64,000 bases of DNA. Origin: Methanoregulaceae archaeon (GTDB taxonomy: Bacteria > Armatimonadota > Fimbriimonadia > Fimbriimonadales > Fimbriimonadaceae). Under the pieces are notes generated by a model. The model had not been told where the DNA came from, made no database searches, and worked only from the letters and a program-made list of their open reading frames with translations. The stretch covers positions 1 to 64,000 of the forward strand of contig JADZEW010000030.1 of the NCBI GenBank assembly GCA_020850325.1, written 5' to 3'. This document shows, in pieces, positions 1 through 64,000 of this stretch. The position numbers were made by a program, and so were the translations under genes. The number at the start of each line of letters is the position of its first letter. Position 1 is the stretch's first letter.

Positions 1-79
1 AAGAGCCATCGCCGTCGTGCAGAGAAACACCCCTTGGGAGAAGAACATCGAACTGAGCGCTTGACTTCCTCTTACGCTA

Positions 80-185
80 TCTTGCAGGGGAAGGCCTGTG
101 AGCGAAGCGAACAGGGATGGGGTGGCAACGTTGATCGTCTCCACCCCACCTCTTCGCGCAAGAGCGAAGGTCCGCCCCTGCAAGA
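80..185. repeat. Fold-back element with 11-bp perfect terminal inverted repeat
   Basis: TCTTGCAGGGG at 80-90 is the exact reverse complement of 175-185. Between the arms there are three smaller hairpins: CCTGT/ACAGG around 94-114, GGGGTGG/CCACCCC around 119-147, and CTTCG/CGAAG around 152-169. The whole could fold as a multi-branched structure on either strand. It lies just downstream of the NarG-like gene. It does not carry the conserved loops of SRP RNA or 6S RNA. I read it as an intergenic palindromic repeat, possibly also acting as a transcript end. The rest of 1-218 holds no gene I can support. Confidence 0.5.
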
Positions 186-218
186 GGCGGAGGATGCCCG
201 AGCCAACTCGAGCTAACC

Positions 219-2657
219 TTACACCTTTCGCACGTCGACGCGGGTGTCTTTCCAATGCTGTCCCGGGGCGTACACCGCAGGCAGGTAGTAGTTCTCGTGG
301 GTCGGCTTAACTTTCTGGTGGGTGTGCACCGAGTGGTACTTGCCCTCGCCTAGATACCGATCCCACCAACCGTGGTCCACGCACACGACTCCAGGCTTGA
401 TCGTCTCCGTGATGAGGGCCCACACGCGATAGGCGCCGTTCATGTTGAAGATCTCGACCGGGTCGCCGTCGCGGATACCTCGGGCCGCCGCGTCGCGCGG
501 GTTGATCTCCACCATCGGCTTGCGGTTCACGTTCAGTAGGAAGGGATTGTTGCTGTGGGTCGAGTGGACGCGCCACTTCGAGTGGGGCGTGACGATCGCC
601 AGCGGCAGCTTCTGGGCGTCTTCGGGAAGATGCTCGAACGCCCAGTGGTAGGTCGGAATCTGCTCGCCGACCTTGGCGAAGATCGGCTCTTCCTTGTAGA
701 ACTCCATCCGCCCCGTCTTAAGGAACTCACGCTGGGCCCCCTCAGGGAAGGGGTAAGCACGGGGCGGAAAGAGCTTGTCTTCATGGAGTTGCTCGTCGAG
801 ACCGCATTCGGGATCGTGGACTTTGAGCCGGACGGGACCCGCCTTGAGCATGTCCAGCGTGATGCCTTCGACTTCCTTCCCGCCTCCGGCGAGCATCATC
901 TCGATCGCCTCTTCCTCATCGAAGTCCATCTGCTTGTACAGCTCCGGATCCACCCGCTTGAGCAACTCCTTCGCCATCCACATCTCGGTCCGGCTCTCGT
1001 ATTGCGGCCTCACCACCTCCTGCTGAATCTGGAGGTACGGATGGCAGCTCGTGCCCACGAGGTCCAGCTTTTCCCAGAAGGTTGGCGCCGGCAAGACGAC
1101 ATCGGAGTATTCGCACGTCGGCGACATCGAAAAGTCGATCGTCACAAACAGATCGAGTCGGTCGATCGCCTCCTTGAGCGGGCCTGAGAACTCCGTCACG
1201 AGCGGATTCGCGTGGCTGACGAACAGCGCCTTGAACCCATGTTTAGGAAACTTGATCTTCGGGTTGATCGTCTCGGTCGGCTGACCCAGCACGAAGTAAT
1301 GCATCGGAACTCCGTTCGGGCGCTTGCCGTTTGGGAACCACCAGGGTGAGACATCGAGCCGAAAGTGATGCTGACCGGAGTAGATCGAGACCGATTCACC
1401 GGGCTTACCATGCGCACCGACAAGCGTCGCGAGCAGGAGCACCGACCGGATCGTCAGGTCGCCGTGGAGGCGGTGGTTGATGCCCATGCCGATGATGATC
1501 GAGCTGGGGCGTTGGGTGGCAAAGCGGATGGCGACGTTGCGGATGGTCTCAGCGGGGATGTCGCAGATCGGGGCGACCGCTTCCGGTGCGTATTCGGGAC
1601 GCATCACCTCGTCTTCGACGAGTTCGTAAACGGGACGGACGTATACCGTCGATCCATTGGCAAGCGTGATCTGTCGCCTACCGTGGAACGCGAACTTGGC
1701 ATCTTCGGGGAGGGCCAGCGAATCCATCGGCAACTTGTACAGTCCGTCCTTGCCTTCGTCCCACACCATGAACTCGGCGTCGGTGCCTTGTCCGACATCT
1801 GAGGCCCGGAGCCGAGCGCCGTCGTCTTCGCGGATCAGCGTCGCCATGTCGGTGAACTTCTGGAGGAACGCCCAGTCGACGTGCTGGTTCTGGATGATCA
1901 CCTGGCACATGGAAAGAGCGAGCGCGCCGTCGGTGCCGGGGTTGATCGGCAGCCACTGATCAGCGCCCTTCGAGGTCTGGCTGCACCGCGGATCGATCGA
2001 GATGATCTCGCAGTTGTTCTTCTGCTTGGCGTAAGTGGTGAGGAACTTGGCGTCGGGGATTCGGGTTTGGAACACGTTGCTCGACCAGAGAATCGCCGTT
2101 TTGCAGTGCGCCCAGCTCTTGGTTTCGCACTCCACGCAGTCGATACCCACCGTGTGCGTGAACCCCATCGAAATGTCGCCGTTGAAGTCGTAGGCGGTCG
2201 CGAACGACATGCCGAGCAGCGCCGCCATTCGGACCTGCGCACCCTTCTGCACATAGCCGGTTCCGACGACCTGGTTGAACAGCAGCATGGACTCGGGGCC
2301 GAATTCGTCGCGGATCCGAATCATGTGGCCCGCGATGTAGTCGAGCGCCTCGTCCCACGTTGCTTTGCGCCACTTGCCCTCGCCTCGCGCGCCGGTTCGG
2401 ATCAACGGGGTGTGGATGCGGTCCGGCCCGTAGATCAGGTGGGTCATCGACATGCCGCGCAGGCAGCCACGCGGGTTGTATTCCTCGCATGGGTAGTCGG
2501 CGGCGGGCTTGAGGTCGACAATCACATCATCGACGACGGTCGCCAACCAGCCGCAAGCGCCGGTGCAGTTGGGGCTGTCGGTGGTGCGCACCACGCGTGC
2601 GGGCGATGTGGGAGCAGGTTTCGGTTGACGTCCAGGAACAGCGTGACGGGTTGCCAT
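219..2657 (-). CDS. NarG-like molybdopterin oxidoreductase, catalytic subunit
   Basis: This 812-residue protein is a type II DMSO-reductase-family enzyme. An N-terminal Fe4S4 domain (about 25-75) is followed by the molybdopterin domains and a C-terminal dinucleotide-binding domain (about 680-800). The NarG hallmark (W, S/G, SNV-QTR-PDA) is clear near residue 190. Asp161, in the segment YDFNGD, sits where NarG has its Mo-ligand Asp. The first Fe-S motif reads D27-x3-C31-x3-C35-x29-C65, so Asp replaces the His or Cys normally found first. The protein is shorter than NarG (about 1,200 residues) and no NarH-type four-cluster partner lies nearby. No twin-arginine signal is visible, so a cytoplasmic location is likely. 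It has its own operator at 2704-2719 and a GAGG Shine-Dalgarno 5 nt before the ATG. Nitrate is the likely substrate from context; chlorate or another oxyanion is possible. Confidence 0.8.
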   Translation of the reverse strand: MATRHAVPGRQPKPAPTSPARVVRTTDSPNCTGACGWLATVVDDVIVDLKPAADYPCEEYNPRGCLRGMSMTHLIYGPDRIHTPLIRTGARGEGKWRKATWDEALDYIAGHMIRIRDEFGPESMLLFNQVVGTGYVQKGAQVRMAALLGMSFATAYDFNGDISMGFTHTVGIDCVECETKSWAHCKTAILWSSNVFQTRIPDAKFLTTYAKQKNNCEIISIDPRCSQTSKGADQWLPINPGTDGALALSMCQVIIQNQHVDWAFLQKFTDMATLIREDDGARLRASDVGQGTDAEFMVWDEGKDGLYKLPMDSLALPEDAKFAFHGRRQITLANGSTVYVRPVYELVEDEVMRPEYAPEAVAPICDIPAETIRNVAIRFATQRPSSIIIGMGINHRLHGDLTIRSVLLLATLVGAHGKPGESVSIYSGQHHFRLDVSPWWFPNGKRPNGVPMHYFVLGQPTETINPKIKFPKHGFKALFVSHANPLVTEFSGPLKEAIDRLDLFVTIDFSMSPTCEYSDVVLPAPTFWEKLDLVGTSCHPYLQIQQEVVRPQYESRTEMWMAKELLKRVDPELYKQMDFDEEEAIEMMLAGGGKEVEGITLDMLKAGPVRLKVHDPECGLDEQLHEDKLFPPRAYPFPEGAQREFLKTGRMEFYKEEPIFAKVGEQIPTYHWAFEHLPEDAQKLPLAIVTPHSKWRVHSTHSNNPFLLNVNRKPMVEINPRDAAARGIRDGDPVEIFNMNGAYRVWALITETIKPGVVCVDHGWWDRYLGEGKYHSVHTHQKVKPTHENYYLPAVYAPGQHWKDTRVDVRKV

Positions 2658-2703
2658 AGTTGCCTCGTGCCTGCACAGGTTAGCTACGCGAGGCCGAGCG
2701 GTC

Positions 2704-2719
2704 TATGATCCGCATCATG
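2704..2719 (-). promoter_or_regulatory. FNR-like operator upstream of the NarG-like gene
   Basis: TATGAT-CCGC-ATCATG is one of six copies of TATGAY-N4-RTCATR in the window. Its centre (2711.5) lies 54.5 bp upstream of the ATG at 2657. Class II activation at -41.5 would put the transcript start near 2670, giving a 13-nt leader that contains GAGG. The hexamer at the expected -10 position is TAACCT (2682-2677), a weak match. Confidence 0.7.
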
Positions 2720-2734
2720 ATCGTGGAAATTGGC

Positions 2735-2789
2735 GTGTTGGCTTGTTGGTTGTTGGCGTGTTAGCCTGTTAGCGTGTTAGCTTGTTGGT
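2735..2789. repeat. Octamer tandem repeat, seven units
   Basis: Seven consecutive units of the type NTGTTRGC start at 2735, 2743, 2751, 2758, 2766, 2774 and 2782; one unit is 7 nt long. Three of them read (G/C)TGTTAGC. The array lies between the NarI-like gene and the operator of the NarG-like gene, upstream of the operator on the minus strand. A second small duplication (CCAACACT) occurs near 2847-2862. No coding function is visible. Confidence 0.7.
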
Positions 2790-2859
2790 TCGCGAGTTGG
2801 TGGAAGTCGACCGTGTGGAGCCGCCGAGAGCCGTCTCAAGCTCCAACACTCCAACACTC

Positions 2860-3885
2860 CTAACCTACAAACGGCTGACCTTCGATGATCGCCATCTGAT
2901 TCAGGGCAATCAGCTTCCGCTTCTCCTCCGGCGATACGTTTTGGTGGTCGCCAAAGTCCTGGCCAACTTCCTTCATCACCTCGACGAGGTCGTCGTGGTG
3001 GAGTTGCGATTGAAAGGGCTCGCCTGTTCTCGCGCACACCGCAACGGGGCCGTTCGCGCCTTCTTCCTTGTAGTAAGCGACCCCCAACTGGGCGGGGCGC
3101 TGAATCACGTGGAACAGCTTGCCGAACGGCATCCACAGCAGAAGCAGGATGACCGTGAACGCATGAAGCAGCGAGATAAAGCTGAAGTGCGCGCCGCCCA
3201 TCAGCTTGTACGAAGCCGTGATCATGAGGCCGGTGATCGACACCGCGAACAGCAACACCAAGGGAATGAGGTCGTTCTCCAGGGTTTGCACGGCGTGCGC
3301 CCCTCGGTCGAAGATCCTTCGGTGCATGGCAAACGCCACTCCCGTCAAGACCAGAACCGCGCTGATGTTGAGTCCGTTGAACAGCATCCACCCGATCGGG
3401 CTGTAGGGGCTGAAGACGAACTGCGGTATCCCCATGAACTCCACTTGGTAGTTCACGCCGTCGGCGGCAACGCCGAACTGAACCCAGCCCCAACTCAGCG
3501 GGAACGTAATCGCGAACGCCAGCAGACAGCCCCACGCCATGCCCATGTGGGCGATCCAACGGTTGGATCCGCGCCGCTCGATGAACTTCTGCGCGACGAT
3601 ATTGTTCCAGAGAAGCCCCACAAGCTTGATCAGATTGACGGCGAGCCGCTTGGGCCGGAAGAACAGCTTCCAAGACGCGACGAAGTAGCGCCACGTCGCT
3701 GGTCGCTGAATCCACATGAGATATCGGTAGGCAAACGCAAAGCCGGCGAGCACCGTTGCCGCGGCATATGCGGCTAGCGGCGTATCGAATCGACTGAACG
3801 CTCCGGAACCGAAGTAGATGCCTGCCGAGATCAGCGCGGCCATGCCAACTCCGCCCGACATCGCAATCGTCGATGCGCGGTTCAT
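2860..3885 (-). CDS. NarI-like / DsrM-like membrane cytochrome b subunit
   Basis: This 341-residue protein has about six predicted membrane segments (near 12-28, 38-56, 110-138, 163-185, 205-225 and 238-258). Candidate heme-ligand histidines His113, His241 and His259 lie in the segments WIAHMGMAWG, LLHAF and KLFHV, which resemble the NarI/DsrM gamma-subunit fold. The 80-residue C-terminal tail is soluble and has no CxxC motif. The likely role is quinol oxidation feeding the NarG-like enzyme downstream. The ATG overlaps the stop of the CMD gene (ATGA), so translation is coupled. Family membership is inferred from the histidine pattern and context; the exact subfamily is uncertain. Confidence 0.62.
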   Translation of the reverse strand: MNRASTIAMSGGVGMAALISAGIYFGSGAFSRFDTPLAAYAAATVLAGFAFAYRYLMWIQRPATWRYFVASWKLFFRPKRLAVNLIKLVGLLWNNIVAQKFIERRGSNRWIAHMGMAWGCLLAFAITFPLSWGWVQFGVAADGVNYQVEFMGIPQFVFSPYSPIGWMLFNGLNISAVLVLTGVAFAMHRRIFDRGAHAVQTLENDLIPLVLLFAVSITGLMITASYKLMGGAHFSFISLLHAFTVILLLLWMPFGKLFHVIQRPAQLGVAYYKEEGANGPVAVCARTGEPFQSQLHHDDLVEVMKEVGQDFGDHQNVSPEEKRKLIALNQMAIIEGQPFVG

Positions 3886-4199
3886 CGTCCGTGCTCCAAG
3901 ACTTCATCGACCCAGCCGAGGCCAGCCATCATGTTTGGGAAGCCGACGGTCGGCCCCAGCAAGACCGCCACATGACGAATCTCTTCGGGGGTTGCGCCGG
4001 CCTCGAGGGCCTTGTGGGCGTGGCTTTTTGCCCCGCCCTCCATCCGCGCCGAGAGCGAGATGGCGAGTTTGACGAGACACCGCGTCTTCTCATCAAGCGG
4101 TCCTGCCTCCCCCACGGATTGTCCGTAGACCTCGTAGGCTTTGCCTACCTCCGGGTACTCCTCAAAGAACTGACGGTATCGCTTAGGCAACTTGCCCAT
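3882..4199 (-). CDS. Carboxymuconolactone decarboxylase (CMD/AhpD) family protein
   Basis: This 105-residue all-helical CMD-fold protein carries the family segment EGGAKSHAHKALEAGAT at about 54-70. The cysteines of AhpD-type CxxC or C-x4-H sites are absent: Ala and Ser stand there, and only the His remains. An alkyl-hydroperoxide-reductase-like disulfide reaction is therefore unlikely. It is the first gene of an operon with the NarI-like subunit and has the best operator and -10 arrangement of the regulon. The -10 hexamer TAAGAT (4211-4206) ends 6 nt before the ATG, with no Shine-Dalgarno, so the mRNA is probably leaderless. Its role is unknown; a structural or chaperone role in the molybdoenzyme complex is a guess. 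Confidence 0.75.
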   Translation of the reverse strand: MGKLPKRYRQFFEEYPEVGKAYEVYGQSVGEAGPLDEKTRCLVKLAISLSARMEGGAKSHAHKALEAGATPEEIRHVAVLLGPTVGFPNMMAGLGWVDEVLEHGR

Positions 4200-4232
4200 G
4201 AACCCATCTTAGCGAATCAAGACCGTGATTTT

Positions 4233-4248
4233 TATGACGCGCATCATA
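4233..4248 (-). promoter_or_regulatory. FNR-like operator of the CMD / NarI-like operon
   Basis: TATGAC-GCGC-ATCATA. The palindrome centre (4240.5) is exactly 41.5 bp upstream of the A of the start codon at 4199. A -10 hexamer TAAGAT occupies -12 to -7 relative to that A. This is class II geometry with the start codon as +1. Confidence 0.78.
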
Positions 4249-4381
4249 ATCTCACTGCCACCCTCGGAACGGCACCTCAACACCAAGGCGATCACAAACC
4301 CGTACTTTTACTAGGCGCAGTTCCGCTTCCGAGCCCTTATTCTGGTGAATGAGCCCCGGGATTCACGGGGAGGAGATCAGT

Positions 4382-5095
4382 ATGAGACTATCGATAACCT
4401 TGGCGATGCTCGCTGCTGCAGCGGTCGGCATGTCGCAATCATTCTTCGATGACTTCAATCGGGCCGATGGTGGCCTTGGTGCGAACTACACGACGGTCAC
4501 CGGCGGTATGCAGGTCCTTGGCAACGAGGCAACCGGAACTGGGACCGGCAATGGCCTCACGATGGTCAACGCGGGGATGTTCTCCGCCGCGTATTCGCTT
4601 CACCGCGTTCAAGCGGATATTCGGCTGATGGACACAACCGCGACCCTGACCTATTCGGCCCTCGCGCTCGGGCATAACGGGTTGACGACGGTCAACAATG
4701 GCATCTTCGTGAAGTTGCAGCGCCAGGTTGCCGGAGGCTTCAGCCATATTGGTATCTATACCGGTTCCGGATCGAACGGAGCCGGCATCACGACGACCGG
4801 CGGGAACTTCCAGGTCATTGCTGCGCCCTTCACGGCGGCGCGACTGACTGTCATGGTCACGAGCCCGACGACGCTCTACACGGGCATCGATACCAACTTC
4901 GACAATACGGATGACATCGTCTACAACTCGACGCTGAACATCGGCACGCTCGCGGTTGGCAATCAGGTTGGGCTACACACGTGGGGCAACCTGAGCCGTA
5001 TCGACAACTTCCGCGCGACCGCGGTGCCTGAGCCGGCTACGCTGGCGGTCCTTGGCATTGGCGCCCTTGCCGCCATGCGCCGACGGCGAAAGTAG
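4382..5095 (+). CDS. PEP-CTERM-anchored exported protein
   Basis: This 237-residue protein has a Sec signal peptide (about 1-19), a predicted beta-rich body of about 180 residues resembling lectin/LamG-like folds, and a C-terminal PEP-CTERM tag (VPEPATL, hydrophobic stretch, RRRRK). Such tags direct export and exosortase-dependent anchoring in diderm bacteria. No exosortase gene is in the window. The start was chosen at 4382 because a strong GGAGGAG Shine-Dalgarno sits 5 nt upstream; an in-frame ATG at 4349 would precede this. It is a lone gene between the CMD operon and mobA. The substrate or ligand is unknown. Confidence 0.82.
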   Translation: MRLSITLAMLAAAAVGMSQSFFDDFNRADGGLGANYTTVTGGMQVLGNEATGTGTGNGLTMVNAGMFSAAYSLHRVQADIRLMDTTATLTYSALALGHNGLTTVNNGIFVKLQRQVAGGFSHIGIYTGSGSNGAGITTTGGNFQVIAAPFTAARLTVMVTSPTTLYTGIDTNFDNTDDIVYNSTLNIGTLAVGNQVGLHTWGNLSRIDNFRATAVPEPATLAVLGIGALAAMRRRRK

Positions 5096-5117
5096 CCGTC
5101 GCGGCGATCGGTGAGAG

Positions 5118-5141
5118 TGCGCAGGGTAGACGCCCCGCGCA
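5118..5141 (+). terminator. Hairpin after the PEP-CTERM gene
   Basis: TGCGC-A-GGG at 5118-5126 pairs with CCC-C-GCGCA at 5133-5141 around a 6-nt loop, 22 nt after the stop codon. The following bases (ATTCTCG) are only weakly T-rich, so termination is probable rather than certain. Confidence 0.5.
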
Positions 5142-5162
5142 TTCTCGTGCAATCATGAGGCC

Positions 5163-5720
5163 ATGAGCGGCACTCGAGTCGAAGCGGTCTTGTTGACGGG
5201 CGGGTCCAGCCGCCGGATGGGGATGCCTAAGGCCCACCTGATGGTCAAAGGAGTTCCCTTGGGGGCTCGCATCGCCGCCGAAATCGATCGCGCCGGTTGG
5301 CCCCTGACCGTCCTTGGTCAGGAACCGATTGACGGTTACCCTTTCCTCGCGGACACCAAAGAGTTTGCCGGGCCGCTTGCCGCGTTGCGGCAGTATCTGC
5401 CGGGTGGTGACCTGGTGTTCGTCGCTGCCTGCGATATGCCGCTTTTTCGCCGGGACGTGGTGAAGGCGCTTGTCGAGAAGCTCGACCCGGACGCCGATGC
5501 CATTCTGCCGGTGCTCGACGGCAAGCCCCAACCCTTGAGTGCGATCTATCGCAAGAAGTGCTTCTATCAGCTCGTCGCCCATCCCGAAATGGAGCGCATG
5601 ACCGATTGGGTCGCCCACCTCAAGATTCAGAAGCTCGAGGAACTGCCGTTCCCCGCCGACTGGATCACGTCGGTGAATACCCCGAACGAACTTCAGGCTC
5701 TGCTGGCCCGAGGCGAGTGA
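5163..5720 (+). CDS. mobA: Molybdenum cofactor guanylyltransferase (MobA-type)
   Basis: This 185-residue nucleotidyltransferase has the N-terminal signature LTGGSSRRMGMPKA (residues 11-24) and the metal-binding segment AACDMPLF (about 82-89). MobA transfers GMP from GTP to molybdopterin to give the bis-MGD cofactor used by both molybdoenzymes here. The length matches MobA (about 190). It is a lone plus-strand gene whose end overlaps the end of the convergent regulator gene by 28 bp. No palindromic operator was seen upstream. A related CTP:molybdopterin transferase (MocA) is the main alternative, but bis-MGD enzymes next door favour MobA. Confidence 0.85.
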   Translation: MSGTRVEAVLLTGGSSRRMGMPKAHLMVKGVPLGARIAAEIDRAGWPLTVLGQEPIDGYPFLADTKEFAGPLAALRQYLPGGDLVFVAACDMPLFRRDVVKALVEKLDPDADAILPVLDGKPQPLSAIYRKKCFYQLVAHPEMERMTDWVAHLKIQKLEELPFPADWITSVNTPNELQALLARGE

Positions 5721-6427
5721 GTCAGCAGATCTCGCAGCGCGGCCGTGTCCTTTAAGGTCAGGTGGCGATAACCGGAGTCGATCCACCCTCGCTGCTGCCA
5801 GCGGGAGGTCACCCGAATTGCCGATTCAACGGTGACGCTCGCGATTTCGGCAAGGTGCTGGCGGGTGACGGGAAGGACATTCCCGGATCGGGATTCGAGG
5901 AGATCGTGCACCCGCAGCACCGCTGTGGCGAGGCGCTGCTCCACGTCGCCGGCGAGCAACGCCGACATGAAGTCGAATCCGTGAAGCAACCGGCGACCCA
6001 TTTCCGCCAGAGCCCGCTCGCGAAAGTCGTCGTGCCCGTCGCGGAGTTCTCCCCACAGTTCCCGGGGAACTTTCAGGTACCACGAGTCGGTGATCGCGGT
6101 GGCGGTCAGCGGATAGCGCGTTCCAGCAAGCGTGGCGAGAATCCCCGCGCACGACCCCGGACCGAGAACCTCGACCGTGATCTCGCGACCTTGAACCGAC
6201 CGTCGGCTGAGACGGATGATTCCGTCCGCGACGATCGCAAAGAACCGCGAGTCCACCCCCGCGCTCCACACCGTCTCGCCCCGCGCGGCATGCTCCAGGC
6301 GGCATCGGGACACGATGTGGGCAGCGAGCCGCTGGGGAATACCGTCGCACAGGGAACAAGCCAGGAGGCTTTCCAACTTGTCAGGACGTTCTTGCCCGTT
6401 TGCCAAGGCCGCTTGCTCAGCACTCAT
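5693..6427 (-). CDS. Crp/Fnr-family transcriptional regulator
   Basis: This 244-residue protein has an N-terminal cyclic-nucleotide-binding-type effector domain (about 20-135), a dimerisation helix (about 140-165) and a C-terminal winged helix-turn-helix (about 180-230). The recognition helix reads V200-E-S-A-I-R205 and aligns with FNR VETISR. The Glu and Arg that read the GA core are kept and FNR Ser212 is replaced by Ile204. Cys24, Cys27, Cys42 and Cys93 could in principle bind an iron-sulfur cluster as in FNR, but the spacing differs. The ATG at 6427 overlaps the nnrS stop region by 11 nt, so the two are co-transcribed and coupled. It is the natural candidate reader of the TATGAY-N4-RTCATR sites, one of which heads its own operon. 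Confidence 0.87.
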   Translation of the reverse strand: MSAEQAALANGQERPDKLESLLACSLCDGIPQRLAAHIVSRCRLEHAARGETVWSAGVDSRFFAIVADGIIRLSRRSVQGREITVEVLGPGSCAGILATLAGTRYPLTATAITDSWYLKVPRELWGELRDGHDDFRERALAEMGRRLLHGFDFMSALLAGDVEQRLATAVLRVHDLLESRSGNVLPVTRQHLAEIASVTVESAIRVTSRWQQRGWIDSGYRHLTLKDTAALRDLLTHSPRASRA

Positions 6428-7781
6428 AAGCCATCTTAACCTTTCGCGTTGCCAGGATGGGAACGACCATTGCCGTCGCCCAGAGTACAAGTGCAGTAAG
6501 CTCGATGAACCCGGTGAAGCCCATCGGCATGAACGCCTCCACCCGGTAATCCGTGGCAATCTCCAACCCCACCCTTGCCGCGTTGCCCACATTCAAGAGA
6601 ATGAACACCCCCCAAAGGGGGCTGACCTTGGATTCATCCAGCCCGATCGATCGCCCCACCACGTGGATGCCGACCCCAAGGATCATCTGCGAGATGAACC
6701 CCACCGTGACCGCGTGGCGAATCGCCCCGGTATACGCGTGGGAGAACGGAGCATGCATGACCGAGAGGTGGATGGGTTCGAGGATCAACAACGCCCCGGC
6801 GACGAGCAACCATGCAAATGCCGCCCGTACGAACTTGTGAGCGCGAATCGTGAACTTTGGACGCTCGAAAATACCGAGCGAGACGACGATGCACAGCGCT
6901 CCGAGCGCGAGCAGAACGCCTCCGAGCCGGAACAGACGCGAAGCATCCGGCAAGAGGTCGGCTCCGTAGAACGCTTGCCAGCCGACGATCCGGGCGATGA
7001 GTCCCGCCCACCACAAGCCCAGTCCGGCCAGACCCCAAGCCCGGTCGGGCTCACGGAATCCGAAACAGCTGGACATCTTGACCAGAGCGACGCCGAAGAT
7101 CATCATCGGCACGAATCCGAGGAACTGCGCTTCGCGAAGCGGGGTGAACCACTCCGCCACGAAAATCACGGAGGCTTGAGCATCAGCTTGATGCGAGAAG
7201 GCGAAGACGAAAGGCTCGGCGACGGCGACCACGACCAGCCAGAACAGTGAGCTGAAGACGAATGCAGTTGGCCACGTGAGTGAGTTTCGCGTTCGATAAC
7301 GGGTCACCGAGGTGTTGATGACGAACAGGGCGACGGCCGCCAACTGTAGCAACCCCGACAGCACCCCGACCGGCAGCCACACATCTCGATCGACCGCCGT
7401 CATGGGTTCGGCCACGAACCGCAGTGCGATCCCCGCTCCCATCAGTCCGAGCGACACATAGGCCAAGCGATGGAAGAGGGCGGCTCGCGCGATCGTCGGC
7501 GCATGCTGCTGCAGCGAGAATCCCATGATGAAGAATCCGACCCAGCCGAACAGCTGCGAGTTCGCGTGGGCTAGGACGTACGGCGTCCACGCTGAAGCGG
7601 TGTAGGAGGCTTGCTGCGCGATGCCGAACAAAGCCACCGCTCCGAGGAGGCACCCGGCGGTCAGCACGGTGAGGATCCCTGCCAGAAAGAACGGGCGGTA
7701 GATCTGGGTCGCGGCCCGATCTCCTGACCGGGCCGCATCGGAGGGGAGAACGCGGAGGAGCATTCCTGACCTTGGAACCAT
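6417..7781 (-). CDS. nnrS: NnrS-family membrane protein
   Basis: This 454-residue protein has about twelve hydrophobic segments and NnrS-type motifs. These are the N-terminal YRPFFLAG, His residues in HANSQLFGWVGFFIMGF, and the C-terminal segment HAYTGAIRHAVTVGFISQMILGV. NnrS is a heme- and copper-associated protein linked to nitric-oxide stress during denitrification. The start was set at 7781 because the operator centre lies 41.5 bp upstream of it and the hexamer CATGAT (7793-7788) falls at -12 to -7. Longer in-frame starts up to 7856 would run across the operator. The regulator gene follows with an 11-nt overlap. Confidence 0.83.
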   Translation of the reverse strand: MVPRSGMLLRVLPSDAARSGDRAATQIYRPFFLAGILTVLTAGCLLGAVALFGIAQQASYTASAWTPYVLAHANSQLFGWVGFFIMGFSLQQHAPTIARAALFHRLAYVSLGLMGAGIALRFVAEPMTAVDRDVWLPVGVLSGLLQLAAVALFVINTSVTRYRTRNSLTWPTAFVFSSLFWLVVVAVAEPFVFAFSHQADAQASVIFVAEWFTPLREAQFLGFVPMMIFGVALVKMSSCFGFREPDRAWGLAGLGLWWAGLIARIVGWQAFYGADLLPDASRLFRLGGVLLALGALCIVVSLGIFERPKFTIRAHKFVRAAFAWLLVAGALLILEPIHLSVMHAPFSHAYTGAIRHAVTVGFISQMILGVGIHVVGRSIGLDESKVSPLWGVFILLNVGNAARVGLEIATDYRVEAFMPMGFTGFIELTALVLWATAMVVPILATRKVKMAYEC

Positions 7782-7814
7782 AGGTTCATCATGCGCCGTC
7801 CCCGAGAGCCGGAC

Positions 7815-7830
7815 TATGACATGCGTCATG
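7815..7830 (-). promoter_or_regulatory. FNR-like operator of nnrS-crp
   Basis: TATGAC-ATGC-GTCATG, with perfectly symmetrical ATGAC/GTCAT arms. The centre (7822.5) is 41.5 bp upstream of the ATG at 7781. Because the regulator gene is second in this operon, autoregulation is predicted. Confidence 0.78.
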
Positions 7831-7910
7831 GTTTGCCAAGAAGAATGAAGTTGCAATCCCGTTGCTGTGGGGAGGAGGTGTTGTGCCCTAGCAGGTTGGG
7901 AGATGTTTGT

Positions 7911-8029
7911 GGGTGAGGGATGTGTTGTGCCCTCACTCGGCTAAGGCTCCTCGGGGGCGCTCTCCTTGTATAGAGAAGTCGTGGCAGCCGTTTCGGAGTC
8001 ACCTGATCGGCACGACGCATCCCTCACCC
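7911..8029. repeat. Fold-back element with 12-bp inverted repeat
   Basis: GGGTGAGGGATG at 7911-7922 is the exact reverse complement of 8018-8029. The arms continue imperfectly inward (GTTGTGCC against GGCACGAC). The motif TGTTGTGCCCT occurs twice nearby (7879-7889 and 7923-7933). The element sits between the nnrS promoter and the end of the cysteine-synthase-type gene. No gene is visible in 7857-8073. Confidence 0.5.
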
Positions 8030-8073
8030 GCAAATCTGACTTCGTGCCGCACGACGTGCGTCGTCTGCGTTTC

Positions 8074-9039
8074 CTACGGCGTCATCGCGCACCGATGCTC
8101 GAACACGCACTGGCCCGGCTCAGCATGGCAGAGACCGTGCCCCAGGTACTTGGCGTAGCCGTCGCTGAAGACCGTCGCCACCAGCTCGTGGGTGCGCTGA
8201 AGTCGCCGCGCAGCAAGATAGTTCGCACCCGACGAGATGCCAACGCACAGCCCCAGCCGATCGCGCAGGTCCTTGGCCGCTTCGATCGCGTCGTCGCTGG
8301 CAATCACCTCGACGCCGGTGATCATCGGATGCAGGCCGCCCGCTCCGTCCGAAGCGATCGCGGGAATGAAGCCGTCGCCAATGCCGTAAATCGCGTGCGG
8401 CCCGGCCGGTCCGCCGCTCATCACCGCCGACTCGGCGGGTTCGACGGCCACCACGGCCGTATCAGGCCACTCATCCGTCAACGCCTGGCCAACGCCGATC
8501 AGCGTTCCGCCTGTGCCCACGCCGGCAACGAAGGCGTTGATCCGGCGTCCATCCGCCATTAGTTCGGCGCCGGTGGTGCGTCGGTGACACTCGGGATTGA
8601 GCGGATTCGAGAACTGGTCGGGATTAAACCAACCCTTGTCGTGCGCCATCCGGTCGCGGATTTCGGCGGCCTCGGCGAAACTGCCCTCGACGGAGCAGAG
8701 AATCAGATCCGCCCCCAGGTCGCGAATCCGGGCCTTGCGTTCCTCGGTCATGTTCTCGGGCATCACGATGGTCACCGGATGGCCAAGCTTGGCCCCGAAG
8801 TAGGCCATCGCGATGCCCGTATTGCCGCTGGTGGCTTCGACGACGGGCTGCCCGGGCATCAGCAGGCCGGTCCGCCGCGATTCGCTCAAGATCGTCCAAG
8901 CGACCCGGTCCTTGATGCTGCCCGTGCGATTTACGCACTCGAGCTTCACTAAGATGCCGTCGACTTCGATGAGCGGCGTATCACCGACTCCCGGATGCTT
9001 CGCAAGGTTGTCCATGGCGCTGTTGCCCGGCAGGGGCAA
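8074..9039 (-). CDS. Cysteine-synthase-family PLP enzyme with Cys/His tail
   Basis: This 321-residue fold-type II PLP enzyme has the PLP lysine in TGSIKDR (about residue 43), the substrate loop TSGNTG (about 69) and the phosphate-binding loop GVGTGGT (about 174). It should convert O-acetylserine or a related activated serine with sulfide to cysteine; cystathionine beta-synthase-like activity is possible. The last 20 residues are unusual, with the pattern GLCHAEPGQC and EHRC, and could bind a metal. The TTG at 9039 is preceded by TATACT ending 7 nt upstream, fitting a leaderless start; the ATG at 9015 is the alternative. It is a lone gene. Confidence 0.8.
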   Translation of the reverse strand: MPLPGNSAMDNLAKHPGVGDTPLIEVDGILVKLECVNRTGSIKDRVAWTILSESRRTGLLMPGQPVVEATSGNTGIAMAYFGAKLGHPVTIVMPENMTEERKARIRDLGADLILCSVEGSFAEAAEIRDRMAHDKGWFNPDQFSNPLNPECHRRTTGAELMADGRRINAFVAGVGTGGTLIGVGQALTDEWPDTAVVAVEPAESAVMSGGPAGPHAIYGIGDGFIPAIASDGAGGLHPMITGVEVIASDDAIEAAKDLRDRLGLCVGISSGANYLAARRLQRTHELVATVFSDGYAKYLGHGLCHAEPGQCVFEHRCAMTP

Positions 9040-9230
9040 GGATCACAGTATAGCCGCAGACTTCGGGACGACACCCCAGAAAAACAATGTACGAGATGGG
9101 CATAAGCAAACCACATCGTTGCTCCCGACAACGCACCATCCTCGATGCCATTACAAGTGGACTAGCCTTCGCTTGCGACCAAAAACCAGACTTCCCTGGG
9201 TCGTCGGCTAGTATTCGGTCAAATAGACTC

Positions 9231-10022
9231 TTACGTTACACTGGCACCAAACCCCAGCCATACGGGCACCGAGACAAGCAAAAATGCGCCGATCATATTT
9301 CCTATAGCGACAGGCACGATATTCCACATCATAGCTTCCATTAACGTAACATTAGCTCCCAGAAGAATACCTGTCGGAAGCACGAACATGTTCACAACAA
9401 GGTGTTCGTAGCCTAGCGTAAAGAACATTGCTATTGGGAGCCAGGTCGCCACAATCTTTGTCATTTGACTAGATGAAGCCAGCCCAACAACCGAACCTAG
9501 CGCCACCATCCAGTTGCAAAGAACGCCTTTAACAAGTGCCGTAGCCCAACCTAAACTCCCAAGTTCGGCGTAATGAACAGTCTTGGTTTCACAAACACTT
9601 ACACACTTCAGAGCCAGAGCTTCGCTCGGCTGAAATGAACCGGTCGTTGATGCAAAGGCGAATAACACTCCCGCTATCAGGCCCCCAATCAGATTGCCGC
9701 AAAGTACGAGACTGTAATTCCTAAGAACGCTTCTGCCGCTCACTCGCCTGCCCATCGCTCCATACGGCAGTATAGCGAAGTTCCCTGTGATGAGCTCCAA
9801 TCCTAAGAAGGCGATGAGTGCAAAGCCTGCTGGGAATAAGAGGCCTGAAACAAGGGCCGATTGGCCGGCGACCAGCCCCTCACCGCCCTTCCACGCAAAC
9901 AAAGTCGCGATCGCAAGCAACCCTCCTGCCAATACAGCAGTTGCAAGAAGGCTAGTTGAACTCTTCAAGCATTTCTGCTCTGCAACTAACAAAATCTGTC
10001 GGCTTATGCTCTCGCTCTTCAC
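9231..10022 (-). CDS. Formate/nitrite transporter (FNT) family channel
   Basis: This 263-residue channel protein has six membrane segments and the FNT signatures LELITGN (about 75-81), CNWMVAL (about 166-172), GYEHLVVNMF (about 201-210) and VPVAIGNMIGA (about 233-243). The lone central-pore His is in GYEH. FNT pentamers carry formate, nitrite or hydrosulfide; a nitrite role fits the neighbours. It starts with GTG one base after the stop of the SLAC1-type gene, with AAGGTG as Shine-Dalgarno, so the pair is an operon. Both genes are clearly lower in GC than the flanks, which suggests acquisition. Confidence 0.88.
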   Translation of the reverse strand: MKSESISRQILLVAEQKCLKSSTSLLATAVLAGGLLAIATLFAWKGGEGLVAGQSALVSGLLFPAGFALIAFLGLELITGNFAILPYGAMGRRVSGRSVLRNYSLVLCGNLIGGLIAGVLFAFASTTGSFQPSEALALKCVSVCETKTVHYAELGSLGWATALVKGVLCNWMVALGSVVGLASSSQMTKIVATWLPIAMFFTLGYEHLVVNMFVLPTGILLGANVTLMEAMMWNIVPVAIGNMIGAFLLVSVPVWLGFGASVT

Positions 10023-10023
10023 T

Positions 10024-11070
10024 CTAGTTCACCTTACCGATGCCCTTGAACTGACGGTGTTGCGCCAATAGATGCCTTAGCATTCCGCAACTTACAAGTA
10101 ACCATGCACTTACTGCTATGATACAAAAATATGGAGTCATGAGGGACAGCCATGCGAGCTTCTGCGTTATGCCCAGCGAATGAGAGGCGGCCGTGAACAT
10201 TCCCAAAGGGAACACTATACTCCACTGACCAACCTCGTACCCGAATGTCACGCGCCCAACACCATGTCTCCAGAACCCTAAGAGAATTAGCAGTGGAATC
10301 CAAGAAATCGCGGCGGCCCAAAGGGTCAGAGCCCCACCCTGCACAAACGGCAACAAGTAGGAGCTGGTCGTATCGAAGCCCTGCATAGCTCCGGATACTT
10401 CTGACCCCGCCAAAGTAGATATCGCTGACGCGCCCATCATTATCCAGTATGTTGGGACCAACTGCTTAGGCTCGATGGGAAGCAGAAGAAGTCGACAAAC
10501 GACTAAGAAGACTAATGAAAAATACATTACACTTCCGAGTAGAAAACATAGGATCGATATCATCAACATAAACTCTCGACCTTGTGCAAAGAGTACAGCG
10601 CCGAGAACGGCCAGAGATTGTAAGCCTACTACAAGCAGTAACCACGCTCCATTTATTGCGTCAAGCTGAAACTGCTCTTTAGGCCTGGTCATGAACGTGA
10701 ACAGGAACGAATAAACGAGGAGTGTGTAAAGAAGCGCAGCAAAATACCACAACAGTTCAGGTGCTATGGATATTCGAAATATCTTCGATAACCCACTCCC
10801 GAGCACGCTCGAGGCTGCTACGATTGTGAAGAAGCCGGGTGCTTTTAGGGGATTCTGGAAATCCTGGATGACATCCTGCCAATAACATGTCGTCCGGATG
10901 ATCATCGCTATCAAGAGAAGGGCGTAACTGATAGCTGCTACGACAAGGAGTAGACGGTCTAGAAGAGGAAAGCCGACTCTATGGGTTGCGATGGCAACAA
11001 TGCCAGTTGCCATTACAAAGGAGAATGAGGCCGGTAGGAGTCCCTTTATTGTTCGTTTCATGAGTCCCAT
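10024..11070 (-). CDS. SLAC1/TehA (TDT) family anion channel
   Basis: This 348-residue protein has about ten hydrophobic segments and the TDT-family opening (LLPASFSFVMATGIVAIATH, then a long second helix). Members include TehA, Mae1 and the sulfite exporter SSU1. They move small anions or C4-dicarboxylates through a channel gated by a Phe. I set the start at ATG 11070, with a second ATG at 11061; the longer open frame to 11397 is antisense-quality sequence inside narK. It overlaps the 3' end of the truncated narK by 13 nt and is followed at once by the FNT gene. It is probably co-transcribed from the narK promoter. Confidence 0.75.
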   Translation of the reverse strand: MGLMKRTIKGLLPASFSFVMATGIVAIATHRVGFPLLDRLLLVVAAISYALLLIAMIIRTTCYWQDVIQDFQNPLKAPGFFTIVAASSVLGSGLSKIFRISIAPELLWYFAALLYTLLVYSFLFTFMTRPKEQFQLDAINGAWLLLVVGLQSLAVLGAVLFAQGREFMLMISILCFLLGSVMYFSLVFLVVCRLLLLPIEPKQLVPTYWIMMGASAISTLAGSEVSGAMQGFDTTSSYLLPFVQGGALTLWAAAISWIPLLILLGFWRHGVGRVTFGYEVGQWSIVFPLGMFTAASHSLGITQKLAWLSLMTPYFCIIAVSAWLLVSCGMLRHLLAQHRQFKGIGKVN

Positions 11071-12047
11071 GTCTGCAAGCAGAAGTTTGAGCCAACTGAT
11101 GTGCGTATCCCCGAGTTTAGCCGGCGCACAACACGCCCGGGGGTTCTGGACGATGCCAGGCCAACTGCATCTGATGTTTGGCTCAGCATCAGATACATCG
11201 TCGCCCGCGCACCGAACTTGTCGCTCGCCCACCCGCCCAGCGCGGAGATCAGCCCGCTCGGCAGGCTGAAGATGCTCGCCATGAGACCCGCCATCGCGAG
11301 CGACATCCCGTAAACGCTGAGGTAGTACGGCACCAGCCACTGGGCCAGCGCAACGAACGCGCCGAACACGAGGAAGTAGTAGGCACCGAACCGCCAAACG
11401 CGCGCGCTACGCAGCGGTCTAAGCATCGAGACTAGGGTCTTCTGGCCCGCGTTTTCGGGTCTACGGTTCGTGGTCATGAGCGCGAAGATCGCGGTCATCA
11501 AGAGGAGGGCGCCCGCGTAGAGAAGGGGCAGCTGCCGCCAGCCTTCGGGGTTCGCGCCCCCCTGCGTAAGTCGCTGCAAGGCGGTGGGCGCGAGCAGGGT
11601 CGTGACCGCGGACCCCGCATTGCCCACGCCAAAGATGCCGAGCGCCGTGCCCTGCCGCTCCTTGGGCCAGAACACCGAGGTATAGGCGATCCCGACCGCG
11701 AACGCCGCGCCCGCCATGCCGAAGATGAGTCCACAGGCGAGGAAGTGCCAGAACTCGGTGGCGAGCGAGGTGAGCGCCACCCCGCCCGCGGCGATGAGCA
11801 TGACGGTGATGTACACCGGCTTGCCGCCGTAGCGATCGGTGAGAAGCCCGACCGGGAGTCGCATCAACGACCCCGTGAGGATCGGTGCCCCGATCAACCA
11901 CCCAAGCTGGGCCTTGTCGATCTTCAGCAGGTGAGCATCGGAGAGGAAGGCGCCGAGTACGCCGTACATCGTCCACACGGCGAAACACACCGTGAATGCC
12001 ACGGTGTTGAGAATCAGTACGCGCTTGGCAAGCCCCTGCTCCGGCAT
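11058..12047 (-). pseudogene. narK: NarK-type nitrate/nitrite MFS transporter, C-terminally truncated
   Basis: The frame encodes 329 residues. Residues 1 to about 285 are a good NarK-family MFS half and more, including the signature GIFGVGNAGSAVTTLL (about 141-156). After LSQTSD the sequence turns into non-membrane, Arg/Ser-rich residues, and the second nitrate-signature helix and last four to five membrane segments are missing. The change of frame content falls at the edge of the lower-GC insert. Its promoter is intact: the operator is centred 41.5 bp upstream of ATG 12047, and -10 TAGAAT ends 6 nt before the ATG. Transport activity is unlikely. An assembly join is an alternative explanation for the break. 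Confidence 0.8.
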
Positions 12048-12080
12048 ACGATCATTCTAAGGTGCGGAGGGTTGAGTTTA

Positions 12081-12096
12081 TATGACCGGCATCATA
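12081..12096 (-). promoter_or_regulatory. FNR-like operator of the narK promoter
   Basis: TATGAC-CGGC-ATCATA. The centre (12088.5) is 41.5 bp upstream of the narK ATG. TAGAAT occupies 12059-12054, exactly -12 to -7 if the A of the ATG is +1. No separate promoter is evident before the SLAC1 and FNT genes. Confidence 0.78.
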
Positions 12097-12119
12097 ATTG
12101 CTCGATTCTCGTGGCCGCT

Positions 12120-13391
12120 TCAGTAGTCCTTGATCGAGGATGTGTCGTCGTTCCCGATCAAGCGGGCTCCCCGTTTGAAAGTTAGGTAGTTGAAGAGCCA
12201 CTGAGTCGCGACCAGGATGCGGTTTTCAAACTCTACGAGCTGCATCAGGTGGATGAACGACCAGATCAGCCAGCCGAACCAACCCCAGACTGACCGGCCA
12301 AACACCTGGCCGACCGCGGCGTTTCGCCCGATGACGGCAAGGCTGCCGAGATCGCGATAGCGGAAGGCGCTGGGCGGCTGCCCTTGCTCGCGCTGCCGAA
12401 CGACGGAGGCCGTGTGGCGGCCCATCTGCATGGCGACCTGAGCTACGCCGGGCAGGGGCTCCGGGAACGCGGCGACATCTCCGATCACGAAGACATCCGG
12501 GTGGCCCGGAACGTGGAGATCGCGCGTGACCACCAGTCGCCCGACGCGGTCCGTTTCGGCACCCAGCGCTTCCGCGACGATTCGCCCCAACGCGCTCGCT
12601 TCGACCCCCGCCGCCCAAAACAGGTTGTCCGCCTCGATCTCGCGGGTGCCGCCTTCGTGCACCAGTGTGCATCGACCCTCCTCCATTTCGATCACGCGGT
12701 GCTGGCACAGCACGGTGACGCCCAGCCGTTCGAGGCTGTGCCCCGCGCGTCGGGAGAGCTCCGGCGGAAAGGCCGGGAGGATCCGTTCGCCCGCCTCCAC
12801 CAGATACACACTCGCTTGGGCCGGATCGATCGCCCGGTACTCGCCGCGGAGGGTGCGCCGCGTGAGTTCTCCCACCGCTCCGGCCAACTCCACGCCCGTT
12901 GGCCCTGCGCCGACGATCAAAAAGGTCAGAGCTCGGCGCTGCGCCTCCGGGTCCGGGCATGCCTCGGCGCGTTCGAAAGCGGACAGCACCTTACGCCGAA
13001 TCTGCAGGCCGTGTTCGATGGTTTTCAGCCCCGGCGCGAGTTCTTCCCACTCGTCCCGGCCGAAGTAGGAGTGTCGAACTCCGGTGGCGATGACGAGCGT
13101 GTCGTAAGGGAGGTCACCGGCGTCGGTCCGCACGTGCTTTTGCATCGGATCGAGCCCGATCGCCTCCGCCATGAGGACTCTCACGTTCCGGGTCCGCCGG
13201 AACACCGACCGGATGGGTGACGAGATATCTCCCGGCGACAATCCTCCAGTCGCGACTTGGTAAAGCAAGGGCTGGAAGAGGTGGAAGTTGCGCCGATCGA
13301 GGAGCGTGACGTCGGCCCCCTGGCGGGCGAACGCCCGGGCCGCGGCGAGTCCGCCGAAACCCCCGCCCACGATGACCACCCGCCTCGCCAT
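12120..13391 (-). CDS. ndh: Type II NADH:quinone oxidoreductase
   Basis: This 423-residue flavoprotein has an N-terminal FAD-binding Rossmann motif VIVGGGFGGLAAA (about 5-17), a second NAD-binding motif IVGAGPTGVELAG (about 157-169) and the FAD segment VFVIGDVA (about 306-313). A C-terminal amphipathic region rich in Trp and Phe (about 370-405) fits membrane attachment. It oxidises NADH and reduces quinone without proton pumping and could supply quinol for NrfH or the NarI-like subunit. The start at 13391 is supported by TATACC at -12 to -7 with no Shine-Dalgarno, fitting a leaderless mRNA; the in-frame codons upstream lie in repeat sequence. No operator of the nitrate type was seen. Confidence 0.9.
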   Translation of the reverse strand: MARRVVIVGGGFGGLAAARAFARQGADVTLLDRRNFHLFQPLLYQVATGGLSPGDISSPIRSVFRRTRNVRVLMAEAIGLDPMQKHVRTDAGDLPYDTLVIATGVRHSYFGRDEWEELAPGLKTIEHGLQIRRKVLSAFERAEACPDPEAQRRALTFLIVGAGPTGVELAGAVGELTRRTLRGEYRAIDPAQASVYLVEAGERILPAFPPELSRRAGHSLERLGVTVLCQHRVIEMEEGRCTLVHEGGTREIEADNLFWAAGVEASALGRIVAEALGAETDRVGRLVVTRDLHVPGHPDVFVIGDVAAFPEPLPGVAQVAMQMGRHTASVVRQREQGQPPSAFRYRDLGSLAVIGRNAAVGQVFGRSVWGWFGWLIWSFIHLMQLVEFENRILVATQWLFNYLTFKRGARLIGNDDTSSIKDY

Positions 13392-13414
13392 GGTCCCGGT
13401 ATACCCCTGCGGAT

Positions 13415-13474
13415 ACCCTCTCCTCACTTGTGGGGAGAGGGTCGGCGAGCGTGAGCGAGCCGGGGTGAGGGGAG
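13415..13474. repeat. Palindromic intergenic element, copy 1
   Basis: ACCCTCTCC (13415-13423) pairs with GGAGAGGGT (13434-13442). It is followed by GGCGAGCGTGAGCGAGCC, then GTGAGGGGAG (13465-13474), which can pair with CTCCTCAC. It lies between the DUF559 gene and the ndh promoter. The same CCCTCTCC/GGAGAGGG hairpin recurs at 13899-13924 on the other side of the DUF559 gene. Confidence 0.6.
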
Positions 13475-13475
13475 T

Positions 13476-13871
13476 CTAACTCTCGAACTGCGCAACGCTA
13501 CGTCCCGTGATCTCCTCGCACCGTCGCTGAATCAGGCGAAAGATGTCGATGTAGGGCTGGTCATCGAGGATGAAGAACTGCCGATTCGGGATTCGTAAGA
13601 CCTCGATTCCGAGCCCAACTAGGTAGGCGTCTCGTCGCGCATCGCGATCGGCGTCGTGCTGCTCGCCATCGAACTCGACCGCGAGCCTCGCTTCGGGGCA
13701 GTAGAAGTCCAGCCGATACGGCCCGACCGCATACTCGCGGCGGAACTTGAAGCTTAAGCGTTGATTGCGCAGAAACTTCCACGCAATCTCCTCTGCGACC
13801 GACGGATTCGCTCGGGCGCTTCTGGCTCGATCAATCGCGCTCTCGCTCCGATTTCTCGGCGGCGGCTTCAT
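13476..13871 (-). CDS. DUF559 / Vsr-like endonuclease-fold protein
   Basis: This 131-residue protein of the DUF559 family has a PD-(D/E)xK-like core. The segment YRLDFYCPEARLAVEFDGEQH (about 52-72) holds the acidic and E-x-D/G-x-QH residues seen in the family, and a Leu/Arg-rich segment (GIEVLRIPNRQ) follows. The cellular role of DUF559 proteins is not established. The start was set at ATG 13871 because TACAAT (13883-13878) ends 6 nt upstream; an earlier ATG at 13889 is the alternative. The gene is bracketed by two similar hairpins (13415-13442 and 13899-13924), which hints that gene and hairpins move together. Confidence 0.8.
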   Translation of the reverse strand: MKPPPRNRSESAIDRARSARANPSVAEEIAWKFLRNQRLSFKFRREYAVGPYRLDFYCPEARLAVEFDGEQHDADRDARRDAYLVGLGIEVLRIPNRQFFILDDQPYIDIFRLIQRRCEEITGRSVAQFES

Positions 13872-13898
13872 GTCAGTATTGTAAGCCATCAGTTCGTA

Positions 13899-13924
13899 CC
13901 CTCTCCCCGTAAACGAGGAGAGGG
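13899..13924. repeat. Palindromic intergenic element, copy 2
   Basis: CCCTCTCC (13899-13906) pairs with GGAGAGGG (13917-13924). The inner bases CGT/ACG extend the stem. It lies directly upstream of the DUF559 gene and shares its stem with the element at 13415-13442. Confidence 0.55.
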
Positions 13925-13937
13925 GGAGTTCCGGAAG

Positions 13938-14534
13938 CTACTCCCCGCCCTGATCCGAATAAGCGGTCAGCCACTTCGCGTGGCTCAGCCCCGAGTTGTG
14001 CGGCCATTGCAGCCAGCGATTCGTGCCGTCGATCGCTTCGACAATGTTGTTCGCGATCACCTCGATGTCGGCGAGACTCCACAGCTCGTTCTTGAGCGTC
14101 TGGTTCGCGTGCGGATAGGCGACGTGGGTGGCGTGGGTATAGGTCATGCCCGCCATCGGGGGGATCATCATGCCGTACACATTCAGGATTCCCAGCAGCC
14201 GCGAGAGTACGCCCTTCGCGCCGACCGCGTGGGCGGTCACGATCGCGCCCGCCGGCTTGCCCAGCCACATCGTCTCGCCCTCGGTGGCCGCGGTCTCCTC
14301 GAAGAACCGTTGCATCGGCGAGCCCCAGGAATCCCAGTACGTCCCCGACCCAAAGAGGAACCCGTCGGCGGCTTCGGCCTCACCGACGATACGCTCCAGC
14401 GAGGGCTCGCGGCTCAGGTCCAAGTGAGCCACCTCGACGCGCTTGCTGAGGGCGTCCTCCGCGAAAGCCAGCAGCTCCGCGGTGTTGCCGCCCCTTCCCC
14501 CCAACGCACCATTCACAATGAGCACTCGCGCCAT
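13938..14534 (-). CDS. Flavodoxin-like NAD(P)H reductase family protein
   Basis: This 198-residue protein has the flavodoxin-fold opening VLIVNGALGGRGGNT (about 4-18), where the phosphate of FMN would bind. The second flavin-loop region GSGTYWDSWGSPM (about 62-74) resembles the NADPH-dependent FMN reductase family. It probably reduces FMN, a quinone or a small electron acceptor. The start is set at ATG 14534, where CACAAT occupies -12 to -7; the longer open frame to 15518 is antisense to mog and moeA. It is divergent from mog with only 28 bp between the two start codons. The substrate is unknown. Confidence 0.75.
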   Translation of the reverse strand: MARVLIVNGALGGRGGNTAELLAFAEDALSKRVEVAHLDLSREPSLERIVGEAEAADGFLFGSGTYWDSWGSPMQRFFEETAATEGETMWLGKPAGAIVTAHAVGAKGVLSRLLGILNVYGMMIPPMAGMTYTHATHVAYPHANQTLKNELWSLADIEVIANNIVEAIDGTNRWLQWPHNSGLSHAKWLTAYSDQGGE

Positions 14535-14562
14535 GCCCCAATTGTGGCGTATGCTCCCTGCC

Positions 14563-15048
14563 ATGGACCTCGAGTGGAATGGCGTGGTACTGACGATCTC
14601 GGATCGGGTGTCGAAGGGTGAGGCGGAGGACCGATCCGGGCCGATTCTCGCCGAGGGGCTGAAGGCCAACGGCGCGGGTTGGGTCGTGCAAGACAAGTGC
14701 TCCGACGACGTCGCCAAGATCAGGACCATCGTCGAGCACTGGGTGATCCGCGACGCCGACCTGCTGCTCACCACTGGCGGCACCGGCATCGGCCCCCGCG
14801 ACCGGTCCCCCGAGGCGATCCGACCCCTGCTCGACCGCGAACTGCCCGGGATCGCCGAGGAGTTTCGCCGGCGCAGCCAACTCGTCACCCCAAACGCGAT
14901 GCTCAGCCGCACCTTCGCCGGAGTCGCTGGGCACACCTTGATCGTCTCGCTGCCGGGGTCGCCGAATGCCTGCCGAGATGCGCTCGAGTTCCTGTTCCCG
15001 ACGTTGCTGCACGGCATCGCAATGATCCGGGGCGGAGACCACTCGTGA
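14563..15048 (+). CDS. mog: Molybdopterin adenylyltransferase (MogA/MoaB type)
   Basis: This 161-residue protein has the MogA/MoaB fold: an opening VVLTISDR (about 8-15), the catalytic segment TTGGTGIGPRDRSPEA (about 69-84) and a C-terminal SLPGSPNACRDAL. It adenylylates molybdopterin before molybdate insertion by MoeA. The start at 14563 is favoured by TATGCT ending 7 nt upstream, although an in-frame ATG lies at 14551. The stop codon overlaps the GTG of moeA (GTGA), so the two are coupled, matching their consecutive steps in Moco synthesis. Confidence 0.87.
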   Translation: MDLEWNGVVLTISDRVSKGEAEDRSGPILAEGLKANGAGWVVQDKCSDDVAKIRTIVEHWVIRDADLLLTTGGTGIGPRDRSPEAIRPLLDRELPGIAEEFRRRSQLVTPNAMLSRTFAGVAGHTLIVSLPGSPNACRDALEFLFPTLLHGIAMIRGGDHS

Positions 15049-16196
15049 TCTCTTACGAGGAGGCGGTCGATCATGTACGAGGCCACGCGTGGATCTCGCC
15101 GCTCCTCCTGGCTCCGATCACGGAGTCCGTCGGACATCAACTTGTCGCGCCGATCGTCGCCCACTTCGATTCTCCCGTGTTCGATAACTCCGCGATGGAT
15201 GGATTTGCCGTCTACGCGGGCGGGCCGCCGTGGCGGATCGTGGGAGAGATCGCCGCGGGTTCGGTGAGGGCCGAGGCGCTCGCGCCGGGTACGGCGGTAC
15301 GCATCTTTACCGGTGCTCCGATTCCCGAAGGGACGGACGCGGTGCTGCCGATCGAGCTGGCCGAGGTCCGCGGTGACGAGCTGTCCGGCCAGATCGCGCC
15401 GGGCCGTCACATCCGCCGCCGGGCCGAAGAGTATGCGGCGGGGCAGGTGCTGTTGGAGCGTGGCGTCCGCATCAACCCCGGGATCGTGGCGACGATGGCC
15501 GCCAACGGAATGCGCCAAGTGGCGGTCGATGCGCCCCCGCGGGTGGGGGTGCTCGCCACCGGTTCCGAACTCGTCCCGCCGGGCGAGCCGCTATGGCCAG
15601 GGCAAATCTACGACTCCAACCAACCGACACTGATTTCCGCCGCCCAGGCGCTCGGCTGTACGGTAGAAGGTCGGCACACCAACGACGATCCCGATCTCAC
15701 CCGCCAAGCCGCCGAGGCCCTGCTCGACTCCAGCGACGTGCTCCTTACCGTGGGCGGCGTTTCGGTGGGGGCGCACGACTACGTGCGTCCGACGATCCAG
15801 CGGCTCGGCTTCGAGCAGATCTTCTCGGGGGTAGCGATCAAGCCGGGCAAGCCGGTGAGCTTTGGCGTCCGCGACGACGGCAAGGTGTGGTTTGGCCTGC
15901 CCGGCAACCCACGCTCGGCGCTGGTCACCTTCATCCTCTTCGTTCGGGAATGGATGGGGTGCGGCCCGCAGTGGCATCCGTGTGTGCTCGCCCACGACCT
16001 CGCCCCGGCCGGGGATCGAGAGACGTTCGAGCTCGCATGTTGGTCGGGCGATGTGCGTGTCTTCGAATCCGTGGGCTCGCATGCGGTGGGCGGTTGGGCC
16101 GAAGCCAACGCGCTCGTGCGAGTTCCCGCGGGATCGCAGTTGAGGGCTGGCGACCCCATCCAAACCACCCTCGATCTCTGGCATCCAACTTTATGA
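15045..16196 (+). CDS. moeA: Molybdopterin molybdenumtransferase (MoeA)
   Basis: This 383-residue protein inserts molybdate into adenylylated molybdopterin. MoeA motifs are NSAMDGFAVY (about 47-56), FTGAPIPEGTDAV (about 87-99), the third-domain ATGSEL (about 173-178) and GGVSVGAHDYV (about 238-248), plus GLPGNPRSA in the substrate region. Four-domain length (about 400) is normal. It starts with GTG overlapping the mog stop. Its stop codon TGA (16194-16196) lies inside the operator of the following nitrate reductase gene, so transcripts may read through. Confidence 0.9.
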   Translation: MISYEEAVDHVRGHAWISPLLLAPITESVGHQLVAPIVAHFDSPVFDNSAMDGFAVYAGGPPWRIVGEIAAGSVRAEALAPGTAVRIFTGAPIPEGTDAVLPIELAEVRGDELSGQIAPGRHIRRRAEEYAAGQVLLERGVRINPGIVATMAANGMRQVAVDAPPRVGVLATGSELVPPGEPLWPGQIYDSNQPTLISAAQALGCTVEGRHTNDDPDLTRQAAEALLDSSDVLLTVGGVSVGAHDYVRPTIQRLGFEQIFSGVAIKPGKPVSFGVRDDGKVWFGLPGNPRSALVTFILFVREWMGCGPQWHPCVLAHDLAPAGDRETFELACWSGDVRVFESVGSHAVGGWAEANALVRVPAGSQLRAGDPIQTTLDLWHPTL

Positions 16197-16207
16197 TCTC
16201 CGTCATG
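16192..16207 (+). promoter_or_regulatory. FNR-like operator of the nitrate reductase gene
   Basis: TATGAT-CTCC-GTCATG overlaps the moeA stop codon. The centre (16199.5) is 42.5 bp upstream of ATG 16242. The -10 hexamer TACTAT (16230-16235) ends 6 nt before the ATG. The transcript is predicted to start at or one base before the start codon. Confidence 0.75.
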
Positions 16208-16241
16208 TTTCTAAGGCTCGCGCGGGGGCTACTATGAAGCT

Positions 16242-18428
16242 ATGGCGAATCCTCCTGTAGCCGTCGAACTGCTTAACGAGCAGTTTGGTCCCCACCCGGC
16301 GCACGTGCCCCCCGGCGGATGGGTTGGCCGTGCCCAGCCCGAGAAGATCATCAAGACCCACTGCTGCTTCTGCGGCATGCAGTGCGGCATCCAGCTTAAG
16401 GTCAGCAAGAACCAGGTCATCGGCTTCGAACCGTGGGAAGAGTTCCCGTTCAACCGCGGCAAGCTGTGCCCCAAGGGCGTGAAGCGCTACCTGCAGGGCG
16501 GCCACCCCGACCGTCTGCTGACGCCGATGAAACGGGTGGAGGGACAGGGCTTCGTCCCGATCAGCTGGGAAGAGGCCTTCGAGACCACGGTCCGCGAGAT
16601 CAAGCGGATTCAGGCTCAATACGGACCCGACTCGTTCGCGATGCTCTCAGGCGTGTCGTTGACCAACGAAAAGAGCTACCTCATCGGCAAGTTCGCGCGG
16701 CTCGCACTGAAGACCGCCAACCTCGATTACAACGGGCGTCTCTGCATGGTCAGCGCCGGTGCCGGCAACAAGAAGGCATTCGGCCTCGACCGAGCCTCGA
16801 ACTCGTGGGACGACATCGTGCATGCCGAGGTCATCCTGCTCGCGGGCACCAACGTCGCCGAGTGTTCGCCGATCACGACCGATTACATCTGGCGAGCCCG
16901 CGACCGCGGGGCCAAGCTGATCGTCATTGACCCGCGGGTAACTCCCATCGCGAGGACCTGCGACCTCCACCTTCCGGTGAAGCCGGGCACCGACTCGGCG
17001 CTGTTGCTCGGCATCCTCCGCGTGCTCATCGAGGAAGGCTTCACGAACGAGGCGTTCATCGCCGAACACACATCGGGCTGGGAAGACACCAAGGCCGCCG
17101 CGCTCGCGATGTCGCTCGAAGAGGTCAGCCGCATCTCGGGCGTCCGGGTTGAGGACATTCAGAAAGCAGGGCGGATGTGGGGCGAGGCTAAGACCAGCTT
17201 CCTCATGCACGCCCGCGGCATCGAGCACAGCACGAAGGGCGTCGACAACGTCGTCTCGTGCATCAACCTCGTTCTCGCCACCGGGCGCATCGGAAAGAAA
17301 GGCTGCGGCTACGGCACCATTACCGGCCAAGGCAACGGCCAGGGCGGACGCGAGCACGGGCACAAGTGCGACCAGCTGCCCGGCAATCGCGACATCAGCA
17401 ACCCCGACCACCGCGCCTACATCTGCTCGGTGTGGGGATGCACCGACGAAGAGCTCCCCGGCAAAGGCCACACCGCGCCCGAGATCATGGAGATGATCCA
17501 CGCCGGTGAGATCAAAGGGCTGCTCTCGATCTGCTTCAACCCGCTCGTGTCGCTACCGGACTCGAACTTCACCGCCGAAGCCCTCGGCAAGCTCGAACAC
17601 TACACAGCGATCGACTTCTTCTTGAACGAGACCGCGTACCACGCCGACGTCGTCATGGCGGGTTCGCTCCACGAAGAAGAGGAAGGCACGAGCACGAGCG
17701 CGGAAGGCCGCGTCATCAAGATCAACAAGGTCGTCGACCCTCCCGGCGAGGCGCGAACGGACACGAGCATCATCCTCGAGCTCGCCAAGCGCCTCGGAGC
17801 GGGCAAGTTCTTCGACCACTTCACCGACAGCGAATCGATCTTCAACGAGCTTCGCGTGGCGAGCAAAGGCGGCACCGCGGACTACTTCGGCATCACGTAT
17901 CAGCGCATCGTCGACGAGATGGGCGTGTTCTGGCCGTGCCCCGAAGAAGGCCATCCCGGCACGCCGAGGTTGTGGGAGGACTACAAGTTCAAGACCAACG
18001 ACGGCAAGGCCCACTTCAACGCGGTGACCTACCGTCCGCCTGCCGAGGAAGTCGACGACGAGTATCCTATCGTGCTGACCACCGGCCGCGTGGTGTCTCA
18101 CTATTTGAGCGGCACCCAGACCCGGCGCATCGGCGGCCTCGTCGATCTCTGCCCCGACCCCTACGTGGAGATTCACCCGACGCTCGCCGAGAAGTACGGC
18201 ATCGTGAACGACCAGTGGATGCGGGTGGAAAGTCGCCGTGGGCATGTGGTGCTCAAGGCGAAGGTGGTGTCGACCATCCGTCCCGACACGGTGTTCATCC
18301 CCTACCACTGGCCGGGGAAGAAAGCCGCGAACAACCTGACCAACCGCGCTTACGACCCGGTGAGCGGCATCCCCGAGTTCAAGCGGGCTTGCGTGCGGAT
18401 CGCTCCGGCGTCGGGTCCCGAGCAGTGA
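16242..18428 (+). CDS. Nitrate reductase catalytic subunit, NasA/NarB type
   Basis: This 728-residue bis-MGD molybdoenzyme has a classical Fe4S4 motif C41-x2-C44-x3-C48-x27-C76. Cys167 in NGRLCMVSAG is the probable Mo ligand. The segment GNGQGGREHGHKCDQLPG (about 372-389) resembles the NasA/NarB GGRE region, and a molydopterin-binding domain occupies about 605-720. No signal peptide is present, so it is cytoplasmic. No NasB/NasC-type electron-transfer partner is adjacent. It is co-expressed with a hemerythrin through a GTGA overlap. A short overlapping reading frame (8 codons, ATG 16234 to TAG 16260) precedes and overlaps the start. A formate-dehydrogenase-like activity is the alternative, but the nitrite reductase downstream favours nitrate. 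Confidence 0.8.
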   Translation: MANPPVAVELLNEQFGPHPAHVPPGGWVGRAQPEKIIKTHCCFCGMQCGIQLKVSKNQVIGFEPWEEFPFNRGKLCPKGVKRYLQGGHPDRLLTPMKRVEGQGFVPISWEEAFETTVREIKRIQAQYGPDSFAMLSGVSLTNEKSYLIGKFARLALKTANLDYNGRLCMVSAGAGNKKAFGLDRASNSWDDIVHAEVILLAGTNVAECSPITTDYIWRARDRGAKLIVIDPRVTPIARTCDLHLPVKPGTDSALLLGILRVLIEEGFTNEAFIAEHTSGWEDTKAAALAMSLEEVSRISGVRVEDIQKAGRMWGEAKTSFLMHARGIEHSTKGVDNVVSCINLVLATGRIGKKGCGYGTITGQGNGQGGREHGHKCDQLPGNRDISNPDHRAYICSVWGCTDEELPGKGHTAPEIMEMIHAGEIKGLLSICFNPLVSLPDSNFTAEALGKLEHYTAIDFFLNETAYHADVVMAGSLHEEEEGTSTSAEGRVIKINKVVDPPGEARTDTSIILELAKRLGAGKFFDHFTDSESIFNELRVASKGGTADYFGITYQRIVDEMGVFWPCPEEGHPGTPRLWEDYKFKTNDGKAHFNAVTYRPPAEEVDDEYPIVLTTGRVVSHYLSGTQTRRIGGLVDLCPDPYVEIHPTLAEKYGIVNDQWMRVESRRGHVVLKAKVVSTIRPDTVFIPYHWPGKKAANNLTNRAYDPVSGIPEFKRACVRIAPASGPEQ

Positions 18429-18868
18429 GACGCCATCCTGCGCTCGAGCCCTTCTCGCGGGATCACAACACCGGGTTGATCCTTGCTCGCGCGCTGACCG
18501 AAGGACGCCCGGACGCCGATCAGCAGTTCCGAGAAGCGTGGACCCGCGAACTCGCCGACCACTTCGCCGAGGAGGAGCGGTTGCTTGGGCCGCTTTGCAC
18601 CGAGGTGCAGTTCGCGCGCCTGATCGAAGAACACCGGCAGATTGAACGCCTGGGCGATCGCCTGCCCGAGACGATGCGGCTGCTGGGCGAGGCACTCGAC
18701 GCGCACATCCGGTGGGAAGAACGGTTCTTCTTTCCCGCGATCGAGGCCACGGCTTCTGAGGAGCAGTTGGTCCAGCTCATGCGAGCGACCGACGTAGTCG
18801 AGGAGCGTCGCTGGGCGAACGAGCCGAACCGAGAACGCTTGGTCCGCCGCCGCCGCGAGCAACGGTAG
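18425..18868 (+). CDS. Hemerythrin HHE-domain protein
   Basis: This 147-residue four-helix protein has the HHE pattern: RDHN near residue 14, HFAEEE near 45, EEHRQIE near 64 and HIRWEERFFFP near 95. These would hold a di-iron site. Such proteins bind oxygen or nitric oxide, or help repair damaged iron-sulfur clusters. It starts with GTG overlapping the TGA of the nitrate reductase (GTGA), so it belongs to the same operator-controlled operon. A role in coping with NO made during nitrate reduction is inferred. Confidence 0.82.
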   Translation: MRRHPALEPFSRDHNTGLILARALTEGRPDADQQFREAWTRELADHFAEEERLLGPLCTEVQFARLIEEHRQIERLGDRLPETMRLLGEALDAHIRWEERFFFPAIEATASEEQLVQLMRATDVVEERRWANEPNRERLVRRRREQR

Positions 18869-18896
18869 CTCCTTGAGTTGCAGTCGGCAGTTAGAA

Positions 18897-18929
18897 GCCC
18901 ACGAGGGGCGTGGATGGTTCGTGCCGCGC
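18897..18929 (+). repeat. 33-bp imperfect direct repeat, left copy
   Basis: This segment matches 20183-20215 at 29 of 33 positions; the last 19 bases (TGGATGGTTCGTGCCGCGC) are identical. Each copy contains a CACGA..TTCGTG dyad. The pair brackets the low-GC nuclease-like gene. The rest of 18869-19090 holds no gene. Confidence 0.65.
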
Positions 18930-19090
18930 AGAATCAAGTGTCTGATACCACTAGAATGACGCGCAACGGTCAGCGCGCGATGTCATGGGAAAGGCGTGTG
19001 CAACCCAAATCTCCGGTATCCTCCCAATGGCAGCAGCCTCCGAATGGTTGCTCAACTGTAAACCCAAGTCCTAAATAGTGAGGAGACTGT

Positions 19091-19942
19091 ATGCCGATTC
19101 CAGCCGAGCTTAACTACGCAAACGAAGACGAGTTTGTGCAGGCGTTTCTTATTCCTCTGTTGCAGCGTGTCGGCTTTTCTCTGGTCGTCAACTATCATGG
19201 TCACGCTGAGTTAGGTAAAGATCTCATTTTCGCCGAGATTGATCGTCTTGGACACGTAAGGTACCATGGCTTACAGGCTAAATACGAATCGAGTATCAGT
19301 TTGAATCAGATAGAAAGTCTTATCACAGACTGTAAACAAGCCTTCGCCAATCCTTTTACGCATCCACAAACAGGTGAAGTAGAAAGAGTAAGCTCATTCT
19401 ATGCTGTGAACGCGGGCAGCATTGGACCAGCGGCGGTGCAGCATTACTTCAACTCCCTGATGCCTGTATATGGTGGAAACGCGCGCTTATTGCAGGCAAA
19501 GGACCTTTTGACGTTGGATCGGTGGGCCTCAGTTAATCAGACTGGGAACGTCGTCGCAACCGTCAACGGTCTGCGAATTGAACTTGTTTTCAATGACCGT
19601 ATCGCAATAATCCAACTATCGTGCCTTCAGCGCCGCATTGCCGGTGAGGATGTACCTTGGCCACTTGCGCGCTTCAAAATTGATGCTGTATCCGCGTATT
19701 TGCAGCAACCCATCTTACAGAATTTTGTCAAGACTGATCATGCTCTCAAATACTGGGAACTATGCAGAGTTTGCAACAGTGTCTTTGACATGTTGTCACC
19801 TGGGGTGGCTGTGCCCAAGAATGCAACAGAAGTAATGCTCAGCTGCCTAGACCACTTGTCAGATATCGATGCACTTTCGAAGTCCATGCAACTTGGGATT
19901 CAGCAGTCACTTCAGGTGCTCGGACCTTTGGCTGCGATCTAG
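19091..19942 (+). CDS. Hypothetical protein with Mrr-like nuclease N-terminus
   Basis: This 283-residue protein is not assigned to a named family. Residues 11-66 show a restriction-endonuclease-like pattern: Glu14, a long helix, Asp44 in ELGKDLIF, and Q62-A-K64 in LQAKY, as in the Mrr-type PD-(D/E)xK fold. The rest is predicted mixed alpha/beta with no recognised motif. Base composition is clearly lower in GC than the neighbours. It has a good GAGGAG Shine-Dalgarno, unlike many native genes here. No methyltransferase or partner gene is adjacent. It separates the nitrate reductase operon from nrfHA and is bracketed by 33-bp repeats, so it is probably a recent insertion with a defence-type function. 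Confidence 0.6.
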   Translation: MPIPAELNYANEDEFVQAFLIPLLQRVGFSLVVNYHGHAELGKDLIFAEIDRLGHVRYHGLQAKYESSISLNQIESLITDCKQAFANPFTHPQTGEVERVSSFYAVNAGSIGPAAVQHYFNSLMPVYGGNARLLQAKDLLTLDRWASVNQTGNVVATVNGLRIELVFNDRIAIIQLSCLQRRIAGEDVPWPLARFKIDAVSAYLQQPILQNFVKTDHALKYWELCRVCNSVFDMLSPGVAVPKNATEVMLSCLDHLSDIDALSKSMQLGIQQSLQVLGPLAAI

Positions 19943-20148
19943 TTCAGCCCCAGCTTGTAAGTAAGGCCACAACATGCCTCCGCTGTTTACGGCTGCGTCT
20001 CCCAGTGACCGGTGGTGGAAGGGGTGGTGTGTCTCCCGTAGAATCAGTTGCAAATCAGGCGACCTCGCGACTTGGGGTAGACGCCCCGGACTTGGCCAGG
20101 TGCCCCTTCTTTGCTTGCGCAGGACCTGTCCTTCGCGAAGGCTCGGAC

Positions 20149-20170
20149 TCGAAACCTGCGCCTACCCACC
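20149..20170 (+). repeat. 22-bp repeat, copy 1
   Basis: TCGAAACCTGCG followed by CCTACCCACC matches 20253-20274 at 19 of 22 positions. Both are followed by unrelated sequence. They resemble the T-arm and 3' end of a tRNA at first sight, but no tRNA cloverleaf forms. Confidence 0.5.
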
Positions 20171-20182
20171 GATAAGACAGGG

Positions 20183-20215
20183 GCCCACGAAGCGCATGGA
20201 TGGTTCGTGCCGCGC
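20183..20215 (+). repeat. 33-bp imperfect direct repeat, right copy
   Basis: This is the partner of 18897-18929. It lies in the 407-bp non-coding stretch 19943-20349, which otherwise holds the two 22-bp repeats and the nrfH operator. I see no gene in that stretch. Confidence 0.65.
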
Positions 20216-20252
20216 CGGGTGGAGCCCGGAAGTCTCGCCAGCTCCCAGGGGA

Positions 20253-20274
20253 TCGAAACCTGCGTCCACGCACC
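20253..20274 (+). repeat. 22-bp repeat, copy 2
   Basis: TCGAAACCTGCG followed by TCCACGCACC; see 20149-20170. It ends 14 bp before the nrfH operator. Confidence 0.5.
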
Positions 20275-20287
20275 AAATCTCCCGTTT

Positions 20288-20303
20288 TATGACGAAGATC
20301 ATA
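20288..20303 (+). promoter_or_regulatory. FNR-like operator of nrfHA
   Basis: TATGAC-GAAG-ATCATA. The centre (20295.5) is 54.5 bp upstream of the nrfH ATG, the same distance as for the NarG-like gene. A start at +41.5 would be near 20337, giving a 13-nt leader with AGGA. The hexamer at the -10 position (GAAGCT) is weak, fitting dependence on an activator. Confidence 0.75.
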
Positions 20304-20349
20304 TTCCTTGGCGTGCGCGTGGGCGAAGCTAGCTTCAGGACGCAAGACT

Positions 20350-20916
20350 ATGAAGCTATGGTCGATCATCACGCTGGAGGCGCTTACGCCGCGGATGCGG
20401 TTGGCGTGCTTCACCTCGATCGGCGCGTTTATCGGGATGGGCGGCTACGTCGCCCACATTTCCAATGCGGCGAGCTACCTCTCGGACGAACCCGAGGCGT
20501 GCATCAACTGCCACATCATGACCCCGATGTACGCGTCGTGGAAGCACAGCAGCCACGCCCGGGTGGCCACGTGCAACGACTGCCATGTCCCCCATGATTC
20601 GCTGATCAACAAGTACGCCTTCAAGGCGATGGACGGAGCGAGGCACTCGACAATGTTCACGCTGCGCATGGAGCCCCAGGTGATTCGCGCCCGCGACTCG
20701 GCAAAGCCGGTGATCCAAGCGAACTGCATCCGTTGCCACGGCGACACGGTGCACCGCTCGACCACCGAGCCCAAGTTCACCCGCAGCTGCGTGGAGTGCC
20801 ACCGCGAGGTGCCGCATGGCCGGGTGGACAGCCTTAGCTCCACCCCCAACGCGGCGGTGCCCCTGCCCTCGTCCGTGATCCCCGAATGGCTTAAGAAGGA
20901 GAAGACAAATCCGTGA
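20350..20916 (+). CDS. nrfH: NrfH-type tetraheme cytochrome c, quinol dehydrogenase
   Basis: This 188-residue NapC/NirT-family protein has an N-terminal membrane anchor (about 17-37) and four CxxCH motifs: CINCH, CNDCH, CIRCH and CVECH. It takes electrons from the quinol pool and passes them to NrfA on the outer face of the inner membrane. The start at 20350 (MKLW) has AGGA 9 nt upstream; an in-frame ATG at 20308 would leave an odd 14-residue extension ahead of the anchor. The nrfA GTG overlaps its stop (GTGA). Its length and four motifs match NrfH. Confidence 0.92.
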   Translation: MKLWSIITLEALTPRMRLACFTSIGAFIGMGGYVAHISNAASYLSDEPEACINCHIMTPMYASWKHSSHARVATCNDCHVPHDSLINKYAFKAMDGARHSTMFTLRMEPQVIRARDSAKPVIQANCIRCHGDTVHRSTTEPKFTRSCVECHREVPHGRVDSLSSTPNAAVPLPSSVIPEWLKKEKTNP

Positions 20917-22325
20917 AGAAAGTTGCTACCGGTTGGTTCGTGCTGATTGGATCGGCCGTCGGTGTGTTCGCGCTCGGCCTGCTGGCCAGCTCGATCACCG
21001 AGCGCCGTTCCGAACAGGCGTTCTCAAGAGTTCAGTTCATGAAGCCCATCAAGGAGTGGGAAAGCGACAACGCCGTCTGGGGGGCCAGCTTTCCCCGCGA
21101 GTACAACTCGTGGGAGGCCACCAAGAACGACGCGACGCTCACCAAGTACGGCGGATCGGGCTTCCGCGACTACCTGAAGGAGCGCCCCAGCCTCGTCCTC
21201 ATGTGGGCGGGTTATGCGTTCGCCAAGGAGTACAACGCCCCCCGTGGCCACTACCATGCGGCTAACGACGTGCAGGAAACCGGCCGTCGAAACGAGACCA
21301 CTCCCGCGACCTGCTGGACCTGCAAGAGCCCCGACGTTCCTCGGCTCATGGCAAAGGACGGCCCGAACGAGTTCTACAAACAGAAGTTCGACCACTACGC
21401 CGGTGAAGTCAAGAACACGATCGGCTGTGCGGACTGCCACAACAACGAAACCATGCAGCTTCAGATCAGCCGCCCGGCGCTGAAGGAAGCGTTCGACCGG
21501 ATGGGCAAGGACATCACCAAGGCCACCCACCAAGAGATGCGCAGCCTGGTTTGCGCGCAATGCCACGTCGAGTACTACTTCAAAGGCAAGGAAGAGAAGT
21601 ATCTGACCTTCCCGTGGGACGACGGCATGAAGGCCGAGGACATGGAGAAGTACTACGACCGAGTCGGCCACGTGGATTGGACTCACGCGATCAGCGGCGC
21701 GAAGATGATCAAGATGCAGCACCCGGACTACGAGGTGTTCCAACAGGGCGTCCACGCCTACCGAGGCGTCAGCTGCGCCGATTGCCACATGCCGTACAAG
21801 TCGGAAGGTGGCATCAAGTTCACCGACCACCAAGTGCGCAGCCCGCTCGAGAACATCGCGAACTCGTGTCAGGTGTGCCACAAGTGGAGCGAGGATGAGA
21901 TCCGCGGTCGCGTGGAAGGCATGCAGACGAGCCACCTGCAGATGCTCGCCGCCGTCGAAGAGACGATCACGAAGCTCCACCTGGAGATCGGCGACGCGAT
22001 CAAGATCGGCGCGACGGATGCCGACCTCGAGAAGTCGCGCGGTCTGGTCAGCAAGGCCCAGATGTACTGGGATTACGTCGCCGCAAACAACGGCATGGGT
22101 TTCCACGCTCCGCAAGAGACCGCGCGGGTCCTGAACAAGGCCCTGAAGTTCGCTTCCGAGGGTCGGCTAGAGACCCAGTTGCTCCGCGCCAAGCGCGGCG
22201 TGCTGGATCCCGTCCAACTCCCCGACTACTCCACCAAGGAACTGGCCCAGGCGTACATCAAGCCGTTCGTCGATGCCCAGAAGGCGAAGACCGCCGAGCC
22301 TCCGAAGAAGGTGGCCGCGAAGTGA
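20913..22325 (+). CDS. nrfA: Cytochrome c nitrite reductase, ammonia-forming
   Basis: This 470-residue pentaheme enzyme reduces nitrite to ammonium with six electrons. The active-site heme motif CWTCK is at 134-138, and four CxxCH motifs are at 172, 214, 288 and 319. The segment KMQHPDYE (about 267-274) carries the conserved catalytic His. Residues 7-27 form an uncleaved signal anchor. It is the second gene of nrfH-nrfA-resB-ccsA, each joined by a GTGA overlap. With the nitrate reductases upstream it completes nitrate ammonification. Confidence 0.96.
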   Translation: MKKVATGWFVLIGSAVGVFALGLLASSITERRSEQAFSRVQFMKPIKEWESDNAVWGASFPREYNSWEATKNDATLTKYGGSGFRDYLKERPSLVLMWAGYAFAKEYNAPRGHYHAANDVQETGRRNETTPATCWTCKSPDVPRLMAKDGPNEFYKQKFDHYAGEVKNTIGCADCHNNETMQLQISRPALKEAFDRMGKDITKATHQEMRSLVCAQCHVEYYFKGKEEKYLTFPWDDGMKAEDMEKYYDRVGHVDWTHAISGAKMIKMQHPDYEVFQQGVHAYRGVSCADCHMPYKSEGGIKFTDHQVRSPLENIANSCQVCHKWSEDEIRGRVEGMQTSHLQMLAAVEETITKLHLEIGDAIKIGATDADLEKSRGLVSKAQMYWDYVAANNGMGFHAPQETARVLNKALKFASEGRLETQLLRAKRGVLDPVQLPDYSTKELAQAYIKPFVDAQKAKTAEPPKKVAAK

Positions 22326-23545
22326 GCAGCATTGCCCGTCCGACCACAGTGGCCAAGCCCGGGTTCTGGGATGGCAACCTCGGCTATGCCCAGGCGTTTG
22401 TCACCGTGGTCACCACGATGACCGTGGGGCTCGCCTTCCACGCGTGGGTGGGCTACCGCTGGATTGGGATGCTGCCCACTTGGGTCATCGCCGTCGCGGG
22501 TCTGACGCCTGCGCTCGGGCTGATGGTGGCCGCCCGGCTGAATCCCGGCCAGCGCATCATCAAGTGGCTGACGGGCATCCCGTTCGCGGTCACCACGTGT
22601 ACGGCGGTCGGGCTCCTCGCGCTTGCGGGCGGCATCGTGCCCGCAAGCGTGTGGGCCGAGCGGTTCGGACTCCCCTCCTACTGGGGATCGTGGCCGTTCC
22701 TCATGGTCGGCTACCTCATGCTTCTGAGCCTTGTGGGCTCGTGCGGGCGGCGTTTGTGGCCCCTCACCTACACCAACGTCGTCTACCAAGCCAGCCACCT
22801 CGGCCTCGCGATCGCCTTGCTGGGCGGAGCCTATAGCGGCCTAACCCTCGAGCGCAAACGCATGGTGCTCTTCAAAGGCATGCCCGCGGAGACGATGGTC
22901 GACGAGCAGAACCGCGAGTTCAAGGCTCCGTTCGAGGTCGAACTGCGCGAGTTCCGGATGGAAGTCTTCAACCCGACGCTGACCCTGGCGACGATCGATG
23001 AGAAGTCTCCCGACGGGCTCCAGCAATCGGCGGGATCCCTGCTCCTCAAGAAAGGCATCACCGAGAAGGTCGCCGGCCACACGGTCACCGTCGAGAAGTT
23101 CTTTAAGCACGCTGCCTACGACGGTCTTCACTGGCGCGAGGTCCCGTGGAAAACCGCTGCTCCCGCCGCCTTTCTTCGGGTGAGGACCCCCGATGGCAAG
23201 GAGAAATCAGGCTGGATTTGCTCGGGTAGCCCCGAAACGATGCCCGCCTACCTGATGCTCCGCGACGATCAAGCGATCCTCATGAACCCGCCGCGCCCGA
23301 AGAAGTTCGAGTCTGAGCTGCGGATCGAAGGGAAGGACTACCGGGTCGGTGTGAACGAACCGGCGCACATCGGCGGCTACGACCTCTACCAGTTTAGCTA
23401 CGACGAGAAGATGGGAGCGGCCAGCGGCTACAGCGTGATCGAAATCGTGCGCGACCAGGGCCTGCCCATCGTCTACGCGGGCATTTTCATGATGCTTGGC
23501 GGGGCCCTGCTCCACCTGGGCAACGGAATCGGAGGCAAGAAGTGA
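22322..23545 (+). CDS. resB: ResB/Ccs1-like cytochrome c biogenesis protein
   Basis: This 407-residue protein has four N-terminal membrane segments (about 22-40, 55-72, 80-105 and 118-135), a fifth near 158-176, a large soluble domain, and a C-terminal membrane helix (about 380-398). The segment YQASHLGLAIALLGG carries the His typical of ResB just before its large outer domain. It forms the System II heme ligation complex with CcsA and delivers heme to apocytochromes, here NrfH and NrfA. A dedicated biogenesis pair in an nrf operon is seen in other nrf loci. It starts with GTG overlapping the nrfA stop. Confidence 0.78.
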   Translation: MSSIARPTTVAKPGFWDGNLGYAQAFVTVVTTMTVGLAFHAWVGYRWIGMLPTWVIAVAGLTPALGLMVAARLNPGQRIIKWLTGIPFAVTTCTAVGLLALAGGIVPASVWAERFGLPSYWGSWPFLMVGYLMLLSLVGSCGRRLWPLTYTNVVYQASHLGLAIALLGGAYSGLTLERKRMVLFKGMPAETMVDEQNREFKAPFEVELREFRMEVFNPTLTLATIDEKSPDGLQQSAGSLLLKKGITEKVAGHTVTVEKFFKHAAYDGLHWREVPWKTAAPAAFLRVRTPDGKEKSGWICSGSPETMPAYLMLRDDQAILMNPPRPKKFESELRIEGKDYRVGVNEPAHIGGYDLYQFSYDEKMGAASGYSVIEIVRDQGLPIVYAGIFMMLGGALLHLGNGIGGKK

Positions 23546-24330
23546 ACGCAACCCTCGCTTATGTCGCGGTCGGGTCGTGGACCCTCGCCGCTGGAATGTA
23601 CGCCTGGCGTCGCCGGCCGTGGATGGCGGATCTGGTCGCAATGATCGGCGTGTTTGCCGGGGCGATGCTGCTCGGTCTGCTTTGGGCGAGTCTCGGACGT
23701 CCGCCGATGCGGACCCTCGGTGAGACCCGCTGGTGGTACGCAGTCTGCGTCCCGCTCCTGGGCGTCCTGATCGGCTGGAGATTCCAGACCCGCGTTCTTG
23801 CGGTGCCGTCGATGCTCATGGGCGTGATGTTCGCGCTGTTCAACCTGCGCCATCCGGAGTACATGGACCGCACGCTGATGCCCGCGCTCCAAAGTCCGTG
23901 GTTCGTGCCCCACGTCGTGGTGTACATGGTCGCCTACTCGGCGCTCGGCCTCAGCAGCGCGGTGGCCGCGTGGAACTGGGCCGGTCGATTGATTCGCCGC
24001 CAACCGCTCCAGATCGAGGACACGGATGTGCCGCACCGCCTGGTGCTGATCGGTCTGCCGTTGCTGACCTGCGGACTGCTGTTCGGCGCGCTCTGGGCCA
24101 AGGAAGCCTGGGGCCACTACTGGACGTGGGACCCGAAAGAGACGTGGGCGTTCCTCACATGGATGGCGTATCTGATGTACCTGCACCTGCGGCAGAAACA
24201 CCCGCTGAAGCCCGCGCTGACGCTGGGGGCGCTGATCGTCGGGTTCGGCGTGCTGATGGCCTGCTGGTTCGGGGTGAACTACCTGCCGACCGCGCAAGAG
24301 AGCGTGCACACGTACACCCAGCCGGAGTAG
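23542..24330 (+). CDS. ccsA: CcsA/ResC-type heme handling protein
   Basis: This 262-residue protein has about seven membrane segments and the WWD signature WGHYWTWDPKETWAF (about 189-203), flanked by His residues (His128 in FVPHVVVY and His246 near the C-terminus) that would hold heme. It is the partner of ResB in System II cytochrome c maturation. It starts with GTG overlapping the resB stop and ends 8 bp before a strong terminator, which marks the end of the nrf operon. Confidence 0.88.
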   Translation: MNATLAYVAVGSWTLAAGMYAWRRRPWMADLVAMIGVFAGAMLLGLLWASLGRPPMRTLGETRWWYAVCVPLLGVLIGWRFQTRVLAVPSMLMGVMFALFNLRHPEYMDRTLMPALQSPWFVPHVVVYMVAYSALGLSSAVAAWNWAGRLIRRQPLQIEDTDVPHRLVLIGLPLLTCGLLFGALWAKEAWGHYWTWDPKETWAFLTWMAYLMYLHLRQKHPLKPALTLGALIVGFGVLMACWFGVNYLPTAQESVHTYTQPE

Positions 24331-24338
24331 AGATCAGC

Positions 24339-24373
24339 AGAAGGCGGGCAGGTTACACCTGCCCGCCTTCTTG
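24339..24373 (+). terminator. Strong hairpin terminator of the nrf operon
   Basis: A perfect 15-bp stem (24339-24353 with 24357-24371, starting AGAAGGCGGG) encloses a 3-nt loop. A short TT follows, with no long U tract. The arms also end the sequence of the nrfHA-resB-ccsA transcript cleanly. Confidence 0.8.
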
Positions 24374-24627
24374 CGGACGTATAGCCAATCCTGTTAACAT
24401 TCGCTTGGGAGGCGAATGGGGCTACAGAACTGGAAGTCTAAGATCCTAGTCGTACGCGGCTCACTGCGCAAGCCGCCCCAGCATGCAACCGACCGACTCG
24501 CGGCCCGTGATGCATTGCCGCACTCGGCTTTCCAACTACGGCGGCCGACCTGTACAAGCTCTGCGAGGTACCCGAACACGAAAACGCAGCGGAGGCTTAC
24601 GCTCGCGCCTTTGAAGAACTTGCGTCA

Positions 24628-25599
24628 ATGGGCGGCCGTCCGCACGAGTCCCTAACCCCGCACAAGATTCTCCTCGAAAAGGGTGGGTCGCTGATGAGCG
24701 CGATCAACGAGGCGCTGGCCTATCCAGCTTGTAGCTTCCCGCGACGCTGGGAGAATGGCATCGATCTCGTGTTTGATGAGCTGATGCGGATGGTCGGACT
24801 CGTCGAGCATTGCGTCATGCGTGCCGAGTTACTAGGCGTTGCCGGGCAGTCCCCTGCCGCTTTGCAATGCTACAGTCGCTCGATCGGCATCGCTAAGCAC
24901 GCTCAAGAACCCGCACTCGTCTCTTGCCTGACTGCGATTGCGATCGAGATCAAGGCTCTTCGCTCGTTCGTCCAGTTCATCGTCAGTAGGATGCGACAAC
25001 CTGCGCAACTAGAGGAGGCACGAGAGTGGTTGGCTCATCTACCTCCCCCACCGGATCGCCGACACGCCTTCGGCTTTGAAGTCTTCCTCCAACTAGAACA
25101 GCTGGGGCCCGCCACTCGCAAATCGCTCATGACGGCAATCCCTTTACCTTGGTGGGACCCGACGCGGTTGGCAATCTGGCGCCTACTCGCGAGCGAGAAT
25201 ATGCGGCACGAAGTTGCGGATCGCATGTTAGAGTCGCTTCTCAGCGTACTTCGAGAGCCCGTACCGTCGGCCCTTGCCGAGGTTGAGCTCTGGTGGGAGA
25301 GCAGCCGATGTCCCTCCCCCGAGGAAAGCCTGGCAAACCACATTGCTCATCACGTTGAGACTAAGTTCGCTTCCTATCTGTTCGCTTGGGTACGGCTTGA
25401 GCAGGCGCGCCTGATTGCGCGCGAAGTCATCACGATCTTGAGTTCTAGCCAGCCTACGCCTGCTCAAGAGAAGGAGACTGCCTTGGGCACGCTAAGAATA
25501 TTGTGGAAGAGACCGGTGCTGACGCTCGGGTTCGCGCCCACCCAAGGGCCAGAAGGGCTCATTGAACCGGGCATGCATATGAGCGTTCTGGTCGAATAG
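24628..25599 (+). CDS. Hypothetical protein, start unclear
   Basis: At least 323 residues, not recognised. The protein looks helical and has no signal peptide, membrane segment or familiar motif; WWDPTRLAIW (about 167-176) and HHVETKFASYLFAWVRLEQARL (about 238-259) stand out. Good coding sequence in the same frame continues upstream of ATG 24628 to a TGA at 24508-24510 (residues AADLYKLCEV and so on) without an ATG, GTG or TTG. The gene therefore either starts at a rare codon, such as ATT 24514, or has lost its 5' end. It stands alone between the nrf terminator and prcB. The stretch 24374-24510 holds nothing I can name. Confidence 0.5.
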   Translation: MGGRPHESLTPHKILLEKGGSLMSAINEALAYPACSFPRRWENGIDLVFDELMRMVGLVEHCVMRAELLGVAGQSPAALQCYSRSIGIAKHAQEPALVSCLTAIAIEIKALRSFVQFIVSRMRQPAQLEEAREWLAHLPPPPDRRHAFGFEVFLQLEQLGPATRKSLMTAIPLPWWDPTRLAIWRLLASENMRHEVADRMLESLLSVLREPVPSALAEVELWWESSRCPSPEESLANHIAHHVETKFASYLFAWVRLEQARLIAREVITILSSSQPTPAQEKETALGTLRILWKRPVLTLGFAPTQGPEGLIEPGMHMSVLVE

Positions 25600-25678
25600 G
25601 TCACCTAAGTCGGTAAACCCCACGCCACGATGACTGGATGAGACGACGCTAACGCCTTAAGTAGTAGTTGTCAGGGCC

Positions 25679-26413
25679 TCATACCAGACTGACTGCGGCG
25701 CGGATCTCATCCTCGCTCAGCGCGCGGCTTCCATCGCGATCCAGAAACCGAACTACCGGTAGCGCCTTCTTGAACCCGCCCGTCGCCGAATCGAGATCAG
25801 CCGCGATGTCCAGCATCCGCAGGCCTTCCACGAGCACCTCATCCATCGAACGAGACTCCCAAGGACCCACCGTGCGCTCAAGGTATTCAAACACGCCCCG
25901 GATGCGCTCGCTGCCCGAGCCGGCGCAGGCGTAGCCGCCATGCTGGAACCTCGCGCCCGCGCCATCGAAGAAGTACACGCCAAAGCGATCTCGCTTGTGG
26001 TCATAGGCTGCGAGAATCGGGATGAACACGCCGATGCCGTCCATCATCGCCGACATGTTCCCGGCGAGCGCGCGTGAAATCTCCTGAAGCTTGCCCTCGA
26101 GCGACAGCTCGTTCAAGGTCATGCGCCGATAGTATTGGAACGAATGGCGCAGGAATCGGCACACCTCGATCGAGCGTGCGAACGCGCCGCTGATCGCGAT
26201 CACCGTTCGATCATCCAGCGCGAACACCTTTTCGGCCTCGTCGAACATGATGAGGTTGCCCGCCGTCGCTCGACGGTCGGCCAGGGTCAGAACGCCCTCT
26301 TGGCAACGGATCGAAAGCACGGTCGTGCCGTGGACTTCATTAGGTGATCCGCCGAGGGCCGACGCATCGAATCCGACGACCTCGGCAAAGTTGCGGCTGC
26401 GGACCTCCATCAT
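25679..26413 (-). CDS. prcB: Proteasome beta subunit (PrcB type)
   Basis: This 244-residue Ntn-hydrolase has a 29-residue propeptide ending in HG. The mature N-terminus would be Thr30 (TTVLSI). Asp46 and Lys62 fall exactly at proteasome positions 17 and 33, so the catalytic set is complete. The C-terminal segment DSATGG..RFLDRDG matches the bacterial beta-subunit tail. Its ATG overlaps the UBact stop (ATGA), so the protein tag and the peptidase are translated together. The alpha subunit and ATPase ring are not in the window. Confidence 0.9.
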   Translation of the reverse strand: MMEVRSRNFAEVVGFDASALGGSPNEVHGTTVLSIRCQEGVLTLADRRATAGNLIMFDEAEKVFALDDRTVIAISGAFARSIEVCRFLRHSFQYYRRMTLNELSLEGKLQEISRALAGNMSAMMDGIGVFIPILAAYDHKRDRFGVYFFDGAGARFQHGGYACAGSGSERIRGVFEYLERTVGPWESRSMDEVLVEGLRMLDIAADLDSATGGFKKALPVVRFLDRDGSRALSEDEIRAAVSLV

Positions 26414-26595
26414 TCGCCCGACCGCTGGCGATACTTCTTCGCCTGATCGGGGTCGACCCGCTTGAGCCGCTTGAGCAGCTCATTGCTATCGCCCGGCTTC
26501 TGGACGTCGGGCACGGCGGGACCGCGCTCGTCGCCGCCCTTGGGAGCGGGCTCGCGGGTTAAAGGTCGTTGCAGTCGTTCGTCGGCGGTAATCAT
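26410..26595 (-). CDS. UBact, Pup-like protein modifier
   Basis: This 61-residue disordered, charged protein ends with KRVDPDQAKKYRQRSGE. This C-terminal block is the hallmark of UBact, the Pup-like tag described in several Gram-negative phyla. The last residue is Glu, so it could be ligated without prior deamidation. The start was set at ATG 26595, which gives the family length; an in-frame extension upstream looks unrelated. It is followed by prcB with an ATGA overlap, and Dop lies 2.2 kb away. It lacks an obvious Shine-Dalgarno and an obvious adjacent -10. Confidence 0.87.
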   Translation of the reverse strand: MITADERLQRPLTREPAPKGGDERGPAVPDVQKPGDSNELLKRLKRVDPDQAKKYRQRSGE

Positions 26596-26672
26596 GGGTT
26601 CGCTCGCAAGATTGGTGAAGCTTACTACGTCCCACCCGCGACGAACGTGCGCCAAACCGGCTAGTATGGGCG

Positions 26673-28793
26673 ATGATCCGTCGCACCTTTGCGTCTGCCG
26701 TCTTGCTGTCGTGCGCCTTGTTGGCAAGTGCGCAACCGACCCCCAAGATGGGACACAGCGCTCATGGTTCGGCGTTCGACACCGGCTTGCGTAGCCGCCC
26801 GTGGAAGATGCAGGGTCTGGGTCCGGCCCCGTTCAAGATCACGACCAAGAACCCGGAGGTGCAGCAGTGGTTCAACCAGGGCAATGCGCTCATGCACAAC
26901 TTCTGGTTCGAGGAGGCGGAGCGATCGTTCCGCTGGTGCCTGAAGCTCGAACCCGAGAATCCGATGGTGTACTGGGGGCTCGCCTACTCCGGGTTCAACT
27001 GGTTCGTTTCGTACAATCCTGGGCCGGGGAAGTTCGACCGCTATCGCGAGTTCTTGAAGAAGGCCGTGCAGTTCAAGCACAACGCTTCGCCCCGAGAACG
27101 GATGTACATCGAGACGTGGGATCGCGCCTTCGCGAAGGGTAGCACCGTTCCCGACGAGGTGATTGCCCGGGGCATGCAGGAGATCGTGCTGCAGTATCCC
27201 GACGACGTTGAAGCCAAGGCTTTGCTGGCGTTCTACAACATCGGCAAAGGCAGCGCGTTTGCCAATCAGCTCATCGTCGATGAGATCTTGCGGCAGAACC
27301 CCAACCATCCCGGTGCCCACCACGCCAGCATCCACAACTGGGACTCTTCCAATCCAGAACAAGCCCTCAGGAGCTGCGCGGGGTATGCGAAGTCCTCTCC
27401 CGGATCGGGCCACGCGCTGCACATGCCCGGCCACGTCTACACCAAGGTCGGAAAGTGGCACGAAGCGGCATGGGCGATGGACGCGGCAACCCGTTTCGAG
27501 CTCAAGTACATGAACGAGCGGCTCGCCCTGCCCTTTGAGACCTGGAACTTCGCCCACAACCGCAACTACCTCAGCTACATCCATGAGCAGCTCGGCATGG
27601 AGAAGGCGGCGTTGACCGGCGCCCGCGACTTGCTGAGGGCACCCAAGGACCCAGACTACAACCCCGAAGAGGCCGACTACTATTGGGAAGGAATGACCGC
27701 CCTGACGCGGTGCCTGATGAAGTTCGAACGATGGGAACTCATCGTCAAGCCCAGCGAGATTCCGTGGGGCAAATCGGGGATGGCAAAGGACATGCGCGTC
27801 GGGTGCGAAGCGATCGCTTACGCCGCGCTTGGCGATGCTGCCGCCGCCAACGAAAGGCTTCAGTCAATCAAGGATGATGCCAAGAAGCAGGCCAAGGACA
27901 AGCCGATCAGCGCCTTCGACAAGATGCTCATTTCCGAGATCGAAGGTCGGCTGCTCATCGCCCAGAACGACTTTGACGGTGGCATCAAAGCCTTACGGGA
28001 AGCAGCGAAGCTCGAGGATGATCGCTCGTACGGTGGCGATCCGCCCGGTACCCCCTATACGCTGTGGCGAGTGATCGGCGATGCCTACCGCAAGCATGGC
28101 GACCACAAACTCGCGATCGACGCCTATGAGCGCGCCCTGAAGAAGGAGCCGATGGATGGCTTCGTGTTGAGCGGCCTCGCCGCCAGTTCGAAGGCGGCGG
28201 GAGAACTGGAGCAAGCCAAGACCTACGCGGCTCAGTTCGCGAGCGTCTGGTCGAGCCCGGACCCCGGCCTGCCTTGGACGGAGCTGGTCGCCTCGCTGAA
28301 CTTGGATGCAAAGCCTCCTCGAAACGCCCGAGCCTACGTCCCCGCCAAGCTCGATTCCATGGGCCCCAGCAACTGGCAGCCCTTCGCAGCTCCCGCCTTG
28401 GACGTGATAGACGCCGACGGCAAGCGGGTCTCGCTCGCGGATTACCGCGGCAAGAACGTCGTGCTTGTGTTCTATCTGAGCGACCAATGTGCCCACTGCA
28501 TGGAGCAACTCAGGGCCATCAGCGCGAAGAAGGATGACTTCGGCAAAGCCAACGCGGTGGTGCTCGCGGTGTGTAACGCAGTCGAGAACACCGCACCGAT
28601 GGAAGGGGTCCGGCTGCTGCGCGACAAAGACCACGTCAACGCCCGGCGCTATGCGTCGTACGACGACTTCGAGGACATGGAGCTCCACTCGACCATCTTG
28701 ATCGACGGCGAGGGGCGGGTTCGATGGAAGCGAACCGGCGGCGATCCATTCTCGAAGGTCGACTTCCTGCTGTCGGAACTCAAGAAGTTCTGA
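26673..28793 (+). CDS. Secreted TPR protein with C-terminal thioredoxin-fold domain
   Basis: This 706-residue protein has a signal peptide (about 1-20, ending ASAQ), many tetratricopeptide-like repeats (about 60-530) and a C-terminal AhpC/Redoxin-type domain (about 565-700) with the redox motif CAHC at about 608-611. A role in extracytoplasmic thiol chemistry or cytochrome assembly is plausible but not shown. The -10 TAGTAT (26662-26667) ends 5 nt before the ATG, fitting a leaderless mRNA. It is divergent from UBact-prcB. Its 3' end overlaps the end of dop by 14 bp (convergent). Confidence 0.75.
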   Translation: MIRRTFASAVLLSCALLASAQPTPKMGHSAHGSAFDTGLRSRPWKMQGLGPAPFKITTKNPEVQQWFNQGNALMHNFWFEEAERSFRWCLKLEPENPMVYWGLAYSGFNWFVSYNPGPGKFDRYREFLKKAVQFKHNASPRERMYIETWDRAFAKGSTVPDEVIARGMQEIVLQYPDDVEAKALLAFYNIGKGSAFANQLIVDEILRQNPNHPGAHHASIHNWDSSNPEQALRSCAGYAKSSPGSGHALHMPGHVYTKVGKWHEAAWAMDAATRFELKYMNERLALPFETWNFAHNRNYLSYIHEQLGMEKAALTGARDLLRAPKDPDYNPEEADYYWEGMTALTRCLMKFERWELIVKPSEIPWGKSGMAKDMRVGCEAIAYAALGDAAAANERLQSIKDDAKKQAKDKPISAFDKMLISEIEGRLLIAQNDFDGGIKALREAAKLEDDRSYGGDPPGTPYTLWRVIGDAYRKHGDHKLAIDAYERALKKEPMDGFVLSGLAASSKAAGELEQAKTYAAQFASVWSSPDPGLPWTELVASLNLDAKPPRNARAYVPAKLDSMGPSNWQPFAAPALDVIDADGKRVSLADYRGKNVVLVFYLSDQCAHCMEQLRAISAKKDDFGKANAVVLAVCNAVENTAPMEGVRLLRDKDHVNARRYASYDDFEDMELHSTILIDGEGRVRWKRTGGDPFSKVDFLLSELKKF

Positions 28794-30231
28794 TCGCTCG
28801 GATGAAGTCGTCGACGTCAAGTTCGGGGGACACGTGAGAGTAGTCGCGCTCGGGGTCTAGCGTGACTTCCCGGAGCTCACCGTCGAGGCGGAAGACGAGC
28901 GTGCCCCAACTCGCCCTCTCCAACTCGGGATATCGAGTGGCCAGGCCACGCGCCCGGGCGCGGGTGTCGCGCGGAGCGGGGATGTCGAGGTCCGTAGGGA
29001 TAGCATCCTTGACCATGCCGGCATCGCGTAAAGCGAAGTAGAGCCCTTCGTTGGGGTCGACGTTGTGATACTCCAGGTCGTAGGCGAGTAGTTCGCTCGA
29101 TCCCCACCGCAGCCCAGTTTCATCGACCACCGTTTGGAGCAGTTGGCGCTTGGCGATCCAATCCACTCGGCCCGCGATGCGGTCGGGTCGGTCGGGGAGC
29201 GATTCGAGGATCTCACGGACATCGACGATGAGTCGCCCGAACTCGGCATCACCCGCGAGGTGGCGCTCGCCCGCGTCGAGGTAGGCGTTCAGCACCTCGT
29301 AGGCGGTCGTCATGATCCGATCTTCGACCGCGATCTCGAAGCGTCGCGTCATATCGCGGCTAACAGCTTGGATCGCCCGCACCGGATCGGCAAGCGCGAT
29401 GTTCGGTACGGCATCGACCGCCATCAGCGCAAGCCCGAGCCTAATCAGCCCCACCTTGCGCCAAGTACACGAGGGCATCATGTTCGCGTCGCCGGCGATG
29501 ACGTGTAGCCGCACCCAATCGGCCGGGTTCGAGTGGGGTTCGTCGCGAGTGTTGAAAATCGGCCGCCGGTACAGCGTATCGACCGATGCTCGCTCGCTGA
29601 AGAAGTCCGCCCGCTGAGAGATTTGATAGTCGCAGGGCCGGCCGGATTCGGCAACCGCCTTGCCCGCCCCGCACACGATGATCCGGGCGACGAGGAGCGG
29701 CGTCAGGGCAGCGTACAGCCGTTCGAATCCCCAATCGCGGGGCACCAAGTAGCTCTCGTGAAAGCCGTAGCTGGCGCCGTGATAGTCGGTGTTGTTCTTG
29801 TAAATCGTGGTTTGCCGCCCGGTTGATTCGGCGTAAGCGCGGGCAGCTTGGAGAACGATCGCCTCGCCCGCGCGGTCGTGAGCGAGCAGGTCGTCGAGCG
29901 ATCGGCACTCCGGGGTGGCGTACTCAGGGTGGCCGTGATCGTTGTAGAACCTGGCTCCGTTGGCGAGAATCTGGTCGGCGCGAACCTCCTCGCTGGGTCC
30001 GTAATGCTTGCCCTCATCGAAGGCGGCATCGACCGGATCAACCTCAAGCCGATCAGCGCGGAAGCCGCGCAGATCTTGGCGGGGTGACTCGACCCGGTAA
30101 TCCCAAATGACGCGGCACTCGCCCGGAAGACTCCGGACGAGCGCCTGCGCGTCGTCGATCTGGGTGTTCGCCCCCCGCCCCTCGACGGAGCAACCATACT
30201 CCGTCTCAAGGCCGGTGACGAACGAGATCAT
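28780..30231 (-). CDS. dop: Dop, Pup/UBact deamidase-depupylase
   Basis: This 483-residue carboxylate-amine-ligase-like protein starts GLETEYG (about 7-13), with the ATP/Mg glutamates. It carries the Dop-type insertion around WDYRVESPRQDLRGF (about 43-57), then NGARFYNDHGHPEYATPEC, KNNTDYHGASYG and NTRDEPHSNPADWVRLHVI. The WDY..ESP..D.RGF segment separates Dop from the ligase PafA. It would remove UBact from substrates; with a Glu-ended UBact the deamidase step is not needed. It follows the Gly-rich lipoprotein gene by an ATGA overlap. PafA is not in the window. Confidence 0.88.
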   Translation of the reverse strand: MISFVTGLETEYGCSVEGRGANTQIDDAQALVRSLPGECRVIWDYRVESPRQDLRGFRADRLEVDPVDAAFDEGKHYGPSEEVRADQILANGARFYNDHGHPEYATPECRSLDDLLAHDRAGEAIVLQAARAYAESTGRQTTIYKNNTDYHGASYGFHESYLVPRDWGFERLYAALTPLLVARIIVCGAGKAVAESGRPCDYQISQRADFFSERASVDTLYRRPIFNTRDEPHSNPADWVRLHVIAGDANMMPSCTWRKVGLIRLGLALMAVDAVPNIALADPVRAIQAVSRDMTRRFEIAVEDRIMTTAYEVLNAYLDAGERHLAGDAEFGRLIVDVREILESLPDRPDRIAGRVDWIAKRQLLQTVVDETGLRWGSSELLAYDLEYHNVDPNEGLYFALRDAGMVKDAIPTDLDIPAPRDTRARARGLATRYPELERASWGTLVFRLDGELREVTLDPERDYSHVSPELDVDDFIRAIRTS

Positions 30232-31577
30232 TCTCCGCGGAACACGAGGAACCGACCGCTAGCGTTGGTCGCGGGGATTCCCGCCGTGCCAACGTTAAAC
30301 GTGTAGGTTCCAGTTCGAACGGACTGCCACCAGTTCGCGCCACTTGGTGCCACGAGCTGGCCGTTCTTGTCGCGGAAGTTGCTGAAAGACCCGCGAAGCT
30401 CATTCGCGGTGCTGGCTGGCTGAACGTTGCGAATCGGATACACCCGGAAGGTGCGGGTCGCGTAGTCGGCTGTGCCGAACCACATATTCGTGATGTTGTT
30501 GCCCGCGCGTTGCACGATCGCGATGTCCTGCTTGGACGCGTCCGTACTCTTCGGGAACGTGATGAACTCAAAGTCGGTCATCTGGGCGAGGACTTCGGAG
30601 TACTCCCGATAGATGCCCTTCAGGGCCGTGATCAGCCGCAGGTCAGGGACAACACTGGGGTCAGCCTGCTTGAGTTCGTACGTCTTGCGCTGGGTGGTTG
30701 CATCGATCGGCCGGAAGAAGCCCTCGAACGTGCCGAACTTGGTCAAAACTTCGAAGACGCCCTGGCTGCCATTCACGCCCCGCGGGTCCTTCTCGCCGAG
30801 CGCGAAGCTATCTCCGCTCATGAAGAGCATGCTGGCCGGTCGGCCCGCGCCACCCTCGGAGAGCATCGTCGGCCGGGCGGCTGCCGGGAGGCCGCTGATG
30901 TCGAACGCGACGTAGTCCGAAAGGAAGCCGGTGATCTTTCCGGTTTCCGGATTCGTGTTGGCGGCCACGAACGCCGATTCATTGAAGTTCAGGCCGGTGA
31001 CGAAACCACCCGCATTGGTGGTCTCTTCCATCATCGCGTCGTTCATGAAGAGCTGAACCGCGGTCACGCGGCCCGGGAAGGTCGTGATTTGGAAATCGTC
31101 CGTGTACTCCATGAACTGGCTGCCGAACGCGACCAGCGTACCGGCGTCGTTCTCACGGAATCGCTGCTGGAAATCCATCCGCAGGTCGGTGAAGGTGATG
31201 CTGCTCGGCCGGTTGCCCAGACTCTGGCCATCGTCGGTATTGATGGCACGGCTCTGCACGTTAAATGCATCGAGCTTCAGGCGAATGACGCCCGCGAGGG
31301 GCTCTTCAGCCTGTCGGGTACCGCCGATGAATCGCATAACATCGAGATCCACGACCTTGGAACCCGGAACACGCGATTGTCCAGGCAACAAGTAGACATC
31401 AATCAATCCCGGCGGGATCGTGCCGGATGCTCCACTCAAGTTGACGCGGGAACCAGGGGTGATACCACCACCGCCGCCGCCACCACCGCCACCGCCAGGG
31501 GCAGCGGGCTCACCACCGCCGGCACAGCCGACCAAAACTACCGCTAGCGCGGAGACCAGAAAGGCGCACTTCCTCAA
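30228..31577 (-). CDS. Gly-rich lipoprotein of unknown function
   Basis: This 449-residue protein has a signal peptide with lipobox LVGC (Cys18), then an uninterrupted run of eleven Gly. The rest looks beta-rich (about 45-449), with repeated F-x-T-F segments. The family was not recognised. The start is TTG 31577 with a GAGGTGA Shine-Dalgarno. The stop overlaps the dop start (ATGA), an unexpected pairing of an envelope protein with a cytosolic depupylase. The intergenic stretch 31578-31773 upstream has only promoters. Confidence 0.7.
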   Translation of the reverse strand: MRKCAFLVSALAVVLVGCAGGGEPAAPGGGGGGGGGGGITPGSRVNLSGASGTIPPGLIDVYLLPGQSRVPGSKVVDLDVMRFIGGTRQAEEPLAGVIRLKLDAFNVQSRAINTDDGQSLGNRPSSITFTDLRMDFQQRFRENDAGTLVAFGSQFMEYTDDFQITTFPGRVTAVQLFMNDAMMEETTNAGGFVTGLNFNESAFVAANTNPETGKITGFLSDYVAFDISGLPAAARPTMLSEGGAGRPASMLFMSGDSFALGEKDPRGVNGSQGVFEVLTKFGTFEGFFRPIDATTQRKTYELKQADPSVVPDLRLITALKGIYREYSEVLAQMTDFEFITFPKSTDASKQDIAIVQRAGNNITNMWFGTADYATRTFRVYPIRNVQPASTANELRGSFSNFRDKNGQLVAPSGANWWQSVRTGTYTFNVGTAGIPATNASGRFLVFRGE

Positions 31578-31773
31578 AATTCGTCACCTCGACCGTGTTG
31601 CGAGACTCGTGCAGAATGAATCCGCACAAGGTCAACCCGAGCTTCGCCTAGTATAGCAACTTTACGGGCTGAATGATACGACGTAGCTGAACCTCGATTT
31701 GGTTTGATCTCGTTTTCGGCATTTATGCGGGTTCATTCAAGTTCGTGGTGCGGCCCGAAGTAGACTCCGCTCC

Positions 31774-32715
31774 ATGATCCTCACCGTGACGCTCAATCCC
31801 AGCGTCGATCACACGCTGTTCATCGATGGTCTTCGCCTCCATGACGCCAACCGGGTGAGGCGGGTCGAGCGCGATGCGGGAGGCAAGGGTCTGAACCTGA
31901 GCCGTGTGTATTCCGAACTCGGCGGAGCGACCTTAGCGACCGGTCTTCAGCCGCACGGCGCGAGCGCGATGATCCGCCAGGTCCTCGACGAGCAAGGCGT
32001 CGGCCATGACTTCGTCGAGATTCCGGGCGAGACCCGAGTGAACATCTCGGTCGAGGATGGATCGGGCGAACCGCCCACGAGCTTCAATGAGCGCGGAGCT
32101 CCCACACCCGAGGGCGCGTGGGATGATCTGGTCGGCAAGATTCGCCATTACACCCCCAAGTGCCGTTGGATCGCGGTTGGCGGATCGATCCCCCCGGGAC
32201 TCGAACCCGTGGTCTATGCCGAACTCACCGACTTGGCGCACGAGCTTAAGGTGCCGATCCTCGTGGACGCGGATGGCGAAGCGCTCAAGCTTGCTGCTGA
32301 GCGTCGACCAGATATGATCAAACCCAACGAGGACGAAGCCGCCCGATTTCTCGGTTGGACTCCCGAGCGGGTTCGCGAGGAGCCCATCGAAGCCCTGAAA
32401 GGACTAGAGAATGCGGCCGAAACGGTGGTCCTGACCCTGGGCTCGGCCGGAGCGTGGTTGCGGCACGGGGACGAGGTGATTCACGCCGTGCCGCCCAAGA
32501 TCGAAGTGCGGAGCACCATCGGCAGCGGCGACTCCTTGCTCGCTGGGCTCCTCTTCGGCCATGGTCGGGGGCAAAGCTGGGCGGACTCGCTCGCCTTGGG
32601 AGTCGCGTGCGGGGCCGCCACCGCGCTTACCGACGGTTGCGAGATCGCCCGCCGCCCGATGATCGAGGAGCTTCTGCCCCAGGTCTACATCGAGCGCGTT
32701 ACAATCTTCCTATGA
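31774..32715 (+). CDS. PfkB-family sugar kinase (1-phosphofructokinase-like)
   Basis: This 313-residue kinase has the opening LTVTLNPSVDHT typical of FruK and LacC, the sugar-binding DAGGKGLNLSR (about 35-45), the PfkB motif IKPNEDEA (about 181-188) and the catalytic GSGDSLLAGLLFG (about 250-262) with the base Asp. It phosphorylates fructose-1-phosphate or tagatose-6-phosphate. The -10 TAGACT (31761-31766) ends 7 nt before the ATG with no Shine-Dalgarno, fitting a leaderless mRNA. deoC follows by an ATGA overlap. No PTS gene is present, so the in vivo sugar is uncertain. Confidence 0.82.
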   Translation: MILTVTLNPSVDHTLFIDGLRLHDANRVRRVERDAGGKGLNLSRVYSELGGATLATGLQPHGASAMIRQVLDEQGVGHDFVEIPGETRVNISVEDGSGEPPTSFNERGAPTPEGAWDDLVGKIRHYTPKCRWIAVGGSIPPGLEPVVYAELTDLAHELKVPILVDADGEALKLAAERRPDMIKPNEDEAARFLGWTPERVREEPIEALKGLENAAETVVLTLGSAGAWLRHGDEVIHAVPPKIEVRSTIGSGDSLLAGLLFGHGRGQSWADSLALGVACGAATALTDGCEIARRPMIEELLPQVYIERVTIFL

Positions 32716-33683
32716 ATCCTGCCGAACTTCGAACGCCTAACCTGGGGAGGAACTCCGGCATCCCGCTCGACCTCGATTGGGTCGAGTCGGTCCGGGTCAA
32801 TCGATCCGCGGTCGAGCGCCGGACAGCGACGCTTCTGGGTCGGCGAACGGTGAAGAAGCAGTGGCAAGCCGCGTGGCTGCTTCGGGCGATCGCGTGCATG
32901 GATCTGACGACCCTCGCGGGCGACGACACGGCCACGAACGTCCGTCGGCTGTGCGCGAAGGCGCGTTTTCCGGTTCGCAAGGACCTGCTCGAGGCGCTGG
33001 GCATGCCCGGCCACCACGTGGGCGCGGTGTGCGTGTACCACGAGTGGGTCTCGACCGCAGTAGAGGCTCTCGCGGGTTCGGGGATTCCGGTGGCAGCGGT
33101 TTCGGCGGGATTCCCGCACGGGCAGTCCCCCATGCGGCTGCGCCTGGCCGAGATTGAGGAGAGCGTCGCGGCGGGTGCGCAGGAGATCGATATCGTAATC
33201 ACCCGCGCCAAAGTGCTGGGCGGCGATTGGGCGGGACTGTATGACGAGGTCAAGGCGTTCCGCGAGGCGTGTGGAGAGGCCCATCTGAAGGCGATTCTTG
33301 CGACCGGCGAACTGGCGACGCTGCGGAATGTTCAAAAGGCGAGTTTGGTCGCCATGATGGCGGGGGCCGACTTCATCAAGACCTCGACCGGGAAAGAGAC
33401 GGTGAATGCGACGCTCGACTTCGGCCTGGTGATGGCTCGCGCGATCCGAGACTTCAACGACCGGACGGGCTACCGGGTGGGCTTCAAGCCGGCCGGCGGG
33501 ATTCGCGCCGCGAAGCAGTCGCTCGATTGGCTGATCCTGATGAAGGAGGAACTCGGTGACCCGTGGATGAAGCCAGACCTGTTCCGCCTCGGGGCGAGCA
33601 GCCTGCTCACCGACATCGAACGGCAGTTGGAGCACTTCGTGACGGGCCGCTACTCGGCGAACCACCGGCATCCGATGCCATAG
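32712..33683 (+). CDS. deoC: Deoxyribose-phosphate aldolase
   Basis: This 323-residue TIM-barrel aldolase cleaves 2-deoxyribose-5-phosphate to glyceraldehyde-3-phosphate and acetaldehyde. The Schiff-base lysine is in FIKTSTGKE (about 218-226), followed by VGFKPAGGIRAAK (about 256-268) with the second catalytic Lys. The N-terminal block DLTTLAGDDT is also typical. The protein belongs to the longer DeoC form (over 300 residues). The ATG overlaps the stop of the kinase gene. Confidence 0.92.
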   Translation: MNPAELRTPNLGRNSGIPLDLDWVESVRVNRSAVERRTATLLGRRTVKKQWQAAWLLRAIACMDLTTLAGDDTATNVRRLCAKARFPVRKDLLEALGMPGHHVGAVCVYHEWVSTAVEALAGSGIPVAAVSAGFPHGQSPMRLRLAEIEESVAAGAQEIDIVITRAKVLGGDWAGLYDEVKAFREACGEAHLKAILATGELATLRNVQKASLVAMMAGADFIKTSTGKETVNATLDFGLVMARAIRDFNDRTGYRVGFKPAGGIRAAKQSLDWLILMKEELGDPWMKPDLFRLGASSLLTDIERQLEHFVTGRYSANHRHPMP

Positions 33684-33689
33684 GTTACG

Positions 33690-34292
33690 TCATGCGGCGA
33701 ACGGCAGCTGAAGCAGATGTTTCTTCACCGTCTGAACCGAGTAGGATTTTTGCACTCGGAACCGATGCAGAGCAAGCCCTGCCTCGTTGCAGGCGTCGTC
33801 CAGTAGTTGGTCTCGCTTTTGCCGATCCCCTCGTTGATGGGATTGATCATCCAGCTCCACAGCGAAGAGCACTGCACAGTCAGACCTTCTGCACACAACG
33901 TAGTCGAAGTGCTTCGCCGAAATCGTATTGAACCCGGTCCACCATGCGCTGTCTGAAGGTGCACCCACAGTTAGTACGTCGCCAACACGCACCTTCACAA
34001 AGACTCGATAGTCCGCTCCCAAAGCGGCCTCCAGAACCCAAAGAAAGGTGAGTTCAGCATCGCTCACGAGCCCTGGCCTTCGGCAATAGCGGTAGGTGCG
34101 TCCGCTGGTACTGAGCGGTTGGGACAGTCCCGAAGCCTGTGGACCCAGCCCGTAGTCGGGCAAAGGTGGCAAGTTCCAGTGAAGACTCGCTTCACGCAGC
34201 TGTGCCCTCTTTCTGAGGCGGTCATGCCTTCCTGCGTACGAGAAGAGCAGAACCAGAGCGATAGCCAGAACTAAGAATCCAACCAAATCCAC
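33690..34292 (-). CDS. DUF2726-domain membrane-anchored protein
   Basis: About 200 residues with one N-terminal membrane helix (IVDLVGFLVLAIALVLLFSY). A DUF2726-type domain follows, with the segment FAVELDDQSHQRGDRQKRDQLLDDAC near the C-terminus, part of the restriction-endonuclease-like superfamily. No ATG starts this frame; GTG 34292 just before the helix is the best guess, and the frame stays open upstream. The region 33690-34380 is lower in GC than its neighbours. The gene lies between deoC and mutS on the minus strand. Its function is unknown. Confidence 0.55.
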   Translation of the reverse strand: MDLVGFLVLAIALVLLFSYAGRHDRLRKRAQLREASLHWNLPPLPDYGLGPQASGLSQPLSTSGRTYRYCRRPGLVSDAELTFLWVLEAALGADYRVFVKVRVGDVLTVGAPSDSAWWTGFNTISAKHFDYVVCRRSDCAVLFAVELDDQSHQRGDRQKRDQLLDDACNEAGLALHRFRVQKSYSVQTVKKHLLQLPFAA

Positions 34293-34381
34293 AATGTATG
34301 CTTGGTTCCACGTTGTTGTCCAAAGATACCTATGACGTAGGATGAGGTCTACTAAACTCGCCTGGCATAGTAGAGACTGAT

Positions 34382-36940
34382 CTACAACTCTTTCTTCCAA
34401 GAATCCAGCAGCTGCAGCGCCTGCAGCGGCGTCAGCGCGTTCACATCCAGATCCCGCAGGTGACGCTCCACCGCCGATTCCTCCGCCTCGAACAGCGTCA
34501 ACTGATACTTCGCCGTCGCGGTCGGCGTGGGTGCATGAGGGCGCTGTTCCAGTTCGCCCAAAATCTCTTCCGCGCGACGCAAAACGGAACCCGGCACCCC
34601 CGCCATCCGAGCGACGTGGACGCCGTAGCTCCGGTCGGTGCCGCCCGGCAAGACTCGGTGAGTCCACACAATCTGGTCTCCGAACTCGTCGACGCTGACC
34701 CGGTAGTTCGCCACCGTCGGCAAGTGCTCGGCCATGGCATTGAGCTGATGATAGTGGGTCGCGAACATGGTCTTCGCGCCGATCATCGCCAGGTGTTCGA
34801 TCATCGCCCACGCGATCGCAAGGCCGTCGTAGGTGCTGGTTCCACGGCCGACTTCGTCCAGCACCACCAGGCTGCGCGGGGAGGCGTGGTTCAAGATGTT
34901 CGCGCTCTCGACCATCTCGACCATAAACGTGCTCTGTCCTAGCGCCAGTTCGTCCTTGGCTCCCATCCGGGCGAAGATTCGGTCGCACAGCCCTAGGCGC
35001 ACCCGCTTCGCCGGAACAAACGAGCCGACCTGAGCGAGCAGCACGATGAGCGCCGACTGCCGCAGGTAAGTGGACTTGCCCGCCATGTTGGGGCCGGTGA
35101 GGATGATGCAGCGTCGCCCTCCTTCGGGCTCGAGCGCGAGGTCATTCGGTACGAAGTTCGGAGATGACGCCTCGACCACCGGATGTCTCCCGGCCTCGAT
35201 GTCCAGCACATCTTCGCTCACAAATTCCGGCCTTACGTATCCCCGGGTGGCCGCGACCTCGGCGAGGTTGCCCAGCACGTCGAGTTCGGCAAGGGCGCGC
35301 GCGGTCTTTAGCAACGATGCTGTTTGCTCGGCCACGCGCTGCCGCAAGCGCAAGAAGAGGTCCTGCTCGAGGGCAACTGCCTTCTCCTCTGCTCCAAGCA
35401 CCTGTGACTCCCGCTCCTTCAGCTCGGCGGTGATGTACCGCTCGGCGTTGGCGGTGGTCTGCTTGCGGATGTAGTCCTCGGGCACCTTCTCGATGTGGAC
35501 TTTCGAGACTTCGAGGTAGTAGCCAAAGACCGCGTTGAATCCGACTTTGAGCGTGTTGATCCCGGTGCGCTCGCGCTCCCGGGCCTCAAGCTGGGCGATG
35601 TACGTCTTCCCATTCTTCGAGAGATCGCGCAGGGTGTCGAGTTCGAGGTCGTGACCGGGTTGGATGACGCCGCCCTCGCGCAGGGTCATCGGGGGATCCT
35701 TGACGAGGGCGCGATCGAGCAACAGCGCAAGCTCGGTGTGGTCGCCCAACTGCTCGCGAAGCTCCTGGATTCGCCCAAGCCCGAGCTTCCTGAGCGGGTC
35801 TCCCAGCTTGGGCAAGGCTTGAAGCGATACTCGCAGGGCGGCCAGATCGCGCGGCCCGGCGATGCCGGTCGCCACTCGCGACGTCAGCCGCTCGATATCG
35901 CCCACGACCTTTAGGCCGTCACGAAGGTCCCCGCGGGCCAGCGCCTGTGAGACCATGAGCTCCACTGCGCCCAGACGGGCATCGATTTGGCCGCGATCGA
36001 GCAGCGGCTGATCCAGCCACTTACGTAGCAGTCGGGCCCCCATCGAGGTGACGGTCTGATCGAGGACCGACAGCAGCGTGTGCCGTCGCGAGCCGTCGGC
36101 GAGATTGGCCGTGATCTCCAGCGACCGGCGGGTTGCCGCGTCGAGCCTCATGAACCCATCGACCGAGTAGCTCGTCAGCGAGTCGACGTGGGCCAGCGAG
36201 AGGCGGTTCTGCTCGGCGTAAGACAGGATCATCGAGGCGGCAATCGTCGCGGTTGGCTGATCTTCAAGGCCGAAGCCCTGCAGGTTCTTGACGTCGAACT
36301 GCTCGAGGAGCTTGCGGGCGGCGCGATCTGCCGACAGCATGGGCCGATCCGTCACCGAAGACCCGAGCCCGCTCCGCGCCGCCTCGCCGAATCCTTCGGC
36401 CTTGGGCCCCACCAGCAACTCCGTCGGACGAAGGCGGGCGAGTTCCTGCAGCAGCCGTTCCTCCAGTTGATCGCCCGCAATCTCCGTGACGAGGAACTCG
36501 CCGGTGCTGGGCTCGAGTACGGCGAGACCAGCCCGGCCGTCTTGGACACAAATCGCGGCGAGGAAGTTGTTCTGCGCGGCGTCGAGCATCGCGTCTTCAA
36601 GCACGGTGCCGGGGGTGAGCACGCGGGTTACGCCGCGCTTGACGAGGCCCTTCGCTTCCTTCGGGTTCTCGAGTTGGTCGCAAAGCGCAACCTTCAGCCC
36701 CTGCTGCACGAGTCGCGCAAGGTACTTTTCGACCGAGTGATACGGCACGCCCGCCATAGGGATGCGTCCGTTCGGGCCATCCTCCCTACCGGTGAGGGTG
36801 ATCTCCAGCGCATTCGCCGCGCTCACGGCGTCGTCGCCATAGAACTCGTAGAAGTCGCCGACCCGCATCGCCAGCAACACGCCGGGATGCTCTTCCTTCG
36901 ATCGGAAGTATTGTTGGAGCATCGGCGTGTGCGCCTTCAC
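34382..36940 (-). CDS. mutS: DNA mismatch repair ATPase MutS
   Basis: This 852-residue protein has the mismatch-binding Phe-x-Glu motif in GDFYEFYGDD (about 28-37), connector and lever domains, Walker A GPNMAGKST (about 608-616), Walker B VVLDEVGRGTSTYDG (about 681-695) and the C-terminal helix-turn-helix. Full length for MutS1. The start is GTG 36940, preceded by TACAAT ending 6 nt upstream and no Shine-Dalgarno, so a leaderless GTG start is likely. It is divergent from hisG. Confidence 0.95.
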   Translation of the reverse strand: MKAHTPMLQQYFRSKEEHPGVLLAMRVGDFYEFYGDDAVSAANALEITLTGREDGPNGRIPMAGVPYHSVEKYLARLVQQGLKVALCDQLENPKEAKGLVKRGVTRVLTPGTVLEDAMLDAAQNNFLAAICVQDGRAGLAVLEPSTGEFLVTEIAGDQLEERLLQELARLRPTELLVGPKAEGFGEAARSGLGSSVTDRPMLSADRAARKLLEQFDVKNLQGFGLEDQPTATIAASMILSYAEQNRLSLAHVDSLTSYSVDGFMRLDAATRRSLEITANLADGSRRHTLLSVLDQTVTSMGARLLRKWLDQPLLDRGQIDARLGAVELMVSQALARGDLRDGLKVVGDIERLTSRVATGIAGPRDLAALRVSLQALPKLGDPLRKLGLGRIQELREQLGDHTELALLLDRALVKDPPMTLREGGVIQPGHDLELDTLRDLSKNGKTYIAQLEARERERTGINTLKVGFNAVFGYYLEVSKVHIEKVPEDYIRKQTTANAERYITAELKERESQVLGAEEKAVALEQDLFLRLRQRVAEQTASLLKTARALAELDVLGNLAEVAATRGYVRPEFVSEDVLDIEAGRHPVVEASSPNFVPNDLALEPEGGRRCIILTGPNMAGKSTYLRQSALIVLLAQVGSFVPAKRVRLGLCDRIFARMGAKDELALGQSTFMVEMVESANILNHASPRSLVVLDEVGRGTSTYDGLAIAWAMIEHLAMIGAKTMFATHYHQLNAMAEHLPTVANYRVSVDEFGDQIVWTHRVLPGGTDRSYGVHVARMAGVPGSVLRRAEEILGELEQRPHAPTPTATAKYQLTLFEAEESAVERHLRDLDVNALTPLQALQLLDSWKKEL

Positions 36941-37015
36941 GCAGGGATTGTATCCGCGCCCCGCTCGTCACCACAGACAAACGCTCCGCACGGCAACCTC
37001 GTAGAATCTCTCTTG

Positions 37016-37885
37016 GTGAAACTCAGACTCGGATTGCCCAAGGGAAGCCTGCAGGAGGCGACATTTTCTCTGTTCGAAAAGGCGGGATACCGGTTTAAGA
37101 CGACCTCGCGCTCGTACGAGCCGGTCGTCAACGACCCCGAACTCGAGCCCGTGCTCCTGCGTCCGCAGGAGATTCCCCAGTTCGTGGCCGAGGGTGTGCT
37201 CGACGCCGGACTCACCGGCCACGATTGGGTGACGGACTGCGGCGTCGATATCCACGAAGTCTGTGAACTGCGCTACTCCAAGCTGACCAACAACCCCATC
37301 CGCATCGTGCTCGCAGTCCACCAAGATTCGCCGGTCCAGTCCGCCGCGGACTTGGCGGGGAAGCGGGTGGCGACCGAATACGTGCGGCTGACCCAGCGCT
37401 ACCTTGCCCAGCACAGGGTGGAAGCCGATGTCGAGTTCAGCTGGGGCGCATGCGAGGTCAAGGTCCCCGGGTTGGTGGACGCGATTGTAGTGAACACCGA
37501 GACCGGCTCGTCGCTACGCGCACACAACCTGCGGATTGTCGATACGCTGCTCACCTCTACCACGCGGCTCATTGCCAACCACTCGGCCATGGCCGACGAT
37601 TGGAAGCGCAACAAGCTGGAAGCGATGGAGATTCTGCTGACCGGGGCGATGAACGCCTCGCGGCTCGTCGGCCTCAAGATGAACCTGCCGCGCGATCGCC
37701 AGGCGGAAATTCTCGGCTTGCTTCCTTCGCTGAAGAACCCGACGCTTTCGCCCCTCACCGACGAAGCGTGGATTGCCGCCGAAGTGATCCTCGACGAAGT
37801 TCAGGTTCGAGACTTGATTCCGCAGCTGAAGCGCGCGGGCGCGACAGGGCTGGTGGAGTATCCGCTCAATAAGGTCGTGTATTAG
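37016..37885 (+). CDS. hisG: ATP phosphoribosyltransferase, long form
   Basis: This 289-residue protein catalyses the first step of histidine synthesis. It has the opening LRLGLPKGSLQEAT (about 3-16), the PRPP-region DAIVVNTETGSSLRAHNL (about 154-171) and a C-terminal regulatory domain (about 210-289), so it is the long, histidine-sensitive form that does not need HisZ. The start was set at GTG 37016; TAGAAT lies 8 nt upstream, and the in-frame sequence further up is antisense to mutS. No other his gene is adjacent. Confidence 0.9.
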   Translation: MKLRLGLPKGSLQEATFSLFEKAGYRFKTTSRSYEPVVNDPELEPVLLRPQEIPQFVAEGVLDAGLTGHDWVTDCGVDIHEVCELRYSKLTNNPIRIVLAVHQDSPVQSAADLAGKRVATEYVRLTQRYLAQHRVEADVEFSWGACEVKVPGLVDAIVVNTETGSSLRAHNLRIVDTLLTSTTRLIANHSAMADDWKRNKLEAMEILLTGAMNASRLVGLKMNLPRDRQAEILGLLPSLKNPTLSPLTDEAWIAAEVILDEVQVRDLIPQLKRAGATGLVEYPLNKVVY

Positions 37886-37914
37886 TTCGGGTTCGTTCGG
37901 GTGAGTTCGGGTTG
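37885..37914. repeat. Three-copy 10-bp tandem repeat after hisG
   Basis: GTTCGGGT recurs with a 10-bp period at 37885, 37895 and 37905, overlapping the last base of the hisG stop codon. The remainder of 37886-38138 is non-coding and has no clear promoter apart from the Shine-Dalgarno of the next gene. Confidence 0.6.
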
Positions 37915-38138
37915 GCTCGTCCGGGAAAGCCACGAGGCGCGCGGGGGCCGTTGTACCGCGCATTCCGTGGGATTGTCTGGGTTGTTCGCGTAGGCGCAAT
38001 CGAACCGCGCCATTCCACCGTGACTCTAGGCATGTTCTGAGCGTCCTAGTAGGGGAAGCGTGGACAAACAAGTAGATTCCCAGCTAAAATGCTGGAGGTC
38101 TGCGGCGCTTCGGCGAACGCTACGGAGGATACTTTCGG

Positions 38139-39698
38139 ATGATGCGGATGACGCGATTGGTCGCACTCGGATGGGCGGCAGTGGCTATGACGGCTTCGGC
38201 CTTTGCCCAAATCAATGGCCCTACCCCGCTGGCTTGGCGATGGTCGAGTTCGACCACCGTGATGCCCTCGGGTTCACCCACGATTGACGGCGACAACGTG
38301 TATGTCGGTGTCGGCGGACGCGTGTTCTGCGTCGATCGCTTGACCGGCAACAAGAAGTGGCAGCATCCGCTCATCGAGCCGATCGACGGTAACTTCGTCG
38401 GTTCGCCGATTCGCCACGGTGCGCTGCTCATCGCTGCAGGATCGAACAAAACGATCTATGCGATGGACCCCGCCACGGGTGAGCGCGCTTGGGTTTATGA
38501 CGCCCCGGGTGCGATCATCACCACTCCCGTGGTCGCTGGCAAATTCCTCGTGTTCAACGTCGACGGCAACCGTCTGATGGCAGTCGATGCCGAAACCGGA
38601 GTCGCTGCGTGGGAGAATCCCGAGCGAATCTTCGACGGCATTCAGGGTGGACTCGTCGCCTCGGGCGGCGATGTGTTCTTCTACACGCGGGGCCGCGCGA
38701 TGTACTCGATGAAGGTCTCGACCCGAAAGTCCACGCGGCTTGCCAAGTTCCAGAATCTCAGCCCTGACGCCACGCCCAATCTCGTCGGCGAGACGGTTTA
38801 TGCGGCCTCCGGCAACTTTGTGATCGCGATGAACGCCGCCACTGGCACACCGCTTTGGCAGTCGTCCTTGCCCTATTCGCTGATCCTTGGGCCGGGCGCT
38901 TCGCGAGGTGGGGTGGTCGTCTCGACCTCCGACAACAAGTTGGTGATCCTGGATTCCAACGGACAGCTTCGTCAGTCGCGGGTGAAGGATGCGAATGGAC
39001 GCGAGCGTAGCGTTCCGATGGCCATCGACCTCGGATCGCGCGCGATTGCCTCGCCCACGATTCTTGGAGACTTTGCCGCGGTGGTGACCGCCAACGGGGC
39101 GATCAACCTCGTGGACCTTGTAAAGGGTGAGCTCGCCTGGTCGTTCACGATTCGGCCGCTTGTTGCAGGTCTCAAGGATTCCGCAGGTAAGGACGTCGTC
39201 TCGATTCCTGCCGTGTCCTCACCGGTTGCGGTCGGAAACACGATGCTGGTCCTCGCCGCCGACGGCAGCATGCTCGCGTTCGACCGCGATCAAGGCGTCG
39301 ACCTCACCGGTCCCTCGGTGCAGCTCATTTTCCCCTCCCAAGGGGCTCAGGTCGGTACGCGAAAGGGACCGCTTGACGCGTTCTTCCTGATTTCGGATGA
39401 CACCTCGGGCATCAATGACAAGTCGATGAAGGTGACCTTAGACGGTAAGCCGATCGACTTCACGTTCGGCCGTGACGGCTACTTGATCCTCCGCTTTGGC
39501 CAAGGCCTTAAGAACGGCGTCCTTCGCGACGGTCGCAGAGTCATCGAGATTTCAGTCTCCGATTGGATGGGCAATGTTACGACCAGCACGTTCAGCTACA
39601 TGGTCGACAACGATCTGGCCCCGCTCCCGCGCCCCGGCAACACGCCGCCGGCTACGGGTCAGGGTGGCGGCGGCGGCGGCGGACGGATCGGCAACTAG
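38139..39698 (+). CDS. Secreted PQQ-like beta-propeller protein
   Basis: This 519-residue protein has a signal peptide (about 1-23, ending AFA), then PQQ/BamB-like repeats with the pattern VYV..GRVFCVDRLTGNKKW and IYAMDPATGERAWVY (about 50-380). A C-terminal beta-sandwich-like segment (about 390-490) and a Gly-rich tail (GQGGGGGGG) follow. It probably acts outside the cytoplasm as a scaffold or binding protein; a BamB role is possible but the extra domain argues against it. It has a GGAGG Shine-Dalgarno 10 nt before the ATG, unlike many neighbours. dprA follows after 3 bp. Confidence 0.75.
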   Translation: MMRMTRLVALGWAAVAMTASAFAQINGPTPLAWRWSSSTTVMPSGSPTIDGDNVYVGVGGRVFCVDRLTGNKKWQHPLIEPIDGNFVGSPIRHGALLIAAGSNKTIYAMDPATGERAWVYDAPGAIITTPVVAGKFLVFNVDGNRLMAVDAETGVAAWENPERIFDGIQGGLVASGGDVFFYTRGRAMYSMKVSTRKSTRLAKFQNLSPDATPNLVGETVYAASGNFVIAMNAATGTPLWQSSLPYSLILGPGASRGGVVVSTSDNKLVILDSNGQLRQSRVKDANGRERSVPMAIDLGSRAIASPTILGDFAAVVTANGAINLVDLVKGELAWSFTIRPLVAGLKDSAGKDVVSIPAVSSPVAVGNTMLVLAADGSMLAFDRDQGVDLTGPSVQLIFPSQGAQVGTRKGPLDAFFLISDDTSGINDKSMKVTLDGKPIDFTFGRDGYLILRFGQGLKNGVLRDGRRVIEISVSDWMGNVTTSTFSYMVDNDLAPLPRPGNTPPATGQGGGGGGGRIGN

Positions 39699-39701
39699 CC
39701 C

Positions 39702-40757
39702 GTGTCTCCTGAGTTCTGGCATCGACTCTTAGCGATCGAACTCAGCCCAAAGAAGTGCCGAGAGCTCCTTGCGGGCCTCGGCACTTTTGCTGTTTCTGAC
39801 CAGGAGGCGGAGGCTCACATCCTCAACCATCCGGCGATGAGCGCCGCAGATCGAATGCGGTTTGCTTCCGTCGACCTCGCCGAGTTTCGAGCCCTCTCCG
39901 CGAAGGGGCTCTCGGTGCTTACTCAATCGGACTACTCGACTCCTTTGCGCGAGTCGGGGTTGACGCCACCCGCGCTATTCGCAATGGGCGACGCGGGCAT
40001 TCTGCACCGGTCGACCGTCGCCGTGGTGGGCACCCGTAACGCATCGACCTACGGCAAGGCGGTCGCCCAGAAGTTTGGCGAACGACTCGCCGAGGCAGGT
40101 GTAACCGTGGTTTCGGGTGGAGCGCTCGGGATCGATGCCGCCGCCCACAAAGGGGCGTTGCGCGCTGGCGGAGCAACGTGCGCGGTGTTGATCACGGGAC
40201 TCGATAAGGTCTATCCGCGCGAGCACGCCGGGCTGTTCCGTCAGATCGTGGATGATGGCGGGTGCCTCATCAGCCAGTTTGCGGTGGGGACCAAGTCGGC
40301 GTGGGAGCATCGTCCGCTGCTTCGCAACCACACCGTGGCTGCGCTTTCAGAAGCTGTCGTCGTGGTTGAGGCCCCGTTCAAGAGCGGTTCGTTGTACACG
40401 GCGATGGCGGCCAATGAGCTGGGTAGGCCGGTGTTCGTGGTTCCGGCGAACGTGGACAACGCCAATTTTCGGGGCAGCCACCAACTGATCCGCGACGGCG
40501 CGACGCTGGTCGATCACCCGAATCAGGTGCTCGAAGCGATGGGGATTTCGGTTCCCGCACGCGAAGAAATGGCAGCGGGCCCGCAGAACGATACGCAGCG
40601 GCGAATCCTCGCTACCCTGAGCGTTCAGCCGCTTGCACCCGAAAGAATAGTCGAGCAGACCGGATTGCCAACCGCCGACGTACTCGCCGAGTTGACCATG
40701 CTGGAGCTAGAAGGGAGAGTGATCCGAGATACGGGAGGTTTTGCACTAAGACCATGA
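39702..40757 (+). CDS. dprA: DNA processing protein DprA
   Basis: This 351-residue protein has a SAM-like N-terminus, the extended Rossmann fold with VAVVGTRNASTYG (about 105-117), the signature VSGGALGIDAAAHKGAL (about 138-154) and a C-terminal winged helix (about 290-345). DprA loads RecA onto incoming single-stranded DNA in natural transformation. It starts with GTG, and nagA overlaps its stop (ATGA). No other competence gene is in the window. Confidence 0.92.
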   Translation: MSPEFWHRLLAIELSPKKCRELLAGLGTFAVSDQEAEAHILNHPAMSAADRMRFASVDLAEFRALSAKGLSVLTQSDYSTPLRESGLTPPALFAMGDAGILHRSTVAVVGTRNASTYGKAVAQKFGERLAEAGVTVVSGGALGIDAAAHKGALRAGGATCAVLITGLDKVYPREHAGLFRQIVDDGGCLISQFAVGTKSAWEHRPLLRNHTVAALSEAVVVVEAPFKSGSLYTAMAANELGRPVFVVPANVDNANFRGSHQLIRDGATLVDHPNQVLEAMGISVPAREEMAAGPQNDTQRRILATLSVQPLAPERIVEQTGLPTADVLAELTMLELEGRVIRDTGGFALRP

Positions 40758-41794
40758 TGGGACGCTATCGCTTCTTTGGAGAGCAGGGATACGGAGTCTA
40801 CGAAGTCTCGCTTGACGAGGGCTTTTCGGCCGAGCGAGTGGACAAGTCGTCGGATCGGCTGCTGGTGCCGGGCTTCGTCGATCTGCACTTCCACGGGGCG
40901 TACGGCCTCGATTTCATGACCTCGACGACTCACGACTTGCTTTTTCTGGCGGGCAAGCTTGAGCGCGAGGGTTACGAGGCGGTGCTGCCGACCACGGTCG
41001 CGGCCAGCCTCGATGAAGTACTCATCGCGATCGGCCAGCTGCCCGATCACCCGATGTTCCCCGGGTTCCACTTGGAAGGGCCGTTCATCAGCCCTGAGTA
41101 CCCCGGAGCGCAGCCACCCGCCGCCATCATCACTCCGTCGGTTGGCCCCTCACTTTGGGATGAGGTGTTCGACCACCCCCGGCTTAGGGTCGTCACCCTG
41201 GCGGCGGAGTACCCCCATGCGCTGCCGCTTGCGACGCGGCTCATGGCCCGAGGCGTTATCGTCAGTCAAGGACATACGGCGGCAACGTTCACCGAAGCCC
41301 GCGGGGGATTCCAGTGCGGAGCGTTCCATGCCACGCATCTATTCAACGCCATGCGTCCGTTTCATCACCGCGAGCCCGGCATTGTCGGGTATGCGCTCGT
41401 AACCGAGGGTATGAGCGTTGAAGTCATTTACGACCGCCAGCACGTTTCGACGGATGCGATGCGCCTCGTGGTTCGGTGTAAGAACCCGGATGAAATCCTG
41501 GCGGTTTCCGACAGCTCGGCGGCGACGCGACTGCCGGATGGTAGCCGGGTGCGGATGTGGGGGCAAGATGCGGTCGTGGAAGGGAAGGCGGTTCGACTGG
41601 CCGATGGGACCTTGGCGGGAAGCACGATCACCCTGCGCGATGCGTTTAAGAATCTCGCCCAAGACTTCGGCGAGGAGCTGGCGATTCGGGCTTGTTGCCT
41701 CAACCCCCGACGGGCCCTAAAAATGGGCCCGCCAAAGAAGTACATCGAGTTTGACGAGGCATTTAACCTCGTCCAGGTGCATCAGGCCACCTGA
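40754..41794 (+). CDS. nagA: N-acetylglucosamine-6-phosphate deacetylase
   Basis: This 346-residue amidohydrolase has the metal and substrate motifs VPGFVDLHFHG (about 38-48), FHLEGPFISPEYPGA (about 104-118), SQGHTAATF (about 172-180) and HATHLFNAM (about 194-202). It releases acetate from GlcNAc-6-phosphate in amino-sugar recycling. The catalytic Asp is in AVSDSSAA (about 251-258). It overlaps dprA at its start and overlaps the convergent saccharopine-dehydrogenase-like gene by 13 bp at its end. Confidence 0.88.
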   Translation: MMGRYRFFGEQGYGVYEVSLDEGFSAERVDKSSDRLLVPGFVDLHFHGAYGLDFMTSTTHDLLFLAGKLEREGYEAVLPTTVAASLDEVLIAIGQLPDHPMFPGFHLEGPFISPEYPGAQPPAAIITPSVGPSLWDEVFDHPRLRVVTLAAEYPHALPLATRLMARGVIVSQGHTAATFTEARGGFQCGAFHATHLFNAMRPFHHREPGIVGYALVTEGMSVEVIYDRQHVSTDAMRLVVRCKNPDEILAVSDSSAATRLPDGSRVRMWGQDAVVEGKAVRLADGTLAGSTITLRDAFKNLAQDFGEELAIRACCLNPRRALKMGPPKKYIEFDEAFNLVQVHQAT

Positions 41795-42945
41795 ATCTTG
41801 AGATCGATATGCTCGCGCTTGCTCAGTTCCTCGACGAACTGCGCTCCGCTCATGCCATTCTCGTATCGGATGCACCCCTCGGGGAGCAGTCCGGCGCTGA
41901 TCGCGATGGCAAAGATCGAGCAGGAGAAGCCGGTCAGCCGCTCCATCGACGTGAAGCCGGTGCGCGGGTCTTCCCTGTCAAAGATATCGAGTTGGATTCG
42001 CTTCGGCTGGCCGTCCTTGGTTCCGACTCCGACTCCGCGCACGGCGCACAAGTCTTGATCCTCGAACTTGGACAGAGCGTCGCCGAACACCTTGTAGAAC
42101 AGGGCCCGCGGGCGGACGTGGGTTCCCTCGACCTCGATCGGCTCCTCGCCCCAGAATCCGAAGTCCTTGAAGATCTTGATGCGCTCGCAGTGGCCAGGGA
42201 AGCGAATCGTCTTGTACTCGTAGTTCTTGACCCGTCCCTGCAGCGTGTAGGGAGCCGTGCTGGTTCCGCCTGAAGTCACGAAGGCCTCCATAGGCCCCAG
42301 CTGGTCGATGTGCAGGTCTTCGAGCTCGGTCAGGGTGTCGATGAGGGTGATCTCGCCCTCGCGCAGCGCGACGGCTTGGAAGTCGTATTCGGTGACTAGG
42401 CCCTCGACGTTGAACGTCAGCTTGTAGTTGAACGGCGGCTTCGGGTTTTGGGGAAGAACGCCGCAGTAAAGCTTGACCGAATCGCACTCGTCGAGTTGCT
42501 CGATCAAGTACATGCCGATCGAGTTGACGAGACCGGGAGCCAATCCCGTATCGGGAACGAGAGTGACGCCGGCTGACTTCGCCTGCTCGTCCATCGCAAG
42601 CGTCTCCATCGTGATCTCGGTGTTACCGCCGAGGTCTACCATGTGCGTTTTGGTTTGAATAGCAACGGCCGCGATGCGGGGGTGCATCCAGTAGGGCACG
42701 CAAGACAGCAACACATCAACGTCCTGCAGGAACTCGGCGAGGCCCGCCGGATCGAGTGCGTTGACGGCATGAGGCTCGCAGATTGCCGATCCAACGAGGT
42801 CGTTGACTCGCCAGGCGCTCTTCTTCGCGGCGTCAAGGCTGACGTCGCCCATCTTGATCTTGTGCGGGTGGGCGAATTTGGCGAGATCGTACGCGGCGGC
42901 GGTGCCCTGCATGCCCGCGCCGAGCACTGCGAAAGTCTTACTCAT
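41782..42945 (-). CDS. Saccharopine dehydrogenase-like oxidoreductase
   Basis: This 387-residue protein has an N-terminal Rossmann motif VLGAGMQGTAAAYDL (about 7-21), the segment DLGGNTEI (about 103-110) and DTGLAPGLVN (about 132-141). It resembles lysine 6-dehydrogenases and carboxynorspermidine/saccharopine reductases. The substrate is likely an amino acid or its imine. Lysine catabolism is a possibility, but no partner gene is close. A GGAG lies 11 nt upstream of the ATG. Confidence 0.75.
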   Translation of the reverse strand: MSKTFAVLGAGMQGTAAAYDLAKFAHPHKIKMGDVSLDAAKKSAWRVNDLVGSAICEPHAVNALDPAGLAEFLQDVDVLLSCVPYWMHPRIAAVAIQTKTHMVDLGGNTEITMETLAMDEQAKSAGVTLVPDTGLAPGLVNSIGMYLIEQLDECDSVKLYCGVLPQNPKPPFNYKLTFNVEGLVTEYDFQAVALREGEITLIDTLTELEDLHIDQLGPMEAFVTSGGTSTAPYTLQGRVKNYEYKTIRFPGHCERIKIFKDFGFWGEEPIEVEGTHVRPRALFYKVFGDALSKFEDQDLCAVRGVGVGTKDGQPKRIQLDIFDREDPRTGFTSMERLTGFSCSIFAIAISAGLLPEGCIRYENGMSGAQFVEELSKREHIDLKIQVA

Positions 42946-43032
42946 AGGTTTGAAACTCCGGACGCCGTTGTCGCGAAGAAACGGCTGGTGAGTCCAGATT
43001 GTACCTAGGGAGGGCTGATCTCCCCCGATCCG

Positions 43033-43821
43033 TCAGGGCTGGTCGCCGCGCCCGTTCTTGCCTCGGAAGCGTCGCTCTTCGAACGCCAGCAGATACTCGA
43101 CTTCCGGCGTGCTTGGCACTTCGCGGCGCACGGTTTCGATGGCGCGGGTCAGGCCGAGTTCGGACTTGAAGAGCAGTTTGACCGCCTTATGGAGGGACAT
43201 GCGCGCCGGTTGGGTGATGCCGATCCGTCGCAACCCGACCGCGTTGATGTCCACGACTTGGTCGCGCCCAGCGACAACCACAAACGGGGGAACGTCGCGC
43301 GTGATGCCTGCCATGCCGCCAACCATTGCTGACTTGCCGATCCGGGCGAACTGGTGTACGCCGACCATGCCGCCGAAGGTGACGTAATCTTCGACCGTTA
43401 CGTGGCCCGACAGGCCGACATTGTTCGCCAGCGTTACAAAGTTGCCAAGCGTTCCGTTGTGCCCAATGTGGGTGTAGGCCATGATGTAGCAGTCATTGCC
43501 GATGCTCGTGCGGTTGCCGTCGCCAGTGGCGCGGTGGATGGTGCAGTACTCGCGGATCACGTTCCGATCGCCGATCACCAACTCCGTGTGTTGATCTTCG
43601 GTGTACTTGCGATCTTGCGGATCGCCCCCCAGGATGGCACCCTGCCCAACCAGGTTATCTTCGCCCAGCGTTGTGCCCGATTTGATCGTAACGTGGGAAT
43701 CGAGGATCGTGCGCGCACCGATTTTCACTCCGGCTTCGACATAGCAGAATGGGCCGACCCGCACCGAGTCAGCAAGTTCGGCGCTTGGATCGACGACGGC
43801 GAGTGGATGTACTTCGGCCAC
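43033..43821 (-). CDS. lpxA: UDP-N-acetylglucosamine acyltransferase LpxA
   Basis: This 262-residue left-handed beta-helix protein has hexapeptide repeats (about 5-185) and an alpha-helical C-terminus. The segment AYTHIGHNGTLGNFV (about 114-128) contains the catalytic-His region (HIGHN), and GGMVGVHQFARIGKSAMVGG (about 149-168) is typical of LpxA. It acylates UDP-GlcNAc in the first step of lipid A synthesis and points to an outer membrane. The GTG start directly follows the fabZ TAA with no gap. Confidence 0.9.
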   Translation of the reverse strand: MAEVHPLAVVDPSAELADSVRVGPFCYVEAGVKIGARTILDSHVTIKSGTTLGEDNLVGQGAILGGDPQDRKYTEDQHTELVIGDRNVIREYCTIHRATGDGNRTSIGNDCYIMAYTHIGHNGTLGNFVTLANNVGLSGHVTVEDYVTFGGMVGVHQFARIGKSAMVGGMAGITRDVPPFVVVAGRDQVVDINAVGLRRIGITQPARMSLHKAVKLLFKSELGLTRAIETVRREVPSTPEVEYLLAFEERRFRGKNGRGDQP

Positions 43822-44259
43822 TTAAATTCCTAGCTTCATGAGTTTGAACGTCAGCTCCATCGAGGCAACGACCTCATCCCCTACGTACGACTTGCCCCGA
43901 ATCCGGCCGATCTGGTTGCGGTACCACATCAACTCCATTTCGCTGCGGAGTTGGTCTCCGGGAACCACCGGACGGCGGAACTTGACGTCGTCGATGGCAC
44001 CAATCAACGGAACAAACCCCTTGTTGGCTTCATCGCCGAGGATCATGCAAGCTCCCGCCTGCGCCATCGCTTCGACAACGAGGACCCCCGGCATAATCGG
44101 GAAACCCGGGTAGTGCCCTTGAAAGAAAGCCTCATTGATGGACACGTTCTTTAGCCCGATGCACGACTTCATCGGCTCAAGCGCGATGATGCGGTCCACC
44201 AGCAGCATCGGGTACCGATGCGGCAGGTATTCCATGATCTCTTGGACGTTCAACACCAC
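43822..44259 (-). CDS. fabZ: 3-hydroxyacyl-ACP dehydratase FabZ
   Basis: This 145-residue hot-dog protein has the FabZ opening LPHRYPMLLVDRI (about 12-24) and the catalytic helix start GHYPGFPIMPGVLVVEAMAQ (about 48-67) with its His and Glu. It dehydrates hydroxyacyl-ACP, the donor class that LpxA also uses, which explains the pairing. The start is GTG 44259 with TACAAC just upstream; it is divergent from nnrD. Confidence 0.93.
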   Translation of the reverse strand: MVLNVQEIMEYLPHRYPMLLVDRIIALEPMKSCIGLKNVSINEAFFQGHYPGFPIMPGVLVVEAMAQAGACMILGDEANKGFVPLIGAIDDVKFRRPVVPGDQLRSEMELMWYRNQIGRIRGKSYVGDEVVASMELTFKLMKLGI

Positions 44260-44327
44260 GCATGGTTGTACCCGTTTGCCGTCCCAGAAACAGGACCTGC
44301 CGCAATCGCGTAGTATGCGCGTAGCTC

Positions 44328-45872
44328 ATGTGGATTGCCGATGCCGCCCGAAGCCGCGAAATCGACCAACTTGCGCACACTGAGTACGGTATTCCCAGCG
44401 CCGTGCTTATGGAACGCGCAGGTCTGTCGGTGTTCGACGTGGTGCGCGAACTCCTTCCCGAAGGCGGCCGGATCACCGTGTTCTGCGGCCGGGGCAACAA
44501 TGGCGGAGACGGCCTCGTCGTCGCTCGCGCCGCCCATGAAGCGGGCTACGACCTCGACTGCCTCGTCGCCGCTCTTGAGCCCGACCTGAGCCCGGATGCC
44601 GCGTACCAACTCGCCGCGGCTCGGGCCCGGGGAGTCGAGCCGATCTTCACCGGTGATCCCGGCTACGGGCGACGACTCGAGCTTCTGGGCTCCAAGGACC
44701 TGATCGTCGACGCCCTGCTCGGAACCGGTTCCGGGGGAGAGGTACATGGCCCCGTCGAGGTGGCGATCCGCGCCATCAATCGCTCAGGCGTACCGGTGGT
44801 CAGCGTCGACGTGCCCAGCGGAATCCACACCGACACCGGTGAAGAACTCGGCGAGAGCATCTGGGCGCTGCGCACGGTCACCTTTGGTCTTCCCAAGCCC
44901 TACCTCTTTCAGGGCATCGGCATCGAGCACGCGGGCTACTGGACGGTCGCTGATATCGGGTTTCCCTCGGATTTGCTCAGCGAGCCGACCGATGCCCGGA
45001 TTCTCGACGCGGAGTGGGTAGGCAACCTCTTGCCCGAACGACTGCGCGCCAGCCACAAAGGGGACAACGGCAAGATTCTGATCGTCGCGGGATCGCAGCG
45101 GATGAGGGGAGCCGCTGTTCTCGCCGCTCGCGCCGCGATGCGCGCAGGCGCCGGGCTCATTACCGTTGCGGGAGTCGAGAGCGTTTGCGCGGCGGTCGCC
45201 GCTCACACTCCCGAGGCGCTCCTGTTGCCCCTCCCCGAGAATCACGGTGTGATCAGCGCCGATGCCTCGCGGATCTTGCTCGACCAGGCGAACAAGTTCG
45301 ATGCGGCGCTCTTTGGCCCAGGCTTGACCCAAGAGGAGCCGGTCATCGACTTTTTGGACAAGGTCTGGCGCGAGTGGGATCGACCCTGTTGCATCGATGC
45401 CGATGCGCTGAACTGCGTATCGCTCGGGGTGGGCTTGCCGCAAGGGGAGTGCGTGATGACCCCCCATCCCGGCGAAATGGGCCGATTGCTCCACGCGAGC
45501 GTTGCGGAAGTCCAAGGGGATCGCTTCCGCTCGGTGATGACGGCGACCACCAAGTTCGGCAAGACCGTTTTGCTGAAGGGACCGTATAGCATCGTCGGGG
45601 AGTCCTTCCAGCCGATGCTCGTGAACTGTACGGGCAACTCGGGAATGGCCTCGGCGGGTATGGGTGATGTGCTCGGCGGGGTCATCGCGACTCTGCTTGC
45701 GCAAGATCTGCCCGCGTACTACGCGGCAGCGAGCGGGATGTTCTGGCATGGCCTCGCGGGTGATGAATGCGCCAAGCGGATCGGGCCCATCGGCTACACG
45801 GCGCTCGATGTTGCGGAGATGCTTCCTCTGGCGCGTGCTAGTATCACAGAATCGTGCGACGCTTGTGGCTAG
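44328..45872 (+). CDS. nnrD: Bifunctional NAD(P)H-hydrate epimerase/dehydratase
   Basis: This 514-residue fusion repairs hydrated NAD(P)H. The N-terminal YjeF-type epimerase domain (about 1-215) has GRGNNGGDGLV (about 52-62). The C-terminal ribokinase-like dehydratase (about 225-505) has HPGEMGRL, GNSGMASAGMGDVLGG (about 437-452) and the catalytic Asp. The ATG has TAGTAT ending 11 nt upstream and no Shine-Dalgarno. The next gene overlaps its end by 19 bp. Confidence 0.92.
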   Translation: MWIADAARSREIDQLAHTEYGIPSAVLMERAGLSVFDVVRELLPEGGRITVFCGRGNNGGDGLVVARAAHEAGYDLDCLVAALEPDLSPDAAYQLAAARARGVEPIFTGDPGYGRRLELLGSKDLIVDALLGTGSGGEVHGPVEVAIRAINRSGVPVVSVDVPSGIHTDTGEELGESIWALRTVTFGLPKPYLFQGIGIEHAGYWTVADIGFPSDLLSEPTDARILDAEWVGNLLPERLRASHKGDNGKILIVAGSQRMRGAAVLAARAAMRAGAGLITVAGVESVCAAVAAHTPEALLLPLPENHGVISADASRILLDQANKFDAALFGPGLTQEEPVIDFLDKVWREWDRPCCIDADALNCVSLGVGLPQGECVMTPHPGEMGRLLHASVAEVQGDRFRSVMTATTKFGKTVLLKGPYSIVGESFQPMLVNCTGNSGMASAGMGDVLGGVIATLLAQDLPAYYAAASGMFWHGLAGDECAKRIGPIGYTALDVAEMLPLARASITESCDACG

Positions 45873-47011
45873 CCTTGGCATTGCTCCCCGCGCTGGTGGG
45901 AGCCGAGACCATGACGCTGAAGTTCAGCGGTTTGCGGGTGGTCGATGTGGTGCCCTCGCCGACCGTCAAGCTGAGTGACTCCCCACCGCAAACGGGGCCA
46001 ACCGTCAAAGTCGAAGCTTCCGGAGACCAGTGGATCCGCGTGTACGACCCCGAGACGGGCAACCTCGCCGCTCGTAAGGCGAGCGAACTGAACGGAAAGA
46101 GCCGGTCTGCCGACTTCAAGAACGAGTGGACGGTCTTCAGAACCGACTATAACCGCATCGGCGAGCTGCGGGTTCGCGCCGACCAGGGCGGCAAGGGGCT
46201 AGCGCTCGGCTCGATCTCGATCGCCGATCAGACCCAACTCCTCACCCAGGAGAATCAGGGGACCGCGGTCTTCTACGGCGTGCCCGTTGGCAAGGTGCCG
46301 GTGTCGGTGAGCTACCGCGAGGGAAGCGACACCCGTTCCGTCAAGCAGGAGTTCGTCGTTCCCGCGGAGCGTGACTTGCCACGGCCGGAACTGATCGTCG
46401 CCCTGCCTGCGGCGAGTGAAGCAACAACGGAAGCGGTTGATGATCGTAAGCTGCCTCCGCCCAAGCCTCCCGGGTTGCCAACCGGCATGTTAGGCAACCT
46501 GATCGCGATGCTGCTGGCCGCAGGCGGCGCGCTTGCGTTGCTGTACTTCGGCCTCCGCTGGATCTACGGTAATCAAGATCGGGCGAAGGACGCACTAACC
46601 AAGTTGGGCGTACAAGTCCCGGACCCACTGGCCGAGCCGGACCCCACGCCAGCTCCTGCCGCTGACCCCTTCCCGGCCGCCGCCCCAGTGACACCGATCC
46701 TGCTTGACCCGGTGCCCATGACGCCGGCGGCCACGTCCGATCCGACGCTGGTCGGTCTCAGCGGGTCGTTCGCCATCGCCGAAGGCGTGTCGATTGTCGG
46801 CCGCGAAGCGGAACTCACCATCGCGCTGGCCGCCGAATCTACCGTTTCCCGGCGTCACGCCGAGATCGTTCGGAACGGCGATTCGATCATTCTCCGCGAC
46901 TTGGGCAGCCGCAACGGCACCTTCGTTAACGGCGCCCCGTTAACCGGAGATCATGCGCTGCGTAGAGGTGACCGCGTGCAGTTTGGCTCGGTCTCGTTCG
47001 AAGTGAAATAG
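45854..47011 (+). CDS. Membrane-anchored FHA-domain protein
   Basis: This 385-residue protein has a signal peptide (about 1-17), an outer beta-rich domain (about 20-190), one membrane helix (about 212-232) and a Pro-rich linker. A C-terminal FHA domain (about 300-385) carries the conserved SRRHAEI and DLGSRNGTFVNG. The FHA domain would bind phosphothreonine peptides inside the cell. The topology (outer sensor, inner FHA) suggests signalling or cell-envelope assembly. The start is GTG 45854, overlapping nnrD. Confidence 0.8.
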   Translation: MRRLWLALALLPALVGAETMTLKFSGLRVVDVVPSPTVKLSDSPPQTGPTVKVEASGDQWIRVYDPETGNLAARKASELNGKSRSADFKNEWTVFRTDYNRIGELRVRADQGGKGLALGSISIADQTQLLTQENQGTAVFYGVPVGKVPVSVSYREGSDTRSVKQEFVVPAERDLPRPELIVALPAASEATTEAVDDRKLPPPKPPGLPTGMLGNLIAMLLAAGGALALLYFGLRWIYGNQDRAKDALTKLGVQVPDPLAEPDPTPAPAADPFPAAAPVTPILLDPVPMTPAATSDPTLVGLSGSFAIAEGVSIVGREAELTIALAAESTVSRRHAEIVRNGDSIILRDLGSRNGTFVNGAPLTGDHALRRGDRVQFGSVSFEVK

Positions 47012-47023
47012 TCGTTCCAGTTC

Positions 47024-47052
47024 TTGCATCCGCAGAACCTTTCCTGTATACT
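47024..47052 (+). promoter_or_regulatory. Sigma-70-type promoter of recA
   Basis: TTGCAT (47024-47029) and TATACT (47047-47052) are separated by 17 bp. The expected start near 47059 leaves only about 4 nt before the ATG at 47063 and no Shine-Dalgarno, so the recA mRNA is nearly leaderless. No clear LexA box was found. Confidence 0.72.
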
Positions 47053-47062
47053 AGCGTCCACT

Positions 47063-48130
47063 ATGTCGGAGAAAACCATCACCCCCGAAAAGGAGCGCGC
47101 ACTCGAGTCCGCGCTGAGTCAAATTGAGAAGGCCTTTGGCAAGGGAGCGATCATGCGCCTCGGCCAGGGGGAGCGGGAAGCGATCGAAACCATCCCGACC
47201 GGATCGCTCAGTCTGGACATGTCGCTCGGCGTTGGTGGACTCCCGAAGGGCCGAATTACCGAGATTTACGGCACGGAGTCGAGTGGTAAGACCACCCTGG
47301 CCCTTCACGTGGTGGCCGAGGCGCAGCGCCGCGGCGGGCTGGCGGTTTTCGTGGACGCCGAGCACGCGCTGGACATCGAATACGCCCGCGCCCTGGGGGT
47401 AGACGTGGATCGGCTGTATGTCGCCCAGCCGACCTCCGGCGAGGAAGCGCTGGAGATCATGGATGCGATGATTCGCTCGGGTGCCGTGGACGTGGTGGTT
47501 CTCGACTCCGTCGCGGCTTTGGTGCCTAAGGCGGAAATCGAAGGTGAGATGGGCGATTCGCACGTAGGCATCCAGGCGCGCATGATGTCGCAAGCCCTTC
47601 GCAAGCTCGGCGGCAGCATCAACAAGTCGAACACCGCCGCGATCTTCATCAACCAGCTTCGCGAGAAGATCGGCGTTATGTATGGCAACCCGGAGACGAC
47701 GCCCGGCGGTCGCGCCCTCAAGTTCTGGGCGTCGGTCCGACTCGAAGTGCGTCGCGGCGACGCGATCAAGCAGGGCACCGAGCAGATCGGCGCGCGCATG
47801 AAGGTGAAGGTCGTAAAGAACAAGGTTGCGCCGCCCTTCCGGACCGCCGAGTTCGACGTCATTTTCGGCAAAGGAATCTCTCGCGCGGGCGATCTCCTAG
47901 ACGTAGCCACCCTCCGAGGGTTCGTCACTCGTGCCGGTACCTACTACAACTACGGCGATCAGCGACTTGGCCAGGGCAGGGACAACGCACGTCAGTTCCT
48001 TGACGAGAACCCGACGATCTTCAAGGAGTTGGATGCTAAGGTCCGCGCCGTGTTCGCCGCCGAGCGACTTGCCGCGCTGAACAACCTTCCGTCCGACCTT
48101 GCCGACGAAGAGGAACCGAAAGACGAGTAG
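47063..48130 (+). CDS. recA: Recombinase RecA
   Basis: This 355-residue ATPase has Walker [10 protein letters not shown] (about 71-79), Walker [11 protein letters not shown] (about 143-152), the loop region [19 protein letters not shown] and [17 protein letters not shown] (about 216-232). It has full length and a normal acidic C-terminus. recX follows with a 32-bp overlap. No SOS operator is evident. Confidence 0.98.
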
Positions 48131-48566
48131 TCCGCTCTCAGATCGGGATCGGGCTCTGCGCTGGGCGTTGAGGGCGCTCGGTCGGCGAGAATATCTGCCT
48201 GCCGAACTGACTCAGCGCCTGCTTGCCCGGGGCTTTGATGAGGCGGTGGTCGCCGAGGCCATCCAGACCCTGCTTGATCAACGGTTGCTGAGCGAGTCGC
48301 GCGCGATTGCCGCTCTCGTCCAATCCAAGTCCGGAAAGCGTGCGGTGGGCCGTGATGCCCTACGCGAGTCTTTGCTGGCGAAGGGTGTCGATGAATCTCA
48401 GCTCGTCATTGTCGATCGCTCGGATGAGGACGAGCGCGGCATCATGCTCGGCCTGATCGAGAAGTTGGACGACCGCGGCCGCGCCGCACGCTTGCTCGCT
48501 CGGCGAGGATTCGACGAAGATCTCATCGGTTCGGTTCTGGACCAGCGCTTCGGGGAGGTCGACTAA
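48099..48566 (+). CDS. recX: RecX-family regulatory protein
   Basis: About 155 residues of three-helix repeats: [29 protein letters not shown], then a second Leu/Arg-rich unit and a third ([15 protein letters not shown]) near the end. RecX inhibits RecA filament growth. The start is uncertain: TTG 48099 lies inside recA and has no Shine-Dalgarno. The stop overlaps the start of the RNase Y gene (TAATG). Confidence 0.8.
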
Positions 48567-49807
48567 TGGAGTTTGGACTCGGATTGCTGGTGGGCATGGT
48601 CGCGTTGCTGATCGCTCGCCTGGTGCTGGTGCGCGGGCAGGCATCGCAGCTTCCAACGGCTCTCTCGGACGTCTCCGAGCCAGTGGCGAAGTCCGTTGTC
48701 GCGCCCGTTCCCACGCCCGCTCCGCCGATCGATGAAACGCTTGAACGCCGGGCCATCGAGCAGCGACTTCAAGCCTACGAAGCCGAGCTTCTCGAACAGG
48801 CCAACGAACGCGCGCGACAGGTCGTGCTGACCGCCATCCAGCGAACTCACTTGCCGACCATGTCGGAGGCTACGCTCGACGTCGTGACGCTTCCAGCGGA
48901 GGACGTGAAGGGCCGCCTGATTGGGCGTGAAGGGCGCAATATCCGCACCTTTGAGCAGGTGACCGGAGTGGATCTGGTGATCGACGACGCGCCAAACTCG
49001 GTGACGCTGTCGTGCTTCGATCCGCTGCGTCGGGCGATCGCGCGAAGGTGCCTCGAACAGCTGATTCAGGAACCAAAGGTGTATCCCGCGAAGGTCGAAG
49101 AGGCCTTTGCGGCTGCGAAGGAGGAGATCGAAGCTGAAGTCCGCAAGGCGGGCGATGAGGCGGCGCGCATCCTTGGGCTCAAGGGCCTTGCCCCCGCGGT
49201 CCGCGAGGCCGTCGGGCGGATGAAGTACCGCACGAGCTACGCCCAGAACCTATATCTTCACTCGATCGAGGTCGCCCAAATCTGCGGCATTCTCGCCGAT
49301 GAGTTTGGGCTGGACCGTGAGGTCTCCGTTCGGGCCGGTCTGCTGCACGACATCGGTAAGGTGCTGCCCCCCGAGTGGGAAGGGTCGCACGCGATGGCAG
49401 GGATGCGCTTCCTCACCTCGCACGGAGAGTCCCAACCGGTCTGCCACGCGGTCGGTGCGCACCACCGTGAGGTCGCGCCCGAGTCGCCCGAGGCCGAAAT
49501 CGTGATCATCGCCGACTCGCTCTCCGGAGCTAGGCCGGGGGCGCGCCGCGAGAGCCTCGAGCAGTTCCTCGAACGCATGAAAGCGCTGGAGGAGGACGTC
49601 GAAGCCATGCCCGGCGTCGACCGGGTGTTTGCGGTGCAAGCCGGCCGCGAGGTGCGGGTGATCGTCAAGCCCGACCAGGTGAACGACCAACAAACCGCTA
49701 GGCTCGCCCAGCAGATCGCCGAGAAGATCGCCGCCGATCCCCGCTACCCCGGCCAGATCAAGGTCACCGTGATCCGCGAGATCCGATCCGAGTTCAAGGC
49801 AGGCTAG
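48566..49807 (+). CDS. rny: Ribonuclease Y
   Basis: This 413-residue protein has an N-terminal membrane helix (about 2-20) and a short coiled-coil stretch. A KH domain with LIGREGRNIRTFE (about 112-124) and an HD domain with LHDIGK (about 259-264) follow, then the conserved end RVIVKPDQV. It initiates mRNA decay at the membrane. It is about 100 residues shorter than usual because the coiled coil is reduced. It overlaps recX at its start and ends 4 bp into the convergent M1 peptidase gene. Confidence 0.9.
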   Translation: MEFGLGLLVGMVALLIARLVLVRGQASQLPTALSDVSEPVAKSVVAPVPTPAPPIDETLERRAIEQRLQAYEAELLEQANERARQVVLTAIQRTHLPTMSEATLDVVTLPAEDVKGRLIGREGRNIRTFEQVTGVDLVIDDAPNSVTLSCFDPLRRAIARRCLEQLIQEPKVYPAKVEEAFAAAKEEIEAEVRKAGDEAARILGLKGLAPAVREAVGRMKYRTSYAQNLYLHSIEVAQICGILADEFGLDREVSVRAGLLHDIGKVLPPEWEGSHAMAGMRFLTSHGESQPVCHAVGAHHREVAPESPEAEIVIIADSLSGARPGARRESLEQFLERMKALEEDVEAMPGVDRVFAVQAGREVRVIVKPDQVNDQQTARLAQQIAEKIAADPRYPGQIKVTVIREIRSEFKAG

Positions 49808-52200
49808 CCGCTGATCTCCCGGATCAATCCGTCGATCCGGCCCTTCAGCGATCCCGCCGACGCGGGAATCTTTACTGCCCGCATGGCGTCGATCAGGCTC
49901 TTGTCGCGGTTGGCTTCGATGCTGGCGAGGGCGGCTTCGATGACGCCTTGATCCGTGCTGCCGAGCGCCGTCCGCAGACGCTTCTGGATGTCCGCCGAGA
50001 TGGGCAGCCGGCCGAGATTCCGCAATCCCGCGAGTCGTTGGTGGTACTCCTTCGCATCGGCAGCGCCGAGGATGGCCGCGGCGCCGCGGGGATCCTTCGA
50101 CTTGGCGAGTACGGCCAGGGCGGTGCTCGCGATCGTGGCTTCTTTCGAGGGAATCTGCGCGCCGCGAAGCAAGAGTTCCAGATCGGCGTCCGGACTGAGC
50201 GACCACAGCACGGTCGTCACTACCGCGTAGGCCTCCTTCTCGTTGACCAGATCGCGGAGCCGCTTGGCGTCTTCCGGGGTCGCCGCCAGCGCGAGCAGGC
50301 CACGCGCCGCCGAGGCGCGCCGTTCGACGTGAGGGTGCGCCAACTGTCGACGGAAGAACGGGCGAAGTCGCTCTTCCCGCCGCTGGACAAGCAGTTGGGC
50401 ATTCTCGTGCACCGGATGCAGACCCATGTCCCGATCGAGCAGGCGGATGGCGAGATCGACCGCGCCGGGTGCGTCGGTCGCCAAGTGCTTCTGCAACGCG
50501 GCTGCTCGGTCGATGGCGTTAGGAGCGAACTCGGCGATCGCGGCCAGCTCTTTGGCCTCATGGTTACGGCGCAACTCTCGCAGGAAGTCGTGATCGGGAT
50601 CGAGAAGCACGGCATCAGCTGCCGCCGCCGGAATCTGAACCGTCTGTTCTTTCTGGTTGAGATGCACTGGATACCGGGTCAGCTTTCCGCCTGAGATGAC
50701 CCCTACCTGAGCCTGGATGTCGAAGACTGGGATTCCCTTGGCGGTGTCCTGAAGCTGCTTCATGTTCATCACCACCGCGCCGCCTTCGACCTTCCAATCG
50801 AAGTCGAGTACCGGATGGCCGGGCTTATAAACCCACTGGTCGAAAAACGGTTCCAGATTGACGCCGGTGGCTTCGGTCATCGCGCGGCAGAACTGCGACG
50901 TCTCGACCGGCTCGTGACGATGCTTGGTCAAGTAGTGCTTGATGCCCGCATAGAACATCGCGTCTCCCAGATGTCGTCGTAGGGTGTGGAGAACCACGCC
51001 GCCCTTCGGGTACGCGTGAGAGTCAAACATCGCGTCGCCGGTAGGGTAGCGGTTCGTGGCGAGCGGCCGCTGATATCGCTTCGACTCGTCGACGTAGCCC
51101 TGCGTGAAGTTCCAGATTTCGCGCGCGTAGGCGTTGGGCCCGCGGGCGTGCTCGAAGTAAACCGCCTCAAAGAACGTGGCGAAGCTCTCGTTGAGCCAGA
51201 TGTGTCCCCAGTCTTTGCAGGTGACCAAGTCGCCAAACCACTGGTGAGCGAGTTCGTGGGCGTTCAGGCCCGACATGTTGCGGAAGCCCTCGCGCCGGTC
51301 GGTGAGCGCCTCGGCACCCAAGGTGGTCGAACTCACGTTCTCCATGCCGCCGCCGAACTCCCACACCGCGTTCTGGGCGTATTTCGGCCATGGATAGGTG
51401 ACACCGGTCACGCGGCTAAAGAAGTCAAGCATGTCCTTGGTGTCGCCGAAACTGTCCTCGATCAGATGCCGGTGCCCGCGAGGGACGACGTACCACAGAT
51501 CGATGTTCTGCCACTTGTCGCGCCCGATATCGAACGGGCCCGCCACAAGGGAAATCAGGTAGGTGACGTGCGGCTGCTTCATCCGCCAGTGGACGGTGCG
51601 CTCGGCTCCTTTCTGGACATTCGAGACGAGGTCCCCGTTTCCGATGACCATCCAATCGGCGGGCACGGTGGTAATCGTCTCGCTGGTGGCCATGTCGTTC
51701 GGGTAGTCCCAGGTGGGCGCCCATTGGCGGTTCAGTTCGGTTTCGCCTTGAGTCCAGAATCCAACGCGGTCGGGCCGTTCGGGGCTAGGTTCCACCCAGT
51801 GCCAGCCGCCGTAGGCCATGAGCCCGCCGGTCGGGTTGCTGATGGCTCGGTAAGTCGTCGAAACGACGACCGTCTGCCCGCGCTTCGTGGGTGCGGTGAT
51901 GACCAGCGTCTCTTTCTCGCGGCGAAAGGTCGCGGGCTTGCCGTCGACCTTGACCTCATCGATGGCGAGGTTCGTCCCGGCGTGAATATGCAGCGGAGCG
52001 CCGTCGCGCAGGGAGGCGAGGGTGTTGGTGCTGGTTCCGCGGTAGGTGCGGTTCTTAGCGTCCACTTGGACCTCGACCTTAACGTGCTGAAGGTCGTAGC
52101 CGCGGTCGGGGGCGTACTTGGGCGTCGCGGTGGCGAAAGGGTCCTGAGCGCTCGCAAACGCCGCCCCCATGACAGCGACGGCAAGAAAAGGTGCACGCAT
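49804..52200 (-). CDS. Secreted M1-family metallopeptidase with C-terminal HEAT-like repeats
   Basis: This 798-residue zinc aminopeptidase has a signal peptide (about 1-18), an N-terminal beta domain, the substrate motif GGGMEN (about 283-288), HELAHQWFGD (about 315-324) and the third zinc ligand in WLNESFA 18 residues later. After about 540 the chain becomes helical, with HEAT-like repeats. The start was set at ATG 52200, because TAAACT ends 6 nt upstream; the TTG one codon earlier is less likely. It probably degrades peptides in the periplasm. 52204-52395 holds no gene. Confidence 0.88.
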   Translation of the reverse strand: MRAPFLAVAVMGAAFASAQDPFATATPKYAPDRGYDLQHVKVEVQVDAKNRTYRGTSTNTLASLRDGAPLHIHAGTNLAIDEVKVDGKPATFRREKETLVITAPTKRGQTVVVSTTYRAISNPTGGLMAYGGWHWVEPSPERPDRVGFWTQGETELNRQWAPTWDYPNDMATSETITTVPADWMVIGNGDLVSNVQKGAERTVHWRMKQPHVTYLISLVAGPFDIGRDKWQNIDLWYVVPRGHRHLIEDSFGDTKDMLDFFSRVTGVTYPWPKYAQNAVWEFGGGMENVSSTTLGAEALTDRREGFRNMSGLNAHELAHQWFGDLVTCKDWGHIWLNESFATFFEAVYFEHARGPNAYAREIWNFTQGYVDESKRYQRPLATNRYPTGDAMFDSHAYPKGGVVLHTLRRHLGDAMFYAGIKHYLTKHRHEPVETSQFCRAMTEATGVNLEPFFDQWVYKPGHPVLDFDWKVEGGAVVMNMKQLQDTAKGIPVFDIQAQVGVISGGKLTRYPVHLNQKEQTVQIPAAAADAVLLDPDHDFLRELRRNHEAKELAAIAEFAPNAIDRAAALQKHLATDAPGAVDLAIRLLDRDMGLHPVHENAQLLVQRREERLRPFFRRQLAHPHVERRASAARGLLALAATPEDAKRLRDLVNEKEAYAVVTTVLWSLSPDADLELLLRGAQIPSKEATIASTALAVLAKSKDPRGAAAILGAADAKEYHQRLAGLRNLGRLPISADIQKRLRTALGSTDQGVIEAALASIEANRDKSLIDAMRAVKIPASAGSLKGRIDGLIREISG

Positions 52201-52395
52201 CAATGAAGTTTAGCCGAGAAAGAGAAGAAGACTCGGCGCTCGCCGTTGCCCTCGTGCCACGAGATGGAATCGCCACCACGAATGGGACCAGGGAGAGTAC
52301 ATGATCCCAATGTGGCGCGGGCTCAGTGATTCTCGCGAATCGGAGCATCGGTTGTCGAGGCCAAAGGCGGCCGAGCCCGTCGTGCGCCTTGGCGA

Positions 52396-53493
52396 CTACA
52401 CCTTGAGCTTGAAGATTGCGTACTCGAGCGCCTTCAGCGTGTAGGCCAGCGCGACAATCAAGAAACACACGAGCAGAATCTCGTGGAACGGCAGGGCACC
52501 GCCGGTCATCTTGTTGGCCACCGCGCCCTCCTTCTGGAAGGTGAGGTTCGCGAACGCTCGATCGAGGCCCGAAAGAAGTTGCCTTGTTCCCGCGAGTAGG
52601 GGCTCCCGCAACATCGCGTAGACGCCGACAAACCCCATCACCACCAAGGGAAGTGCGAGCTTGTACTTGTGCTTCTGATGCTCATTAAAGATCACGCATT
52701 GGCGACAGCGCTCCTTCTTGGCATCGAGCGAGAGCTTGTTGTTGACGGGGATGTACCGGGCGGCAGCGAGCATATCCTTCGGGATCGCCTTGTTCTCCAT
52801 CGCGTTGCGGATCACTTCTTCTTCGCACATGCAACCCACGCGCTCGCGCCAACACGTGCGCTTTGCGTGGTAGATCGGGCAGCGCTCACGGACGAACTTG
52901 CGGCAGAACGGCAACTGCCAACACTTGCCCATGAATACGTTCTGGATGTCCCGCTCTTCTTTCTGGCCCTTGCCGTACTTGAGCAGGTCGGCGCGCGAAC
53001 CTTCTCTCGCCCTCTGCTTGATTCGGGTAGCAAGGTCGGCAACGAGCACCATCACGCTTAGCAGGCCCATGGCCGTGCCGCCTTGCTGGATCGCGGCGAG
53101 CGCATTGGCTCCCACTTGGTCGGGGACGCCGCCCACGTTGCCGCCCAAGAAGCTGGGCAGGTAGATCGGCGCAAACCAAATGGCGGCCGAAACGCCTAGC
53201 TGCAGCACGGGAAGAGTTTCCTCTCCCCAGAACATGTAGGTCGTGCCGACGACAGCGGCGATTGCGCCCGCAATGATGAGCTTTTGCAGGATGGCGATGT
53301 TGGCGAGTGCTTGCTCGGCGCTGCCCGGGGGCTGCGAGCCCGTGAAGGCCTGGTAGGTCATCACCAGAAAACCAATCGAGACGAACAGAGCGATTAGCCC
53401 GCCCCACAGCGCAAACTTGGCGACCCCGTCAAGCAAGGCCACCAACGCCTCATCGGCGTTGAAACGCGATCCGTACTTCTCGGGCTTGCTCAT
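52396..53493 (-). CDS. Membrane protein with cytosolic eight-cysteine cluster
   Basis: This 365-residue protein was not recognised. It has three N-terminal membrane helices (about 25-48, 68-88 and 95-115), one near 140-155 and two C-terminal ones (about 278-295 and 335-355). Between them a soluble segment (180-275) holds eight Cys: C191, C197, C205, C214, C221, C223 and the pair C263-x2-C266, with His209, His272 and His275. This could bind zinc or iron-sulfur clusters. It is a lone gene next to efp. The start at 53493 has no clear Shine-Dalgarno. Confidence 0.65.
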   Translation of the reverse strand: MSKPEKYGSRFNADEALVALLDGVAKFALWGGLIALFVSIGFLVMTYQAFTGSQPPGSAEQALANIAILQKLIIAGAIAAVVGTTYMFWGEETLPVLQLGVSAAIWFAPIYLPSFLGGNVGGVPDQVGANALAAIQQGGTAMGLLSVMVLVADLATRIKQRAREGSRADLLKYGKGQKEERDIQNVFMGKCWQLPFCRKFVRERCPIYHAKRTCWRERVGCMCEEEVIRNAMENKAIPKDMLAAARYIPVNNKLSLDAKKERCRQCVIFNEHQKHKYKLALPLVVMGFVGVYAMLREPLLAGTRQLLSGLDRAFANLTFQKEGAVANKMTGGALPFHEILLVCFLIVALAYTLKALEYAIFKLKV

Positions 53494-53535
53494 TCGTTTC
53501 GATCCAATCGGCTGGCCCAGAGCCGAACCGTGATT

Positions 53536-54105
53536 CTACTTCTTGACGCGCTCGAGATACGTATCAGTTCGCGTATCTACTTTGACAATATCGCCTTCGT
53601 TGATGTGGAACGGGACGTTAATGACCGCGCCGGTCTCCAGCTTTGCCGACTTGGTCGCGCCACCGCTTACCGTATCGCCCTTGTAGCCAGGTTCGGTCTC
53701 GACAATCGCCAACTCGACAAAGCTCGGCAACTCGTAACCCAAGACCTCGCCATTGGCTTCAAGCACGATCATCTCACTGTCTTCTTTGAGATACTTGGCC
53801 TGCTCGCCGATCGACGCCTCGTCGACCGGGTCCTGCTCGAAAGTGTCGAGGTCCATCAACACCAACTCGCTCCCCTGCCGATACAGGAACTGCTTCTTCA
53901 CCTTTTCGACGAAGACCGGTTCGACCTTTTCGCCCGAGCGGAAGGTTCGCTCTAGGATGGAGCCGGTCTTCACCTTGCGCATCCGAGTGCGTACAAAGGC
54001 ACCGCCCTTACCGGGCTTGACGTGTTGAAACTCGATGATCGTATACACCTCACCGTCGAGGTTGATGTGCATACCATTGCGGAAATCGCTGGTGTCTATT
54101 GCCAA
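53536..54105 (-). CDS. efp: Elongation factor P
   Basis: This 189-residue three-domain protein has the loop KPGKGGAFVR (about 32-41), with Lys at the position that is modified in many EF-P proteins. The C-terminal PFHINEGDIVKVDTRTDTYLER (about 166-187) is the family signature. It relieves ribosome stalling at polyproline. The start is TTG 54105, with GAGGAG upstream at normal distance. It is divergent from the M20 gene with 54 bp between. Confidence 0.95.
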   Translation of the reverse strand: MAIDTSDFRNGMHINLDGEVYTIIEFQHVKPGKGGAFVRTRMRKVKTGSILERTFRSGEKVEPVFVEKVKKQFLYRQGSELVLMDLDTFEQDPVDEASIGEQAKYLKEDSEMIVLEANGEVLGYELPSFVELAIVETEPGYKGDTVSGGATKSAKLETGAVINVPFHINEGDIVKVDTRTDTYLERVKK

Positions 54106-54159
54106 AGCTTTAGCTCCTCAGGCTCAATTGTGGCACGGAAATGGGTGTAAGATGCGCCC

Positions 54160-55335
54160 ATGAAGGACCTTGCCTCGCTGATCGAGGCTGATCGGCGCCA
54201 TCTTGAGGCGCTTCGGCGCGATCTCCACCAGCACCCAGAACTGGGCTATGAGGAGCACCGCACCTCCGGCGTGGTGCGTCGCGAACTCGAAAGGGCGGGG
54301 GTGCAGTTCGCGGGCGATCTCGCTGGTGGAACGGGGGTCTTGGGCTTTTTGCCGAGCACGCGCCATGAAGATGCTCCGACCGTTGCGCTCCGGGCCGACA
54401 TGGATGCGTTGCCGATCGAGGAGCGTACCGGAGCTGGCTACAGTTCAGAAAACCCCGGCAAGATGCATGCTTGTGGCCACGATGGCCATACGACGATTCT
54501 GATCGGGGCGGCTCGCACCCTCGCCCAAATGGACCGACCCAACAACGTCCTTTTCGTGTTCCAGCCTGCCGAAGAAGGCGGAGCGGGCGGCAAGCGGATG
54601 TGCGAAGACGGCGTCCTCGAAGGGCGTCAGTTCGGGCGGGCCGCCGATCGAATTTTCGGTCTGCATTGCTTTCCCGGCCTCCACGTGGGTGAGGTCTCTT
54701 GTCGCGCCGGGACCATGATGGCGAACGCCGACACGATCCGCATCAAGGTGTACGGCAAAGGCGGTCACGCGGCCATGCCCCACACCGGCATCGACCCCAT
54801 CGTGGTCGCCAGTCATATCGTCGTCGCCGCGCAGGCAATCGTCTCGCGCAGCGTCGACCCGCTCGATGCCATGGTGATCACCTTTGGCCAGATCACCGGC
54901 GGTACGGCGCACAACATCATCCCCGAGCATGCCGAGTTGGTGGGAACTGTACGAACGCTACGCCCTGACACCCGCGCCCTTGCCGAGAGGCGGCTGCAAG
55001 AAGTTGTCCAGGGCGTCGCCCAAGCGCATGGGGCGACCGCGCATCTTGAGTTCGACCACGGCTACCCAGCGGTCTACAATGACCCCGATCTCGTGGACGA
55101 GTTCCGGCAGCATGTGGGCGAGACGATCATGCCCGACCCGCTCCCCGTGATGGGCGGCGAAGATTTCAGCTTCTACGGGCAGCACATTCCTGCCTGCTTC
55201 TATTGGCTGGGGCTGATGGCCGAGGGCCAATCCAGCTATCCAAACCTGCATGCGCCCGAGTTCGACTTCAACGATGCCGCCCTGCCCGTCGGCGTGCGGG
55301 CAATGTGCCGCCTCGCAACCGCCCCCATCGGATGA
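54160..55335 (+). CDS. M20-family amidohydrolase
   Basis: This 391-residue metallohydrolase of the M20D type (hippurate or N-acyl-amino-acid hydrolase) has RRDLHQHPELGYEEHRT (about 19-35), LRADMDALPI (about 77-86), the metal segment HACGHDGHTT (about 103-112) and FQPAEEGGAGG (about 133-143). It removes acyl groups from amino acids. TAAGAT (54148-54153) ends 6 nt before the ATG, fitting a leaderless mRNA. The lutA ATG overlaps its stop. Confidence 0.9.
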   Translation: MKDLASLIEADRRHLEALRRDLHQHPELGYEEHRTSGVVRRELERAGVQFAGDLAGGTGVLGFLPSTRHEDAPTVALRADMDALPIEERTGAGYSSENPGKMHACGHDGHTTILIGAARTLAQMDRPNNVLFVFQPAEEGGAGGKRMCEDGVLEGRQFGRAADRIFGLHCFPGLHVGEVSCRAGTMMANADTIRIKVYGKGGHAAMPHTGIDPIVVASHIVVAAQAIVSRSVDPLDAMVITFGQITGGTAHNIIPEHAELVGTVRTLRPDTRALAERRLQEVVQGVAQAHGATAHLEFDHGYPAVYNDPDLVDEFRQHVGETIMPDPLPVMGGEDFSFYGQHIPACFYWLGLMAEGQSSYPNLHAPEFDFNDAALPVGVRAMCRLATAPIG

Positions 55336-56018
55336 AAGTTCAACTGCTCATCACCTGCCTCGGCGACGCACTGTACGGCGAAGTCGGCATCGCCACGGCG
55401 CGGGTGCTGCAGGCCGTCGGTTGCGAGGTCGAGTTCCCTGAGGGACAAACCTGCTGCGGCCAGCCGCCGTTCAATGCCGGCCATTGGCCCGAAGCACAAG
55501 CTATCGCCGCCCACACCCGGCGGACCTTTGACCCCAAGATTCCCATCGTCACGCCGAGCGCCTCCTGTGCCGCGATGATCCGCCATGGCTACGCGCAGCT
55601 CGACCGCGAGCCGCCATTGGAATGCTACGAACTCACCGAGTTTCTGCTGAAGCACGGGTTTAGCGGGGCATTGAGATCGCCACGGCGCGTTGCCGTGCAT
55701 ACCGGCTGTCATGGCCGGATGATCAACCTGGGCGATACCGCGGAGCGGGTCGTTGGCTCGATCAAGGGCGTTACCGTCGTCGTGTTTGGCGAGCCGGAGC
55801 AATGTTGCGGATTTGGCGGAGCCTTCGCCGCGACGCATCGCACAGTTTCGGCGGGCATCGCCGATGCGAAGCTGGATCAGCTCGTGGCGTGCGAAGCGGA
55901 TGAGGTGGTCAGCACCGATCTGGGGTGCCTGATGCATCTTCGCGGGCGGGCGAAGTTCGGAGAACGCGAGTTGCTTCTTCGGCACGTCGCGGAGTTGCTG
56001 GCGGAGGCAGTTACGTGA
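55332..56018 (+). CDS. lutA: LutA-type iron-sulfur protein (two CCG domains)
   Basis: This 228-residue protein has two cysteine-rich CCG domains, one with TCCGQP (about 38-43) and one with QCCGFGG (about 157-163). It is the LutA/GlpC-type subunit of L-lactate or glycolate oxidation complexes. ATGA overlap with the M20 gene and GTGA overlap with lutB put it in one operon. lutC is not present. Confidence 0.85.
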   Translation: MKVQLLITCLGDALYGEVGIATARVLQAVGCEVEFPEGQTCCGQPPFNAGHWPEAQAIAAHTRRTFDPKIPIVTPSASCAAMIRHGYAQLDREPPLECYELTEFLLKHGFSGALRSPRRVAVHTGCHGRMINLGDTAERVVGSIKGVTVVVFGEPEQCCGFGGAFAATHRTVSAGIADAKLDQLVACEADEVVSTDLGCLMHLRGRAKFGERELLLRHVAELLAEAVT

Positions 56019-57364
56019 GACCCCCCGTCGAGCAGTTCGCGCTGGGGCTCGATGCCAAGACCCAGCAAGCGGTGGCGAGGGCCAGCGCCATGAAGACCGC
56101 GGGCCGGCCAGCGGTCTTAGCCGGAGCCTTTACAGATGTCGAGGCGGCGCGGCAGGCTGCCGCCGAAACCCGCGACTACGTTCTCGACCACCTTCACGAT
56201 CTGCTGGTGGAGTACGAGAGCAACGCGACGAGCAACGGCTGGGTGGTGCACTGGGCGAGCGACGCCCACGCGGCCCGACAGATCGTGCTCGATATTCTGC
56301 GCGATGCCCCGGCAGGCCCCGTTGTCAAGGGCAAGTCGATGGCGACCGAGGAGATCCACCTGAATGCCGCCATCGAGTCGGCGGGCCGGCGCGTTGTCGA
56401 GACCGACCTCGGCGAGTTCGTCGTTCAAATCGATGGCGACACGCCCAGCCACATTGTCACCCCGATCATTCACAAGAACCGCGAGCAGGTGGGCGAGTCA
56501 TTCGCTCGAGAGGGGCTCGGCCCCCGCACCGACGACCCGGCAACGCTCGCCTACCAGGCGCGGGTGCATTTGAGGGAGGCGTTCCGAACCGCCGCCGTGG
56601 GCATCTCCGGGGTGAACTTCGCGCTTGTGCAGGAGGGAGCGGTGGTGGTGGTCGAAAATGAGGGCAACAACCGCCTCAGTACCACGGCTCCGCCAATCCA
56701 CATCGCCGTGATGGGCATCGAGAAACTGCTGCCCTCGGCGGCCGATCTGCCGGTTTTCCTTCGGCTGCTTGCGGGGTCCGCGACCGGGCAGCGGATCACG
56801 ACCTACACCCACCTCATTCGCGGCCCGCGACGCAGCGACGAGCGAGACGGCCCTGAGCAGACTCACATCATCTTGCTCGACAACGGCCGCAGCGAGATCA
56901 TGAAGTCCCGGCAGCGGGCGATTCTGCGATGCATCCGCTGCGGGGCGTGTCTGAACGTGTGTCCGGTGTACCGTCAAGTGTCGGGGCACGGTTATCGCCA
57001 CCCCTATTCCGGCCCCCTAGGAGCTGTCCTCGCCCCCTCGCTCGAAGGGCTGAAGGCGTATGGTGATCTCGCCAAAGCCTCGACGCTGTGCGGGGCTTGC
57101 GAAGAGGTTTGTCCGGTGCGGATTCCCATCCCGGACATGCTGGTCCAGATTCGCCACCGCACGGTCCGGCAGGTCGGCGATCCCTCGCCAATGCCGTGGA
57201 CCGCGTACGCCTCAGCGGCAACCCACCCGGGCCGGTGGCAAGCCGCAGTTCATCTCTTGCCCGAAGCGGGCGGGCTTCCCTTTCTCTTTAGCGGGTGGAC
57301 GCAGGTACGCGAGGCACCCCGGGCGGAGGGTCGAAGGTTCCGTTCGTGGTGGAAATCGCGCTAG
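56015..57364 (+). CDS. lutB: LutB-type iron-sulfur protein
   Basis: This 449-residue protein has an N-terminal LUD domain (about 60-290) and two 4Fe-4S motifs, CIRCGACLNVCPVY (about 306-319) and CGACEEVCP (about 358-366). It works with LutA in lactate utilisation. The GTG start overlaps the lutA stop. The usual third subunit LutC is missing from the operon; the Rieske protein follows instead after 9 bp. Confidence 0.87.
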   Translation: MRPPVEQFALGLDAKTQQAVARASAMKTAGRPAVLAGAFTDVEAARQAAAETRDYVLDHLHDLLVEYESNATSNGWVVHWASDAHAARQIVLDILRDAPAGPVVKGKSMATEEIHLNAAIESAGRRVVETDLGEFVVQIDGDTPSHIVTPIIHKNREQVGESFAREGLGPRTDDPATLAYQARVHLREAFRTAAVGISGVNFALVQEGAVVVVENEGNNRLSTTAPPIHIAVMGIEKLLPSAADLPVFLRLLAGSATGQRITTYTHLIRGPRRSDERDGPEQTHIILLDNGRSEIMKSRQRAILRCIRCGACLNVCPVYRQVSGHGYRHPYSGPLGAVLAPSLEGLKAYGDLAKASTLCGACEEVCPVRIPIPDMLVQIRHRTVRQVGDPSPMPWTAYASAATHPGRWQAAVHLLPEAGGLPFLFSGWTQVREAPRAEGRRFRSWWKSR

Positions 57365-57373
57365 ACTCTGGCT

Positions 57374-58453
57374 ATGCTGGACATCCATCCGGACATCGCC
57401 CAGGCGTGGACGCCACCCACAACCTTCTACACCGATCCCGCGATCTTTGAGGCGAGCCGTGACCGGGTGTTCGGAAGGACCTGGCAGTTCGTTACCGACG
57501 AGGATTCGGTCAAAGTGCCAGGTCAGGTGTATCCCTTCACGCTGCTCGAAGGAGGCTTGGATGAGCCGCTGCTGCTCACCCGCGACCGCGATGACCAGCT
57601 TCACTGTCTGAGCAACGTGTGCACCCACCGCGGCAACTTAGTGGTCGAGGGTGCGGGCAATGTGAACACGCTGCGTTGCCGCTACCATGGACGGCGCTTC
57701 GGGCTCGATGGGGCGTTCCAGTTCATGCCGGAGTTCGAGGGCGTGGCCGGATTCCCGGCACCATGCGACCATCTTGCCAAAGCCCCGCTGGGCAAGTGGA
57801 ATCAGCTGTTGTTCGCGGCGGTGCATCCAGTTGCGCCGATCGAAGAAGTCTTCGCGCCGATGATGGAGCGGCTTTCGTGGTTGCCGCTGCGTGAGTTCCG
57901 ACCCGATCCCACCCGTGGCCGCGAGTATCTGATCAAGGGCCATTGGGCGCTGTACATCGACAACTACCTCGAGGGCTTCCACATCCCGTACATCCACGCC
58001 GCGCTGAACGCCACCCTGCAATACGACGACTATGCCACCGAGCCCTATCGTTACGGCAACCTCCAGCTTGGGGTGGGGAAAGAAGGAGAGATGGTGTTCG
58101 ATCTTCCGAAGGAATCGCCGGATTACGGCCAGCACATCTCGGCCTACTACTACTGGTTCTTCCCGAACCTGATGTTCAACTTCTATCCGTGGGGACTCTC
58201 GATCAACGTTGTGCGTCCGCTCGCGCCAGATTTGACCAAGGTGCAGTTCATCCCTTATGTGTGGGATGCGAGCAAGCTGGGGCAGGGCGCGGGGGGCGAT
58301 CTGGATCGGGTGGAGCGCGAGGACGAAGCCGTCGTCGAGATGGTGCAGCGCGGCATGCGATCGCGTTTCTATTCGAGGGGGCGCTATAGCGTGAAGCGCG
58401 AGCAGAACACCCATCACTTCCATCGGCTCTTGGCCGAGTTCCTCAACCAGTAA
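57374..58453 (+). CDS. Rieske non-heme iron oxygenase alpha subunit
   Basis: This 359-residue protein has a Rieske 2Fe-2S domain with CTHRGN (about 83-88) and CRYHGRRF (about 103-110), then a catalytic domain with the mononuclear iron site in EGFHIPYIH (about 201-209). It resembles the choline or carnitine monooxygenase type more than aromatic dioxygenases. No reductase is adjacent, so its electron donor and substrate are unknown. TAGACT (57362-57367) ends 6 nt before the ATG, suggesting its own leaderless transcript although it follows lutB closely. Confidence 0.85.
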   Translation: MLDIHPDIAQAWTPPTTFYTDPAIFEASRDRVFGRTWQFVTDEDSVKVPGQVYPFTLLEGGLDEPLLLTRDRDDQLHCLSNVCTHRGNLVVEGAGNVNTLRCRYHGRRFGLDGAFQFMPEFEGVAGFPAPCDHLAKAPLGKWNQLLFAAVHPVAPIEEVFAPMMERLSWLPLREFRPDPTRGREYLIKGHWALYIDNYLEGFHIPYIHAALNATLQYDDYATEPYRYGNLQLGVGKEGEMVFDLPKESPDYGQHISAYYYWFFPNLMFNFYPWGLSINVVRPLAPDLTKVQFIPYVWDASKLGQGAGGDLDRVEREDEAVVEMVQRGMRSRFYSRGRYSVKREQNTHHFHRLLAEFLNQ

Positions 58454-58463
58454 ACTGACGACC

Positions 58464-60251
58464 TTGCGGCTCATTCGCATCTTCACCAAGTTCGACCCGA
58501 GGATTGCTCGGGAGCTGAAAGCGCAGCGCCGCACGATCGTGCTCGGCCTTGCATGCGCCATCGGCACCTCGTTGCTGACCGCAGCCACCATCCCGCTGGT
58601 AAACATCGCGGTCGACATGATCAAGAACCTCAGCGATCGCCAAGGCGATCCGACCGAGGAACTGAGGCGGCTTGGGATGCTGAGCGCGGGCTTCGTCGGG
58701 CTCTTCGCCATCAAGTACGGCTTCACGCGGGGGCAGATGTGGTACATCTCGAAAGCCGCCGCGCTGATGATCCTCGACCTGCGCGTAAGGCTCTTTGATA
58801 AGCTCCAGCGCCTGCCGATAAGCTACTTCAACTCGAAACGCTCGGGCGAGATTCAGAGCGTACTCACGAGCGACGTTGGGATGTATCAAAGCGCGGTGAT
58901 GATCATCCGCGACGCGATCGACGGTCCGTTGAAGGCCATCGCGGCCATTGTCTCGATCGTCATCATCAGCTACGAACTTGCCCTCGTGTCGCTGGTGTTC
59001 GTGCCGATCCTCGCCTTCGTCATCAACCGGAACGGGCGCAAGATGAAGGTTGCCCAGGCGCAGGTTCAAGACGACACCGCGCGGATGATCGCGATGACCA
59101 CGGAGGCGCTGCAGGGTACGCGCGTCGTCAAGGCGTTCGCGGCGGAGGAGCGGGTGGGCGACACGTACCGCCAACACGTTCGCCAGACTTATGAGAGCAC
59201 GATGCGGGCGGTGGGCCGGTTGGCGTCGCTGCGGCCCCTCGTGGAACTCATCGGTGCGGTGGCGCTCGGAATCGTGCTCTTCATTTGCGGCTGGCTTGCC
59301 GTGAACGCCGGCCTCACCGTCGGCAACGTCGCGGCGCTGATCTACGCGATGGACGTGATCAATCAGGGATTCCGAACGCTGGGCTACGCCAACAACACCT
59401 ACAACCAGGTGCTCGCCGCAACCGACCGGATCTACCGCGAGATTCTCGACGTCCCGGAAGACGAGTCGGAAGATCACAAGCTCCGAACGCTGGACCGGGT
59501 CGAGGGGCGGATCGAGTTCCGCGACGTCAGCTTCACGTACCCCGACGGAACCCAAGCGCTCACGAAGGTGAGTTTCGTCATCGAGCCAGGGCAGTCGCTT
59601 GCGTTGGTGGGGCCGAGCGGCTCAGGCAAGAGCACCATCGCCGATCTCCTCCTGCGATTCTATGAGCCAACGTCGGGGCAGATTCTGCTCGACGGCGTCG
59701 ATCTGTGCGAGCTCCGTCGCAACTGGCTGCGCGGGCTCATGGGGGTCGTCCCCCAAAACACGTTCCTCTTTGCCGGGACCATCGCGGACAACATCCGCAT
59801 GGGCAATCCCCACGCAACAAGCGCCGAAATCGCCGACGCCGCCCACGCCGCGCACGTCGATGTGTTCGTGGACGAAATGCCCGCTCGGTACGACAGCTCG
59901 GTCGGCGAGAGCGGGGTTGGCCTCAGCGGTGGCGAGCGTCAGCGAGTCGCGATCGCCCGGGCGATCGTCCGCAAGCCCCAGATCTTGCTGCTCGACGAGG
60001 CGACGAGCGCGCTCGATGCGGTGAGCGAGAAGCACGTCCAGCAAGCGCTTGAGGAAATCATGCCGGGGCGCACGACGCTGATGATCGCGCACCGGCTGAC
60101 CACCGCGGCTCGCGCTAACCGCATCCTAATGTTGCGGGGCGGCCAAGTGATCGAGTTCGGCAGCCACCGAGAACTGATGGACCGCGATGGGGCCTACGCC
60201 GCGATGTACCGCGCCTTCAACTCCGGCCTCATCGAGGGCGACATCGGATGA
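58464..60251 (+). CDS. ABC exporter, MsbA-type membrane-ATPase fusion
   Basis: This 595-residue half-transporter has six membrane helices (about 18-310) and an ATPase domain (about 345-590) with Walker A GPSGSGKST (about 379-387), LSGGERQR (about 486-493) and Walker B ILLLDEATSALDA. Lipid A/phospholipid or drug export is typical of the group; substrate unproven. The start is TTG 58464, with TAAACT 7 nt upstream whose first bases are the stop codon of the Rieske gene. The next ATPase gene overlaps its stop (ATGA). Confidence 0.9.
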   Translation: MRLIRIFTKFDPRIARELKAQRRTIVLGLACAIGTSLLTAATIPLVNIAVDMIKNLSDRQGDPTEELRRLGMLSAGFVGLFAIKYGFTRGQMWYISKAAALMILDLRVRLFDKLQRLPISYFNSKRSGEIQSVLTSDVGMYQSAVMIIRDAIDGPLKAIAAIVSIVIISYELALVSLVFVPILAFVINRNGRKMKVAQAQVQDDTARMIAMTTEALQGTRVVKAFAAEERVGDTYRQHVRQTYESTMRAVGRLASLRPLVELIGAVALGIVLFICGWLAVNAGLTVGNVAALIYAMDVINQGFRTLGYANNTYNQVLAATDRIYREILDVPEDESEDHKLRTLDRVEGRIEFRDVSFTYPDGTQALTKVSFVIEPGQSLALVGPSGSGKSTIADLLLRFYEPTSGQILLDGVDLCELRRNWLRGLMGVVPQNTFLFAGTIADNIRMGNPHATSAEIADAAHAAHVDVFVDEMPARYDSSVGESGVGLSGGERQRVAIARAIVRKPQILLLDEATSALDAVSEKHVQQALEEIMPGRTTLMIAHRLTTAARANRILMLRGGQVIEFGSHRELMDRDGAYAAMYRAFNSGLIEGDIG

Positions 60252-61018
60252 GCGTCCTCGTTGAAACGGAGAACCTCACCTGCGGATATCCGTCACGCGA
60301 GGTCCTTCGCGACATGACGATGTCGGTTTCGACGGGCGAAGTGGTCGCCTTACTTGGTCCCAACGGGAGTGGTAAGTCTACGCTCCTCAAGACCCTCTCA
60401 GGCACGTTGAAGCTCCTCGCCGGACGCGTGACGCTGACCGGCGAGTGGATTGAGCGGCTGACGCATCAGGAGCGGGGTCAGCGCATTGGGTTTGTCCCGC
60501 AAGAAGAACTCCCCACCTTTCCGTTTCTCTCCCGCCAGATTGTCGTCATGGGCCGCCTGCCTCACACTCCCGGCTTCTTTGATGCTCCCGAGGATTGGGT
60601 GCGCGTGAAAGAGGCGATGATCCGCGCCGACTGTTGGGAGCTGGCTGATCGGCCCGTTACAGAGCTCAGCGGCGGCGAGCGCCAGCGGGTGCTCCTCGCG
60701 CGCGCCCTCGCGACCGATGCCCCGCTCCTACTGCTCGATGAACCCAGCGCCCATTTGGATGTCGGCCATTCGCTCGCCCTGGTTGCGTTGCTTCGCGAAC
60801 TCGCGCGGGATGGCCACGGCGTCCTGATGGCGGTTCACGACTTGAATCTGGCGGCGATGGTTGCGGATCGGGCGGTCCTTCTGGGAGGCGGCCGAGTTCG
60901 AGCCGACGGCCCCACCGAGCAGGTGCTTCGCGATGCACAGTTGGACGAGGTCTACGGCGTCGAGTTCGAGCGAATCACGGCCGGATCGGGGCAGTTGCGG
61001 GTGTTCGCTCGCGCCTGA
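60248..61018 (+). CDS. ABC transporter ATPase, iron-chelate/cobalamin type
   Basis: This 256-residue ATPase has Walker A GPNGSGKST (about 37-45), LSGGERQRVLLARAL (about 139-153) and Walker B LLLLDEPSAHLD. The order and length match FecE/BtuD-type subunits of metal-chelate importers, but no permease or binding protein gene is adjacent. It begins inside the stop codon of the exporter gene. Confidence 0.85.
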   Translation: MSVLVETENLTCGYPSREVLRDMTMSVSTGEVVALLGPNGSGKSTLLKTLSGTLKLLAGRVTLTGEWIERLTHQERGQRIGFVPQEELPTFPFLSRQIVVMGRLPHTPGFFDAPEDWVRVKEAMIRADCWELADRPVTELSGGERQRVLLARALATDAPLLLLDEPSAHLDVGHSLALVALLRELARDGHGVLMAVHDLNLAAMVADRAVLLGGGRVRADGPTEQVLRDAQLDEVYGVEFERITAGSGQLRVFARA

Positions 61019-61046
61019 GACGTCGCATTCCCGCCATAATCACCCC

Positions 61047-61580
61047 ATGGGTTCGCTGGTACTGGACGCCGCAGATATGCGCCGGACGCTTGGGCGGATG
61101 GCCCATGAGATTCTGGAAGCTCATGCTGGCGGCGAAGACCTCGTGGTGGTTGGAGTCATGCGCCGAGGATGGCCGGTCGCCAAGCGGCTGGCGTTCGTCA
61201 TGACGCAGATCGAAGGGGTCACGATCCCGTGCGGACGCATCGACATCTCGAACTACCGCGATGACCGCCCCGCGTCGGTGACCGATGAGAGCGAGATTCC
61301 TTTCCAAGTCAGCGGCAAGAAAGTGATCCTCGTCGACGAAGTGATTTTTACGGGACGGACGGTGCGCAGTGCGCTGAATGCGCTGATGGAACACGGTCGC
61401 CCGGCCTCGGTCGAACTGGCGGTACTCATCGACCGCGGCCACCGAGAGCTGCCCATTCAACCGAACTACTGCGGCAAGGCAGTATCGACCGAACGCGACG
61501 ACCACGTCGTCGTGAAAGTCCACGAAATGGACGGCGAGGACGCCGTCATCATCGAAAATGGAGTCCTCCATGGCGCGTAA
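61047..61580 (+). CDS. pyrR: PyrR-type bifunctional regulator / uracil phosphoribosyltransferase
   Basis: This 177-residue phosphoribosyltransferase has the PRPP motif VILVDEVIFTGRTVRSAL (about 92-109) and the RGHRELPIQPNYCGK block (about 130-144) of PyrR. In many bacteria it binds pyr mRNA and attenuates transcription. Here it starts the pyrR-pyrB-pyrC operon, but I see no PyrR-binding hairpin or attenuator before it. CATAAT (61035-61040) ends 6 nt before the ATG, so the mRNA is probably leaderless, which would leave no room for a leader attenuator. pyrB overlaps its end. Confidence 0.9.
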   Translation: MGSLVLDAADMRRTLGRMAHEILEAHAGGEDLVVVGVMRRGWPVAKRLAFVMTQIEGVTIPCGRIDISNYRDDRPASVTDESEIPFQVSGKKVILVDEVIFTGRTVRSALNALMEHGRPASVELAVLIDRGHRELPIQPNYCGKAVSTERDDHVVVKVHEMDGEDAVIIENGVLHGA

Positions 61581-62523
61581 CCTGCTCTCGATTCGACATC
61601 TCAGTCCCGACCAGATCGAGGAGCTCCTCGTCCTTGGGCGCGAGTTCAAGCAGTGGGTGATCGAGGGCAAAGAGATTGCTCGGCTGAATCGCGTGGTGGG
61701 GCAGTTATTCTTCGAGAACTCCACCCGCACTCGGGTCTCGTTCGAGCAAGCTGCCCACTATCTGGGCTTGAAGTCGGTGAACTTTTCCACAACCGGTAGT
61801 TCGCTCAAGAAAGGCGAGACGCTCAAGGACACGATTCTCACGTTGCGGTACGAGCGGCTGAACGGCCTTGTTATGCGCCATCCCTCGTCGGGAGCGCCCG
61901 CTTTGGCCGCGCGCTACTTTGCCGGACCCGTTTTGAATGCCGGCGATGGCCGCCACGAACACCCCACCCAGGCGCTGGCCGACGCCCTCACGATCCGCGA
62001 ACGCAAAGGCAGCCTCGAAGGGCTTACCGTCGCGATCGTCGGCGATGTCGAGCACTCCCGCGTGGCGCGCTCGAACGCCTGGCTGATGGCGAAGATGGGG
62101 GCCAACGTACGTTTTGTCGGACCGAGGACCCTGATGCCCGCCCACAGCGGCCTGCTGCCGGGAGACGTGTTCTACGACCTGGAATCGGGAATCAAAGACG
62201 CCGACGTCATCATCGCCCTGAGGTTGCAACGCGAGCGAATGACCGACGGGCTCATTGGCTCGATTGGCGAGTACGCACGGCAGTATCAGATTAACCGCGA
62301 CAAGCTGCGATACGCCGCGCCCGACGCCTTGCTGCTTCATCCCGGGCCGATCAATCGCGGTATTGAACTTGACGACGCTGCCGCCGACGGCGAACAGTCG
62401 GTCATCACCGCCCAAGTCGAAAACGGAATCTTCGTGCGGATGGCTGCCCTCTACTGGTGCTTCCACGAACCGGAACCGCCCAAGCCCGCCCCGAAGAGCC
62501 GAGCCAAGAAGGTGAAAGCGTGA
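61570..62523 (+). CDS. pyrB: Aspartate carbamoyltransferase catalytic subunit
   Basis: This 317-residue enzyme joins carbamoyl phosphate and aspartate. It has the motif FFENSTRTRVSFE (about 46-58) for carbamoyl phosphate, HPTQALADALTI (about 130-141) and the aspartate-loop region RLQRERMTDG. The ATG at 61570, after GGAGTCC, gives the usual N-terminus; an in-frame ATG lies four codons earlier. It overlaps pyrR by 11 bp, and pyrC starts in its stop (GTGA). Confidence 0.95.
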   Translation: MARNLLSIRHLSPDQIEELLVLGREFKQWVIEGKEIARLNRVVGQLFFENSTRTRVSFEQAAHYLGLKSVNFSTTGSSLKKGETLKDTILTLRYERLNGLVMRHPSSGAPALAARYFAGPVLNAGDGRHEHPTQALADALTIRERKGSLEGLTVAIVGDVEHSRVARSNAWLMAKMGANVRFVGPRTLMPAHSGLLPGDVFYDLESGIKDADVIIALRLQRERMTDGLIGSIGEYARQYQINRDKLRYAAPDALLLHPGPINRGIELDDAAADGEQSVITAQVENGIFVRMAALYWCFHEPEPPKPAPKSRAKKVKA

Positions 62524-63842
62524 GAACTCTCCTCAAGAACGGCCGCATCCTCGATCCCTCGCAGGATCTGGACGTCATCGGCCACGTGATGATCGAAGAC
62601 GACCAGATCGCGGCGATGGGGCCGGACATCCCGTCGGACGACGTCGACGACATTTACGACTGCACCGGGTTGTGGATCTGTCCGGGCTTGGTCGACCCGC
62701 ATGTCCATCTTCGCGAACCCGGCCGGGAGGACGAAGAGACGATCGTTTCCGGAACCCAGGCCGCCGCTGCGGGTGGATTTACGACGATCTGCTGCATGCC
62801 GAATACGTCGCCGCCGTTGGACAATCCGTCGCTGGTCGATTTCATCCTCGACCGGGCGGCTTCGCCGGAAGCGGGCGGCGTGTTCGTGGCGCCGGTGGGC
62901 GCGTTGACCGTGGGGATGCGGGGCGAGCAGATTGCCGACCTCGCCGCGATGAAGCGCGCCGGAATCGTGGCCGCGAGCGACGAGGAATTCCCCATCCAAA
63001 GCAGCTTCATTATGCAGAAGGCGATGGAGACCTGCGTGCAGGTCGACCTGCCGATCATGGCCCACTGCGAAGACCTGAGTCTCTCGAACGGCGGCGCAAT
63101 GAACGAGGGTGCAATGTCGGCGGTGCTCGGAGTGAAGGGCATCCCGCGTAGTGCGGAAGAGATCATGGTCATGCGCAACTGCCTGCTAAGCCTGCACACC
63201 GGCTGCCAGTTGCACGTGATGCGCGTGAGCACCTGGGGGGCGATCGAGATGATCCGGCAGGCGAAGTATCTCGGCGCACCGGTCACCTGCGAGGTCAGTC
63301 CGCAGCACTTCGTGTTCACCGAAGAGCACGTTGGTGAGTTCGACACGCACTTCAAAATGTTGCCGCCGCTGCGAACGCAGGTCGACATCGACATCATGCT
63401 GCAGGCGCTGCAGGAGGGCACGATCGACGTGATCTCCAGCGATCACTCGCCGCACGCCAGCCACAAGACGCAGGCTCCGTTCGAGGATGCACCGTTCGGG
63501 CAGGTCGGACTCGAGTCGATTGTCGGCGTGACGCTGACTCACTTGACCCATCGGGGAATCCTGACGCCGCTCGAGACGATCCGCAAGCTCAGCACCAAGC
63601 CCGCGCAGATCCTGCGGCTCGACGCGGGAACGCTTAAGCCGGGTGAAACGCCGATCGCGCAGATCACCGTCATCGATCCGGGATTCGAGTGGACGTTCGA
63701 CGTGAACAAGACGTTTAGCCGCAGCCGGAACTCGCCCTTCCACGGCATGATGCTCAAGGGCCGCTCGGTGTTGACGTTCTCGGGAAGCGAAATCTACCGC
63801 GACCGCCACTTCTCGGATGACCGAATCACGATGGTCACCTGA
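62520..63842 (+). CDS. pyrC: Dihydroorotase
   Basis: This 440-residue amidohydrolase closes carbamoyl aspartate to dihydroorotate. It has the metal motif DPHVHLREPG (about 60-69), the conserved MPNTSPPLDNP (about 98-108) and the Asp-containing ISSDHSPH (about 305-312). It is class I (PyrC of the DHO type). The GTG start overlaps the pyrB stop. It is the last gene of the operon in view. Confidence 0.93.
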   Translation: MRTLLKNGRILDPSQDLDVIGHVMIEDDQIAAMGPDIPSDDVDDIYDCTGLWICPGLVDPHVHLREPGREDEETIVSGTQAAAAGGFTTICCMPNTSPPLDNPSLVDFILDRAASPEAGGVFVAPVGALTVGMRGEQIADLAAMKRAGIVAASDEEFPIQSSFIMQKAMETCVQVDLPIMAHCEDLSLSNGGAMNEGAMSAVLGVKGIPRSAEEIMVMRNCLLSLHTGCQLHVMRVSTWGAIEMIRQAKYLGAPVTCEVSPQHFVFTEEHVGEFDTHFKMLPPLRTQVDIDIMLQALQEGTIDVISSDHSPHASHKTQAPFEDAPFGQVGLESIVGVTLTHLTHRGILTPLETIRKLSTKPAQILRLDAGTLKPGETPIAQITVIDPGFEWTFDVNKTFSRSRNSPFHGMMLKGRSVLTFSGSEIYRDRHFSDDRITMVT

Positions 63843-63879
63843 CGTCGGTGGACCCACCCGCGAACGTATACTGATAGCG

Positions 63880-64000
63880 ATGCCCCCTACTTTGTTTGGC
63901 TTCCGCGCGTGTTTGGCGGCAGCTCTGGCGATGGTGTTCGCCGCAGGGTGCAAGACGACGCCCCCGCCCGACCCGAATGACCCCGCGCAGGTGGGGATGG
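63880..64000 (+). CDS. Lipoprotein, start only (runs off the window)
   Basis: The first 40 codons show a signal peptide with lipobox FAAGC (Cys24), followed by a Pro/Asp-rich stretch. The rest lies beyond the right edge. TATACT (63867-63872) ends 7 nt before the ATG, fitting a leaderless mRNA. The function is unknown. Confidence 0.6.
   Translation, partial: MPPTLFGFRACLAAALAMVFAAGCKTTPPPDPNDPAQVGM

Follow-up and report, generated by a model that had tools for sequence, protein, structure and literature searches.

The window, i.e., the whole stretch of 64,000 nucleotides analyzed here, is the beginning (1-64000) of the 125-kb contig 30; the genome, 3.5 Mb in 41 contigs, is 98% complete. Its nitrate genes encode NrfA, a type II molybdoenzyme similar to NarG, and a NasC-like reductase that shows no obvious export signal. 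The part of interest reads, on the minus strand, NDH2, a narK1 remnant, SLAC1, FNT, a cysK/M-like gene, an NnrS-like gene and a Crp-like gene. The features are the following (the sister being a genome of the same genus):

13427-12120, minus strand: NDH2 gene
12081..12096, minus strand: operator TATGA-N6-TCATA of the Crp/Fnr type, kept in the sister and in most narK1 orthologs
12054..12059, minus strand: -10-like TAGAAT, a matter of consensus resemblance only, kept in the sister (alignment with locus L031)
11194..12047, minus strand: narK1 remnant, codons 1-285, open and ungapped in the alignment with the sister; the whole ORF spans 12047-11058
11058..11193, minus strand: foreign tail of the narK1 frame, about 45 codons, overlapping the SLAC1 start; no similarity to narK1 past 11194
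9016..11193, minus strand: replacement block, about 2.18 kb, GC 0.505, in place of positions 5780-7892 of sister locus L031 (2.1 kb, GC 0.61)
10024..11061 (alternative start 11070), minus strand: SLAC1/TehA gene (PF03595), 345 aa
9231..10022, minus strand: FNT gene (PF01226), NirC-alpha-like, 263 aa
9186..9199, minus strand: weak terminator-like hairpin with a T-run, 32 nt past the FNT stop, folding no better than shuffles
8074..9015 (start at about 9015), minus strand: cysK/M-like gene next to the block; the sequence before it has been replaced as far as roughly the start codon
7856-6417, minus strand: NnrS-like gene
6427-5693, minus strand: Crp-like gene

At ~11190 the GC content drops from ~0.65 to ~0.49, to be back up at ~9000, and the GC3 values of SLAC1 (0.53) and FNT (0.52) lie far from the 0.74-0.88 of the surrounding nitrate-cluster genes. 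A sequence-only reading had placed a SLAC1/TehA-type gene and then an FNT gene directly downstream of narK in the same direction, and profile searches bear this out (PF03595, E 6e-42; PF01226, E 8e-55). The GTG start of FNT at 10022 lies 1 nt from the SLAC1 stop at 10024. The 13-nt overlap between narK1 and SLAC1 claimed in that reading applies if SLAC1 starts at ATG 11070 but not if it starts at ATG 11061, in which case stop and start overlap as ATGA.

Two further genes of the window deserve mention. Positions 219-2657 encode an 812-aa molybdoenzyme that resembles the type II DMSO reductase/NarG family and falls under every family cut-off; a similar gene shares a cluster with narK1/narK2 in several relatives. 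Its assignment as NapA was rejected, as type II molybdoenzymes fit better, and a narG family search returned no true NarG in the source genome. The membrane protein encoded at 2777-3907 matches nothing in Pfam or NCBIfam; in most relatives its counterpart adjoins NasC, NnrS or the NarG-like gene, i.e., it is an unnamed part of the nitrate cluster.

The exchanged block and the narK1 remnant

The corresponding locus of the sister (G001, locus L031), about 85-87% identical in nucleotides on both flanks of the block, is ordered NDH2, narK1 (496 aa), narK2 (438 aa), cysK/M (cysM), NnrS and Crp. The two align without gaps through narK1 codon 285 and the alignment picks up again at the cysK/M start, so that 2.1 kb (narK1 from codon ~286 and the entire narK2) have been exchanged for ~2.2 kb of low-GC DNA. 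No narK2 was found elsewhere in the source genome (G000), nor any second copy of narK, SLAC1 or FNT, there being one SLAC1 and one FNT only. As the narK1-narK2 neighborhood, NnrS included, is widespread among the relatives examined, we read it as ancestral. On sequence comparison, two predicted MFS carriers are thus exchanged for two proteins of channel families. The earlier proposal of an acquired low-GC channel pair that broke narK1 agrees with the aligned flanks, the GC3 contrast and the intact sister gene. It had one MFS carrier swapped for two channels: the carrier-to-channel swap stands, but NarK1 and NarK2 have both been lost, and the comparison with relatives carrying intact narK that it had called for gives a larger replaced block (~11193 to ~9016) that includes all of narK2.

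The arrangement of the sister recalls the narK1-narK2 operons, and the fused NarK, of Paracoccus denitrificans, with which it shares the gene order and the position in a nitrate cluster, and in which NarK1 works as a nitrate/proton symporter and NarK2 as a nitrate/nitrite antiporter (PMC5217062). Unlike in both of these, NarK1 in the window ends early and has no equivalent of Arg305, NarK2 is missing altogether, and their place is taken by SLAC1 and FNT.

The remnant is 90% identical in amino acids to the intact sister gene. As had been noticed from the letters, its family sequence ends where the GC drops: the match to the sister and to Pfam MFS_1 extends no further than residue ~285-290 (~11194), i.e., to about residue 285 of ~496, leaving helices ~9-12 missing. 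Moreover, residue 268, which aligns with R303 of NarU and R305 of Escherichia coli NarK, is Ser (TCC) in the remnant vs Arg (CGC) in the sister, and this Arg is invariant in the sister and 10 outgroups; in E. coli NarK, R305 is essential, and R305K abolishes transport both in vivo and in vitro (PMC4432589). The remnant does not qualify as a complete NarK (NNP) carrier with both substrate arginines and, owing to the lost helices and the Arg305-to-Ser change, is predicted to be a dead carrier that cannot transport. Its dN/dS against the sister is 0.11 (0.05, 0.09 and 0.15 in successive thirds toward the break; 0.02-0.08 in the neighbors), a low value that implies either that the exchange is recent relative to the split or that the frame is under selection; the open frame would fit recency or use as a translated leader.

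The retained operator and expression of the pair

The claim that the operator and -10 of narK1 are intact proved correct: TATGA-N6-TCATA at 12081-12096 and TAGAAT next to it are both kept in the sister. The operator, centered 41.5 nt upstream of the narK1 ATG, recurs at the same distance (-49 to -52) in most narK1 orthologs, and its palindromic 5-6-5 architecture, its spacing from the start and its conservation in orthologs identify it as a Crp/Fnr-type site. With at most one mismatch there are six copies in the window vs 0.21 expected (at 2704, 4233, 7815, 12081, 16192 and 20288), which precede the NarG-like gene, NnrS, narK1 and NasC, with one more at 4233 and that at 20288 ahead of NrfA. 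Together they would define a nitrate/nitrite regulon of the family, for which the Crp-like gene at 5693-6427 is a candidate regulator.

No operator copy lies between 7830 and 12081, hence none inside the insert, and a scan of the minus strand over 8950-12200, weak as such scans are, found no sigma-70-like promoter; the separate strong promoter before the TehA gene that would have told against use of the narK1 promoter was thus not seen. The acquired genes follow the kept operator in the overlapping order that had been described. The ATGA overlap, the 1-nt gap between SLAC1 and FNT and the lack of any internal promoter or operator in these searches make co-transcription of the remnant, SLAC1 and FNT likely. 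If the promoter is of class II Crp/Fnr type, an operator centered 41.5 nt before the ATG would place the transcript start at the ATG itself (12045-12096 in the window, and in the orthologs), so the mRNAs are probably leaderless, judging from the operator spacing in most orthologs. Since the stretches at the narK1 join and after FNT fold no better than shuffles, we claim neither a terminator nor a recombination site there.

SLAC1 and FNT proteins and their spread

Most annotations of bacterial SLAC1/TehA homologues name them tellurite or dicarboxylate transporters. The SLAC1 protein of the window belongs to PF03595 (144.3 bits vs a curated cut-off of 27.9) and scores well below the cut-off of the NCBIfam tellurite-resistance/dicarboxylate transporter family TIGR00816 (73.2 vs 237.25 bits); it does not classify as TehA itself, and its substrate is therefore not readable from the family. 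Its AlphaFold2 model (pLDDT 82, pTM 0.84) matches SLAC1/TehA or SLAH3 structures in all of the top 24 PDB hits (TM(query) 0.62-0.73), and the significant structure matches are of SLAC1 and TehA type only; the alignment profile searched against PDB sequences gave no match. It shares profile and fold with plant SLAC1/SLAH3, family members that conduct nitrate and chloride (PMC3509319, PMC10645844), and with Haemophilus TehA, but differs from the solved members in being only ~16% identical, bacterial and part of a nitrate-reduction regulon. The nearest relatives found are 39-41% identical and its branch in the tree is long, and with such divergence its substrate need not equal theirs.

The FNT protein is a member of PF01226 (186.3 bits vs 34.6) that falls far under the NCBIfam NirC equivalog NF008595 (44.9 vs 293 bits). 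The enteric NirC named in that model is of the NirC-beta type. At FocA positions 79, 90, 172, 175, 202 and 212 the protein has F, I, N, V, F and V, i.e., the residues of the NirC-alpha subgroup (F/Y at FocA L79, V/L/I at F90, N172, V175, F202 and V at A212; PMC5525234, Table 4 and text). Its relatives at 40-50% identity often lie in nirB operons (Nitrotoga, Paenibacillus, Niallia), and it shares PF01226 and the pore residues with the NirC-alpha transporters beside nirB (PMC5525234); unlike these, it has SLAC1 as its partner downstream of a broken narK1, and the surrounding cluster includes the periplasmic-type nitrite reductase NrfA. Another FNT gene lies beside cyanase (cynS) on a Geobacillus plasmid, with transposases on its flanks (L053:4842-6186).

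SLAC1 and FNT genes are also neighbors (same direction, 0.4-1.5 kb) in Planctomycetota, Acidobacteria, Polyangia (a Polyangiaceae genome) and Bacteroidota, so that the pair is a recurrent association. The regulator-SLAC1-FNT loci compared (L057, L070, L073, L095, L099, L104 and L120) differ from the window in that their SLAC1 is only 33-35% identical to that of the window, that most are preceded by a two-component system and that several have small genes between SLAC1 and FNT, where the window has 1 nt. A two-component system followed by SLAC1 and FNT is seen at L057:1777-6789, L070:1830-6774, L073:1851-6700, L099:1206-6828 and L120:1188-6816 (Planctomycetota, Acidobacteria, Bacteroidota), and in the Bacteroidota versions two ~165-aa proteins and a cyclic-nucleotide-binding protein are encoded between the two.

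Among 113 genomes of the class, SLAC1 (counted where PF03595 scored above its cut-off) occurs in 10, narK2 in 35 and NasC in 44. NasC is present in every one of the ten genomes with SLAC1 (p 4e-5) and narK2 in none of them, with species treated as independent; within the NasC-bearing genomes, SLAC1 is found in 0 of 27 with narK2 and in 10 of 17 without it (p 7.8e-6, kinship ignored). At least one of narK1, narK2 and SLAC1 is present in 43 of the 44, SLAC1 alone in seven. Species being non-independent, these p values are weakened, and the stronger argument comes from contrasts within genera and from separate places in the tree: both states occur within five genera (g1, G001/G000; g16, G016/G083; g21, G021/G086; g19, G079/G068, G073, G076; g15, G088/G015), and the SLAC1 genes of the class occupy at least four tree positions, which indicates several independent acquisitions. 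Nine of the ten lie in nitrate clusters, beside NasC, NnrS, Crp or narK1. In G086 an intact narK1 is followed by SLAC1 and then NnrS, so that SLAC1 takes the very slot of narK2; the operator directly precedes SLAC1 in G013 and G076, and in G025 it lies in an intergenic region shared with narK1. The G086 arrangement is present on two near-identical 3035-bp contigs (L048 and L049), perhaps from two strains in one bin. On these comparative grounds the passage from narK2 to SLAC1 is a recurrent non-orthologous replacement, and it suggests that channels of the SLAC1 type can substitute for the customary nitrate/nitrite carriers in bacteria; an FNT partner was found in the window only. The single event at this locus that had seemed the simplest reading thus holds as regards the exchange, but SLAC1-type genes have replaced narK2 repeatedly in the family.

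Whether the pair arrived as a unit is a related question. SLAC1 and FNT could have come separately, or SLAC1 could have replaced narK2 first, as in G086, where no FNT intervenes, with FNT and the narK1 break following later; in the tree the SLAC1 of the window clusters loosely with three further SLAC1 genes from its family, while Nitrotoga and Planctomycetota have the best FNT relatives. Against this, the two genes have the same GC3 (0.52-0.53), lie 1 nt apart and recur as neighbors in other phyla, and we hold a stepwise arrival to be somewhat unlikely. Donor searches gave, in plasmids, at best only 35% (SLAC1) and 48% (FNT) identity by protein and no match by DNA, nothing in viral contigs, about 50% for FNT in named genomes (Nitrotoga and others) and 38% for SLAC1 in 50 FNT-matching named genomes, so that no donor emerged from them.

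A putative channel-based route for nitrate and nitrite

We consider it probable, from the gene content and comparisons above, that a horizontally acquired SLAC1-FNT pair replaced the 3' part of narK1 and the whole of narK2 in a narK1-narK2-cysM operon, uses the narK1 promoter and takes over nitrate/nitrite transport. The pair would be expressed from the kept promoter, whose operator appears to belong to the nitrate/nitrite regulon, and the 5' part of narK1 would persist as a leader whose translation keeps the mRNA occupied by ribosomes and may pass these on to SLAC1 through the stop/start overlap. If NarK1 and NarK2 of the sister act as described in PMC5217062, they would bring nitrate in and exchange nitrate for nitrite. 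In the window, a SLAC1-type channel or carrier may bring nitrate in, or swap nitrate for nitrite, and the NirC-type FNT may move nitrite out to periplasmic NrfA. As passive import opposes the negative-inside membrane potential, SLAC1 would need proton coupling or a very low internal nitrate concentration; it may be proton-coupled or serve mainly for nitrite exit, nitrite export being the easier role.

An exchange of the same extent could also have left a pair that moves other anions (C4-dicarboxylates, formate, bicarbonate, sulfite or tellurite), narK1-narK2 being simply lost from a permissive operon. TDT/TehA-type proteins do include dicarboxylate carriers, FNT proteins move formate, nitrite or hydrosulfide, the closest solved FNT relative is LCIA, a low-CO2 inducible protein, and the TIGR00816 score of SLAC1 leaves room for this. 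However, SLAC1 is limited to genomes with NasC, never occurs together with narK2 and is found in nitrate clusters behind the same operator, and the FNT residues fit the nitrite subgroup, so we judge transport of other anions in place of nitrate and nitrite unlikely. An assembly or binning artefact, i.e., a contig join of two organisms or strains, might be suspected from the number of contigs and the abrupt GC change at both block ends, but is highly improbable given that each join is internal to a 125-kb contig whose gene order agrees with the sister to its left and right, that inserted and lost lengths are similar, that the joins have no long repeats (chance-like pairs only), that the disabling substitution precedes the break by 17 codons and that an independent genus (G086) has SLAC1 in the same slot.

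More widely, bacterial SLAC1-type proteins may be a further class of nitrate/nitrite transporters, interchangeable with NarK2 and acquired many times, sometimes with an FNT partner, here with a dead narK1 kept as translated leader; on this wider proposal we are evenly divided. We found no description of bacterial SLAC1 proteins as nitrate transporters in the open-licence papers searched. The strict linkage of SLAC1 with NasC, the shared operator and the exclusion of narK2 across the class provide a concrete, testable substrate assignment, one that would tie bacterial SLAC1/TehA proteins to the nitrate-conducting SLAC1/SLAH channels of plants. The locus offers a clean natural experiment, in which operon and operator are the same and carriers have been swapped for channel-family proteins, and it makes one ask how a cytoplasmic nitrate reductase could be supplied through an anion channel. 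Elsewhere in the window, positions 28780-30231 hold a Pup ligase (PafA) gene, and pupylation is probable in the source bacterium.
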